This document shows, piece after piece, positions 1-64,000 of a stretch of DNA of 64,000 bases. Numbering within the stretch: position 1 is the first letter of the stretch; every line of letters starts with the position of its first letter. The notes beneath the pieces are model-generated. The model worked only from the letters and a program-made list of their open reading frames with translations, was not told where the DNA came from and made no database searches. The translations under genes were made by a program, and so were the position numbers. Origin of the DNA: Paracyclopina nana (taxonomy: Eukaryota; Arthropoda; Copepoda; Cyclopoida; Cyclopettidae); NCBI GenBank assembly GCA_019096065.1, contig JAGUCH010000007.1, positions 5,540,501 through 5,604,500 of the forward strand, written 5' to 3'.

Positions 1-1203
1 AGAAGCTATTCACCACGCAGTTGAGAGACTTCGTGATGCTGTTGATCGAACCTGGAGATGGGGCCCCTTCAGGCCAAGTATCTGCACCAGGAAGACATGG
101 ACGGGGCCAATATCCAAACCCAACTGGCACTCGTTCACCCTCAACATGCATTGCACATCCAGGACCGGTTCAAAGTTTCTGCAGGAATTGATATGTTATA
201 AGTTGCAGAGCATTGCCTCGGGGTCGTCAACGTATGCTACCCTGAACAGTCATGGGCCAGGTCACCTCGTCACCCGGGCCGGAGCAGTGGCCAATGTGAC
301 CTCGTGCTACCCGGTGCAGGCAGTCACCTGGTCCATCAACAACTGCACCCAAGAGATCGCGGTATTGGTGAACCGCGAGACTCGCTTCGCGGACCTGCTG
401 TTGTTCATCCTGACGGACCGGCCCAGCATTGTCCCATGCAACTCCATCACGCCCATCAAATGCCCAGCTCAACCCCATGTTGGATGCTGCTCCTCGTAAT
501 CATCAATACGACGTCAGCCGTGGACTGGGTGGAGGTGTTTCTCAGCCGAGCGGCAGGCCAACCACATCCTCTATCTCCACCTCTTCAGCAGCCAGGGGGG
601 CTGTCGTCAACATGATCACCAGCAACGTGCTTCACAACTCGCTCATCACTGGCAGCCGCTCCACCACCTTCTGGTCTCAGGGAGACATTGATCAGATGGT
701 CGACCATGTGGGAAGTGCCATCATCCCCTTCTTCAGCTTGGCAGGGAAGTACTACTTGTACTTCACAGGATTCCTCATTACGGTGGGCCTCCTGAGACTG
801 ATCCTCGGAGCTCTGCTGCGCATGGTGGTCTTATACCGCTGGCATGGCTTAGGGTGGTGGATGCTGTTGGCGGTTTGGCACACGGCATTCTTGATGGAGA
901 AGATGACATGGAGAATGGTGACCAATCTGAGGCAAGACCGGATCCTCTTCCCAGGGGCGACAGTGACGACGAGCGGCCCTCCAGGCGAGGACGTCACCAC
1001 CCCGGGACGGGACCACTCAGGCCTTCTGCCTGGCTAACTTGGGCAGCTCCAATGACGATGGTGAGGATGAGGATGCACCGCCCAAGTATGCTACGGCCGC
1101 CGCCGGCTCAGCGGGAGACGGGGAGGCTGACGACGCCGCAAAGGACATCCCCCAAGGCCTTCTCCAACGACTGTGCGAGACCCTGTTCCAGGAACACAAT
1201 TAG
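1..1203 (+). pseudogene. Decayed envelope-like gene of an LTR retroelement, 3' part
   Basis: Coding-like sequence enters from the left edge and breaks across frames. A Cys-rich ectodomain-like stretch runs in one frame to about 440-499. A second frame covers about 440-615, and a third covers about 600-1037. An acidic C-terminal tail in a further frame ends at the TAG near 1201. A strongly hydrophobic stretch at about 740-900 looks like a membrane anchor. The Cys spacing of the first part reminded me of fusion glycoproteins carried by some arthropod BEL/Pao elements related to chuvirus glycoproteins; this is recognition only, not a search. Several frameshifts make this copy non-functional as it stands. 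GC content is much higher than in the host genes downstream. Gag and pol would lie to the left of the window. Confidence 0.5.
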
Positions 1204-1435
1204 GGCTACAAGAACCTACAAGCCAGCCCAAGTGGACGTGCTGGCTCGACAGAGCAAGTCGATGCACCATTATCTCATGACGGTCCTGCCCGCAGCCATG
1301 GTGCCTTTGTGCATCGACGCCTTTAAAACCATTCCCCGAAGTCGAGACTGCGGGAGCACCCCCAGCCTCCCTGGTGGCCTGCTACGCCAAGGCAAAGGAT
1401 CGTAGGCCCCCGTCGTGAGGACACGACAACCCTTC

Positions 1436-1448
1436 AGTAGGGGGAAGT
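1436..1448 (+). other. Polypurine tract before the 3' LTR
   Basis: A purine run (AGTAGGGGGAAGT) ends immediately before the TG that opens the proposed LTR. This is the expected place for the plus-strand primer of a retroelement. It follows about 230 bp of untranslated sequence after the env-like stop. Confidence 0.55.
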
Positions 1449-1647
1449 TGTAGCAGGAACACGGGTAGACGGGCGTGCTCGCAGACGCGCAGCGGGCGCG
1501 ACGTCCCGGTGAAGCTAATTGTACAGAATCAGTTAATAAACGGACGCACTCGAGTAAACACCTCGACTAGTTTCTAGTAGCAAGTTCTTCCATCGCTACC
1601 CGCGGGCGCGCGTGTCACCCTCGGGGGGTCTATGCGAACCTCCTACA
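1449..1647 (+). mobile_element. 3' LTR of a retroelement
   Basis: The segment begins TGTAG and ends CTACA, giving a 5-bp inverted terminal repeat with the canonical TG...CA ends. It is 199 bp long and holds an AATAAA-type signal (in AGTTAATAAACGG, about 1531-1543), and it directly follows a polypurine tract. Only one LTR is in the window, so the length cannot be confirmed by pairing and no target duplication can be read. Confidence 0.55.
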
Positions 1648-1819
1648 GCTGAGACGGCTGAGCAGTACATAAGCTCCGACCATATAATTTCCATGATTTT
1701 TCATTGTTGTTTGATGTAGAAGAGGATAATGAACATTATGCTTCTACAAGTGGATAATGATCATTATGCCTCGCTTGTTCCTTGCGCCATCTATCTTATT
1801 TAACAAAGACAAAAAGGAA

Positions 1820-1890
1820 GGTGGCAGTAAGAATCGAACCGTGGTCATCCGGGTAGCGCGCCAACACTCTACCTCTGAGCCACCAATTAG
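1820..1890 (-). repeat. tRNA-derived SINE-like or pseudo-tRNA sequence
   Basis: On the minus strand there is an A-box-like GGCTCAGAGGTAGAG (near 1870-1884) and a B-box-like GGTTCGATTCT (near 1829-1839), spaced as in a tRNA. The D arm pairs, but the T-arm and acceptor stems do not, so this is not a functional tRNA. A pol III-derived SINE head is the best reading. Confidence 0.5.
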
Positions 1891-1934
1891 ATTATGAAAA
1901 TGACTTAAGAGCGAGCCTTTAAAAACATGGCTGA

Positions 1935-2250
1935 ACAGGCCGGCGCGGCATGGTCGCAAGACGCAACGGCAACTGGCGCATGTTGAAGGCTAGACTGCTA
2001 GGTCAGCTTTGATGAGCTCACGCTTGCTGTGTGCAGCCGCCACTAGCTGGCGCGGCCGGTGCGAGCTGGGTCAAATTGCGGCTAGTGAGTACTGATCAGC
2101 AAGCACTGCAAATACTTGGCCGGACGGGCCGGACACGGGCCGGACGGGCCGGACACGGGCCGGCGCGGCACCAAGATACTGCAGCGCGCGAAGCTGGTGC
2201 AGGCTAGACCACTGGGTCAACTTTGATGAGCTCGCACTCACTGTCAGTGA
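1935..2250. repeat. GC-rich repeat patch with internal duplications
   Basis: Two related blocks (about 1984-2032 and 2196-2245) share GGCTAGAC...GGTCA.CTTTGATGAGCTC. Between them, at 2116-2165, an approximately 20-bp unit made of GGCCGGACGGGCCGGACAC is repeated in tandem. Composition contrasts sharply with the AT-rich spacer that follows. It is probably the body of the adjacent SINE-like element or another transposon relic. Confidence 0.45.
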
Positions 2251-2360
2251 TAAACCGGACCGCAAAATTTAAGGCATCTCTGGCAAAATTAAGGGGCCAA
2301 AAAAGCTTTAAAAAATTAAATTTTAGTAATGCTTGAAATGTTGGGGGTAGCTAATAGTAA

Positions 2361-2510
2361 TAGGATTATACACCTCTAGGCTGTCGGATAACACTCATTA
2401 TTTTTTAGTGTCTCGTAACAATCACTCGTTCGCTCCGCTCACTCGTGATCTGTCACTTGACACTAAAAAATAATTTGTGTTATCCTCCAGCCTAGAGGTG
2501 TATAATCCTA
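2361..2510. repeat. Foldback element (52-bp inverted arms)
   Basis: The left arm 2361-2412 and right arm 2459-2510 are reverse complements at 48 of 52 positions, starting TAGGATTATACACCTCTAGG. The 46-bp loop is GC-richer and itself begins ATCAC and ends GTGAT. It looks like a small palindromic nonautonomous transposon. No clear target duplication is seen beyond a possible TA. Confidence 0.75.
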
Positions 2511-4354
2511 TATTAGCGTCATTTATACATTTTTTTCATTGCATGTCATAAAGTATGGTGGCTATTTGATTGGTGTGTGTCGTGGTTGTGAATTTAGTAG
2601 GACCGTCCTTCATTTTCATTCCTCCCATAAAAAGGACATAATTCTAGTGTTTCTAAATAATAATGGCCATTTTTCTTACCTGGCTTCTACACAAGTTTGA
2701 ATGCAAATTATTTGATTACACCCTTGGCAGAACACAATTTGTACTTTCTACAGGATTTTTGTCTCTTGCTTTCTCTGTATAAGGCCTCTTTCTTTTAGAA
2801 AAATATGTACTCTCCTGACCAAGGACAATAAAGAGAGTTGTGACATTATAACTACAAAGAACATGCTATAGTGCATTAATTTTTATGTATTTTTATTTTT
2901 GGTATACTATGGACTAAAAGCAATTCTTGTAACATGTCTCACTTCAGCAGCATTGCCTTATATTTGTAGATTGAATTTTCAAGGAAATTCCATACCTGGG
3001 ATCATCTCTTCGCAAAAGACAAAAGACTGATTTGGAGGTCAAACTGTAAATGAAGTTTCCTTGATTGCATTTCCAAATCAATACCTCCATTTCGCTCCTG
3101 TATATTTTTCTCTGTTGTTCCACTTTTGGAGGTCAACAGTTAATATGGTTGAAAAATCACCTTCTTTTTGGTCATCATCATTATTGAAGGTTAAATCGTG
3201 ACTCTCCCAAAACCATGGGGGGTAAATTTCATTTGCCTAAACACTGCAAAAAAATGGTTGCAGAAAAAGCCAAAAACAGAGTGGTGGAACTGCAATTTTT
3301 TCAGCCATGGTAATTTGCTATCATTCAGCTTGTCCTTCAAATTGTGATCATGGAAGGTTTTATTATTTGCCAAAAAAGTTTGATCAATGAAATTGAGGAG
3401 GAAGCATTTTTACAAAATTGCAGAGAGTTAAAATCCAAACCGCTATTAGAGTCACTAGGTGTTCTCTTTTGAGATAAGGCCTTCAATTGAAAAGTGCTAC
3501 CATCTACTTTTTACTTCCCTAATTTATCTTTAACTGGCTTTGATTTTTTCTATGTTTTTACCAAGATCATGCTAATTTTAGCTGGTCAAAAATCTTTTAT
3601 TTTCAGTTGCCAAAACTGAAAATTATGAAAGTTTGCTTTTTTATGTCTAGATTGCTGGTGCATAGTATATAAACAGCCACTTTTCTACATGATTTGAGTC
3701 AAGTCAACCATGTAGAAAAACATCAAAATTGTGGCAGAGGTGTTGCAACAACATGGAAAGGTCATAAGCTTATTTTTATCCAAACTTTCCTCAGCAAACA
3801 TTAGAGTTTCTTTTGTCCTACTTCAATTAGTTGATTGTTTTTAATTATCTTCTTGGCACGTTTCTCTTCTGTTGTGTAAATTGAGTTGTTACACAATGAT
3901 AATTAAAGCTAGTTTTTGTGGCTTGAACCCCTAGATAGTAAATTATCAGTACATTGTATCTATGTCATACTGAAGTTGCTTGAAAAGGTCATCATACTTG
4001 GCTTTTTTTGCCAACTTTCACCAGTTTTGAATAATTTGGAAGAATCTCATGAGAGAAGTTTGGCTCGAGGCATTTCGAAAACTCTTGTCTATTATTGAGG
4101 GATGAGCTCACGTTTTTCTATATACTTTATAATTGAGCAAGGTTATTATCATCATTGTGCAACAATGCCGAGCTCAGCTCTTGTAATTAAACAGTTGATA
4201 ATGACTTTTCAAATTCTATGTGCGGTTTCCTTGACCAAATGGACATGGTCATGCGTTTGGGAAACACATTCTGGCATTTTTATCAGGCCATTGCACCTTT
4301 AGCATGAGACTTTCAAATAAAGTGGAATTAAGTCGAAAGAAATGTTGACGTGAA

Positions 4355-4472
4355 TTTTTCAGTTTCAGTTTCCGGGAGCTGAAATTGGAATAAGAAGATT
4401 TTGACAAGGTCTCATTAAGAAGTTATTTGCTTTGAACTCATTAGAAAATTAATTGATAAAAAAGCCAAAATA
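4355..4472 (+). repeat. Hairpin-headed dispersed element, copy 1
   Basis: It has the hairpin TTTCAGTTTCCGGGAGCTGAAA-like head, then GGTCTCATTAA, an ATTTGCTTTG box and a terminal AAAAGCCAAAATAAT. The middle spacer is longer than in most copies. It matches the family by order and spacing of boxes. Confidence 0.55.
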
Positions 4473-6639
4473 ATGTCACAACTAAGCCACTTTAATTTGA
4501 TAATTGCAAGTGTTTTTTGGCAATAAGTCAGTTTTTATGATGCAGAACAACACATAATTTATCAATTTGATGAAAGTTATTTTGAATGTCGATGAAGCAT
4601 TGCAACAAGATATTTGTTTAGTAACCAGGACATCCCAGTGTGGGAATTTCCTGCTTCTTCCACTTCATGGCTCAGTTCTCTCATCAGAATTCAGAAGGGG
4701 GACAAAATAGCAGAAAACAAACATTTGGACAATTGAATGCAAAGCAATAATTTTCACATATGTTGCTTATGGGAAAGAGAAAAATCTACAAAAAGAATTA
4801 TTTGAACATTTACTGTTTTACATTTTCCAAAAGGTTCCTCATAAATTGTGTGCTATGCTAGAGTTATTTGAAGCAATTTTCCGGATGCATGATAAAGCAT
4901 TTTTTATGATCAAGGAAACCACACAGAGGCAAGCTCGGTTTCATATCCGGGCAAAAATATAGTGAAGAATAAAAAAGGGCCTTAAATCAATTCCGAATTA
5001 ATGATTCCACACCTTCTCTTTTGGGTTAACGCCTTAACAAAAAAGGGGCTACCAGATCACTCCAAATAAGCAAGATTAGCCCTTTTTTGTAAGCAGACGA
5101 ATTGTGGCAATTCTAAAAATAGATCTGACTCAGGCTTTTTTCACCTTGGAAATGAAGGCCTTTTTGGCCTTGATATTGCTGACTAAAAGTCCTATATAAC
5201 CTTTTGTTAGCAGAGTTTTGCGTGACAGTTTGAAAAACAATCTACTTTGAGCATGACATAGATGCTTTATAATGCTTTCTCGTGGGAAAAAGAGCTATTT
5301 TGTTTTCTGATCAATAACTATTTATAGCAATACCTGTCACGCTTTGGGACTTTTTGATTCATGACATAATTAGATCAGGGGGGATTATTTTGACACACAC
5401 ACCCAAAAATCAATGATAGTGGCTTCACCAGCCAAAACTTTCACATGCCAGCTAGCTCTAATGATGGCCAACTATGACTAAAGCATGAGGAATTTTCTGG
5501 TTCTGCATCATTGAGTGCAAACACTGAAAAGCCTGCAAATGTGGTGTTCATTATGTCAATTGCCACTGTTTTCAGAAAATATTTGTTTTTTGACTTTACT
5601 TTAATTGGGCCAATTTAGGACATTTAAGGCAAGGTGATCAAATAATTTTATAAGTTCTCTTTGCCAACTTGCAATTTTTCTTTCTGGTCTAAATTATGAA
5701 ATATTGTGTTAACTCTAATGTTTCAATGTTGTCCAAAATTACTGTTTTTTGGAAGAAATAATCATCAAAATCAAATGGCTGTGAAATATGACTTGATCAT
5801 AAACTACACACTGTTTTAAAGCTCTAGTAACTGATTGAGGAAACCTTGCAGAAAGCTGCAAAAACGTTATTATGTGCCTTTGCTTCTTTATAAATAAACT
5901 TCTCATTGAAAAAATTACTTTTCTTCAATTACAGTAACATCAGTTTGAGCCACTTTGCAATATCCAGGATGTGATGTTACTCATATTTCACATGAGCAAG
6001 AGAAACTTGAGTCCAAGGAATGCCTGAAATCTTTTTCCTGCTTGCAGTTTTTGCCTAGCTTTATATTAAGCTACTTTCTCCCAATAGTAAACCTGATCAG
6101 AAATAATGGCAGACCTGATTTTAAAACCTGCTCTTCCATTTGATGGCCACAAAAAATTGACAGAATGGCTTTTTTCACCCACTCCAATAATTGCCAAATG
6201 CCATGTGGGTTTTTTTGGGGGGCCTCATCATTATCATCATCATGCTGCTGCTGCTGTTGATTTCTCAACATGTGATGGTGATGATGATTTTGGTGAAACT
6301 CATTTCAAGTGTGAATCTTGGCACGATTTTTTGTGGAAGAAAAGATTCCACTTCTTCAGCCAGTCACGTACTCAAGTTTGTTGCTCTTAAAAAAGGCACA
6401 AAATCATTGCATTTTCCAAAGGAAAAAATAGCTCAGCTGCTAGCATTAAATAGAAATCCACTTTTTTAATAGTGCCTTTTAAGTTAAAATTACCATGACT
6501 AAAACAAATAAAATCCCCAGCGACACATCCATGCACATTAATTTTAATTTCTTAATAAAACAAAAAACACCAACTTTCTAGCGTAGAATTCCGATTGATT
6601 ATTTCTTACTTTTCTGCGAAAAAAACCAACTATATTTAC

Positions 6640-6820
6640 GCATTGCAAAGTAAACGAGCAGCTGATTTTAGGATTTGTTTACAATCGTGCAGGGTAAACA
6701 AACAGCTGATTTTAACCGTTTTCAACAGCTGACTGTAATATAGACTGTAAATATAAACACGTGATTGTAAAAATCAACAAACAGCTGATATCAGATGCAA
6801 AAAATCAACAAACAGCTGAT
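6640..6820. promoter_or_regulatory. Cluster of CAGCTG E-box motifs
   Basis: Five CAGCTG hexamers lie within 160 bp (6659, 6703, 6726, 6782, 6813), most in the context AACAGCTGA. Several are next to GTAAACA-type forkhead-like words (for example GTAAACAAACAGCTGAT near 6694-6710), and a CACGTG lies near 6758-6763. It could be an enhancer or a degraded tandem repeat; the sequence alone cannot decide. Confidence 0.3.
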
Positions 6821-7342
6821 TCCAAATGCTTCAACAGCTTTTAACATCAATCGATAAAAGCCTTTTTAAAGATGTATTCAGCTTAGTGAGTTGACTACAA
6901 ACGCAGATGCTGCCATTTCACTTCTTTTGATTCCAGAGAAATTTCTCCTCTTTAAAGAGATGCTAATTGCTAATTAGGGGAGCAATGTAATGGTGTCCTT
7001 TGAAAAAATACTGTGGCGGCATCATTATCGGGAGCAAAGCTGCTGATTTTTCTCTTTCAAGGTGAACAGTGAATTTTTGATGTCATAATCAAGACATTTG
7101 ACAAGGTTGACTCTTCTTTCCCACTGAAATGTGCATTTTTCAAAAGTGCCGCTTTCAGCAGGTCCCAAAAAGCTGCTGTAAGGCAATTTTATACACAATG
7201 TTGCTACTTTAAATTGCTGCCATAGTCATGCAATAATCATGTTATGCTACTTGTAGGCTGTTTTTTCAGAGGGAACTTCCACAAATTGCATTCATGCAAA
7301 ATTGAGGAAAATCTTGTCGTTAAGCACCTTTTTTTTACTATT

Positions 7343-7440
7343 GCATATCAGTTTCAGGAACTGAAAAAAATTGAAAAGATGTTAATCGAGTCTCATTAAC
7401 AAGGTATTTGACTTGGGAAGGTCATTTATCCAAAATAATT
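7343..7440 (+). repeat. Hairpin-headed dispersed element, copy 2
   Basis: The head CAGTTTCAGGAACTGAAA is followed by CGAGTCTCATTAAC, GGTATTTGACTTG and ATCCAAAATAATT, the same order of boxes as in the other copies. It is intergenic. Confidence 0.65.
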
Positions 7441-8235
7441 CCAAATAATGCTAAATCTTCAATTTCATGGTAAATGGATGAATACCACAAAGCACAAATA
7501 TGTCTTCTTTATACCGATAACTTGAGTGTTTTCTACAAAATTCCATATTTGAAAAGATGCCTCTGTGTAGTCAAACTGATGCCATATTTTTGACATTTCT
7601 TTTTATGCAGGGGGAAATGCCGCCAAAAATGCTTAAAAGTTTCATGACCATTCAAGGCAATCAAGATGCTAAGCAGCAAATTTCTCCCTTTTCCCATTTT
7701 GGTATGTGGCTGAAAAATAACTGAATTTCTGTGCGCTATGGTATGGTGCCAATTTTAGCAAGCCACTTAAAAATCGATTCTGAAACACGAAAATGGCGCG
7801 CTGCAGAGGAAAAAGGGAAATTTTTGCTTAAAACATGAAAGGTCATTGCAAAGGCAATTAGTTCACATTATGTGCATGCACCATGAAAAAAGGTTTCAAC
7901 TTTTCATTTAATGTTGCACCTCAGTACCAGCTTTGACCACAAATCTATTTCCAATAATTCACAAGTTTGCATCATACTACATCCATAGAAAAGACATATC
8001 TTTGAAACTTTTGACATGATCAGTTTTCAAGGGTTTTAAGTCCAATAAATTAGAAGTGAGAATCGATTGTTTTCCTCCTATTTTGCGTTCAGCCTGCCAA
8101 ACTGAAGGCGAATCCGGAAGGAGTAGCGTTAGTCGACGTCCAGATTTTCCTCGATTTGCCAGGGAAAAAGTTCATGCTCTGATTTGGCCATCTTCGTTCT
8201 CCGTCAACTCATCAAGTGCTTCTTTGTTATTGCAG

Positions 8236-10251
8236 ATGACGGTCTCATCAGACATTACTGGGACACTCGGTTCAGTCAGCTGGTCCGAAGAGCAGCTCTA
8301 CTTGAAGGAGTTTGTCCACAAGCACCCACTCCCAGCTGTGGTCAAAATAGTCAAAGGCCAGTACTGCAACTTGGGAGTCTCCAGCCTCTCCAATCCCAGC
8401 TTACACTCGACAATCCTCATCACCAGTCTGGGACCCAGTAAGAGGATCCTGGGACAGAGCATCAAGTTCAAGGACAACAACAGGAGAGTGGTCCCTGTGG
8501 GACCGAAGCTAGCCATTCCCAACACCTTTGATGGGTTCTTTGAGCTCCTCTCAGAGGATGGCAGGTGTGTCAGGTGCATTGAGTCTGTGGCAGAGCTAAG
8601 CAGGCGGTTCCCAGATGCCATCCTGGTCAGGGAACCACTCAGGGCATTTGTGTCCAAATCCGACGATGTGGACACGATTGAGGACCAGTCGAGGCTTGTC
8701 GAGGCTGGCGAGACACTCTTACTTGTGGGCGAAGTGATGGGAGTCAAGTTGAGGAACTTGAGAACCAGGTTCCTCAGGTGCTTTGACAAAAACGGGGAGA
8801 ATGTCTACTTGCCCTTTGAGCTCAAGGGCTGCAAATTCAGTGCCATTGCCAAAGAGGACAACATCAGTGGGGTGCACACTGTGGCCAATCTGACCTCCAA
8901 GAGGCTGCCACTCATGGCTAGACTGGTGCATGGGTTGCCCCCTGTGGGCCTGAAGAGCTCCCATGCATTCCTGCCTGAAATGAGACTGTTCACAGTGATC
9001 GAAGAGGACTTCCTGGTGGCCATGTCCCTAAGCAGTTCAGGAGCTGCAGGTGCAGTCACAGCCCTGCCCTTGCCAGCCATGCTCAAAGTGCAGTATGCCA
9101 CCAACATGCCCATGCTGGCCTCCTCGAAAGAGTTCATGAGGCTGAGGGAAAGGTGCCAGGAGCTGGGATCCACCCTGGAAGACAGGATGGTAGTGCATGA
9201 CATTGTCCTAGCTAAAGACTTGAGAATCAATGGGGCTGACCTGAAGCAAAGGCAGAGCCCTCAAAAAGTGCTCTATCCTGGCTCAGCTTCTGCTGCCAAT
9301 GCTGTGAGGAGGTTCTATGGCAATGGAGATGAGTATGATGAGATTGAGCAGATCTATGACTATGTCAGGGGGTTTGCTCCCCTGCCCAAAGCTGCAAGGG
9401 GATGGAAGTATGAGCCATCTAGTCCCACCAAGCTGAATAGCACTGATGATTCAGGGGGATCCAGTGATATGACCCCTCCAGAACCACCTCCCTTGGAGAC
9501 CTTACCCTCCAGAATGATGATGATGAGGCAGAGTAGTAATGACCTCTTCTCACCCCCTCCCTGGGACAGAACCTCCACCTATGGTAGCAAGCAGAATGAA
9601 GTCATCTATGAGCCAATGGCTGGCAGCAAACAGCAACCAGAAGCAAAGAAAAGGCAGAGGCACTCAGCAGCAGCTGACAAAAACAATGAGAACATTGCTC
9701 CTCTGAACTCAGCCTCAATTTCCACCACCACCACCACAGTGCCCAGGTTCCTCAAGTCAGCCAACTACAAAAACACTGGAAGCTCTGGCAACTCTGGAAC
9801 TGGTTATCGACAAAGGTTCTTCAGGACTAACCGGTCAAGCAACACAGCGAATAGCCAGCATCTGCAGGGAGGACCCTCCATGTTCCAGATGAGGTACAAA
9901 AGCATGACCAACTTGGCCACTCAAGTCAACAATATTGGGGAGTATGATACCATGAACAGCTCCAATTCTGGTGGCAAGACCTCTGGGGGCTCCAGCTCAG
10001 CAAGGCAACCGGAGAAGCGGAGCAGGAAACTGAGTAGACCCAAGTCTTTAACCAATCTTGTCTGGGGAACCAATCCTTCTGCAACTAGTAAGGAGAGGTC
10101 AGCCTCAAGACAGAGCCTGAGTCAGCCAGAAACCAACACCATCATGAGGAAGTTTTCCAAAGACTTCAGCAGTCCTGCCCACCATGCAGCTGTTTTTGCC
10201 AATGGCAAAAAGCTGGGAAGCTCCAAGAAAATTGGCACCCTCTATCTGTAA
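8236..10251 (+). CDS. CABIT-domain adaptor-like protein (Serrano/GAREM-like)
   Basis: One long exon encodes 671 aa. I place the start at 8236 because a splice acceptor (TTATTGCAG) abuts this ATG; the frame stays open upstream to an ATG at 8056, so a longer N terminus is possible. The N-terminal ~300 residues carry CABIT-like features: WSEEQLYLKEFV, LPAVVKIVKGQY, a FFELLSEDGR block, YLPFELKGCKFSAIAKED and NISGVHTV. In animals CABIT proteins include THEMIS and GAREM/Serrano, adaptors in kinase or planar-polarity signalling. The C-terminal half is Ser/Pro-rich and probably disordered, with Tyr motifs (YDEIEQIYDYV, EVIYEPMA, GEYDTM) that could be phosphorylation and SH2-docking sites. It ends in a basic Ser-rich tail. 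AATAAA follows near 10270. Family assignment is from memory of the domain; the orthologue is uncertain. Confidence 0.8.
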   Translation: MTVSSDITGTLGSVSWSEEQLYLKEFVHKHPLPAVVKIVKGQYCNLGVSSLSNPSLHSTILITSLGPSKRILGQSIKFKDNNRRVVPVGPKLAIPNTFDGFFELLSEDGRCVRCIESVAELSRRFPDAILVREPLRAFVSKSDDVDTIEDQSRLVEAGETLLLVGEVMGVKLRNLRTRFLRCFDKNGENVYLPFELKGCKFSAIAKEDNISGVHTVANLTSKRLPLMARLVHGLPPVGLKSSHAFLPEMRLFTVIEEDFLVAMSLSSSGAAGAVTALPLPAMLKVQYATNMPMLASSKEFMRLRERCQELGSTLEDRMVVHDIVLAKDLRINGADLKQRQSPQKVLYPGSASAANAVRRFYGNGDEYDEIEQIYDYVRGFAPLPKAARGWKYEPSSPTKLNSTDDSGGSSDMTPPEPPPLETLPSRMMMMRQSSNDLFSPPPWDRTSTYGSKQNEVIYEPMAGSKQQPEAKKRQRHSAAADKNNENIAPLNSASISTTTTTVPRFLKSANYKNTGSSGNSGTGYRQRFFRTNRSSNTANSQHLQGGPSMFQMRYKSMTNLATQVNNIGEYDTMNSSNSGGKTSGGSSSARQPEKRSRKLSRPKSLTNLVWGTNPSATSKERSASRQSLSQPETNTIMRKFSKDFSSPAHHAAVFANGKKLGSSKKIGTLYL

Positions 10252-10264
10252 CTGTGCAATGGCA

Positions 10265-10280
10265 AGCAATAATAAAGTCA
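10265..10280 (+). terminator. Polyadenylation signal of the CABIT gene
   Basis: AATAATAAAG lies about 20 bp after the TAA stop, followed by a T-rich stretch. Confidence 0.5.
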
Positions 10281-10551
10281 AGCTATATTTTGAAAAAAAT
10301 GAGATCTTCCTGATTTTAAATTTCTTTCACTGCAGCTCTAGCTAAGAGACGCAATTCTGCAAAGTAAATAGAGCAGTGGCAGTTCTCTATTGATTCAGTT
10401 GAATAATACATGACCTTCCACTATAAGCTAGCTTCTCTTCTAATGCTCATGTGAATTGAGCTCAAAACTGGATTTTCCCTTGTTCAATTGACAAATAAAG
10501 AAGAAGAAGAAGCAGATTATAGCACAGAATAGCTGCTGTTGATAGAAAATC

Positions 10552-11602
10552 ATGAAAATCTACTTGATCCTACTGGCTCTGGTAGCACTAGCTTCAGCCA
10601 AGGTTTGCTGGAAGAATTGCTCTGGTAAGAGAAATTTTGACCTAGGTGATTTGCAAATCTCAACTTTCATCACTTCCATCATTATGGTGTGATCAATCAA
10701 ATTGAATTTGTGAACGCCAGCAATATGCAGCAATGCCAACTTTCACCAATTACAATCCATTCTAGAGGATGCTAAATTGCTCAGATCATTCAATGTGGAT
10801 GGATGCAGACGAAGGAGAGGTCAACCTGGAAGAGGTCCACCTAAATTCAGGTGCAATGAGAATATTGGACCTCCTTGTACAGTCAAAAGAGGTGACACTG
10901 TCTACCTAGATGTGGATTTTGCTCCAGGTGCTTGTTCTCTTAATTGAACAACTAAAAGATAAATTCAAATGAAAAAGAATCCATCATTTGAACTTCAGTT
11001 TTGTGCTTTAAAACAAAGATGAAGGATTACAAATGCTTTTCATGACTTTCCTTAAAACTCTGTTACATAAACTTAATTTTCTCATTATGTAATTAAGAAG
11101 GCAAGAAGTTTAATAGCTGTTTGGCATGGGAAAATGTCCTAGTCATGGCTGTGACATTGTTGTTCTTGATTATGTTCTGTCAATCAAAGTACATGTAATT
11201 AGTGGTTTTATGTGAGAAAAAGCAAAAAAGGTAATGATGTGGTGCTTAAATCAATCTTTTTGCTCCAGATTTCGCCCTTAAGGAGCTGAAGCAGGAGGCT
11301 TTTTGGCTAACAAATTTTGGATTTCAATTGCCTTGGGCTGGAATGGACACTGATGGCTGCAAATATCTTCAGCACAACTGTACAGCTGAAGCAATTCAAG
11401 ATCAAGTGCAAAAGTTCAGCTATCCAATTAGCATCAAGAAAATGTACCCTGTTGTAAGTCACTCTATTCTTAGTTTCTTTACTGTTTCACATGCTCACAT
11501 GTTATTTAGGGAAAGTACAATCTGAAATGGAGCTTCAACGAGATGAAGAATGGTACCAAAACTGAAGTCGGATGTGTCTATTACACCATAAGAATCTTGT
11601 AA
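10552..11602 (+). CDS. ML-domain (NPC2/MD-2-like) secreted lipid-binding protein
   Basis: Four exons (10552-10624, 10766-10927, 11269-11453, 11510-11602) give 170 aa in one frame with GT-AG junctions. It begins with a signal peptide (MKIYLILLALVALASA). The family features are paired Cys with a G.PC.V.RGD..YLDVDF core, a W.GMDTDGCKYLQHNC segment equivalent to the DGC...C region of NPC2, and a final W.F..M.NGTK.EVGCVYYTIRI strand. ML proteins bind sterols or other lipids in the lumen or extracellularly, and arthropods have expanded families used in immunity and chemoreception. It is tail-to-tail with the Zasp-like gene, 184 bp away. Confidence 0.85.
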
Positions 11603-11786
11603 TCTATATGGATGATATATTAAACTAATCTCTAAAAGGCTTCTACTACTACTTTCTTCATAAGATATGTTGAAGAGTTGCATTATTTGAACAAGTAACA
11701 TACCCTTTTGGTGGTACTTTATTGAGCCTTTTGGAAGAGAAGAGCAATAATAATAATTTATGTACATTAGCAGATGAGAGCTGATT

Positions 11787-14700
11787 TTATGCCTCTGATG
11801 CTGAGGCATCAACCTCTGATGAAGACTTTAATTCAGCTGTGGTTTTGCCTGTGGTCACTTTCTTCTTTTTCTTCTTTTTGCCTCCTCCTTTCTCCTTCCT
11901 CTTGAGTTGGGCAGCATTCTCCAGATCATCAGCCATTTGGCTGTACACAGTATTGTCAATTTCACCATGAGTTATTGCTCTGATGATTTGCTCAGCTTCA
12001 TCATTGTCCTCCACTTTCTGCTTGAAAAAGTAAACAAAATAAGGAACTTCCTAGTGGCTTAGCTGATCTCTCAAAAACTCACCCCATCTGCACTAATGCC
12101 AATTTGCATAGCAAGGATTTCCTCCATAATTTTGAAGCTCTCATCTGCACCCAAAGGCTCATACTTTGATTCATGCTCTTTCAACAATTTCCTGAAATTG
12201 AAAAAAAAACTTGCTGCACATTTCATGTGTATCCTTGTATACAACTGGTGAGTTAATCAATCAGGATTTTCTAAGCTTTTAAGAAACTAAGATAAAAAAG
12301 TAATTTGTTCCATGCTTTGATTAATGCATATTTTTTTTTTAGAAAGGCTCATTCATGATTTCCTGCATCTGGAAGAAAGTGTATAATTATTCAGACTCTA
12401 AAGAGTGAAGTTGCAAGTGAAAGTGCAACTACACTCAGTTGGTTAAAGGCTTACGGCAACAAAGCATTGAGCAAGGCACTAGACACTGTTCGGGTTTCTC
12501 TAAGTCCAGCAGTGATCCTATCAACTTCAGCCTCTTGCTTGGCCCTTTCACGCCCCTCCTTGCTTGAGCCTCCCTTGGGAATGACGGCTGCTGGTGTCAA
12601 GGGGTACACTGGCTTGGCATCCCTACCTCCCATACCCTCAAATGGGTTGGGAGCATCCTCATCAGGGTATCTTTTGAATTGTGGTTTCAGGGCAGCAGTC
12701 ACTTTGTTCTCATGTTTTACATGCCTAAGAGTTCCCATCCATGGCGCAGTACCATACAAATCATCATCTATGCCAAATGAAAATACAGAAACACTGTAGG
12801 CAGCTTACAGTGAAATGATTGATCCCCAAATTACCACTTTCTTTCGGCTTCTTTCGCCTCATCTTGTTCTCATCTACATGCCTCAATGAACCAGCCCAAG
12901 GTGAAGATCCAGGATCACCATCAGAGCCCCTTGCTCCCCTAGAGCCCCTGACAAGTTTGTTTGACACTGGCTTCAAAGAACCAGCCCAAGGATAGTCTAA
13001 AATGAGATCATGATCAATTGTTAATGCAATCTAAGTGTTTTGCATTCTTACCATAATCCTTAAGTGGTGTTGGATAAAAGTTCTCATCGCCATGAATAAT
13101 GTCCACATGTTTGAGTCCAGCAGCTTGAGCAATTTCAAACCTAGCCCTCATTAAATCCTCTTGGTTGTCTTCACCAGATGTCAGGGTGATCTCCCTTGGG
13201 GTGTTGGCATTGGCAATACCTGGAGCAATTGGCCAACTAGGCCTATTTCTACTTCCTGCCATGACAGTGATAGTCTTAGGGGGTGGAGGTGGTTCTTTTT
13301 CTTTCCTTTTCTTCTCCTTCAACAGTCTCATTTGTTCTTCATGCTCCCTTTCAACTTCAGCCTTGATTCTAGCTTCTCTTTGTTCCATTTTGATCTGCTC
13401 AGGAGTCTTTTGCTCAACTACAGCCTTACATAAAGTATGGATAAGCGTAATTGAGCCAAGTCAAGGTGCCTTTTTTATTGCTTACCCTGTCAGTCTCGGT
13501 CACTTCTTCCATTGGAGGAGGTTCCTCATTCATTGGTTCTTCAGAACCTAGCTGCTCTTCATAATGATCCTCTTGAAGCTGCTGCTGGTCCACTTCAGAA
13601 TATCCTTGCTGGTAAACCTGTTGTTCATCCTCTTCCATGTGTCCATTTTGTCCATTTTGTTGGTTAGCAAAATTCTGATGCCCTCCTGCAATGAGTTCTA
13701 AATTCTAACACACACAATTTGCACTATAAGCTGTTATTTGGTGGAGCCTTTTGTAGTAGTTTCACTTGCTTTAGTGTTTAGTGTGTCTCATGCTAATAAC
13801 TCTTTTAATAATCTATGTTGGTTACTAGTTATGGTATAGTGAAAAGTATGGTATTCTGTTTTTTGTTGCTCTCACCAAGGTTGCTCTCCTCAACTAGATT
13901 GTTGCTGTGACAAACTGCCAAAAAAGAAAGGAGCTTTATAATAAACAACAACCATTTTTCTCATTTTGACAGTCAATTTGGCATGAAAGGAATATTGCTT
14001 TGAATAGCCTTTGAATAGCTTTGAGTGAACAAATTCTTGTTTTTACCTTTGATCTGATCCACAATAGCCCTGTAGAGAGCAGGATTCAGGGCTGCCAAAT
14101 TTTCCAGGTTCTTGAGCACATCAATTAGCTCATCTGCGGATGGCTCATAGCTTTCACTTCCTTGGTAAGCCTCCATTCCAGCCTACAAGATTTTAACAAT
14201 ATCCTGAGTGCTAAACAACAACTTTCTTTAATACCCACAAGCAATAATAAGAGATGGCAAAAATTAACTGAACATATTGTTTCTCAGATCAATCTTACCC
14301 TAATAGCAATTGCCAAGTTTCTTATCAAGTCACTGCTTGGGTCAAAGGCAAAGGTTGGCCTTGATTCCTCCAAAGGTTGTTGCTCCTCCTGTTGCTGAAT
14401 ATGAGGCTCTTCAACTTGTTGATCCTGATGCACTAGTTGTGGTTGATCAACAGCCTCAAGATCTGGAGGGCAACTGTCCTCTTCATCGACATCAGCTGAA
14501 GCAGCAGATCCTGCAAAGAGCAGCTTTTGCAATGGACTCTGTGTGACCTATCCTATGCAATACTTTACAATATGTCCTGCATAGAATTTTGTGGAAAGCT
14601 GCCCAAAATCTACTTTCCCTTATAATACAACAAGCTAGTGGCATCTTGGCCAATTGCAAGACTTTCCTTTTTAGCTGTTCCCTAGCAATAAAAAGCCTAC

Positions 14701-16371
14701 TTTTTTCTTCATACCTAATTGCTCTTGATAAATTGGCTGTTGCTGTTGAAACACTTGTTGCTGCTGCTGGCTGAATTCCACCTCCATTTTATTCTGGTCA
14801 AACCTTTCATCACTGTGGAACTCTTGTTTCATAGAGGATTCCTCTTGTTGCTGGACAAGGCCCATCCTTTCTTGAATCATCCTCTCAAGGTCCTCTGGAG
14901 CCATTGGAGGAGCTTCTGGAGCCAAAATGGAGCCAGGCTCACTAGGAAAGAGCTTAATCACAATTTGCAAGCCTATCATGAATAACTTTTACCTATAGAA
15001 GTGAGTGTGAGAAGTCCTAGTGGGTGCAGGGACAGGGTCAATGGTCCTAAGGACCTTTTTAATCCCTTTGCCGTCCCTTCTAATCCAAGGGCAATTCCAG
15101 TCCTTCCTCAAAGTTGGCTTGGACACATCCTAAAGAGATTTAGTTTAGAAGAGCATTTGTTGATAAACAATTGTTGCCTACATGAAATCCAACTTTTTGC
15201 CTGTCCTCTTTCTTGAGCCCTAAGTACCTTGGATCCTCAATGATTTCTCTTTGAAGAACCACATCAGAGTATTCCTCCCTAAAAGACAACAGCTGTCAAA
15301 TTACAGCCTTCACTTTGAGATATAATGTTTACAAAACTAATTGTTCCATGAGCATCCATTCAGTCTCAATGAATGAGCATCAACAGAAGCTTCAAACTAG
15401 TACGTTTTTCCTGACTCAAGCAGCCAGGTTTACCTGGTTGGATCCACACCCACATTGGTAGTGAAGGCATCAAACTCTTGAATGACTTCAGTGACTTTTC
15501 GACCCAACTTGACATTAAAGGCTGTCGCAGACTTCTCATAAGAGACCTTGCGACCACCAGCACACTCACTATACATTCGCATAACAGACAAAAGAATGTA
15601 AAATAAGCACCAAATACCGTTACTTAAAAGGGTTTGAAGTTCAAAGTACTTTTTATATAAACATCAATATTTTGAAAGCAATATTTGGTTTCCCAACAAG
15701 GTTTTTGGTTTGCATTAGGTGCTTTTGAATGGTTTTGAAGACTAGTCAGACTTACCGTTCTACAATCATGTCGAAGAAGTCTTTGCCCTTCTTCAATGAC
15801 TCCAGAGCTTCTTCAATGGTGTAATCAAGAGCACAATCATGTCCAATCTTCACAAGGCTGTCCTTGACTTTGAGTCCAACCTTCTCAGCAATGCTGCCAG
15901 GCTTGATCTACAAATGAATATTTTGTTTTCATTTTTTTATATGATGCTTTCTTGTTTACAAAATGATATCTGTTCAAGGATTTATGATTAAGTTGTCCAT
16001 ATACTGTAGAACTTTGATACATTCTACAAAAATCATTGCAGAAAAGGAATATTTTGCCTAGATCAAATAATTTCAGACCAAAGAACTGAAAAACCATTTG
16101 CCAAGTTTATAATCTTCACTCAGTTCAAACTTTCTATCAATAGGTAATAGTTACATTTTACCTTTACAATGTTTTTGAAAGAAATATTATATCTGATTGC
16201 AACCATACAGCATTTTTCTTCTCAACCTTAACTATGTAATTAATTAAGCAGAATTACCTCTGATATGAATAACCTGACATCCTTGTCTCTTCCCCCACCA
16301 GCCAACTCAAATCCCCACAATTCCTCCTCGCTTTCCCTGGTGAGGTTCACAGTCACCAATTCAGAAGGCAT
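11787..16371 (-). CDS. PDZ-domain Zasp-like sarcomere protein
   Basis: Fifteen exons fit one frame (878 aa): 16258-16371, 15756-15907, 15434-15568, 15182-15278, 14993-15129, 14715-14941, 14299-14510, 14047-14182, 13876-13914 (39-bp microexon), 13486-13685, 13052-13424, 12835-12996, 12455-12767, 12083-12191, 11787-12017. Residues 1-88 form a PDZ domain: WGFELAGGGRDKDVRLFISE, then IKPGSIAEKVGL. Next comes a conserved basic segment (RKDWNCPWIRRDGKG), a Gln/Glu-rich middle, a charged coiled-coil stretch (13.0-13.4 kb), then three spaced repeats of the type PWAGSLRHV / PWMGTLRHV, and a Lys-rich tail. No LIM domain is present. The architecture resembles arthropod Zasp66/Zasp67-type Z-disc proteins that bind alpha-actinin; this is an inference. 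Many short in-phase exons suggest muscle-specific alternative splicing. Confidence 0.75.
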
Positions 16372-16669
16372 GCTTGATTCTTACATAAATAGCTTTCACT
16401 TCATATGTGGATCAAGGGCCAGGACTTGGAACACTACAGGGGACAGTCAGGACATGATTAGAGGTCGCAGGGTTACCAGACTTTCAGAAAAAGCCATGTC
16501 TCCTACAAAAGTGCAGCTCTCTTAGCACTTTTGGCTTCTTTAGAGACTTTTTGACTACTAAAATGTATCATTCAGCCACAATGTCTATTTGAAGTGGAGA
16601 AAGTCACATAAGTTGACCTGTCACTTTTGTAAAGAAAGCAGCTAATTCAGATGAGCTTGCAATACTTTT

Positions 16670-17917
16670 TTATTCATTGTTACACTTGACATGTCTTGTA
16701 GTTCCATTAAGAGTAGGCTCAATTTTCAAGCATTTCTCGTATAAATTGCACAGATGATTTGAGCCATTATATGATATCCATTTGCAGTTGTCCATCAGGG
16801 TGCAAATCTCATGGCATTTTTGCTGTGTTGAAGTCTCCAAGGTGATAATAGATGGGGCCTGAAAAATGAGGTCATCAAAACTTTTTCCTTTTTCCTAGCT
16901 GATTTGCTTACTAAGCAAATTCCCTGAAGATCACATGTAAAGTTTTGGCTTCCAGAGCATTTCAAAGAGCCAAAGTGAATTCTGGCTTTCTTCATCTCAC
17001 TTGTCATTGGGCCATAATGAAAGGCAGTAATTGGTAGGAGATTTTTGGCTGAAATGATTCCAATGTCCATGAGCCAATCTGGTTGCTTTTGATTGCAATT
17101 GCAAGACAATGATGGATCAAGACAACTTAGCTCATATCCACAATGACACCTTTGGTCATTGGGATCATCACCATTCCAAAAATACTGTGGATTGCCTATA
17201 TTATTTTATATTAAAAAATGAAAGAAAAAAGGTTAAAAGTCTTTCTATTTTATGTTGATTACCATATTTATCCAACCATTTAGCATAAGATACATTTGAG
17301 GAAAGAATGGGAGCAGATTTGCAATCAAAACGGAATGTCTGGTGGCAATTTTCAGAACTGTCAATCAGACTTTGAATTTGGTCCATTTTGGCCAGATAAC
17401 TAAATTTGACTTGAATTGAGCTGTTCAAGGCTTCTTGAGTCAGATCCAGATAAAAGGGTGAGTCAAATCCTTCACCACTTATTTCAGTGAATTGCTTCTC
17501 AAAGTTGCATTTGGCTGCCATTTTTGTGCCTTTGCTGTCACTAATGGAGTATAAACCAGACTCATTGATGCCAAACATTGAAAGAATATGGCAAGAGGAT
17601 ATTGAATAAAATGCTTCAATATCTTCTAGCAATGAGGGCACACTATCCAACCTTTTGGACACCTGAAAGCAAAATTTAATGAAAGCTACTAAAATCAATT
17701 TAATTTGCATCATCACCTTCTGCTCAAGTTTGTCAAGTCTGGCAGCAAAATTGTCCAAATCTGAGAATATCACCTCAAAATCCTCTTCATATTTGGACTT
17801 CAGATCCTCTAACCTCTCCATTATTTCCAATAATGGCCTTTGTATTAATTTATCCTCAATTACATTCTCAGCCAAGGTAAATGATGTGAAAATGCAAGTG
17901 ATCAAAGTTGGCAGCAT
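16670..17917 (-). CDS. Secreted coiled-coil, CNTNAP-type fibrinogen-like, PAN-like protein
   Basis: Exons 17717-17917, 17263-17662, 16912-17195 and 16670-16858 give 357 aa. The order is: signal peptide (MLPTLITCIFTSFTLA), a short coiled coil (LEIMERLEDLKSKYEEDFE...), a truncated fibrinogen-like region opening SCHILSMFGINESGLYSI, then a block WLDKYGNPQYFWNGDD...C.CGYELSC..PSLSCNCN with ...LPITAF and GSLKCSGS. The last block is very like the segment of contactin-associated proteins (Caspr/Neurexin IV) containing CNCD and LPV. The final exon adds a PAN/apple-like motif (CHEICTLMDNCKWISYNGS...C). Intron 1 is only 54 bp and in frame without a stop, so it could be retained. It is secreted, perhaps adhesive or lectin-like; no orthologue is recognised. 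Confidence 0.75.
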
Positions 17918-18220
17918 TATTTTCAGTTAGCAACTGGGCAATTTTCAAGTTGACTTGAGTATATTGTGAACTCAATTCACAAATTAAGTTTGATGTAAGG
18001 TTGTGTGAGTAAATCACTAAAATTGTTCCATTGGATATGTAGCAACATTCAAATTCATTTGAGATAAGTAAATGTTTTTACATGTAAGTATTTCAATCAA
18101 AAATGATGATTATAGTATGTAAACATTTTAAAAGGTAATTTCGTTAAATTTTCTATGTAGACACATCAAAATTCATTCTTACTTAGCCTTTACAAACCAT
18201 ATGATAATCTGACAACTTAA

Positions 18221-18426
18221 GGCCTTGTTCTATCAGCAAAATAACGCGGGATATTATGCTGATATTTGCAAATATCCGGTATTTGTAGAATCATTTTTCA
18301 GATTTTGACTTCGGAATCGAAATATTGGTACCAAAAGCCATCCTACAGTAATAATAAAATTCTCAGTTTCTCAGCATTTCTCATCAATATTTTGCCAAAA
18401 TAACGGCTACAGTAAGCAGGTGAACA
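18221..18426 (+). mobile_element. Diverged PIF/Harbinger-like MITE, copy 3
   Basis: It shares the internal words of the better copies at 49448-49669 and 45919-46142 (GATATTATGCTGATATTTGCAAATAT, then GGTACCAAAAGCCATCCTAC, then TTCTCAGTTTCTCAGCATTT) and ends GCAGGTGAAC. The termini are eroded, so boundaries are approximate. Confidence 0.65.
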
Positions 18427-18789
18427 TAAAAAATTTCATAAAAAAATATTCTCATAGTTTGCAAGTGTTTCAGCTCTGCTAACGTCACGTCAAAAGCACA
18501 ATAGGCCAAATATGGTCAAAAGACAAAAAGTAAAATATCACCATTTGCTCCCAACCGCCAAGCTTATTTTAGGCGTAGATTTTAAAACTCCAAAAATTGT
18601 ACATTACTCTGAATAGATTTAAACATCCAGACTTTGGATATTAACACCAAAAATTTTCCACCCTCTTAATAATATAAATTGCTAAGGTATGCCTTTCACC
18701 TTGTTTGATGAAAAAAGGAGAGTTCTCCCTTAGGTTCTCTTAGTCTCTTGAAATTCAGAACGTTAGTTAACAACTGTAGTTGCTTTGAG

Positions 18790-20497
18790 ATGGAAGGTCA
18801 TCCTCAAATGCTTTTCAAAGCAAGTAGCAAGTCACTTTTCAATCTCAGTGAGATTCAAATTGAGGACTTGTCACTTTTTGTTCCAAGTATTGGTCTTGTT
18901 CCCTCCTGCATTCATGCAGTTTGTGCAATGTTTGTGGTTGTCTTAGGCATTTTGGTACAAAGAGCGGTTTTTAAGCTTCTCAATAGACTTTATGGTCGGC
19001 AAATAAATCAGCTTATCATTGCAAATCAGGTAATCAGTTCTTTTAACTTACATACAATAAGTACAATATTTACGGATTGCAAACCAATTCATTGTAAACC
19101 ATAAGAACATAGATAGTATTCCACGGCTTATATCACCAGGGAAGGCCAATTTTTGCTGAATTTAAGGATACGTTTAGCTATTTGTTGCATTTTGAAATTA
19201 AAGAATCGGATTTATTAATTCTTCTAGATCTTTGTCTCTATTTGGGCCCCTACCTATGCGGTGTACACAACCTTGTCAAGCTTCATTTACCCAATGGTGG
19301 ACGTGTTTGGTGATGGTTATTGCTTTATCATGCCTCTCATAGAATACTATGGCTTTGCATACACCCAATTGCAGTCATTTTACTTGGCTTTCTTTAGATT
19401 TGCTTTAATTACTCAAGGACATCTATTTTCATATTGGAACATCCGGTTAAAGGCAGGTTTTATGAATTTTTTCAAGAGCTAGAGTCAAGAGCTAGAGTCA
19501 AGAGCTAGAGTCAAGAGCAAGAGTCAAGAGCTAGAGTCAAGAGCTAGAGTCAAGAGCTAGAGTCAAGCTAGAGTCAAGCTAGAGTCAAGAGCTAGAGTCA
19601 AGAGCTAGAGTCAAGAGCTAGAGTCAAGAGCTAGAGTCAAGAGCTAGAGTCAAGAGCTAGAGTCAAGAGCTAGAGTCAAGAGCTAGAGTCAAGAGCTAGA
19701 GTCAAGAGCTAGAGTCAAGAGCAAGAGTCAAGAGCAAGAGTCAAGAGCTAGAGTCAAGAGCTAGAGTCAAGAGCTAGAGTCAAGAGCTTGAGTCAAGAGC
19801 TAGAGTTAATTGCTTGAATCTTGCAGAACTTTGGAAAGACAATCATCCTGGCACAATTTCTCACTCCTTTGTTGGTCATGCTGTCAACATCAGCTTCAAT
19901 GGTTGAAATCAATAGCGGAAGCTACAATTTGTGCCATGGAAGATTCCACAAATATTTTCCTGACCAAGCCACAGACAGGGTGGTTATAACAAATAAACCT
20001 TGTGAACAAATAGAAGGTTGGATTCCTCTGTTCATTTGTTACTTTTCCACAGCTATTTATCTTATAATGGCTAGCAATCTTTGTGAAATCTACTTTTATG
20101 GCAAATCATTGTGGGAGTGTAAGCTTACATCTGACAGGGCTTCAAGTATGATTTCAGCAACAAATTTGATGGAAAGGAAAAGGTAAGCATCTTTGGGGAA
20201 CTTAGAACTCTAACTAATGAAATTTTGAAATGTAGAGATGATGGAATTGTTATGGCTATCACAATTTGGCAATGGTTTTTTGAGCTGTTCTCCTACATAT
20301 TTGTCATGGTGGCTTACTACTTTTTCATTGGATCAAATCGAATTGCTGATAAAATAGGTCTCATCAATTATATTTTCTATGTATTTGTGGTGCAACCTTG
20401 CTTCTTTCTCTTTGGTGATAGCCAATTCAGGATTGATGTTGTCAACTTTGGAGTCTTGAGATCTCTTATAAATGCATTGAAACAAAACTATCAGTGA
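18790..20497 (+). CDS. Orphan seven-helix receptor-like membrane protein
   Basis: Exons 18790-19029, 19228-19452, 19827-20182 and 20236-20497 give 360 aa. Seven hydrophobic segments can be counted: VPSCIHAVCAMFVVVLGIL; the IFVSIWAPTYAVYTTL region; FIMPLIEYYGFAYTQLQSFY; ILAQFLTPLLVMLST; IPLFICYFSTAIYLIMA; the WQWFFELFSYIFVMVAYYFF region; INYIFYVFVVQPCFFLFGD. The last one ends FFLFGDSQFR, loosely like the NPxxY-helix-8 zone of class A receptors, but no DRY is visible. I do not recognise the family; a lineage-specific chemosensory or peptide receptor is possible. Phase requires a GC donor (AAG|GCAGGT at 19452/19453) for intron 2, which contains a 13-bp minisatellite. The P450 starts 114 bp downstream on the same strand. 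Confidence 0.65.
19472..19807. repeat. 13-bp minisatellite GAGCTAGAGTCAA
   Basis: About 25 head-to-tail copies of GAGCTAGAGTCAA, with a few GAGCAAGAGTCAA and GAGCTTGAGTCAA variants and two 11-bp copies lacking GA. It fills most of intron 2 of the seven-helix gene and ends about 20 bp before the next exon's acceptor. Confidence 0.95.
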
Positions 20498-20610
20498 ACA
20501 TCTATTATAATAATTTTTTGTCCTGTAAACTCCCCTAAAATTGTTGATTAGATGTAGCAATAATAAACTTGCTTATCTCATTCCTGTTTTTGCATTGAGT
20601 GTGCAACAAT

Positions 20611-22632
20611 ATGTCAATCACAGCTGTTTTACTGGCCATTTTGATCCTACTTTTGACCATCACTTGGATTTACCTTAATAGGTTTTCAAGCTATGTTCAA
20701 AGTCTTGGAATTCCTGTGGAAAGGAGGATTCATTGGCAGATGCACAAGACCAATTTTAGAGCATGGATGGACAACTGCTTGAGCAAATATGGAAATCTGT
20801 GGGTTGACTACACAGCAACACTTCCATCAATTTTTGTTGCGGATCCAAACATCATTAAGGAAATCATGGTGAAACATTTCGACCATTTTCCCAACCGAAT
20901 CAATTTTGGCATTGAGGATCAGCACACATCTCTAATTGATGCAAGGTTGCAGCCCTTTATATCGTTAATTTCATTTAATTAATTGACACATTAAACTTTC
21001 GCATTATCTCGATTAGTTTTAAAAATGGGACAAAAGAATCATGACAACACTATATTAACATTGAAGGAAATATTAAATTAAAGCATCACAGTTGATAATA
21101 GTGTAAAACATCACTTTTACTGTGTATTAATGTGTCCCTAAAAATTTTAAGAGTTTTTGAAATAGATTCTTGATTAAAGTGAGTGCTTATTTAAAGTGTC
21201 CCTACTTCAAAAGCAGAAATATTTTCTTCTTATTTGAAAAGAAGTTTAATGAGCCATCTGAAGACATAACTCTTTGTTTTCAAGTCCTTAAACATATTCC
21301 ATTATAAAAACGAAATTTTGAATAGGGATGACAAATGGTCTGTGGTGAGGAAGGCTCTTTCGCCAACTTTCACAAGTGGAAAGTTGAAAGGCATGACAGC
21401 TTACATGGGAAAAATCGTCGACAACATGCTTGACCATTTGGAGGCGAAGCTCCAGAATGACCCAATCATTGACGTGAAGCAAGTGTTCCAATGCTTGAGT
21501 CTGGATACCATTGCCAATTGTGCTTTTGGCATAGACATCAACAGCTTTCAAGACTCTGAAAATGTCCTGTTCAAAAGGAGCAATCAGGCTTTTTCAGACT
21601 TGAGATTCAAAGATATGGCTGAAAATGTCCTAATGCATTTATTAAATGCTTTCCCTTTTCTATTCAACTTTTTGGATGCTTATGGCAAAGAAAATTACGC
21701 TTTCCTCAGAGATACCACAAAAAGCATTGTCAAAAGAAGAGCTGCTCCAAGAGGTGATTTCATTGATAGACTGAAGGAATTGAGTGAAGATTCAACTGCA
21801 CATGGATTGAGTGAGGAAATGATCATGGCACAAGGCATTGGATTTTTCATAGCTGGCTTTGAGACCAGCTCAAACACCATGTCAACCTTGAGCTACCATT
21901 TGGCAATGAACACTCAAGTCCAGGACAAGATTTATGCTGAGATTTGCTCAGTGATGGAAAATCACAATGGCAACATTGACCATGAGTCCACCAATGAAAT
22001 GGTTTACATGGAAGCTGCCATCGAAGAAAACTTGAGGCTATGTCCTCCTGTCACAAAGTAAGTGCATCATGTGACATTGTAATTAATGATGCTTTTTTTA
22101 AAAAATTAAATCAAGCTTCTTTTTGTTGGGAACATTTCTTTAACTAAATTTTGATTTCATTTTCCAAAACTGAAATTTAAATTCAGAGCAAAAATATCTT
22201 TCTATTTGAATAGCAATGAATTTGTCAATACTTAAAAAGACAATTGATTGCAGGTTGGATAGGGAGTGCAAAAAAGACATCACCATAGGCAATGTCTTCT
22301 TCAAAAAAGGAGTGCAAGTGGCTTTTCCCATTTGGTCAATGCATCACAATCCGGACCTCTTTCCTGATCCAGAAGAATTCAGACCAGAGAGATTTCTCAA
22401 GGGAAGCCAAGAGCAAATTCAGCCTTTTTCGTACATTCCCTTTGGTGGAGGACCAAGGAAATGCATTGGCATGAGATTTGCTATGGTGGAGATGAAAATT
22501 GCCCTGGCTAAATTGCTGATAAAATACAAGATCATCAATGAACCTGGCAAGACCAAGTTGAACTTCAATCCTGGAGATCCATTTTTTCTTTCGTATTCTC
22601 AAGTCTTTGTGAGATTGGAGGAACGAACTTGA
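20611..22632 (+). CDS. Cytochrome P450 (clan 3-like)
   Basis: Three exons (20611-20945, 21326-22057, 22254-22632) give 481 aa. The order is: N-terminal membrane anchor (ITAVLLAILILLLTITWIYL), a helix C-like WSVVRKALSPTFTSGKLKGM, I-helix FFIAGFETSSNT with the acid-Thr-type pair, EENLRLCPP (ExxR), FRPERFL, and the haem loop FGGGPRKCIGMRFAM with the ligand Cys near residue 426. All hallmark motifs are intact, so it should be an active microsomal monooxygenase; the CYP3/6/9-like spacing suggests clan 3 detoxification, an inference. It is slightly short for the usual ~500 aa. It converges with the NGLY1-like gene, with the stop codons separated by 5 bp. AATAAA near 22663 lies inside the antisense gene's last exon. 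Confidence 0.92.
22091..22178 (-). repeat. Hairpin-headed dispersed element, diverged copy
   Basis: On the minus strand it has TTTCAGTTTTGGAAAATGAAA, then CAAAATTT and a GCTTGATTTAA box. The GAGTCTCATTA box is lost. It lies in intron 2 of the P450. Confidence 0.4.
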
Positions 22633-22637
22633 ATTTT

Positions 22638-25600
22638 TTAATCTGATTTTTTCAGATGGATAATAAATTTCAATTGTTGCATCAATGTTTTGCCCAATTC
22701 AGTTCTAAAAAGTTGAGTATGTTGCCAAGCAACTTCACCTTTTCCGCCTGAAAGCGAAGCTTGCAATATCAAGCTTTTGGATCCGGAAAGCTCTTCACTT
22801 TTCATGGTGATACCTGTGAAAAATACACAAGGTGGAAAAATATAGTGAAGATTAATTAATGATTATCCAACCTGGAATTGGCATGATTGACTTGGAGTCA
22901 CCCTGAAGACTCCACATGATTTTCCCACTTTCGAATACTTTGGATTCAACGTACAGTTCCACATTTTTGACCAAATACCCAGATGAGGTCAAGTCAATTT
23001 TCCATGATATTTTCCCATTGCATGATCCATCTGTAAAAAAAAGTTAAAGTCAAAAAAGTTATATTTGATTCCCGTTTCATAAAAAACGAGAAATTAGAAA
23101 GCTCTTTGCTTGTCGTCCTATTTATGTGCAAAATACTAACGAAACTAGGCTAGTTGTAATCTGTCCGCTTTTTTTTCAGTTCAAAATCAGAAAAAATCAT
23201 CGTGAGATTTATTGTAAAGTTCTCACCTTTTCTCGCAAGATAGACCATTTTCCAATCCGATTCTTCTTTTTTGATCACATTCTCTATCTGATAAGTCATG
23301 CTCGTCCAACCTTCAATAACCTCACTTGTCACCGATCGAGTGTAACAATCTCGGTTAATATCATATGACAATTCAATTTTCTCAGCTTTTTCTTCCTCCT
23401 TGGTAGGTTTTATGACAGCGTTGGCTGAATCACTTTTGGTTTCTTGCCTGGCCAATCTCCACGCTAAAGATCCGGATTGCCTACCTTGGCACTCATCCTC
23501 GCTCAGCTCCTTTTTGGCAAACATCAACTCAGCCAGCTCCACAAGCCTCATTTCTGCCAATTTCTTTTTTAACTCTGCACTCAGATTGGATTGCCAATGA
23601 TCAGTGACATCCAGAAGGAACTTGTTCAGCCAATCTTCACTGACGAGGTTGCGCCTGGGCTTGACATCATCATGGTTGACCACATATCGCTTTGTGACAT
23701 CTTGAACTTCATGGATAGAAGCTGCCATGACATAGGCCAACTTTTTGCCCCAGCCACAATCATAAACCTTTCGGAATAGAAACAATTAAATGTTTTTCCA
23801 ATCTAAGCTCTGATTCACCCACTAATTAGAGTACATACAGTCTGACCGTTCAAAATTGGACGGTACGGTAATCTAAACTTTTTGTCACATATTCAAGAAA
23901 TACAGGACTTTTAAATTATATAGTTGGAAAGATTGAGCCTTTTTCCATCTTTTTTGTAAAAATAGAAAAAATCAATTTAAAGAGGAAAAAACCGGGAAAA
24001 TTCAATTTTCCCAAGCCAACCCAGAAAATTGTCACGAAAATACTGATGCATCATTTATTTATTTTTTGCTGCCACGCGGAATTCACAATAATATTTTTCA
24101 TTTTGTCAGAAAACAAAAAAGATGTCCAAAGGTTCATGCTTTCCAACGATACCCATTAAGCCTCAAAATTCATGAATTCATAACACAAACTTTTGATTCC
24201 CTCACCGTCCAATTTTGAACGGTCAGACGGTATATCTATATTACACTGATATCCTACTTAATTTCTTTAAATTTTTAGTCCCATAAGATCAGCAATATAA
24301 GCTAAATTGAATACCTTAGGCTTGTCAATGATGCCTTCGCATGGATCCACATGCACCCATTTATGCTCAGTCTCGCTGTAGAATTCGCACCAGACATGAT
24401 CCGCAAAGTCATTGACATGCCTGACGAGGAATCCAAAAGCTCGTAGGATCAAGGCAAAACAATTGGCCCATTCTCCACATCTGCCTTGCCTGGTTTGAAG
24501 GAGTTTTTCAGGCACTAACGAGTACCTCGGGAATCGTTGCATCCTGGAGCAAATCCTACATTGGTACATCTCCACATTGACGGCTCCATCTCTGATTTCA
24601 ACAGCATTGCAAGATCCATTCCCTATGGCCATCATGTCAACCTGACAAGTGTCACATTGCAGCTTGTCAACCCAGGAAAAAAAGTCATTCTTGAACCATT
24701 TGACTAATTCATGGACAGCCAAATCCCTGAGAAGACTAGGAGGAATTTTGCCATCTTCGCTGAAGAGCAGCTTGAACTTGTCTTTGGCAGCCTTCTCCAG
24801 GCTGTCAATAGGAATGATTTCATGCACAGCTTTGTGAGCAAGTTTGTTTTCTCGAGCCAGGCAAACTTGCCTCTCTTTTTCAGCCCATTCGATGAATCTG
24901 GAGCAGCCTGGCACTGAGGTGATTTTAGGCAAGGGAGTTGCCAATGGTGGAGCGTCATCAGTTTTTCCAATGTAATCAGCCAAAGGTCTTTCTTTGGACA
25001 AATCGATGCAAAGATCTCCACTGCAAATGACATCTGGTTCAAGCTTGGTTGTGGTTTTCACAGCAGTTTCAGCAGCCGATTTTTTTGGTTGCAGTTTCTC
25101 AATGGCTTCTTTGTAAGCTTTCAGTATTTCAAGGTTGGCTGATAAAGGCAAAAAAAGTGCATCTGTGTCTTCTTCAAATCCTATGGAAAAGAGTGTTTCA
25201 AAGGCTCCACTGGCATTCAAAAGCATAGATTCAATCTTGGGATTGCTCAAGCGAATCCTCCGGAACTTGATGTTCTGCGAATCCCTCAAAATGTTTGAAA
25301 GGAGTTTGAGCAAAATCTCCTTGGCGTCAAGGAAAACTTGATCCGGATTATCAAGCAAATTATTCACAATTGAGGTGTCAACTTCAAGGCAACTTTGGTC
25401 CCAATTCAGAAATGCTGTCATGCCATTTTGCATGATTTCTTGCCTCGCGTCCCGACTCAAAATTTCTCCATTAGAAGCCTTGATCACAATTACAGCCGGA
25501 ATTCCTCGAACTTGAAGAGCTCCTTGAAGACTCCTGAAAAATTTAAATTAATTAATCAATTTTAGACCATTGCTTACCCAAGATTTTGACATTTTTACAT

Positions 25601-26014
25601 CAACTGTTTCAAATCAACGAGTAATGAGTCTTATAAATCATCTTGCAATTTCAGTTTCAGTTTACGATACTGAAATTGAATAGCAAAATGTATTTATTAC
25701 GATTGTAGAGGAGATCCGAATGGAATAGCAGGCCAATCTCCATGAGCTTCTTGCATGTAATTCAACTGGTCTTGGGCACTTCGATCTCCAGACACAAAAA
25801 TGACAGTGGATGAGTCGGATATTTGACGATATTGCCGGTATTGTTCCGCCAAAATGGGAGTGAATTGCCGACATGGCGGACACCAATGCGCGGAAAAGTA
25901 GAGGACGAAAATCTTGCTTTTTTGAATGGCATTCAAATCAAACGGCCGACCATGTTTATCTATGAGAAAATTGGGCGATTTTAACGTTTGACAGATTCCT
26001 GCCAAAGGATCCAT
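22638..26014 (-). CDS. NGLY1: Peptide:N-glycanase with N-terminal thioredoxin domain
   Basis: Exons 25701-26014, 24315-25533, 23227-23767, 22872-23030 and 22638-22813 give 802 aa. Residues 1-~140 form a nucleoredoxin-type thioredoxin fold with active site WCPPC and the later VRGIPAVIVIKASNGEI strand. Residues ~150-245 are a PUB domain (LLKLLSNILRD...). The transglutaminase-like core has CDTC and CRIC zinc ligands, GRCGEWANCF (nucleophile Cys near 457), DHVW (His near 484) and HVDPCE (Asp near 501), then GWGKKLAYV. The last two exons give a PAW domain (GEVAWQHTQLF). PNGase removes N-glycans from misfolded glycoproteins retrotranslocated from the ER; the PUB domain links it to p97. A thioredoxin-PNGase fusion is known for nematode PNG-1. 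Intron 3 houses a MITE. Start: the first ATG before the thioredoxin domain. Confidence 0.93.
23838..24230. mobile_element. MITE with 27-bp inverted repeats and TA duplication
   Basis: The left end CAGTCTGACCGTTCAAAATT... (23838-23864) and right end (24204-24230) are reverse complements at 26 of 27 positions. Both ends are flanked by TA (23836-23837 and 24231-24232). The 393-bp interior is AT-rich with no gene. The CAGT terminus and TA target suggest a Tc1/mariner-type nonautonomous element. It sits in an intron of the NGLY1-like gene. Confidence 0.8.
25583..25678 (-). repeat. Hairpin-headed dispersed element
   Basis: On the minus strand it has TTTCAGTATCGTAAACTGAAA, then AAGACTCATTACTCG, TTGATTTG and TGTAAAAATGTCAAAATC. 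It lies in intron 1 of the NGLY1-like gene. Confidence 0.75.
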
Positions 26015-26526
26015 TGTTGACCTGAATGATTTCTCATAAATCGAAGCGATTTTTAGATTATCAGTTGGTCCTAAATTCGGTTGTTTTTGTATTCTGAACT
26101 AAAAATATTCCAATGTTATGAGAATTTATTACTATGGGTAAACAAAAAATCAAATATAAACGATTTATGAGCCATTATAACATTTGATTCAATGTTTGAA
26201 AGGACACAAAATGCCCAAGACTTTGTAGCTCAATTTGTTCTACGTTGCAAAGTAAAGTGGATTTTTCAATTCATCTTTTTTCGCTAATGCACTACTAATA
26301 AAACGGAGTTGTTTTATTACACATTTTGACTTATTTATTTCAATTATCTGGCCGTTTTCAAAAGTTTTGGGTTGTTAAAGAAGAAATTAGTGAAGCATTA
26401 GACGACATTGAAAAATAATAACAACAAAAGCAAAAATCTCGCGAAATGAGCAGGAGTCAAAGGACATCTCAACAAAATCGGCAAGTATCAAGAATGATAA
26501 CTCTATATGGCTAAACAAACAGGAAA
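26015..26526. promoter_or_regulatory. Divergent promoter region
   Basis: A 512-bp spacer separates the start codons of the minus-strand NGLY1-like gene and the plus-strand KDM3-like gene. It must hold both promoters. No clear TATA box can be assigned. Confidence 0.4.
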
Positions 26527-29500
26527 ATGGAGGGAAAAAGTGTTCACTGCACTAGCTGCAAACTTTGCAAGTCGAATTTCCCCGCTGTGCACGATCTCAT
26601 TCGCCATTTGACTTTTGTGCATTACAAGGCCGTTCTGACGCGAATTGCGTACGAATTTTTCCCAACACAATGGGACTGTGCGAGATGTGCGATTTCCAAC
26701 ATCTCTAATATTTTGGAAGCTGTTCTCCACGTTGGCTCAGTTCACGGAAAAACCATGGAAATGTACGAAAAAGATGAGGTCAAGGTGGAAGTGAAAAATG
26801 ACGACGATGACATTATTCCTATGGAAGAGTGTTCAAAGTGTGGTGACATTGTCGAAGATGTGGTCACACTTGCCAGCAAGCAATTTTGTCAAGCTTGCTC
26901 CAAAGAAGAGATGAAAAATCCAGTTTTGCAAGCGCTCCGAGATTTGAAGAAGAAACGGTTGGTGGTGAAATTGTCAAGATCTTGTGTCAATGAGCACTTG
27001 ATACAGCACCAGCCCAAGGTTGTACTTGAGCGGATTCCTGATCCTGCCATCGATGATGACGATGTTCAAATTGTTGATGCCTTTCCAGTTGTAAGTCCTA
27101 GAAATGATGATGAAAATTCTGTTGAGGCTCAAATCAACCCTGAAGTGCCTATGGATGTGGCAGAATCTGCCGAATCTCCAATTGTAATTGAAGAGAAAAC
27201 TGGAGCTATTACTGAAGAGACTATGATGGAGCCTGCAAATGAAGCAATTATGGAAGAATCTCCTCTAAGCAATAAAAGTGCTGCTTTTTGTGTAGAGGAT
27301 GTAAAGGCTGAAAATCATCCAAAAGAGAAAGAGCTTGATAATCCGAATGAAGGTTCTGATCATCAAGAGGCTGGAATTGAAGATCCTACTAAGGAAAAAC
27401 CCATGGTTGATGAAGACATTGTTATGAGTGTACCTGACAAAGTTGAGGTCAAAATTGAATCTCAGGATTTCATGATAGAAAAAGTTTCAGCAAATTCTAA
27501 ATCTGAAGATGTAATTGCTAAAAATCATAAACATGAAGTCTCCAAAGCCGAAGATTCCAAAGTTGAAGATTCCAAAGCCGAAGATTCCAAAGTTGAAGAT
27601 TCCAAAGCTGAAGATTCTAAAGCTGAAGATTCCAAGGCTGAAGATTCCAAGGCTGAAGATTCCAAGGCTGAAGATTCAAAGGCTGAAGATTCCAAAGCTG
27701 AAGGTTCCAAAGCTGAAGATTCCAAAGCTGAAGATTCCAAAGCTGAAGATTCCAAAGCTGAAGATTCCAAAGCTGAAGATCCTAAACAAGAAGATTCTAA
27801 ATCTGAGGATCCCAAATTAGTGGATTTCAAAGCAGAAGAATCTCAACATGAAGATTCTAATTTGAAAGATTCCTTATCAGGAGAATCCAAATCAGAAGAA
27901 CCCAAATCAGAGGAACCCAAAGCAGAAGAATCCAAACCTGAAGAATCCAAATCTGAAGAATCCAAATCTGAAGAATCCAAATCAGAAGAACCCAAAGATG
28001 ATGATTTGAAAGTTGAAGATTCCAAGGCTGAGGCTGCAAAGACTGAAACTTCATATGGACCCATTAGTGAGAACGGTATTAAAGAAGAAGAAATACCCAA
28101 CAAGAATGAAGAGGGCAATCTTGATGCTGACCCAAACCAAATTCAGAACATTCCATTACAGCAACAAGAAACAATTGCTCATTTTCCAAATATGAGCGAG
28201 TCCAATAGCACAGTTCAAGTGAACCAAATCTCGTCAAGCGGCCAAGACATAAGTCCGCCTAGTTCGAACCTTGTCGTCGTTCCGGACGATGATCTGGACA
28301 TGATCACGCCTTTCTTTCAAGACCTCAAAAACGAAGAAAGTACAAAAAAAGTCGAAGTAATTCCAGAAGTGAAAAAAGCAGATGCGTCCCTAGTTTGTGG
28401 CATTTGCCAAAAACAGATCCGAAATCTCATGGAATTTCGCCTTCACCTTGTGATACTTCATTTTCGAGATGTCCTAACAAAAAGGCTTCAGGTAACCAAA
28501 AACAATTGGGGAAATTATCTACTCTATGTAAACTCTGCTCCACTGTCAAAAAGTTTTCTTCGCCATTTCATTAGAATTAGCTTAAAACGGACTTTTTTTG
28601 CATTTTCAGAAAGAGGGTGGAGATGCAGTGCAAAAATGTCAAATTTGTGCCAAAGATTGTGGCAACTTTGAAGCATTGCTGATTCACTTCTATTTGGGAC
28701 ATGACACTGCTTACTTGACAGATTTGTATGACAAGTTCTCTCAGCCAAGGTGTCCACATTGCTCCTTTTTCTTCCCAACACCTGAAACATTGGCCATCCA
28801 CATCGAAGTGAAGCATCCACCCATTGAATGTCTTGTGTGTCGAGGATTGATACATGGAGACTTTGATCTGCACCTCATGGAAGCCCATTTCAAGGGACAG
28901 TTGATGACAACTGCCTTGAGCACACAGTATTATATATTTATTTCATTTAAGAAATATTTGCTTATTTGAATTTTTGTACAGGTATCCAACTAGTTGCTCC
29001 GCATGCCAAGCTATCCTCGCAACTCCACAAGAGTTGTATGACCATGTCGTCAAAATGCATAACTATGCTCAATTGAGGTACCAGCAGTTTGCCCATGTTA
29101 GGCCAGCTCAACCAGTCATGCCTGAGGTGATTTTTTAAATACAATAAAGTCAATAAGCAGTGAAATGAAATGACTTACATTTCAGTTTTGGAAAGTTGAA
29201 AATGGGTCAAAATGAGATACACTTAAAATTCATGCCTTATTTATTGTATTATTTCAGGCCCAGAGTCCCGAAGTGTTTGAGTGTATTTGCTGCAAATCTC
29301 AAAAAATCGAGGACACTTTTGAAACCATTGTTGCCCTACGGATCCACTTGGCCACCAAACACTTCCTGGCAGTCATTTTCAACAAACTGAAAGTCAGTCT
29401 GCTCAAATTTCCTCTGTGTCCAATCAAGGACTGCACAGCCATGTTCAACAAAATGGACTTGGTCAAGGAGCACTTTAGGATCCATCACAAGGGAATGACT

Positions 29501-32500
29501 TTTGACTATCATGGTGCCATCCTCAAATGCCAAAGGTGCTACATTGGCCCATTTGATGATGAGAAGTCCCTAGCTGAGCACATTGGAGGAGTTCATGGAG
29601 ATTTCGTAGATGGCTGTGTCATAGAACTGGGAATACAGTCAACTTTAACACCTATAAGAAGCATCATCCAGGCTAAAGGTCCAAGTCAGGAAACCTCAAG
29701 TCTTTCAGCCAAAGAAAGAGCCATCAAAAAAGCAATTGGATACCACTGCCCGAACCTTGGGCTAACCTCCTCAAAGCCTGTAAGTCATTTCTAAATGCGA
29801 ACCATGATCAATGCTGATTTCAATGTTTTCTTTTGAGGTCACACAAAAGAGTGCTGTTATTAAGCAAGTGAAGCTTGAAAATGTCAATGTTCAACCAAGT
29901 CCAGCTGCTCCAGCCTCGAATGCAATTTTGCAACATACTCAATCAACGAATGTTGTGCATCCTCCTAATAGTGTTCAAGCTCCCAATGCTGGAAAAGTTG
30001 TCAGTCTACCAACCAGTAGTCAAACAAATGCACCACCAAAAGTTGTTCTAATACCCGGGCAGTCAGTGCTACGCAAAGATCAGTTTGGCCCACAAATTGA
30101 CCTCAAACCTGGCCAATCTTTGATTCGAGTCCAGGTGGTGAAAAATCCTGCCAATCCAACAGCGAGCTTGTCTTCTGTTTTGAAGAATTTCAGAAGGAAG
30201 CAAAACATTTCAGAAAAAGTGCCAGAATTACTCAGAGAGCCTGACATCAATGAAATGATGCGCTTTTATGACAAGATCTCTACAGATCCTCGATGCCTCA
30301 AATGCAGTGCTGTCATGTGGCACTTTGAAACCGATGGAAAGACAGAAGAAGTAATAGCTAAATGTTGTTTTTTATGAAATTGTTTTTATTATCTTTTTTA
30401 TAGGGTCGACAAAGGATGACACTGATACATATCTTGCGATTCCATTTAAGCGAAGAAATGAAGTTGGACTTACTGAACAAGCAGGCATCAAAGAAATCTG
30501 CCAACTTGTTGTCGTGTCCTATGTGTGATGTTGTCGAGGATGAGTACTTGAAGATCATTGATCATTACTGTGTCAAACACAAAATGCCAGTGGCTCCATT
30601 TTGGCAACTCGTCACCTTTGGAACTACAAGGTTGACCAAGGCGCTAACCAATCCCGCTGATGCCATCAATAAAATCAACGAGGTTGACCTTTCCACCTTC
30701 ACGGATGAGGCAAATATGTCGGAGATCTCTTTGGGACAAGCAATCAAGTTAACTCGAATCCCCCTGGAATCAACTGTGATTCAACCAGCTGCCTGTTTCC
30801 TGCTCAGCTCGCGATTGGAGCCTTGCCATGAATGCTGGAAAGTGATCAAAGGCCAAGGCCAAGTTGGATCCATTTGCCAATTTGAAGGCTTCCGCAAGGT
30901 CAAACGAGTCAAGTCTGGACCATCTTGCCAGTTCGGATTTGAACCGAATGGATTCCTTGATCCACATGGAGACCCATCCAAGGAGGACGTCAGTCTATGG
31001 ATCGATGCTCCACATGCAGCCCATCTGGATGTTGAAACTGCCAAGTTGATTTTACTCAGAGCGGGCGATGAATTCTGCAACTTGGCCAAGGTGGAGCTTG
31101 ACCTGATCAACGAGTACAAGCGGAAGCTGAGCGATGACAAGTGTGTCATCTGGAAGAGGCTGCAAAAGAAAGTGCGCGAAATGTGCGACGTTTGCTCAAC
31201 ATCCTTGTTCAATGCACACTTTACTTGCACCGAGTGTGGGATTCTTGTCTGCATCGATTGCCATCAAGTCAGACTGAAGGGCAACTTGGCCTATCAAGGA
31301 ACTTCATCTGGAGCTTCTTACAAGTCGAGAAAAAGGCTCATTAGGTCTGACTTGGATACTCACTATTGGCCTTTTTGCAAGATCATGGGCAATGTGCACA
31401 AGCCCGAACGCTTGATCCTCACCCAAATCATTTGCGGTGACATCTTGGCTGATTTGGCCAAGAATGTGCATGGCATGAAGGCCAAGCTTGGCATGGCCTT
31501 TGACTGCTCTTGCTGCAAGGAAAAGGCATCATTGGCCAAGCCCAGCAAAAAGGCGAAGAAACCTTTGCCCTTGACCAAAGCTGAATCAGTGCATTCATCG
31601 TTTGCTCCAAATGATCACCAAGCCAAGCTTGTCAACAACATTGTGCTTGAAATGAAAGAATGTCCCATATGTGGCCTACCATTGAGCCATGACAAGCCTT
31701 TAAAGCCTGGCCTTCATCTGGTGCAACATTTCAGAAGTGAGCTTAGTGTGGGCTTGTCGATAGAGCCACCGCATACTTGTCCCAAATGCTCTCAAGAGTT
31801 CAAGGACTACAACTTGCTCATGTTGCATGTTGGCCTTGACCATGGTGAGCTCCAACGCCTCATCGCAGCCTACAGGAAAAGGAAGGTGTCATTGAAGAAT
31901 ATTGCCTTAAAAGTGGACAAAGATTCCAGGTACTTATTATTGTCCTTTTTTCTTTTACCATGGTCTTGAGCCTTAATTTTGTCATTTCAGCTGCAAAGTG
32001 TGTGGAATGATTTACAATGATCACATGATGCAAAACTGCAAAGTCCAGATTCGCATTCACCTGTTCACCCACTTTCGAGACAAAATTAACTCAATGGTGA
32101 TCCAAAAGGACGGCAAGTTCAAGTGTCCTCTCTGCGAATTTGAGGAGCCCACAATGCGGAATTTTGCCCAGCATATTGGCATTTTGCATGGCCATTTGGA
32201 CATATTAGTAGATGAATTGGACCAATCCAAGGCGAAGAAAAAAATCAGTCTGAAGCACTATGTGAAGAAATACCAGAAGCCTTCAACATCATCATCAGCA
32301 CCTACTAATGAAGCTTCTGAAGAAGAAGAGGCAAACAGGCCAAGTTCAAGCGCTGCGACTCCAACTTATGATCTTTCAGCATGCTCAATTTGTGACATTT
32401 GGAGCTCAAGGAAAAGCATTCGAAAGCACTGCATTGAACACTTTGAAGAAGAGCTCAAGGAAATGGTGACCAAAAGTGATGCTCATGAAGCTTGCCAAGA

Positions 32501-35138
32501 CTGCGGTCCCACCATGGATCTGGTTCATCTTGGCCTTGATCATGGATGGCTCGAAATTTTACTCCGAAAAACTCAACTTGTGGAGCAAAAGAGGGAGCAA
32601 TTTTTGCGCAAGAAGAGGCGATCAAGCATTGACTTGCACTCGTCAGGACCTTCGAAAAGGCATTGTCCGGATCCTTTCAAATGTATCCTTTGTGGAAAGG
32701 TATTGCCAATTCATGATCATCCTGGCGCTGTTGATCATTTTGCCACTCATGTCTGGATTGATTTGAAGCATGTCAGGCTGCAGCATACAAACAACAAGTG
32801 GTACAACTGCCTCATGTCCAAGCTACCTTTGGATGATTGGCTCAATCATCATGGATTGGAAGCCAATGACCCAAAGGCAAACGGCATGCTTAACTCCATG
32901 ATGCAAAGAGTGCATGATATCATTCAGGACAAGTGGTGTTGCCTATGCTTGAAAGTCATCGACAAGGATCATCGGTGTGACAAAGCGCTCTTCCAAGATC
33001 TAACTTCAGTTGAAGCTATCGAGAGCTTGAGAGTTGCCCCCTGTGGTGGTGGTGGTGAAAATGACAAGAAGGAGGGAAATGAGGATGTGAGGGAATTTTG
33101 TGACTACTGCCTCGAAGGCTTCAAGGTGAACGAGTTTCATCAACATATGGCATTGGGCCACTTCCGGAAGATCTTCGAAGTCAGAGTTCTACCTCTATAT
33201 GCAAATGGATCCAGGTGCAGGATATGCCATACATCCGAAGTGCACAAGAAAGAAGACCTAATCATGCATGTTGCCAAGTTCCACAAGCAATTGGAGAGGA
33301 TCATCTACACCATGGAAGATCAGGATTTGGAGCTTCAGCCCAAAAAAGTCCACGACATCTTCGATGAGCTCATCGATGTGAGCTCAGTGACCAAAGACCA
33401 CAAGGTGTTTCATTGCAAGAAATGTGGCAGCTCATACCACGACATCCAGAAGATCAGGGTGCATGTGAAGGACCACTTCAAGAAATCCTGGCCCTTGCCC
33501 AAGATTGGGCCTTACATTTGCCCCGAGTGCTTCCACGAGTCCACAACTTATTTGAACCTGTTCAAGCATGTGGGCACTCAGCATGGACATGAACCGATCA
33601 ACTCGAAGATCACGACAAGCCATGTCGCTCCTGTGGCCAATGCAAGGCCTGAGTTGCCCACTTTTGAGGCCAAAAAAGTCCTCTATACCAAAAAGACATT
33701 CACCATTGCGTTGCCAGCTGATCAAGTGGCTCCGAAGAAGACCGTCAAGTTCAGCCACTTTCTGACCAACTTGTACAAGGATGCTCAAGCTTGTGAGCCA
33801 AAGGAAGAGCCCATGGAGGAAGAAGTGTCGCAAACTCAATTGATCTCCAATGTTCATCCTCCCTCCAGGATTTGCAGCCTCCAGGAGAGCAAAAAGACGT
33901 ACCAAGCTCCCCACTATTGGCTTTGTGATGGCAAACTCCTTGTGCTGGAGGATCCCAAAGATCCCCACAACTTGGCCATTTTCCAAGACCAGTGGATCAG
34001 AGGACAACCTGTGGTGGTGTGCAACTCTTCAGCGTTGTTGAACAAGCATTTGTGGCATCCTAGGGCATTTCTCAATGATTTTGGCCACCTCAAGCATGAC
34101 TTGGTGAATTGCTTGACTGGCAAAACTGTGCCCAAGGCCTCCCTCACAAAGTTCTGGAAAGGCTTTGAGAATCTCAGCGAGCGCATCAAGGATCAAAGTG
34201 GGACACCAATGCTGCTCAAGTTGAAGGATTGGCCTCCAACCACTGACATTGCTAGTTACGTTCCTAAGCGATTCAAGGTAAATATATAACTTCTATAAAC
34301 TTTTGTTCTAATCAAATTAACCAAATTTGTCTGAAATTAAGCAATGAAGGATAATCCTTAATTGATAATTGAATTTTTCCAGGATCTCATCGATGCCTAC
34401 CCTTTGCATGAGTACACCCATAGGGAAGGCTTACTGAATCTCACGAGCTATCTGCCTGATTACTGCTTGAAGCCAGAGCTAGGACCAAAGATGTACATTG
34501 CCTATGGATCAGCCTTGTACTCGGACAAGGCTTCGACCAATTTACACATTGACATGTCGGATGCTGTCAACTGTCTGGTGTATGTGGGCTTTCCGCAGGA
34601 TGGCAACATGGAGGAGAACGCCAAGGAAGTCTTCAAAGAAGTGGACAAGGCCGGATGTGACATTTTGACCAAGAAGAGGATTCGATCCAGGAACATTTTG
34701 CCCGGAGCGCTTTGGCACATCTTCCACCCTTCGGATACGGTCAAGATCAGGGACTTTCTCAACAAAGTGGCCATCGAGAAGGGTGTCCGGCTTGATCCAC
34801 ATGATGATCCCATCCATGACCAAAGTACTTATTTGAATGGCAAGCTGAGGAAAAGGCTCTATGATGAGTATGGTGTGCAAGGCTATGCCATTGTACAGTG
34901 TGCTGGAGACACCGTTTTTATCCCTGCTGGAGCTGCTCACCAAGTGCGAAATTTGCACAATTGCATCAAGGTAGCTGAGGACTTTGTCTCGCCCGAGAAC
35001 ATATCGCATTGCTTGCATTTGACGCAAGAATTCAGACACTTGACGGAATGGCACACGAATCACGAAGACAAGCTGCAAATCAAGACCATTTTGTTCCATG
35101 CCATCAAAACTGCGCTGGCTGTTCTACAGAAAAACTGA
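26527..35138 (+). CDS. KDM3/JMJD1-like JmjC demethylase with C2H2-like finger array
   Basis: Eight exons (26527-28491, 28610-28926, 28982-29126, 29258-29779, 29838-30350, 30404-31929, 31991-34277, 34383-35138) give 2676 aa in one frame. Unusual C2H2-like pairs (C..C...H...H) begin in the first exon and recur through about residue 2300. A DSKAE repeat occupies residues ~339-418. The KDM3-type zinc finger is at ~1414-1440 (MCDVC...CTECGILVCIDC), followed by a conserved block to CSCC. The JmjC domain spans ~2290 to the end: LKDWPP, PDYCLKPELGPKMYIAYG, LHIDMSD (iron ligands H2480 and D2482), GVQGYAIVQCAGD and FIPAGAAHQVRN (H2611). The Fe(II) triad is intact, so H3K9me1/2 demethylation in the nucleus is expected from the family. 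The finger array is much larger than in vertebrate KDM3 as I know it, and could direct DNA binding. Confidence 0.88.
27541..28030 (+). repeat. 15-bp coding repeat (DSKAE) in the KDM3-like gene
   Basis: Sixteen 15-bp units (27541-27780) encode DSKAE-type pentapeptides, followed by looser ESKSE/PKSEE-type units to about 28030. The frame is kept throughout. The antisense frames are also open, a trivial result of the period. Confidence 0.95.
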
Positions 35139-36674
<1,536 letters not shown>

Positions 36675-36717
36675 TTCCGTAATAACTACATTTCTGTGTT
36701 CTACATAAATAGTATAT

Positions 36718-37659
36718 TTAAGTACTTGATTGACCATCTGATAATAATATACTTTTCTCCTCGGCTTGGTCATCCGGATCTTCCTGAACATTGGCATAAA
36801 AGTCCAAAAGCTTGTTCATTTCCTCATCTGCTTTCGCTTTGTGAGCTTTCAAAGCTTCTTCCAGACCAGGATCATTGTCAGCTGGATCTACGTCAGGATC
36901 ATCTTCAGGCATGTAGGAATTGAGTACGTCCACATTGTCCAAGCGTCTTTTCTGCTTCAATTGCCTGATGACATCTCTGAAAGTCTCTTTGGCCAAGTCT
37001 TTGATGGTCTCAGCAGGGTAATGCAAATTTCTACGCGAATTAACCTGCTTGAAGATTTCCAGTATGTCGACAAAGTCAGGAAATTCATGCTTGTTCTTAT
37101 TTACCAACTCCATGATCTTGTCATTGGCCTCTGGAATCCTGGATGACGCAGTGATGAAAGGTTTGTCAATTTTCCTACCCAGGTTGACCTCGATTTTTTG
37201 TAGCTTGCAAATTTCTTGGTACTTCTCCATGAATTTCCTCTTCAAGTTGTCAAGCTTCACATAGTTGGAGTCTTCATTGTCCAACTCATCCAGGTTGAGC
37301 TCCGTTTGCTCAAGTAGTTCTATTTTCTTTGCATAATTTTCCAGGACTTTTTCCAACTTTTTCAGTTTGAGGCTGGCAATGGATTCAAGGTGTGAAAACT
37401 GGTTAATCTCACCTTTGAGCTGATTTATAACGTGTTTCACCTCTAGGGGCTTTTCTGCAACTCGTTGACAGCTTTTGCCTATGGCTTCAATTAAAGGCTC
37501 TAATTGAATTTGTGACTTTTTGATCAGTGCCATGTGCTTGAACATCACGGATTTCACATCGGCGTATTCAGAGTCGTCAATCATTCCTTTGATTGCTCTG
37601 AAAAATACCAACAATTTAGCTTGCACTTGATCACATTGCGATTCCTCATTTTTGGGCAT
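36718..37659 (-). CDS. DAXX: DAXX-like histone H3.3 chaperone, compact intronless form
   Basis: A single exon encodes 313 aa, starting at the first ATG of the frame. The N-terminal two thirds is helical (a DAXX helical bundle would fit at ~20-100) with coiled coil. Residues ~175-285 align by eye with the DAXX histone-binding domain: SSRIPEANDKIMELVNK, EFPDFVDILEIFKQVN, AKETFRDVIRQLKQKRRLD, DPDVDPADNDPGLEEALK and LLDFYA. The tail ends EEKSILLSDGQSST, like the C-terminal SUMO-interaction motif of DAXX. The family's role is deposition of H3.3-H4 with ATRX and SUMO/PML-linked repression. It is less than half the vertebrate length, lacking the long acidic and Ser/Pro regions. No intron is needed. 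Confidence 0.85.
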   Translation of the reverse strand: MPKNEESQCDQVQAKLLVFFRAIKGMIDDSEYADVKSVMFKHMALIKKSQIQLEPLIEAIGKSCQRVAEKPLEVKHVINQLKGEINQFSHLESIASLKLKKLEKVLENYAKKIELLEQTELNLDELDNEDSNYVKLDNLKRKFMEKYQEICKLQKIEVNLGRKIDKPFITASSRIPEANDKIMELVNKNKHEFPDFVDILEIFKQVNSRRNLHYPAETIKDLAKETFRDVIRQLKQKRRLDNVDVLNSYMPEDDPDVDPADNDPGLEEALKAHKAKADEEMNKLLDFYANVQEDPDDQAEEKSILLSDGQSST

Positions 37660-38321
37660 TTTATTTTCCGACAGCAAAAAGAAAATTGGCTCAGATTTCA
37701 AGATTTTTCAGGAATATTTCTGGAAATTGGAATTTCACCACAATTTTGGCAGCTGAATTTCGAATGAAGATTTGCTCATTTTGCTGATCAATTTTGGCAT
37801 TAACTGAGAAGAATTGAGGTAATTGTGGTATTTTAGACTCATTATTCAATTTTTGGTGATAAAAGCTTTGAAACAGTCTGGTAGCGCTGAAACGAGTAAA
37901 AGTAAACAACAAACTGAACAAAGTCGAAATTCTCTGTTCACTGCACGTTAGCGTTACGCTTCGAAATGCTACGTTCACCAAAGCAAGGAAAAGCTCAATT
38001 TTAGCTTTATTCTGGGATCCATATACGCGGGTAAATCTCATAACTTTTTTAAAGATTTATTTTTCTAGCTTGACAATATTTCAAAATGGCTGAAAATGGC
38101 AAAATGCAATATGTAATAATGCATACTATTATTGGTATATGAGTTTTCGTTAAAACATCCATTAAAAGCTATAGCATTTGATAGAAAATCACATTTTTGG
38201 TATTGTAATAATAATAATGATGGTGACATTTATGGAGGCCAGGCTATTACAATATTGTTCAAGCCGCAGGAATATTCACACCGGGTTGTACAAATCTTCA
38301 TCTACGAAACAAAATGACAGA

Positions 38322-39266
38322 TTATTTAAGATAATTAATTACAGGATATGATGCAATACCTTTGGACATTGGAGGTATGTGGTGAACTTGAGTATGCGTT
38401 GGCACCAAAAAGGTGTTGGTTGTGCTCTGTGCATAAGTTGGCAAATATTGGCGGCTTAACCGGTCTGCATGGGAGCTTGCAGTCAGCTGACAGCCGGTTT
38501 CTCTTCGCAGACTTGTCTGAACTTGCCTAAAGTGTGAAGCCATTAAGAAATGTGGGCACAACCAGCCAAGGCTGCAGATTGAGTGGAAGTCACAATATTC
38601 AATCAGATGCTGAAATATCCACACAGGGAGTGAGGCTACCACATACACAACCGTCAGGGTGGCACCAGCTGTCTCAAATGAGGTAAGCACTTCAGGGTGG
38701 GTGGGTTTTCCAAATTTCCTAAAAATATTAAAGTGACATTAAAATAATATTTTATCATTTATCCTAATAAATCCTTATAAATATGTGTAAAAATACGTCA
38801 TTTTAGTTATTGGCGTAGAAAGTATTTTTTTGACTGCCGAACACATTCAAATCAAATATAGAAGTAATGATACTTGTTTGCCATGTTGAAAATTTGCTTT
38901 CAGTGTTGGAAACTGAAACTCTGCTCGGCATGAAAACGCTTCCCAACGTTAAGATTTTTGTTAAACTCACCCATGAAAATACCATGCCCACATGCCGACA
39001 ACAACAGTAAGAGAGCCCAGGATCCAGGCTGAAATCCAGGTTTTGGACTCGACAAATGCGCCATACATGAGTGCCAGGCTGGAGAAAAAGGCGAGGACGC
39101 CGAAGCAAATGTCTAAATACCGCGCCATTTTGAGGTCAGTTTGATCATCAGCTGTTTGTGACACCAGGTAGAATTGGAAGAAAACCCACATGAAGGCCAT
39201 GACACACACTGCAAGGCCCAAAATGCCACTGTAGGTCTTCAGGATGCGTTTGGCACGTTCAGCCAT
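38322..39266 (-). CDS. Small multi-pass membrane protein, family not recognised
   Basis: Exons 38971-39266 and 38322-38718 give 230 aa. Four hydrophobic segments are visible: YSGILGLAVCVMAFMWVFFQF, YLDICFGVLAFFSSLALMYG, WISAWILGSLTVVVGMWAWYF and ATLTVVYVVASLPVWIFQ. A ~90-residue Arg/Ser/Thr-rich cytoplasmic tail follows. The layout is like arthropod tetraspan septate-junction or lysosomal proteins (Pasiflora/MARVEL-like), but I cannot assign it. A hairpin-headed element lies in its intron. Confidence 0.7.
38822..38918 (-). repeat. Hairpin-headed dispersed element
   Basis: On the minus strand it has TTTCAGTTTCCAACACTGAAA, GCAAATTTTCAACATGGCAAAC, AAGTATCATTAC, ATTTGATTTGAATGTG and CAGTCAAAAAAATAC. 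It lies in the intron of the small membrane-protein gene. Confidence 0.85.
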
Positions 39267-39518
39267 CTTGAAAGACCTGAAAGTGAAGGAGTTAATTAGC
39301 AGTTGATCATGTGACTGTGATAAAACTAGGGCGTTTTCATGGCCGCATTAATTTGCTAATTATGAGCCATTAAATTTATGGATTTTATTGAAATCCTTAT
39401 GACTAAATTTAAAGTAATGACTCTTTTGTTTCAAAGTTCATATTTGGCTATTACTTTTAACTAAGCACTGTTTTTCTTAAGTTTCTTTACGTTATGGAAG
39501 GTTTTCATTTTGAGCTCA

Positions 39519-39612
39519 TTTTCAGTCTTCAACACTGAATGCAAAATTGGAGGATGGCAAACGAGTCTCATTGTTTGGTGATTTGATTTGAATGTGACAT
39601 TTCGACAAAAAA
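39519..39612 (+). repeat. Hairpin-headed dispersed element
   Basis: It has TTTCAGTCTTCAACACTGAA, GCAAAATTGG, GGCAAACGAGTCTCATT, GTGATTTGATTTGAATGTGA and CGACAAAAAATGC. This is one of the clearest copies and close to the one at 38822 on the other strand. Confidence 0.85.
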
Positions 39613-40378
39613 TGCTTACTAGGAAGATTTTATCAAATAATGCGTTCTATCAGTTTTTTACCCTTACTTGCTATCCAAAAAGTGTAAAACTGAACATTGA
39701 CTTGTTTACAGCAATGAGTGTAAAATTGCTATTGAACAAACATAAAAAAGCACTATTTGACCTAGTTCTCCCCCACCTCTCCCTTGGGAAACTTTCAAAT
39801 TTCCCTGGCAAGTAAGGCTTACCTTTTTAATCAATGATAAATAAGATTCCTGCAGCTGACTTTCTCTTCTTCATCAGTTCAAGTTCAACTGAACTTAGGT
39901 GCTTGCATGCTTGTAAAATGCAAAGCTAGCAAATCAGCAGCTTACCATTATATCATGCAAGCTTGGTCAAATTGATTAGTAGGTGTAATTTGATACCAAG
40001 TGACTTGTTTCAATTTTGCTTGCTGCAAGCAGCTGATTTTCCTAGCCTTTGAAGAGAGCCTACTATTATCAAGGGGGCCTTTCACCAAAACTGAGAGAGA
40101 AAGCTTCACTGGGCTGATCCTTGGTGCACTGAGGGGAAAGCTGGCTTCAAACAGACCTACTCTCCACACTTTGATGTTGACTCTTTCCCCATTTGAGTGG
40201 ATTTCCTCCCGTGACACAATGGCTTTCTCCATTTTTAAATAAAGCTTCAACAGTTTTTTTAAGCATAAACAAAGAACAAAGATAGATGCATGTTCGAATA
40301 TACACTTCAGGGCTTAAAAGTAGGTGAAGGTTGCGTGATAAAAACTACATTTTATTGATGTAAAGGAAAAGCTAGTGC

Positions 40379-40482
40379 ATTTCAGTGTTCCAGACTGAAA
40401 TCAAATTTTAAAAATACATTTAAAAATGTAGTGTCATTGTTTCCATATTTGCTTTAAGAAGGATTTTTCTGCCAAAAAATTG
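40379..40482 (+). repeat. Hairpin-headed dispersed element
   Basis: The head TTTCAGTGTTCCAGACTGAAA is followed by TCAAATTTT, a diverged GTAGTGTCATTG box and the terminal CTGCCAAAAAATTG. Confidence 0.65.
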
Positions 40483-40578
40483 TTCTTAAAGACTAAAACA
40501 TCGTCAAAATCATATCTAGACTGTGATGCGTGATATGAGGTTGCGTAGTTTATTTTTAAAGGTTCCTTCAGTTTTTAG

Positions 40579-43500
40579 CTACCAGAAATCGTTGAAATCC
40601 ATGGAAAGATAAAAGTTTGAGCTGGAAATGTTGAAAACCTTTGAGCCCCATGGGATTGTAGAAGTGAAAGCAGATTGCATTCTTGGGTAATTTTCTTCAT
40701 TTTGCACCACAACTCCATTCAATGTCAATGGACTGGACCAGCCAAAAGTGAATTCTTCTTCATTGTTCCTCTTTGAGTATCTCACTTGGATATCAGATTT
40801 TCTTGCATTGGACACACAGGCCAATTTGGCAGATAGGCTTTCCCCTGCATGAATGCACTCAAAGGCTTCTTCATACCTAGTCAAATATAGTTAGTGCACC
40901 TACTTCAACCATGAAAAATTAAACTGTCTAAATATTTTACTTGAAGAAATCCGCACATTTGTTCAAGATACAATCGAAGAAAGCCTCAACTCCAGAAGAC
41001 AAGCATTGGTTGTCAATCATGCACTCAATGAAACTGCCATTAAAAGTGTAACTGACTTCAATCTGGAAATAAAATGAACTCTGATAGCTGGTCCATGTGT
41101 AAAATTACTGATTCTTAACTGTTGAGTTCAAAATGGTTGTAGTGAAGTTGTCAAAAGTTCCATACTCTGCTATTGATCCCACTTCACAAATCCAAACATT
41201 TTGGATGCCTTGTGCAACCAAATCATATTGGCTTCCATTTTCAAAGCTTGCTTCTTTGTTTGAGTACATGCCCACTGCAATGAAAGTTTATGTTCACAGC
41301 TGTTAATATCCAATACTAGTTGAACAAACTTAAGCTTCTTAAAGATTGAGCAACAAGACTCTACATTTTTCTCACCAAATCCAGATCCTTGCTTGGCAAA
41401 AAACCAGTGCTGGTCAACCTGGACAAACTCATCTGATTCAAGCTTATTGAAGTTGGCGTGGGTTCTTTCTATTCCAAACACTACAAGAAAAAGTCCTCTT
41501 TTACATTTGTTACACATTTGATAGAAGCTAGTTTTCTTAGACAATTGAAAAGTGGAAAAAGTTGATAACAGCTGTCATTTGCTAGTACCTAAAGTAGCCA
41601 AAACATCCGGGTTATGCAAGGAAATGAGAGTTGTCCCAAATTGTCCCACTTTTGGATGAGCTCCAAGTACCCAGTACATACTGTCATGTTCCTATTGAAT
41701 TAAATTAGCTTAATTATGAGAGTGGGTTGGAAACTGCCAATTGACTGGTACATCATCAGGAGTGTTAGTAAGAGGCTGATGGCTGAAAAATGTGCCAGCT
41801 CTTTTAGGGTCCAAAGTGGCTTGCCAGGGATGCTGTTGGCCTATCACCCATCCAGCTAAAAGCCCAAAATAGCCCTATAACTATTTTTTAAGAATTATCA
41901 ATTTACTCACGATGGTAATTTTGCACAGAGCTTAGCATGTAATCCGGAGTCCTATAGGTGTAAACATTGGCTGTGCCCAAAGTTGATCCACCACCAAAAG
42001 CAGCTGTCTCCTGTCCAATGAGGGTGACCAAATTTGGCGCCAAATTCCACAATGGCTGAGCTGGTTTGATTTGGCCCCAAATCTCAGTTCTGTCCCATAA
42101 ATCATAAGCATCTCCAGTTAGGAAGATGCATTCTGGACTGGATGGATCGAAATAGGCTCCATCAGAGAACCAGAAAATGCAATCTTCAGGATTATCAGTG
42201 AAAATGCCCTCTTTGGCTCCATCTTTTGGATCCAGTCCAAACCTTTCCTTATACTCAAATACTCCATTTTCAATTTGTTCTCCTATCTTATGAGAATGGT
42301 GGGAAAAAGTTTTGCATGCAGGGGCATTATGTATTTTACCTCCAAGAGAGCCAATGGGAACTCATATCCATTCTTGGCTGCCAAAGCCAACATGGCTGAC
42401 TCACCATTGGCTCTTGGAACTTTACCCAATCCTTTGGTGAAATATAGGTAATTTATGTCATGTGTATCAATTTTCCCCTCAGTGTAAGCCCTTCCTCTAG
42501 CAGTGGAGAGCCTTTTAAGTCACTTAAAGTGATTGCAAGTTTGCCTTAATTGTGTTTTTGATTGTACCTTCTTCCTTTGCTTCCCAAGATATGGTCAAAA
42601 ATCTGCAAATTGAGAACCATGCTTGCAAACTGTTTAATCTCAGCATCTTGAGCCAAAGCCACCACAGAAGCCAGTGATTTGAAAGCAATTGGTCCATAAG
42701 TATCAGAGTTGAACTCAGAAAACCAAAGCTGGAAAGTATTTTGGAATAATTATTCCTTGCTAAAATGAACAACAAATGAGAATTGTTGCAAAGATCTCAG
42801 TTTTGGTGCCAAAGGAAAACATTGCCGTCAGGCATTATTTTCCTCAAACTTCTAGATGAATACTCAATAAGATCCACCTACCGAGCCCTATATTGGAGCC
42901 ATTGTTTTACCATATTTGAGCCTAGCTCAGCATTGGCAGATCCATTGGCTTTGGAGGCCTCAAACCTCATCTGATTGAGGTCTGGATTAAGAGCAAACGC
43001 TTGACCTATCAAATATTTGCCAGCCTTCCAACCAATTTGATGATTTTCACTCCAAAATTGCATTGTGTTGAAGTCTCCTGTCTCGTTCATCCTTTCATGA
43101 AAAATAAATTGTTTGGCTTTCAGACGAATTTGCACTATTTTTGTTGCAATTTCAATAATGTTACTTAGGCTTAACTAGAAAATGGCATGTTCTAAACTAT
43201 CAGGATATTTATGGCAAATTAATAAGCTTATTGCTGATAATGTGCTCTTAAATCTTAAAAATCCGAGCTAAAAATATGTGTACCAGAGTGGTAGATTAAT
43301 TGTTGCATTAAGCACGATAGGCTTGAAATCCTCTGTAAATATAGGATGATTCCAATTTCGGTTGAACAGCCAAGAAAAAGCTGCAAGGCAGAAATCAACT
43401 CCATCGTCTCTTTTATTCATCCCTTCAGCCTAGTAAAACAACTTACGACAAATGCGACAATGTTTTAATGAACATTTACTTTAATTTTGATCAACTTTTT

Positions 43501-44964
43501 TTCAAAGTTTCATATTTGATGAATATTTATGTTTTTCTTGTGAATTCTTTGAAGAAAATGAAGTATGTCATTTAATTATAATTGTCAAAAACTTTTTTTA
43601 TATACTGCATGACTGGTTAGGATTTGGAAAAAACCAAGTGAAATCAGGATTTTCCCTTATCTGCCTCGATGACCATTTGACAGATTCGTTAATCCCAAAA
43701 AAGCAAGGCAGATAAGTTGATATTTTTAGCATTGTAAGCTTATTAGCAAAGATTATAATTTTCTGCCTGCTCGATTTTTTAAGTCCTAAAATAACTGTAA
43801 AAGGGAGCATGTACCAGAATGGTAGATTTAGGGTTGCATTCAGCACAACAGACTTGAAGTCCTCAGTTAATTCAGGATGATTCCAATGTCGGTTGAACAG
43901 CCAAGAAAAAGCTGCAAGGCTGAAGTCAACTCCATCGTCTCTTTTATTCATCCCTTCAGCCTAGTAAAACAACTTACGACAAATGCGACAATGTTTTAAT
44001 GAACATTTACTTTAATTTTGATCAACTTTTTTTCAAAGTTTCATATTTGATAAATATTTATGTTTTTCTTGTGAATTCTTTGAAGAAAATGAAGTATGTC
44101 ATTTAATTATAATTGTCAAAAACTTTTTTTATATACTGCATGACTGGTTAGGATTTGGAAAAAACCAAGTGAAATCAGGATTTTCCCTAATCTGCCTAGA
44201 TGACCATTTGACAGATTCGTTAATCCCAAAAAAAGCAAAGCAGATAAGTTGATATTTTTAGCATTGTAAGCTTATTAGCAAAGATTATAATTTTCTGCCT
44301 GCTCGATTTTTTAAGTCCTTAAATAACTGTGAAAGGGAGCATGTACCAGAATGGTAGATTTAGGGTTGCATTCAGCACAACAGACTTGAAGTCCTCAGTT
44401 AATTCAGGATGATTCCAATGTCGGTTGAACAGCCAAGAAAAAGCTGCAAGGCTGAAGTCAACTCCACCGTCCCTTTCATTCATTCTTTGTGCCTAATTAA
44501 GAAATATTTCAAAGAATACAAGAAATAAAAGGATCTAATTTTTTGTTCTTTAAATACGCCTTTTTTGCATAAATATCTTGCCCAAATCAAATTGCTGCGT
44601 AATAAGACTCATTTATCATGTTATCAATTTGCTGTCAGTTTCCAAAACTGAAATGCTATCTAATAAGGAAAAGGATCTTTTGCGTCAAGATTTTGCCAAT
44701 CTTTTGCTGAGAGATGAACACCAACAATCGGTGGAAAATTATTACTGCTTTAAGGAAAGCTTCCTGGCAAAATCCAGAGCCATTGGCAAACTCCAATTTG
44801 AGGACATCCAGCCAAATGTTGTCACAGCTGTGCAAAGGCAGATTTTCCTCAATGAAAAGGTCGATTCTTGCGTTGAAATCATCCCTTAATTGATGTCCAA
44901 AGGCCAAGCTGGCAAGCAGGCTCAAGGCCAAAATGCAGCAGTTCACTTGACTCAACAGCTTCAT
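40579..44964 (-). CDS. Large secreted protein of unrecognised family with a triplicated exon
   Basis: Constant exons 44746-44964, 42911-43091, 42568-42728, 42340-42496, 41911-42286, 41746-41855, 41589-41691, 41376-41480, 41120-41274, 40941-41062 and 40579-40876, plus one of three 146-bp exons, give 710 aa in one frame. A signal peptide (MKLLSQVNCCILALSLLASL) opens the protein. Conserved-looking motifs are WMNETGDFNTMQFWSENHQIGWKAGKYLIGQ (in parts), TAAFGGGSTLGTANVYTYRT, GWVIGQQHPWQATLDP and YWVLGAHPKVGQFGTTLISL. The W..ENHQI..-type sequence reminded me of alpha/alpha-barrel carbohydrate enzymes, but this is weak. NxS/T sites and paired Cys fit extracellular location. No function is claimed. 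Confidence 0.75.
43284..43429 (-). other. Alternative exon variant A
   Basis: This 146-bp exon is flanked by a TAG acceptor and a GTACAC donor. It encodes AEGMNKRDDGVDFCLAAFSW... ending NLPL. It differs from variant B at about 8 of 49 residues, making it the most diverged copy. It is nearest the next constant exon. Confidence 0.75.
43815..43960 (-). other. Alternative exon variant B
   Basis: This 146-bp exon has a TAG acceptor and GTACAT donor. It encodes AEGMNKRDDGVDFSLAAFSW... ending NLPF. The flanking intron is nearly identical to that of variant C, so the duplication is recent. Confidence 0.75.
44347..44492 (-). other. Alternative exon variant C
   Basis: This 146-bp exon has a TAG acceptor and GTACAT donor. 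It encodes AQRMNERDGGVDFSLAAFSW..., differing from B only in the first few residues. It is first in transcript order, after the signal-peptide exon. Confidence 0.75.
44561..44654 (-). repeat. Hairpin-headed dispersed element
   Basis: On the minus strand it has TTTCAGTTTTGGAAACTGAC, AGCAAATTGATAACATG, ATGAGTCTTATTACG, AATTTGATTTGGG and ATGCAAAAAA. It lies in intron 1 of the secreted-protein gene. Confidence 0.8.
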
Positions 44965-45043
44965 GATGGAAACTTTTTATCAACTCTCTCTCTCTCTTAT
45001 CATCATCTGTTTATGTACACACACAAAATTTGTGACATTAAAA

Positions 45044-47394
45044 TCAGTCCCCAGTTTTTGCAGGCTTCCACTTGACATTGGCAGCTGGGCCCTCATTTCT
45101 CACTCGGTCCTTACGCCTTCGGTCAATGTTATCAATCAAGTGGGTGGACACTCGGTCATAAACCTCAGTGAACTGGAACTTGAGCCCAACCTTGATGAGA
45201 GTGTGGTTTTTGCAAATGGCGTCAGCAATCAAGGACTCCACACGATACCTGAAAAAATGCTTCCAGTCTTCATTCCAAGCTGAATATGGACTATTTAATT
45301 TTTACCCCATGTTGGATTGTGTCTGGTTGGCCAAGTGAACCTCGACAATGCCGGAGTTGTTGACAGTCAAGGCCTCAAACATGCCAGCAATGGTGTCCGG
45401 AGAGATCCGGTTGGACTCCAGATTGAGCGACTTGAGTGTGGTGTTTTGCTCAAGAGCAGCATTCAAGGTGGCGCAAGCAAAGTCATTGACGTCGCAGTTC
45501 ACTGCCGAGAGCTTGACCAGATTCTCATTAGTCTTGAGGGCGTCAAAGAGCTCGACAAATTGCTCCTCCTTGATATCCTTGATGTTGTTCAAGTTGAGGT
45601 CCTTGAGCTCCTTGTCATTCTTCTTCACTTTCTCGATCGATTCAGGGACATTGGTGGTGTTGGCAGGATCAGGCTCGTAGTACTTGAGTGGATCAGCGTA
45701 GGCTTCCATGATGAATTCCTGAAGGATTTGTATGTTTAAAATATCAGATAATGTTGAATATCTACTAATATTCTAAGGTAGTATTCAATATCGTCTAATA
45801 TTCCAAGATAATGTTGAATATCTACTAATATTCTAAGGTAATATTGAATATCTTCTAATATTCCAAGATAATGTTGAATATCTACTAATATTCTTGCGTA
45901 ATATTGAATATCTTCTAAGGCATGGTTCACCTGCTAATAATATCTGATATTTTGTCAAAATATCGGAGCGAAATACTGAGAAACTGAGAATTTTGATATT
46001 GTTGTTGGATGGCTTTTGGTGCCAAAAGACCGAATCCAAAGAAGAAAAATTAAAAAAAATTTTTTGGAAGTTCATGATACTTGCAAATATCAGCATAATA
46101 TCGCTCGGTATTTTGATCATAATATCGCAGGTGAACCAGGCCTAATATTCCAAGATAATGTTGAATATCTACTAATATTCTAACGTAATATTGAATATCT
46201 TCTAATATTCCACGATAATGTTGAATATCTACTAATATTCTAAGGTAGTATTCAATATCTTCTAATATTCCAAGATAATGTTGAGTATCTACTAATATTC
46301 TAAGGTAATATTCAATATCTTCTAATATTCCAAGATAATGTTAAGTATCTACTAATATTATAAGTTGGTAATATTGAATATCTCCTAATTTTCAAAGATA
46401 TTATTGAATGTTTTGTATCATTTAAAACTATTATTGAATTTCCTGTAATACTCTTAGATATTATTGAAGAATAACAGCAAAGTCACATAATATCCTAGAA
46501 TATTACTTGATTTTGTTTACTATTTTGTCATTTTACCTGAGGGTTGGAATCCAGGATCTCAGCCAGGGTCATGAGGTCATTGGTTGTGGCTGAGCCAAGA
46601 GCAGCCTCCTCGTCATCATCCAGCCTCACTGACTCTGCCACAGCCTCTTTTCGGCGAATGGCCTCCAACTCGGCCTCATTGTAGGTCGGTACATACACCT
46701 TGCCCCTTTTCTTACCTGGTTCAAAAGGAACCACTTCCTCAATGGGTGGAGCGTTCATACCTTAAAAAAAATTAAAATCCTTTGTTGAATTTCAACTTTT
46801 CGTAGTGAAAACATTTTTTATTTCTAGATAAAATGATATCTTAACGTAATTATCAACCAGGAAGTGGAAAGCGTCCCAGGTGTAAGTTAGTGCGCAATTT
46901 ACTTTGTACCAAAGCTAGTTTTTCAGATCAATGCATAATAATCCCAGCTTTCAAAAGTCAATAAAGATTGTCTAAGAAATGCCATAAAGCTGAAAAGCTT
47001 ATGAGATTGTTTCAAATTCCCTATTTTCCAGTTTGGTCAACAAATTAATCCATTTCAAGACGATTCATAAGCTGGTTTTGCAATCATGCTATTTATAGCC
47101 AGTTATTATACAAAAAATTGATCCATTTACATTTCCTAAATTGTGTTATCTAATATTGTTACCTTCTTCGTTGATTCTATTGATGAGTGAGTCTCTGTTG
47201 AGTGGCCCAGTGGGAGCTTTGTTGCATCTGTATGAATTTCGCACCGAAGCTGGCAAATGTTTGTCATCTGGATCAGAAGCCATTTCGTCCACCAGAGCTT
47301 GGACGTCATCCGGAGAAAGACCAGCCAACAGATCCTCAAGGTCTCCATCCGGAGCATTGAGGACATCACGTCCAAAGTGCATTGTACGAGACAT
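45044..47394 (-). CDS. tmod: Tropomodulin
   Basis: Exons 47163-47394, 46537-46760, 45306-45718 and 45044-45248 give 357 aa, the normal tropomodulin length. The N-terminal half carries the tropomyosin/actin-capping segment (DLEDLLAGLSPDDVQALVDEM, DPDDKHLPASVRN, GKVYVPTY). The C-terminal half is the leucine-rich-repeat cap (DLNLNNIKDI, LVKLSAVNCDVND, TTLKSLNLESNRIS, GIVEVHLANQ, LIKVGLKFQF). It caps pointed ends of actin filaments together with tropomyosin in sarcomeres and the membrane skeleton. An AG acceptor 8 bases before the start ATG indicates a non-coding 5' exon. Intron 2 holds a 60-bp minisatellite interrupted by a MITE. Confidence 0.95.
45741..46440. repeat. 60-bp (2 x 30) minisatellite in the tropomodulin intron
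   Basis: The unit is a TAATATTCCAAGATAATGTTGAATATCTAC-type 30-mer alternating with a TAATATTCTAAGGTAATATTGAATATCTTC-type 30-mer. GATAATGTTGAATATCTACT recurs at exact 60-bp steps (45747, 45807, 45867). The array is split by the MITE at 45919-46142 and decays after about 46380. Confidence 0.92.
45919..46142 (-). mobile_element. PIF/Harbinger-like MITE, copy 2, inserted in the minisatellite
   Basis: 224 bp with inverted ends GGCATGGTTCACCTGC / GCAGGTGAACCAGGCC and flanking TAA on both sides (45916-45918, 46143-46145). It is the reverse orientation of the copy at 49448-49669. Minisatellite sequence resumes in step on both sides, so it inserted after array growth began. Confidence 0.88.
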
Positions 47395-47461
47395 CTTCAA
47401 GCCTGAAATACATTGAATTATTCGCCTTTTAATGCAAATCTGACGCCATTTTAGTTTAAAA

Positions 47462-47557
47462 GTTTTTTTGGCAAAAAGAAGTTAACAAATCAAATGACGA
47501 GCTAATGATACTTGATTGGTTTCTCTCAAATTTGTTTTCAGTTTCCCAGACTGAAAT
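47462..47557 (-). repeat. Hairpin-headed dispersed element
   Basis: On the minus strand it has TTTCAGTCTGGGAAACTGAAA, ACAAATTTGAGAG, AAGTATCATTAGC, CATTTGATTTG and TTTTTGCCAAAAAAAC. It lies just upstream of the tropomodulin start, probably in its 5' intron. Confidence 0.85.
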
Positions 47558-48039
47558 TGATCAATCCATGAGACAAGTTCTTCGCATACAAATTAGCAAT
47601 TTTGTTATTTACCTCAAATCAGATTTTCCACCAACAACTATCCTGGGGTCAACTTTGGCAACGCTTTTGTGAGACTTTCTACACTGAAATTTGGCCTAGT
47701 GTCTCATGCTTCTTGTTTGTTGGCCTGACAAACATGACTTGGCCCAACTAGCTCACTGCTGCTCAAGCTGTACTCTTGCAAAAGCACCTTGGGGCAAGAT
47801 GAACCTTGGAACATCTACTAAAATTATAAGCATCAAAACTTCATTAAAAATTAATTTTGGTGATATTCATTGAAAAATTTGCACTCTCAATTGAAGTGTT
47901 GCTTTTCTTCATGTGTGATAGATGTGGATTCTCCATTCTCCAATGCACTCGAGATTTATTCAAGGATCGTATAGAAAAGGTTACACATAATCATAGTTAT
48001 GGAAATCTTGGTGCGAAGAAGTTTTTCCATAGATTGTGT

Positions 48040-48136
48040 AATTTCAGTCTTACAAACTGGAAACTAATTTTACACTAGATAATCAAGCCTCATTAATTGT
48101 TCATTTGATTTGAAATTGTATTTTTTCCAAAAAATT
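48040..48136 (+). repeat. Hairpin-headed dispersed element
   Basis: It has TTTCAGTCTTACAAACTGGAAA, CTAATTTTACAC, CAAGCCTCATTAATTG, CATTTGATTTGAAATTG and TTTTCCAAAAAATTGC. Confidence 0.85.
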
Positions 48137-49447
48137 GCTTTTTTCCTCAAAATATGGCGTCTATCATATTTTAGAAACTAAGTCATGTCTTTTAGGATAT
48201 GTTTCGCAGATAGTAAAGCTAGCATGCTATATTTTAAGAATATTTATCAACTCGAATGCATGCACCTTGGGTGCTTAGGTGCGACCCCTCGTGGGCTTTC
48301 TCAAGATCACCTAAAAATAACGAAAGCTTCTACTATGTGTTATAGTAGATAGCTGTGAGCCGGTCATGCAAACTTTTCGCCTTCTTCGCCAAAGAGAAAA
48401 TTGAGGAAAGCTTTCCACAATTATGACAATCTCGAGATGACATGAAAAAGCATTTCCTCAGGACATGTTTTCCCCATCTGGGGTAAAAGCTGAGAAAAGG
48501 TCGAATTTTCCATGATGATTTGCAGCATGAGTTTCGAGATGATTTTCTTAATTTTTCCGATTCAACTTGAAGTAAGCAAACCAAATTAGTTACTTTTATG
48601 ACCCCAGGAGTCGAACCAAACTATTGATACTGAAAAATGAGGTATGACAAATGGAAATCAATACAATAAAATCTTAAGAGAATTCCAATATGCTTAGGTA
48701 TATATTGCATGCCAAAACTAATTCATGGAAAGAATGACGCGTGGATGACCAAATTATTGATCTATTACGTACAATTATGGGCAATTGGTGATCAAGTTTG
48801 TGGTGCTAACGCCATCAGAATCAGCTATCAAATGTCAAGTGATAGAAAGCAATGATGTCAATGTATCATCATTGCCATGATCAAAGACTTGAAAACTATG
48901 ATCAAAATCAAAGTGATGGCCCAATCTTTGCCATAATCTCAAAATACGTACATTTTCTGAAATATTCACTTGTTGATTTTACTCAAATGGGAAAACTGAA
49001 CGCGCGTGACTTTGAAATCTGATAAGCTAGCTATTCAATTCACTTTTCATTATAGGTTGGAAAAAGCTTAGACTCTAAAAGTCTAAAAATGTGGTGTTCA
49101 TCCACGTCATTTTCCCTTAACATGAGAAAACTTATGATTTCAAGACTCCGTCAGTTTCATACTTAGGAACATGATTTCACATTGAAAACTATAGCAAGCA
49201 AGACAAATGTAGTTCGGTAAACTGACGCGAGAGCTTTTTGGTGTCGCTAGTGGTCAGGGGGGCTTATTTGGCTCAAGATTCAAAAAAATGCTTTTTGATA
49301 GTAATTGACTTTTTATATTTTCCATACACTGATTTTGAAAACGAAAATGAATTTTTTTTGTCATTACTCACCGTATACCACACTGTACAATTCGCGAACA
49401 CCACATCAATCCTTGACGAACTTCAATATCCAGGCGAACTACAATTA

Positions 49448-49669
49448 GGCCTGGTTCACCTGCGATATTATGATCAAAATATCGAGCGATATTATGCTGA
49501 TATTTGCAAATATGAGGTACTTCCAATATCATTTCTCAGATTTTTTCTTCGGATTCGGTCTTTTGGTACCAAAAGCCATCCTACTACAGTATCTAAATTC
49601 TCAGTTTCTCAGTATTTCGCTCAGATATTTTGACAAAATATCAGATATTATAAGCAGGTGAACCATGCC
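49448..49669 (+). mobile_element. PIF/Harbinger-like MITE, copy 1
   Basis: 222 bp with terminal inverted repeats GGCCTGGTTCACCTGC / GCAGGTGAACCATGCC and a perfect TTA target duplication (49445-49447 and 49670-49672). A three-base TWA duplication is typical of PIF/Harbinger. No open reading frame of note. Confidence 0.88.
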
Positions 49670-50353
49670 TTAATGCGTTAAGAAACAAGTTTTGATTTGG
49701 TGAGCGTACGGTATTATTTTGGTTTGGTTCTGAATTTCAGCTTGTAAAATTGACGACTTCTTGACAGAATTCAACCAGGCCTCATAAAAATGCAGTTTTC
49801 CGAAGATATTTTTTGAAAAAAAGGCCTTATTCCAACCAAAAATTCAAAAAAAGGTTTATTTTTGAAAAGGTCCTGCTCACTTGTTCAACAATTTGCCATA
49901 TTTCGGCTAAATGTAGTGCAAAAATCCTCAAATTGCAGCCACTATACATTTTTTCGCACCTTTTTTTCTTGACCAAATTTGGCCTCGCTTTACAATTTTT
50001 TCCATATCATGCCCATAATTTGAAGGTGAACCCTGCCTTAGTCTAACATTTGTTTAGGATTTTTGCATTAAAGTTTCATTATATCTATGTTTTTTTATAT
50101 GGCGAATTTTGAGTGATTGAGTCAGTTTTAGGCTTGTTTTGTCTTTATTTATAATTGACTGTGAGCTTGCTCAATGCTTGTATTTAAAACATACAACAGA
50201 AGCAAATTAGCAAAATCTGCTTAGCATTTGAAAGTGGTTGTGGATAAATACAGAAAAATTCTCATAACGATGTAATGATATGACATGACAGAGCTGAGTT
50301 TGTAATACTGTGACATTGACAATTTGGACTTATGTAAGGTTGGCACATTGCCA

Positions 50354-50929
50354 TCAATGGTGCACATCCTGCTGCTGGTCATGTCCATGTCCATGGTCAT
50401 GGTTATGGCCATGGTTATGGTTATGGTGGTGGTGATGTTTGTTATGAGATGATTTCTGCCTGAGCTTGCTATCACAATAGGACTTGAACCACTGGCTCTC
50501 TGGCTTGGGATGATCCTTGTATAATCTGTAGCAAATTGTGCCCTTGGCATGCCCATGAAGACTCTGAGGCTTTTGATGATGATGATGATGAACTACTGAT
50601 GATGATGGAAGATCCAGCATGGATGAGTCTTCACTTGGCGACAATGACACTTGGTGCATTGGTGGATTGAAGATCATTCTGCAAATGGAAAAGAGGGCAA
50701 AGAATCAGTTAAATTGTCTATAAATCATCAATGTTTAATTTCAAAATTCAAATCTCATATTTAAGTGGGAAAGCTTTTTATTTTCAGTTTTTAAGACTGA
50801 AATTTATTGCTGAGTTTTGAAAACTGCTGTAGGACTTAATTTGAACTTAATTTACCTTGCTTCGGTGGTTGAAAAGAGGCAATTGAGTAGTGGAAAGGCT
50901 GCGACCACAGCCACAAATGAGACTTTCAT
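50354..50929 (-). CDS. Small secreted histidine-rich protein
   Basis: Exons 50856-50929 and 50354-50678 give 132 aa. The first exon encodes a signal peptide (MKVSFVAVVAAFPLLNCLFS). The mature protein has one HHHHH run near residue 55, two Cys (CYRLYK, YCDSK) and a C-terminal HKHHHHHNHNHGHNHDHG-type tract of alternating His with Asn, Asp or Gly. Such tracts bind Zn, Cu or Ni ions; metal binding is an inference. The DNA behind the tract is a GGTCATGG/GGTTATGG-like simple repeat, so its length may vary. No homologue is recognised. Confidence 0.7.
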
Positions 50930-53900
50930 TTTTTAACTTTTTGCTGTTGAGCTGTTTTGTAGTTTGGTGTTGCTGCTGCGAGAGCAAATTGAAAACTGAT
51001 GGCGACTGTGGACAAACTGCTCGCTTTTATAGCAAATCTGCTTTCCAATTATCGAGTATAGCAGAGCAAATGTCTTTTTCAAATTGTTGCATCATCTTTC
51101 CATCAGGTTACATCAGCCCGCGCGCAAGGTTTTTTTACAAGGAATTTTACGGGAAATCGTCATGCACGCGCGCGCGCGCGGGTCAAACCACGCGCTCGTT
51201 TGACGGTAAAAAGTGCGTGCATGATTGTAAACAAACACACGTGGTTGCCTTGTGATTTCGGTGGAAAGCATGATGGTCATGCATGAATTTTTGAGCCCAC
51301 CTGACTATTTCTGTGTTTGATCAGCTGAGTGTGCATGATGCATCCAGGCGTTTTACACGTGCACACTGGATTATTTTGTGGATGTGGCGTGATTTGTGTG
51401 ATGTTCATCTACGAACGTCAACGCTTCTTATCACTAGTTTTAATGTTTGCTTTTGGCGAGATTTTTGTGTGCTGTTCATCTACGCACGTCAACGTTGCTT
51501 ATCGTCGTTACTTTGAATGTTTGCTTTTGGCTACATATTCGTTTTTGTCGCCAAGAGCGGGATTTCTTCAACACGAATAAATATTTTAATACGAATATTG
51601 ATTCTTGAATTTTTACCTTAAATGATCAGTTGAAAAAACTGTAAATAATTTTTCGTTAAGGCTTCCATACGTACATGAACACCTCAAATCCTTATTATGA
51701 GAGCCAAGAATTTTTTACTAATAGAAAATTATCCGGATATAGAAAGATGTTGAAATTGCCCTATTTTTAAATCACTCTTTGTTTTCATGGAAACTTTTGC
51801 TTTTATTGTAGAGTTGCCTCTCGGAGACGGAATTCTGGCTAAGCATCAATCTCGTTTTTTCTTTCGGGAAACGGCGCAATGCAATTCTCAGATATGCTCA
51901 TTTATGCGCTAGGCAACGCGACAGAAACTCATATTTAGTTAATTGCAGCAATTCACGGTCAAGGGCTCTCTGTTGGCTTTGTAAGGTGACCCAAAATTGC
52001 GTGCACTTGTTAGTGCAATCGAGTGGTTTTGCTTCTGTGGTCAATGACTGAAGAATCTTACGCAGTTGTCGAAAATGTCAACACATTCTTCAATTTCTTT
52101 TTCTCGACAAGATCACTTGATATTGACTTGTAAAAGCTTGTCTGCGATTTCTGCTGGCTTTTTAATTGCCCCTGGCTTGTACTTTTTTCAACTCAGATCT
52201 GAAAATTAATTTGATGGGTGATAGTCCAGTTTATTAATACGATCAATTTGAACAGGGAAGTGATTTGCCAAAAAGGTGACAAAAATGAACTTATTTTCTG
52301 CATAGCGAGAATGATTTTGCAGATTGACCCATTCACCCCTAAATTGAATTTCTTAAAATACCATAATTACTCCTGATAGTTTAGTGTTACCAAATGCGGT
52401 TTTCTTAAAATTGGCAAATTGGCCAAAGAAGCAATTTATGTTCAAATTTGCTTTTCGGACAGGAAAAAATTGCTTATTTCAACCTAAATTCTAATTAAAG
52501 GTTCCCATAATGAAAAATAGGAACTTTTATGAAAATAATAAATCTCCTTTTTCAAAGTTTGTAGAAAAGTTCTCTAATTGAGCCAAATGGCTTTCTTTTA
52601 TGCGGAAGGCAGCCATTATTGCACAGTAATCTTGAAAATTATAAAATTATCTAATAAGCTTGAAAATGGTCAATTATGGTGTTGTAAACACTCTATGATT
52701 CAGGTAATCAGGTAATTGCAGAAAGTATGAATACTTCTATGAAGCAGTCATTGTAATCGTTTACTTCTGATAATGTGATTTTCTCCATTGTTTCCCCAAC
52801 TTTACAGAAATTATCAACAAATTGGTTTTAGTTTTCTAAATTGGAATTTTAAAAAATCTTTTTTTTTTTTTTGCTTAACACAGAAAAAATTGGGAAAAGC
52901 TGGTTGATTGATGGCTCGCAACCTCGGTCGATATGACGGAAGTTTTTTCCGCGAAAATCCTGAATAGCGCAATGATTCATCGCATGCGCGCGCGTTGCGT
53001 TTACCCATCGCAAATGAATCAACTCGTTACACAGGTGTGTGCAATAACAACAATACCTTGTACAACTACACACTTTGTCAGCGCAAATACGATTGCTACA
53101 CGGGCAAAATGACGTATCAAAGTTCGTATGAATGACGCCAAAAAAATGCCTTAAATATCGTTTACTTTGAAATTCATGAACCACGTGGCAAAAAGAACGT
53201 GTTTTCCTTTCACTCCGTTTGTTGACATTTATATGTGCTGCTACAATTGTTTTGGTGAATTTCGTGGCGGAAGAAAAAGGTGAAAATTGTGATTTTGAAC
53301 TTATATTGACCGGCCTCAAGTTTGCTTTGCGAGGAACGTGCCAAGATTAATCAGGCGCGCAAGAAAACTTTTATTTGGCCCGTCCAATTCTCATCGAAAA
53401 GCAGGTACATTTTCAGTTTTTAATTAACTTACTTGATTTGTAAAATATTTTCTATTCCAAACGAAGTTTGACAAACTGTTGTTAAAAAAGCTTTTCTATA
53501 ACTCAGTTCAGTTTCACGTATTCAAAAACATATTTATTTGCATTATTGTTAGCTATAACTGCTTACTTTTAAAGCTCTTTTTGCTAAATAATGGTTATTT
53601 TTGAAAAGTCAAAATTCAGCACTTTAATTCATGTAGCATTTCAGTTTAGAGTCATGAGTCTCATTTTTATTGATTCACTCTTTTAAAAAAGGCAGGAAAC
53701 CACATTTGATTTCATTGCCTGCAATTTCGCATAAAATGGAGCAATAAAAAATAAAAATGCAGTAGATGATAATCGCACGTGCCGCAAAACGTAATTCACC
53801 TTTGAAATTTGATGTGAAGAATAAGCTCAGATTTCCTTTGAATCAGTTTCAGTGTGGCAATAGCAGAGTTGTACAGTAGAGAGTAAGAGGTTGCGTGGTG

Positions 53901-54500
53901 ACACAAACGGGCAAAGGTGGGAAATGCTTTACCATGGACCTGCATGGTTGTTGCTTGATCCATTGCATTGGTGGCCAATAAGTGCACAGGCATGCCAACC
54001 TTGCCTAGAGTGGTGCCATTTCACGGAAAAACAACAAAGTAATAAACATAGCTTCATCTCTTACTGGAAAATTCAAAATCACGCCAAATACTTACGATTT
54101 GGATTTTATTTTATTAAAGTGCAATTTTAAAATTAGTTAGTGATTATTCGCGTCATTGTTTGTTTTTGATTGTTTTTTAAAGAGCGTCTAATTTTCCGCA
54201 ATCCACTAAATTAAGGCGCAATTTTGTATTATATTCAATTCAGTGTTTCATAATTAGCATATAGAACAAAAAGAGGCTTTTTTTCAAAAGTAATGTCCTT
54301 GGATGGAATTTTAACATAAAACTAGGTAGCCATGCAAAAACAGCTGACTCACGCATATTTTGGTGATTTCGAAGCAATTTCATGCCCAACATCACGTTTT
54401 TGTCCTAAAAATACAGCGTATGTAACTGTTATGCATTTGCAGATTGCATCAAATCTTATGCAGTCTAGCTGATTGCCTAATGCTATTTGAGGCAACAAAT
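50930..54500. other. Long AT-rich spacer without a supported gene
   Basis: A (CG)n-like patch lies at 51165-51185 and ACGTG-type words at about 51230-51370. A truncated hairpin-element relic is at about 53638-53695 (TTTCAGTTT...GAGTCTCATT). Open frames at 51.3 kb and 52.8-53.3 kb are short, Cys/His-rich by chance and show no splice partners. Confidence 0.4.
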
Positions 54501-54521
54501 ATGTGCCCTATAATATCTATT

Positions 54522-54702
54522 TATATATGTAAACAATTTATAAAACAAGCTAATAAAATAGCTGAGCAAATTTTGTAAAGTAAAAATCGAGTGGCAACTT
54601 TGCGGGCTCGAGCTTGCGAGAGCCAAGTAATGCTACGAGATTTTTACTTTGTAAAATGAGCTCAGACATTTTGTAAGCCTGTTTTATAATTTGTTTACAT
54701 AT
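54522..54702. repeat. Foldback element with about 80-bp arms
   Basis: The left arm, beginning ATATATGTAAACAATTTATA, and the right arm, ending TATAATTTGTTTACATATAT, are imperfect reverse complements with inner TTTTGTAAAGTAAAAATC / GATTTTTACTTTGTAAAA matching as well. The tip GGCTCGAGCTTGCGAGAGCC forms its own small hairpin. Confidence 0.8.
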
Positions 54703-54709
54703 ATATACG

Positions 54710-55547
54710 ATTTTATATGATGGAAAGTAATTTTCAAATGTTAATGAAGTTACCAGACCAGGCAATCTTGACTTAGCATTTGATCCATTACTTTGAGGGC
54801 TTGGGTTGAGAGGCCCTCAGTAGTGCAAGAGTAGCCGAAAGTGTGTGTCTAACCTAAAACATACTAGTCACTAATTTGTGTCTACTCAAAAAGTACTGTG
54901 CCAAAAGGTGTCTATCATAAAGTATACTAGTCCTTGAAATCTGTCTACGCTAAAAGTGCTATGCCAAAAGGTGTCTAAATAAAAATATCTTGACTTTCTA
55001 ACAAAATCCAACTATGCCAAAAGGTGTCTACACTAAAGCATAGACATTTTCTAACCTAAAGTAACTTGGCGTGTCTAACTTAAAACGACTTGACTTTCTA
55101 ACATAAAAAGTTCACCCGTGCATTTTGAATTTGGCACTTTTTGAAACTAAAAGATGTGTTAGATCAAGTTTTGTCTGGTATCTCTGATAGAGACTCTACT
55201 CCTCTGCTAAGCTTTGCTCAGCTTAGAAGAAGAATAAAAAGGAATTCTAACAACAATTTTTTCTATCTGTAGTGGTAGCTCAGTCAGAAGAGTGTCGGAT
55301 TCCTAATCTAGATGATCAGGGTTCGATCCCCATGCAAGGCATTTTTTCTCCTTTTTTCTGCAATGGGATTTACTTCTTGGACAATATCTGGTCAAACAGA
55401 GGAGCAACACACCTTATAAAATACTTTATAATGTGTGTCACTTGATAAAGTTAAACGTCAGAACCTTTATATATGTGTAGTAATATGAACTGAGACAAAT
55501 TGGTAAACTGAATTATACATGCGAAAATTACTTTCCATCATATAAAA
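54710..55547. mobile_element. Nonautonomous element with 26-bp perfect inverted repeats
   Basis: ATTTTATATGATGGAAAGTA... (54710-54735) recurs as an exact reverse complement at 55522-55547, with weaker similarity continuing inward for about 20 bp. The interior holds a degenerate tandem repeat (54840-55130) with TGCCAAAAGGTGTCTA at 54899, 54961 and 55014, and a tRNA-like sequence. No clear target duplication is seen. Confidence 0.7.
55269..55341 (+). repeat. tRNA-like sequence (pseudo-tRNA or SINE head)
   Basis: A-box TAGCTCAGTCAGAAGAG, anticodon-loop-like TTCCTAA and B-box GGTTCGATCCC are correctly spaced, followed by TTTTTT at 55342. Three acceptor pairs and two T-stem pairs fail, so a working tRNA is unlikely. 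A CCT (Arg) anticodon would be read. It lies inside the inverted-repeat element. Confidence 0.55.
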
Positions 55548-55958
55548 TAAGAAACTCCTAATTGCGTCCTTATAAATACCACAAATGGGAAAATTCAGCT
55601 ATTTTGGGCTGGCCAGCAAATCCTAAAAAGTGTATCCAATCTCTTTACATTATAGGTTTTCAATCCTGTTTTTGGTGGTAGTGCGGCAAATTCTCGGGAT
55701 TGGCCCCGCCCTACTTACATTCTACACACATCCATAGAAGAACCACATTACCTGAAGCCTCTACTACACTGCTATGTAGTGGCACAGTGGCTTGCAAGCA
55801 GCAGCAGCATAAAGCTGCCTGTAGCCAGTTTTCCCCCAAACCTGGCTGCGTCAAAACACTGAATTCCCTGTGAAAAGCAAGAAGATGAATAACACTAATA
55901 ATAATAATACCTGAGTGTGGAAAGCAAATAGCAGCTGAAAATCCACCTAGTGTCAAAA

Positions 55959-58900
55959 ATGTCGTATAGGCCAGACCAAATGCGCTATGGCAACATTCAC
56001 CCGAACGACTACGCCAATTGGGGCTACATCATCCTCTACTTGGTCGTCATTTTGGCCAGTGTCCTCGGAAACAGCCTCTTCTTGGCCACCATCAAAAAGT
56101 GCCAGCAATTCAGAAGGACTCACCACCTTTTCCTGGCTGTGGTGGCCATCAGAGACTTGATTGTCACCATAGCTGTGGTCCCCTTTGTCATTGACAGCCA
56201 AGTAAGTTTTTTTTTAAATTAGCTGAGATTTGCTGAGATTGAGGGATCAGCTGAAAATACTGAGAGCCTCTAAGCACAGCCTCATTTTTGCTGAGCATTC
56301 TTGTAATGCTGAGAAAGAGGGCTTTGTGTCAGTTGAAAGAACAAAGAAAGTACTGAGAATGTCCTTTATAAGTTTTAATGATGCAAAATCAAAGCTACTT
56401 GAAAATACTGAGTTGTTATTAAAACTCAGTTCATTTGAAAAGTTGAATTTGCTGAGTTTTCGTTTCAGATCCGCTCAGCTATTGAATGCTGAGAAACTAC
56501 TGAGACTAAGATGAAAAAGAGCTTGAAATCACTGAAAGTATACAAAATGCTGAGATGAATGTACAAAAAGGGTTGTTTCCATGATCAAGATTATCCTGGA
56601 AAAAATGGCTTGAAATACTGAGAGGAAGGGAAAAGTAGCATGAGTTTTCCCATTATTATGAAACTCTAATTGTTATAGGAACAAAGAAACATGCACAGGG
56701 TGGGGCAAAAATAAAAAAAAGGGAAAATTGTCCAACTTAGTTGACTAATCCAAATTTTTTTCATTTTGGTGGATTTGTCTTGTTTTTTGGGTTGGTCCCT
56801 CGATCTACCTAAAATCCTGCATGGCAACTATGCACCGGTTTTTTTGGCGGGAAAGTCCACATCACCTCATTTTTGCTAAAGTAAACAAACCAGTGGCGTG
56901 ACTTTTCTTTGTTTCTACCTTTAATTTCAAACATCAGCATATTGATTGAAGCAAAAACCACATTTTTTTCTAGTAATCTGAGGAGCAAGTTTTTCTGTAA
57001 TAATTATGCTAAAGCAGCATAAAGGTGAAAAACCAGAGTATCATATGATGAAAAGCCACCTAATTAAAGCTCTCAGTTTCTTTCCTGTAACTTTGCAAAT
57101 GGCTAGAATTGCTGAGGCAAAGTTGGCATTATCCTTAGCTGCTCGATTTCAGTATTATGAACTGAAAATTAATTAGTGGGAAGAAATCATTACTGCCAAA
57201 TTTGATTTGCAAGCTTTATTCTGGCAAAAAATTCTTAATGTATCACAACTCAAATAGCAACCTGAAATAGCACATTTATGGCAAAATTACAAAATAATGC
57301 TCCTCCATTATATAGTTTTGTTCACAAAAAAGTACTAAAGATACTATTGTGTTACAGGCTGTCAATTTGATGCAGTGGAAAAGTGGGGACATCATGTGCA
57401 AGTTGTTCAGTTTTCTGCACTATGGCACCATGTCCAGCCATGCCTTTCTGCTGGTCTTTCTCCTCCTGTTCCTCTACTTTTGGTACAGGAAACAAGAAGC
57501 TTACATGACTGAAGATGGTACAACTGTGGTGAGGCAAACCAAAATGCACAAATGGGCCATCCCACTGGCCTGGGTCATCGGGCTGGGCCTGGCCATCCCA
57601 GCCGGAGCCTTGGCATCCGTGAATCTCAACCAGAACACTGGCATCCAAAGCTGCGCCATTTGGGATGGCAGGGGGAGCAGCTCCAATGGATACAAGGTGG
57701 CTGTATCCAATGTATTCGTCTCGTTTCTGGTCCCACTTCTCATCATCATTTTCCCCTTCATTGCCCTGCTCATGCAAGTCTGTGGTGGCAGGGAGCCAAG
57801 GTATGAAAAATTATTGGCTTAGGGATTGCCCCCATTTTACTTGAATTTTGCCTAATATCGAAAGATTTACCATGAATCTAAATATTGACGTTTCTCCGGA
57901 TTAAGGACTATTGGGCATTATATAGCTAAGAGTTGAGTAACGAAGTTGATCTAATCTGTGCTCTCGATGATGATTATATCAACTTTTTGTGGCATAATGT
58001 CAAATCAAATTGGAGTTTAATGAGTCCGGATTGTCATCCTCGTAATTTGATGTCAGTCCCAGAAACTGAATTTGTAATATAATACGTCAAAGTGTAGGTG
58101 AAAGTATCCGTATTGAAGAACGACTTTTCAGGTTGGATCCACCGCATAATCGAAATGCCATGACAGCATTGGCCCTTGGTGTCATCTTTGTGGGCACTCG
58201 AGCCCCATTTGAGGTCTATGAGCTGATGAAGCTCTTCCAGCACAGTGGAATAGGCCTCAAAGCCAATCCCACGTGGGGAACTCCCTATGCTTATTGGACC
58301 TTTGAAACTGACATAGTTCTCAATGCAATCATCTTCGTGGCATGTGCACTGCATCCCATTGTCTACTTTGCGCTCAATCCGGAATACAGAGCTGGACTTG
58401 TCACCGTGTGGAAGACCATGAGCTGCAACCAGACTCCGGCTGAGGTAACCTAATAAAGTTCACAAATTTAGTCATTATACTACGTTGAAAAAAATTGGTC
58501 ATTTCTCCAATTGCAGAGAGTGCAGCAAATGCAGATGCAGCAGCAGAAAAGAGCTAATCCTAGGCAGTATCCAAACAATGGATCAGGTCCGATCATCAAG
58601 AACAACAGAGCCCCGAATTACATCAGGGGAGGCCAAGAGCCTTTGCTGCAAGGCAATCAGCCTCAAATCATGGCATCTGCGGCTGGTCAGCCTCAGTACT
58701 ATCCTTACCCACAAGGATACCAGTACATCCAACAGCAGCCAGGCGTGGTCTATCCTCAACCAGGGCCTCAATACTTGTTTCCGGATCATGCCCTCATGGT
58801 TCCATCATTTGACAACAGGTATGTATAACTATGAAACAAACTGTTTTTGGTAATCTTGACTGCTGAAATTCAGTTTGACAAGCTGAAAGCCAAATTGAAG

Positions 58901-59945
58901 AATTACTTTTTTTTGTAAATCCAATTTTGAACTGATTATTGAGGAGATTTTACTTTTTCCAGTTTTGAGAGGACTTCACCGTTGCTTCCTGCTGTATTTG
59001 AATACGATGGCCTGAAATACATCGATACAGCCAGGGTCGAGCCCAGGAAGGCCTACAGCCCCGAGAAGACCCCACCCAAAACCCCGGAGACACCCCACTT
59101 TTCACATACCCCGTTTGTGCCCCCCACGCAAAACATGATCATCAATCCGGATCCAGTGTGGCCAGCCGTGAGCAGGGCAGCCAACAATCAGACTAATCAA
59201 AGCTTTGACATGCCCATAGCCACTTCTGAAAAGAAGCCCTCACGGGCTGAAGGGTTCGAAATGGAGACCCTGGATGGCAGCCCTGGAAACACTCTTAGGG
59301 AACGTAACCGGAGGATCGCCTCGCCTCCGACTTCACCAGTCCAGGATCTGGATGAAGACACCAGGGTTGAAATGCTCCAGGAAAGCCCTGGAAGTCGAAA
59401 TCGAAGGAGACAGTCCGAAAACCAGCCTCCTCCAAAGGTATAAGGGAATAAATTAATTTTTGCCATTTCTGCCAATGAAAATCCGGGCGCAAATTTGGCC
59501 TTTACTATCTGACTTTTAACCAAAATTACGCAACTAGCATGCAAATACTATCATGATGATACAAGCTTTCTAATGTAATGAAGTAGATGAAGGCAAAATT
59601 GAAAATGAGTATTTTTCTGAGGCCTGCACTGCAAATAATGTTATTTTAACGACTGCTTTCTCTTTCTCATGAAATATGCAGCGTCTGCAGGAATCTGAAG
59701 TTGTTTAAGTCACTCAGTGAGTTCAACTCCCCCTTTTTATATAGGCATGCTAAACTAATTAATCTATTGGATCATTTTAGGCGAACCGAACCAATGGGAA
59801 TCACAATGCCATGGGAAGTCGTCCAATCAGTCCCAATTCCGCAGCAGCACAAGACAATGTCGAAATCGTAATCACAGGTCGAACCAGATCAAGGCAGGAT
59901 TTGTGCCCGGAAGTGCCCAAGAGCAAATTTGAGCATGCAGTCTGA
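55959..59945 (+). CDS. Orphan class-A-like G-protein-coupled receptor with long Pro-rich tail
   Basis: Exons 55959-56201, 57358-57800, 58132-58444, 58517-58818, 58963-59437 and 59781-59945 give 646 aa. TM1 is YIILYLVVILASVLGNSLF with the class A GN pair. TM2 is FLAVVAIRDLIVTIAVVPFV with D. TM3 starts GDIMCKLFSFLHYG and ends FLYFWYRKQ, so DRY is replaced by WYR. TM4 contains WAIPLAWVIGLGLAIPAG. ECL2 has Cys in SCAIWDG. TM6 is ALALGVIFVGTRAPFEVYEL. TM7 ends HPIVYFALNPEYR, with NPxxY shifted or modified. The last three exons encode a ~315-residue tail rich in Gln, Pro and Ser (TPPKTPETPHF, ASPPTSPVQDL), probably a signalling scaffold. Ligand unknown. Confidence 0.82.
57146..57232 (+). repeat. 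Hairpin-headed dispersed element
   Basis: It has TTTCAGTATTATGAACTGAAA, AAATCATTACTGCC, AATTTGATTTGCAAG and CTGGCAAAAAATTC. It lies in intron 1 of the GPCR gene. Confidence 0.85.
57980..58072 (-). repeat. Hairpin-headed dispersed element
   Basis: On the minus strand it has TTCAGTTTCTGGGACTGAC, ATCAAATTACGAGG, CCGGACTCATTAAAC, AATTTGATTTGACATTATG and CCACAAAAAGTT. It lies in intron 2 of the GPCR gene, opposite in orientation to the copy in intron 1. Confidence 0.85.
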
Positions 59946-61300
59946 TCATCTTTTTTCACATCACACTCTTGTTAAATGCACACTTTTCATTAAAAATGTT
60001 TCAGAGCCTAATCATCAATGGCATGCTATCAAATTTTGCATATCATAAAACTACAACATTAAAAGAGACAACCAAGCCTAAAAAGTTGATTTTTCATGTT
60101 AAGGCAGAGAGTCATCAAAGCTTTAATATAATAGCAATAATAATATTATTGGCGGAATTTTTTGTAGGAAGTAGGAAGGTTGCTGAAACTCCACAGGTGG
60201 AAAAGTTCCGTCTAGTAAACAATCTAAGCATAAGCAACGCCTTTTGTAGCGCTGAAACGAGCCGACAAAATTGGGATCGAGTTGAGGAAAAAAATTTCGA
60301 GAAAGTTAGAGTTGACTCATCTTGAGAATGAGCTCGATCAAGTGAGTTTTTAGACAAATTTTCGATTTCGCTGAAAAATTTTCCGAGCGAGTTCGAGTTG
60401 GACGCTTACGGAGTCCGAGCCAAGTTTTACGTTCGAGCTACCAAGTCGACTTCGAGCTCGTTCCATCACCACGCTTGTTTTGGTCGCCATTCACCTGACG
60501 TCCGCGTGGGCTAAGTTAGCATTAATAGCTCAAACTCGGCCACGAGAGGTAACGTATTTTTTCACTCATTACGCTAAAATAAAGTTTGTAGGAGCTTGAA
60601 TAAGTCATAAATAATTATTTTCAACTACTCAACGTTTCCATAATATAATTCTTCAAAACTAAAAAGTAATGGAAAGATGTGCGCTTCTCAGGTGCTTAAA
60701 AAGAGCGCTTTATATTTTGGTATTAACTAGATGCCATCAATCCACTGTACGTTTTGCAACTTTTAGTAACTTTGAAACACATTGACCCCCGACTAAAATT
60801 GAAGGTTCTAGGAAACCGTGCAATTTTTTTGGCCAAAATTCACTTTTTTCCATGTGTATTAAATTACTAAATTGTAGTATTCCATCGGTTGAAGCATATA
60901 GCTCTTGACTGAACTCGGCGAAAACGTGACGTTCTCCTAAGCGGTCCAAAACTTGTTAGACAACAAAATCGGCGTTGAGACCTTCGAGCGGTAACGAGAA
61001 TTTCTGCGTAAAGCAATGTTGAGAATATTTGTTGATAAACAAATCGAAATTTGTTGTAGTAAAGTATAGGGTTCTAGATATTCCTCCGCGACTTCGTTAA
61101 AACGAAGTGTATAGTATGGGAATACTACATAAATGTTGCAAAAAGTATTGTAGAGTGGTGGCATCTACTTGATGCCAAAATAAGCAGATATATCAAGGAC
61201 AGAGCCCAGCTGGGAATTGTTTGTCTTCGTAAACTCTTTGAATTTGTTCAACGAAATCTTGCATTGATGCAGAGGCGATACCTTGTTTGACTTGGTTTCG
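59946..61300. other. Intergenic spacer before the satellite
   Basis: No gene is supported. The patch at 60330-60470 is rich in GAGTTCGAG / TCGAGC words and GC-richer than its surroundings, perhaps a transposon relic. The sequence changes abruptly into the 433-bp array at about 61302. Confidence 0.4.
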
Positions 61301-61301
61301 C

Positions 61302-64000
61302 ATAATGACGTAGGTGGTGGTGAAAAAGTAATAAAGTTTCACATCATTTACGGTGAAATGTTCTGAAAATTCAGATTGTGCGTATAGGGATGAAAATACA
61401 GCTGTGTGCTCCTCGTGACATCCCTATTCTGGCCTGAGAGTAGAATCTTGCCTGCTTTAATAATTTCACTTTTGTTTCTGATGTAAGAGCTCAGTCCATC
61501 TGTTCCCAGAATTCCTATGTTCTCAAGAAGAGCCATCTTCTTCTCATCTGTACCAATACTATTTTCCACCTAGATCTTTTGAAAGAGTCTAGGGGAATAA
61601 TGCCAAAGAAGGCATAAACCAAATCTTCACAGCCTTGAGCAAATCATCATCCAATCTTTGTGTCATTGAAATATTTTTATCTGCAGCTTCAAATTTAAGG
61701 TTGCGTCTATTTTGTAAATTTTTCTTAAAATATAATAATGACGTAGGTGGTGGTGAAAAAGTAATAAAGTTTCACATCATTTACGGTGAAATGTTCGGAA
61801 AACTCAGATTGTGCGTATAGGGATGAAAATACAGCTGTGTGCTCCTCATGACATCCCTATTCTGGCCTGAGAGTAGAATCTTGCCTGCTTTAATAATTTC
61901 ACTTTTGTTTCTGATGTAAGAGCTCAGTCCATCTGTTCCCAGAATTCCTATGTTCTCAAGAAGAGCCATCTTCTTCTCATCTGTACCAATACTATTTTCC
62001 ACCTAGATCTTTTGAAAGAGTCTAGGGGAATAATGCCAAAGAAGGCATAAACCAAATCTTCACAGCCTTGAGCAAATCATCATCCAATCTTTGTGTCATT
62101 GAAATATTTTTATCTGCAGCTTCAAATTTAAGGTTGCGTCTATTTTGTAAATTTTTCTTAAAATATAATAATGACGTAGGTGGTGGTGAAAAAGTAATAA
62201 AGTTTCACATCATTTACGGTGAAATGTTCGGAAAACTCAGATTGTGCGTATAGGGATGAAAATACAGCTGTGTGCTCCTCATGACATCCCTATTCTGGCC
62301 TGAGAGTAGAATCTTGCCTGCTTTAATAATTTCACTTTTGTTTCTGATGTAAGAGCTCAGTCCATCTGTTCCCAGAATTCCTATGTTCTCAAGAAGAGCC
62401 ATCTTCTTCTCATCTGTACCAATACTATTTTCCACCTAGATCTTTTGAAAGAGTCTAGGGGAATAATGCCAAAGAAGGCATAAACCAAATCTTCACAGCC
62501 TTGAGCAAATCATCATCCAATCTTTGTGTCATTGAAATATTTTTATCTGCAGCTTCAAATTTAAGGTTGCGTCTATTTTGTAAATTTTTCTTAAAATATA
62601 ATAATGACGTAGGTGGTGGTGAAAAAGTAATAAAGTTTCACATCATTTACGGTGAAATGTTCGGAAAACTCAGATTGTGCGTATAGGGATGAAAATACAG
62701 CTGTGTGCTCCTCATGACATCCCTATTCTGGCCTGAGAGTAGAATCTTGCCTGCTTTAATAATTTCACTTTTGTTTCTGATGTAAGAGCTCAGTCCATCT
62801 GTTCCCAGAATTCCTATGTTCTCAAGAAGAGCCATCTTCTTCTCATCTGTACCAATACTATTTTCCACCTAGATCTTTTGAAAGAGTCTAGGGGAATAAT
62901 GCCAAAGAAGGCATAAACCAGATCTTAACAGCCTTGAGCAAATCATCAACCAATCTTTGTGTCATTGAAATATTTTTATCTGCAGCTTCAAATTTAAGGT
63001 TGCATCTATTTTGTAAATTTTTCTTAAAATATAATAATGACGTAGGTGGTGGTGAAAAAGTAATAAAGTTTCACATCATTTACGGTGAAATGTTCTGAAA
63101 ATTCAGATTGTGCGTATAGGGATGAAAATACAGCTGTGTGCTCCTCATGACATCCCTATTCTGGCCTGAGAGTAGAATCTTGCCTGCTTTAATAATTTCA
63201 CTTTTGTTTCTGATGTAAGAGCTCAGTCCATCTGTTCCCAGAATTCCTATGTTCTCAAGAAGAGCCATCTTCTTCTCATCTGTACCAATACTATTTTCCA
63301 CCTAGATCTTTTGAAAGAGTCTAGGGGAATAATGCCAAAGAAGGCATAAACCAAATCTTCACAGCCTTGAGCAAATCATCATCCAATCTTTGTGTCATTG
63401 AAATATTTTTATCTGCAGCTTCAAATTTAAGGTTGTGTCTATTTTGTAAATTTTTCTTAAAATATAATAATGACGTAGGTGGTGGTGAAAAAGTAATAAA
63501 GTTTCACATCATTTACGGTGAAATGTTCTGAAAATTCAGATTGTGCGTATAGGGATGAAAATACAGCTGTGTGCTCCTCGTGACATCCCTATTCTGGCCT
63601 GAGAGTAGAATCTTGCCTGCTTTAATAATTTCACTTTTGTTTCTGATGTAAGAGCTCAGTCCATCTGTTCCCAGAATTCCTATGTTCTCAAGAAGAGCCA
63701 TCTTCTTCTCATCTGTACCAATACTATTTTCCACCTAGATCTTTTGAAAGAGTCTAGGGGAATAATGCCAAAGAAGGCATAAACCAAATCTTCACAGCCT
63801 TGAGCAAATCATCATCCAATCTTTGTGTCATTGAAATATTTTTATCTGCAGCTTCAAATTTAAGGTTGCGTCTATTTTGTAAATTTTTCTTAAAATATAA
63901 TAATGACGTAGGTGGTGGTGAAAAAGTAATAAAGTTTCACATCATTTACGGTGAAATGTTCGGAAAACTCAGATTGTGCGTATAGGGATGAAAATACAGC
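61302..64000. repeat. 433-bp tandem satellite, about 6.2 copies, open to the right
   Basis: The unit begins ATAATGACGTAGGTGGTGGT and recurs every 433 bp (homologous codons at 61569, 62002, 62435, 62868, 63301, 63734). Copies are nearly identical. Each carries a 73-codon minus-strand frame (MENSIGTDEKKMALLENIGI...) and, in most, a 61-codon plus-strand frame. Copy variants (TTCTGAAAATTCAG versus TTCGGAAAACTCAG; CGTGAC versus CATGAC) are not random along the array. Confidence 0.97.

Follow-up and report, generated by a model that had tools for sequence, protein, structure and literature searches.

A gene on the minus strand of the 64,000-nucleotide stretch of Paracyclopina nana DNA analyzed here (the window; positions are counted from its first letter) carries three tandem copies, V1, V2 and V3, of a 146-bp exon, and the middle copy, V2, is a recent V3/V1 recombinant that bears the mark of an unequal crossover within the exon, in an array that formerly had two such exons. 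The best explanation of the locus, to which we give about an even chance, is that this is an alternative-exon array in the gene of a secreted, polysaccharide-lyase-like protein, in which one copy would enter each mRNA and the reading frame would provide the exclusion. The recombinant origin of the middle copy adds to the original observation, made in an earlier note on this DNA, of three exon copies that must be spliced mutually exclusively.

Layout and frame arithmetic of the exon array

The gene occupies 12 exon positions from 44964 to 40579 (Table 1). All three copies of the variable exon are open in the frame of the protein family, and every copy is preceded by AG and directly followed by GTACA. 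The start region and frame of exon 1 resemble those of a relative, P0046. A 300-bp stretch of the array recurs at 94% identity, which rules out a chance repeat.

Since the 146-bp length is not divisible by three and the neighboring exons impose phases 0 and 2, an in-frame mRNA needs exactly one copy. When all eight inclusion patterns were translated, three stayed in frame through exon 3, each of them containing a single copy; skipping of all copies led to a stop in exon 3, and inclusion of any two (three patterns) or of all three led to a stop in the second copy. The copies thus share their length and their phases (0 in, 2 out) and keep the frame by single inclusion alone, as is looked for in mutually exclusive clusters. 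The earlier note had described equal-length tandem exons with GT-AG sites, lying between an exon that ends in phase 0 and one that is entered in phase 2, of which just one could be included without loss of frame; the AG/GT borders of the 3 x 146-bp copies, the end of exon 1, the entry of exon 3 and the eight translations bear this description out.

Two simple devices for keeping such exons apart find little place here. The introns between the copies measure 385-386 bp and are longer than the gene's other introns, outside the array, of 53-153 bp, so steric exclusion by a too-short intron is unlikely. A mixture of U2 and U12 introns is unsupported, the donors being ordinary GTA sites and not of the U12 consensus.

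On the same strand, 79 bp (45043-44965) lie between the stop codon of an upstream tropomodulin-like gene and the start of the array gene, and the two are possibly co-transcribed, perhaps with trans-splicing. The tropomodulin-like gene was named by eye from its open reading frames, Pfam giving sub-threshold leucine-rich-repeat matches alone; beside the tropomodulin-like coding exon, arrays of a 30-bp AT-rich tandem repeat form two blocks at 45686-46468. Among other open reading frames of the window, Pfam matched 5 of 10, and these are included in Table 1.

Table 1. Coordinates of the array gene and of other features in the window
Feature	Positions	Strand	Length	Basis or remark
Exon 1	44746..44964	-	219 bp	Holds the start codon, an apparent signal peptide (by eye) and the N-terminus of the mature protein; phase-0 end at GCA/GTAATA
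Intron i0	44493..44745	-	253 bp	
V1, variable exon copy	44347..44492	-	146 bp	
Intron i1	43961..44346	-	386 bp	Near copy of i2
V2, variable exon copy	43815..43960	-	146 bp	Chimera
Intron i2	43430..43814	-	385 bp	
V3, variable exon copy	43284..43429	-	146 bp	
Intron i3	43092..43283	-	192 bp	
Exon 3	42882..43091	-		Phase-2 entry; bears family SENHQ motif
Exon 4	42568..42728	-		One base out of frame relative to aligned homologues (FGFSEFNSDTY region)
Exon 5	42340..42511	-		Gene model, alignment
Exon 6	41911..42286	-		Gene model, alignment
Exon 7	41752..41855	-		Gene model, alignment
Exon 8	41589..41691	-		Gene model, alignment
Exon 9	41376..41480	-		Gene model, alignment
Exon 10	41120..41274	-		Alignment; end set by eye at donor ACA/GTTAAG
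Exon 11	40941..41062	-		Gene model
Exon 12 with stop codon	40579..40876	-		Gene model
CABIT domain	8056-10251			Pfam
Cytochrome P450	21318-22061			Pfam
PUB and transglutaminase core (peptide N-glycanase-like)	24267-25487			Pfam
JmjC	34362-35138			Pfam
DAXX histone-binding	36718-37701			Pfam

Origin of V2 and relation of V1 to V3

Of the 146 sites of the exon, 23 distinguish V1 from V3, the two being 84% identical. At these sites V2 follows V3 at the first 7 and V1 at the remaining 16, with zero private changes: its positions 1-35 are identical to V3 and its positions 27-146 to V1, which places the crossover in the common 9-bp block 27-35. Under random ordering, so perfect a 7 + 16 sorting has a probability of 4e-6. 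Between introns i1 and i2 there are 6 substitutions and a single 1-base indel, and the contrast between 0 private changes in the 146 bp of V2 and 6 substitutions in 385 bp of intron is merely suggestive (Fisher p 0.20). The near-identity of i1 and i2 is accounted for by the recent unequal crossover, which also duplicated the intron; as a by-product of that event, it is no evidence for conserved regulatory elements. Over 48 whole codons, the amino-acid differences number 4 between V1 and V2, 8 between V2 and V3, and 12 between V1 and V3, and the earlier remark that variants B and C are almost identical while A carries about 8 changes was right, with A, B and C being V3, V2 and V1, respectively.

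V1 and V3 are old and under protein-level constraint. Their dS is 0.42 and their dN 0.125, giving a dN/dS of about 0.30 (Fisher p 0.011), and when the 23 changes were placed at random 5000 times, 4% of the placements produced as few amino-acid changes. V2 is too young for a test of constraint, and these figures describe the V1-V3 pair alone. An open frame is by itself weak evidence, given that 48% of 5000 random placements stayed open.

The outer introns of V1 and V3 have diverged far beyond the synonymous sites of the exons: over 180-bp flanks, when 300 simulations were run at K 0.42, 0, 0, 0 and 1 of them were as low as observed, a result that is weaker over 60 bp, where 4 to 37 of 300 were as low. 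No homology was found on the acceptor side of the V1 and V3 introns over 180 bp (758 of 2000 shuffles as good). The donor side shows a slight excess of similarity over 180 bp, where 30 of 2000 shuffles did as well, or 133 of 2000 once the splice site was left out; this excess may be a trace of common descent. Because these flanks have diverged much further than the exons, either the old duplication spanned little beyond the exon or V1 and V3 have stayed alike through exchange with each other.

An old exon duplication would thus have given rise to V1 and V3. Much later, V3 of one copy would have paired with V1 of another, and an unequal crossover in the 9-bp identical block would have yielded the order V1, intron, V3/V1 hybrid V2, duplicate intron, V3.

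The encoded protein and its relatives

The protein appears to be a secreted member, encoded at a single locus, of an unnamed and mostly bacterial family. In a search that scored the 7999 candidates sharing most words, its best match, P0001, encoded on a public 2371-base assembled contig, was 57% identical, and the Tigriopus californicus protein TCAL_02356 was 44% identical over 64% of the query. No transcript of the gene and no near-identical protein came up, the best matches in three protein searches reaching 57-63% identity, and within the 92-Mb genome, assembled in 10 contigs, DNA and protein searches matched this locus alone among the best candidates scored. Pfam returned no family for the spliced protein or for P0001, and among 40 members it matched one family, weakly, in 3; no PDB entry matched by sequence at E up to 1; NCBIfam gave matches for 1 of 4 proteins, which scored at most about 22 bits where the cut-offs are at least 272; and tblastn found no relatives in viral contigs.

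In the predicted model of P0001 (pLDDT 88.9), the variable exon corresponds to residues 47-95, on helices 57-71 and 79-91, and the SENHQ motif to residues 109-113. The exon encodes a helical hairpin, the end of which lies 14 residues ahead of this conserved motif, which is invariant or nearly so in the family and whose Asn and His may be catalytic. By Foldseek, the predicted fold was aligned with alginate, heparin and hyaluronate lyases at 6-12% identity with low TM-scores, the rmsd being mostly 5-7.6 Å with one row at 16.5; the alpha-toroid plus beta-sandwich lyases PL17 Alg17c, PL8 hyaluronate lyase and heparinase III, together with dermatan sulfate epimerase, are among these comparisons. 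The predicted fold may resemble that of such lyases, a lead and no proof. The family is probably one of carbohydrate-active enzymes without a Pfam model.

The three copies were scored against 9 relative sequences, about 8 of them independent in that P0048 is nearly P0001. Mean BLOSUM62 scores were 147.0 (V2), 139.9 (V1) and 130.3 (V3); residues absent from all 9 relatives numbered 7, 8 and 10, respectively, per 49 positions. V2 thus stands closest to the family, narrowly ahead of V1. The most derived copy is V3, which has a proline at position 37 in a predicted helix and changes at positions 25, 31 and 48; given its number of residues absent from the relatives, it may be decaying or specialized.

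Read by eye, P0046 continues after exon 1, across a short intron, into one variable-type exon, and P0044 leads from one variable-type exon across a short intron into exon 3, so the exon borders are common to at least two relatives. No intron separates the variable exon from exon 3 in P0043 and P0045, where the two form one open frame (by eye), and the split arrangement is therefore not general in the family. A second exon copy was seen in none of the relatives compared. P0044 and P0047, from public contigs of which the longest have 2498 and 2445 bases, carry differing versions of the variable exon, about 70% identical by eye, and could be two copies of one genome. Bacterial relatives at two loci (L075:155-9062 and L046:1864-7731) lie near alpha-L-fucosidase genes, and one of them also adjoins a TonB receptor and a SusD-like gene.

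Competing explanations and known exon clusters

Exon 4 is one base off the frame of the aligned homologues, and the gene as assembled would therefore not yield a full protein. The shift arises with the exon 3 donor that keeps a conserved segment, and it sits in a short T run. The donor at 42911 of the first gene model was dropped, as relatives retain a VKQWLQYRAR-like segment, and no non-canonical exon 3 donor that would rescue the frame of exon 4 was found by eye; in one study, GG/GA donors are put at about 12% of introns in Eurytemora affinis (PMC5714493). Matches to TCP1/CCT in the same genome (28 matched stretches) could be linked over gaps the size of introns, and none showed a frameshift, as judged by eye with stop-containing stretches taken as introns, and indel errors therefore seem not to be rampant in the assembly. 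The shift is either a recent lesion or null allele or an assembly error. That the gene is a recent null or pseudogene, its array the relic of a once functional gene, would agree with the frameshift and with the apparent scarcity of indel errors, but a short T run is a plausible site for a sequencing error or a single-allele lesion, and the other splice sites and frames are intact as modeled (the exon 10 end by eye); we consider this reading rather unlikely. Somewhat more credence, though still well short of an even chance, goes to a neutral tandem duplication, in which one copy is nearly always spliced, the others are spare or cryptic, and rare double inclusions are degraded. The youth of V2, as read from the few differences between its flanking introns, the low family score of V3 and the uninterrupted frame in two relatives all fit with it; however, V1 and V3 retain length, phase, splice sites and their dN/dS near 0.30 over a dS of 0.42, which is hardly expected of a long-unused copy.

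Another possibility is that V2 arose as an artefact of assembly, through false duplication from two haplotypes, and the 6 substitutions in 385 bp that separate i1 from i2 are comparable to the divergence between alleles in a small crustacean. Yet a 9-bp join block between 84%-identical exons is too short to confuse an assembler and natural for a crossover, and the genome search found the array once in the 10-contig assembly, so that we hold an artefact to be very improbable. Scarcely better placed is a choice through competing intron RNA pairings, as in Dscam. The earlier note had suggested that the near-identical introns may hold such competing elements and that folding them could disclose docking and selector pairs, a suggestion that gained no consistent support. 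Single introns folded no better than shuffles (z 0.67, -0.63, -1.44 and 1.39), and whole-intron duplexes of all 6 intron pairs fell within dinucleotide shuffles. In 26-nt windows, i3-i1 and i3-i2 were mildly favorable (1 and 3 of 40 shuffles as good, respectively), but the two best duplexes involve separate sites of i3, and of the six substitutions between i1 and i2, two (i1 positions 149 and 158) fall inside the i1 pairing partner; the three pairings with i0 showed no such advantage over shuffles in these windows. In this one genome, a common docking site in i3 appears unsupported.

Tandemly duplicated mutually exclusive exons are described in insects for Mhc, 14-3-3zeta, srp and MRP (PMC6071210, PMC9013439). 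The copepod array is like them in its neighboring homologous exons of equal length and phase, in that more than one copy breaks the frame, and in a tandem-duplication origin that includes part of an intron; unlike them, it is known here from DNA alone, one of its copies is a demonstrable intra-exon recombinant, and its gene belongs to a mostly bacterial, carbohydrate-enzyme-like family. It is plausibly a further case of this familiar kind of exon cluster. Exon 6 of Drosophila Dscam has 48 copies (PMC6071210). Like the Dscam clusters, the array would offer several homologous exons, one to be chosen, for a segment of an extracellular protein, but it has three copies rather than 48, and no docking or selector element was found in its introns. 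We take its protein to be unrelated to Dscam, and the label "Dscam-type" remains an analogy. Among the matches listed in literature searches, whether for mutually exclusive exons of recombinant or tandem origin or for polysaccharide lyases of copepods, none concerned this gene.

Under the favored explanation, an alternative-exon array with one copy per mRNA, messages with none, two or three copies would stop early and be degraded, and exclusion would most likely be achieved or enforced by the reading frame. The three isoforms would differ in one helical hairpin of a helical domain, just upstream of the Asn-His motif. The sequence itself shows the three copies, the chimeric V2, the arithmetic of the frame, the constraint on V1 and V3 and, for a relative, a predicted fold; the use of all three copies, a regulated exclusion and isoform-specific substrate use are inferred. 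A more far-reaching proposal, which strikes us as quite unlikely, is that unequal crossing-over within the exon renews the array, with V2 as a near-consensus exon beside two diverging ones and copy number perhaps segregating, in a birth-and-death system that tunes a carbohydrate enzyme possibly acquired from bacteria; were this true, the reciprocal product of the crossover would be an allele with a single, V1/V3 hybrid exon. Should the copies be in use, the array would have been caught just after its growth from two to three, with both parents and the hybrid readable. It would then offer a clean case for exclusion with freshly duplicated introns and a steric barrier unlikely, and an unusual instance of a choice among exons in the gene of a secreted protein that resembles carbohydrate enzymes and whose family is mostly bacterial.
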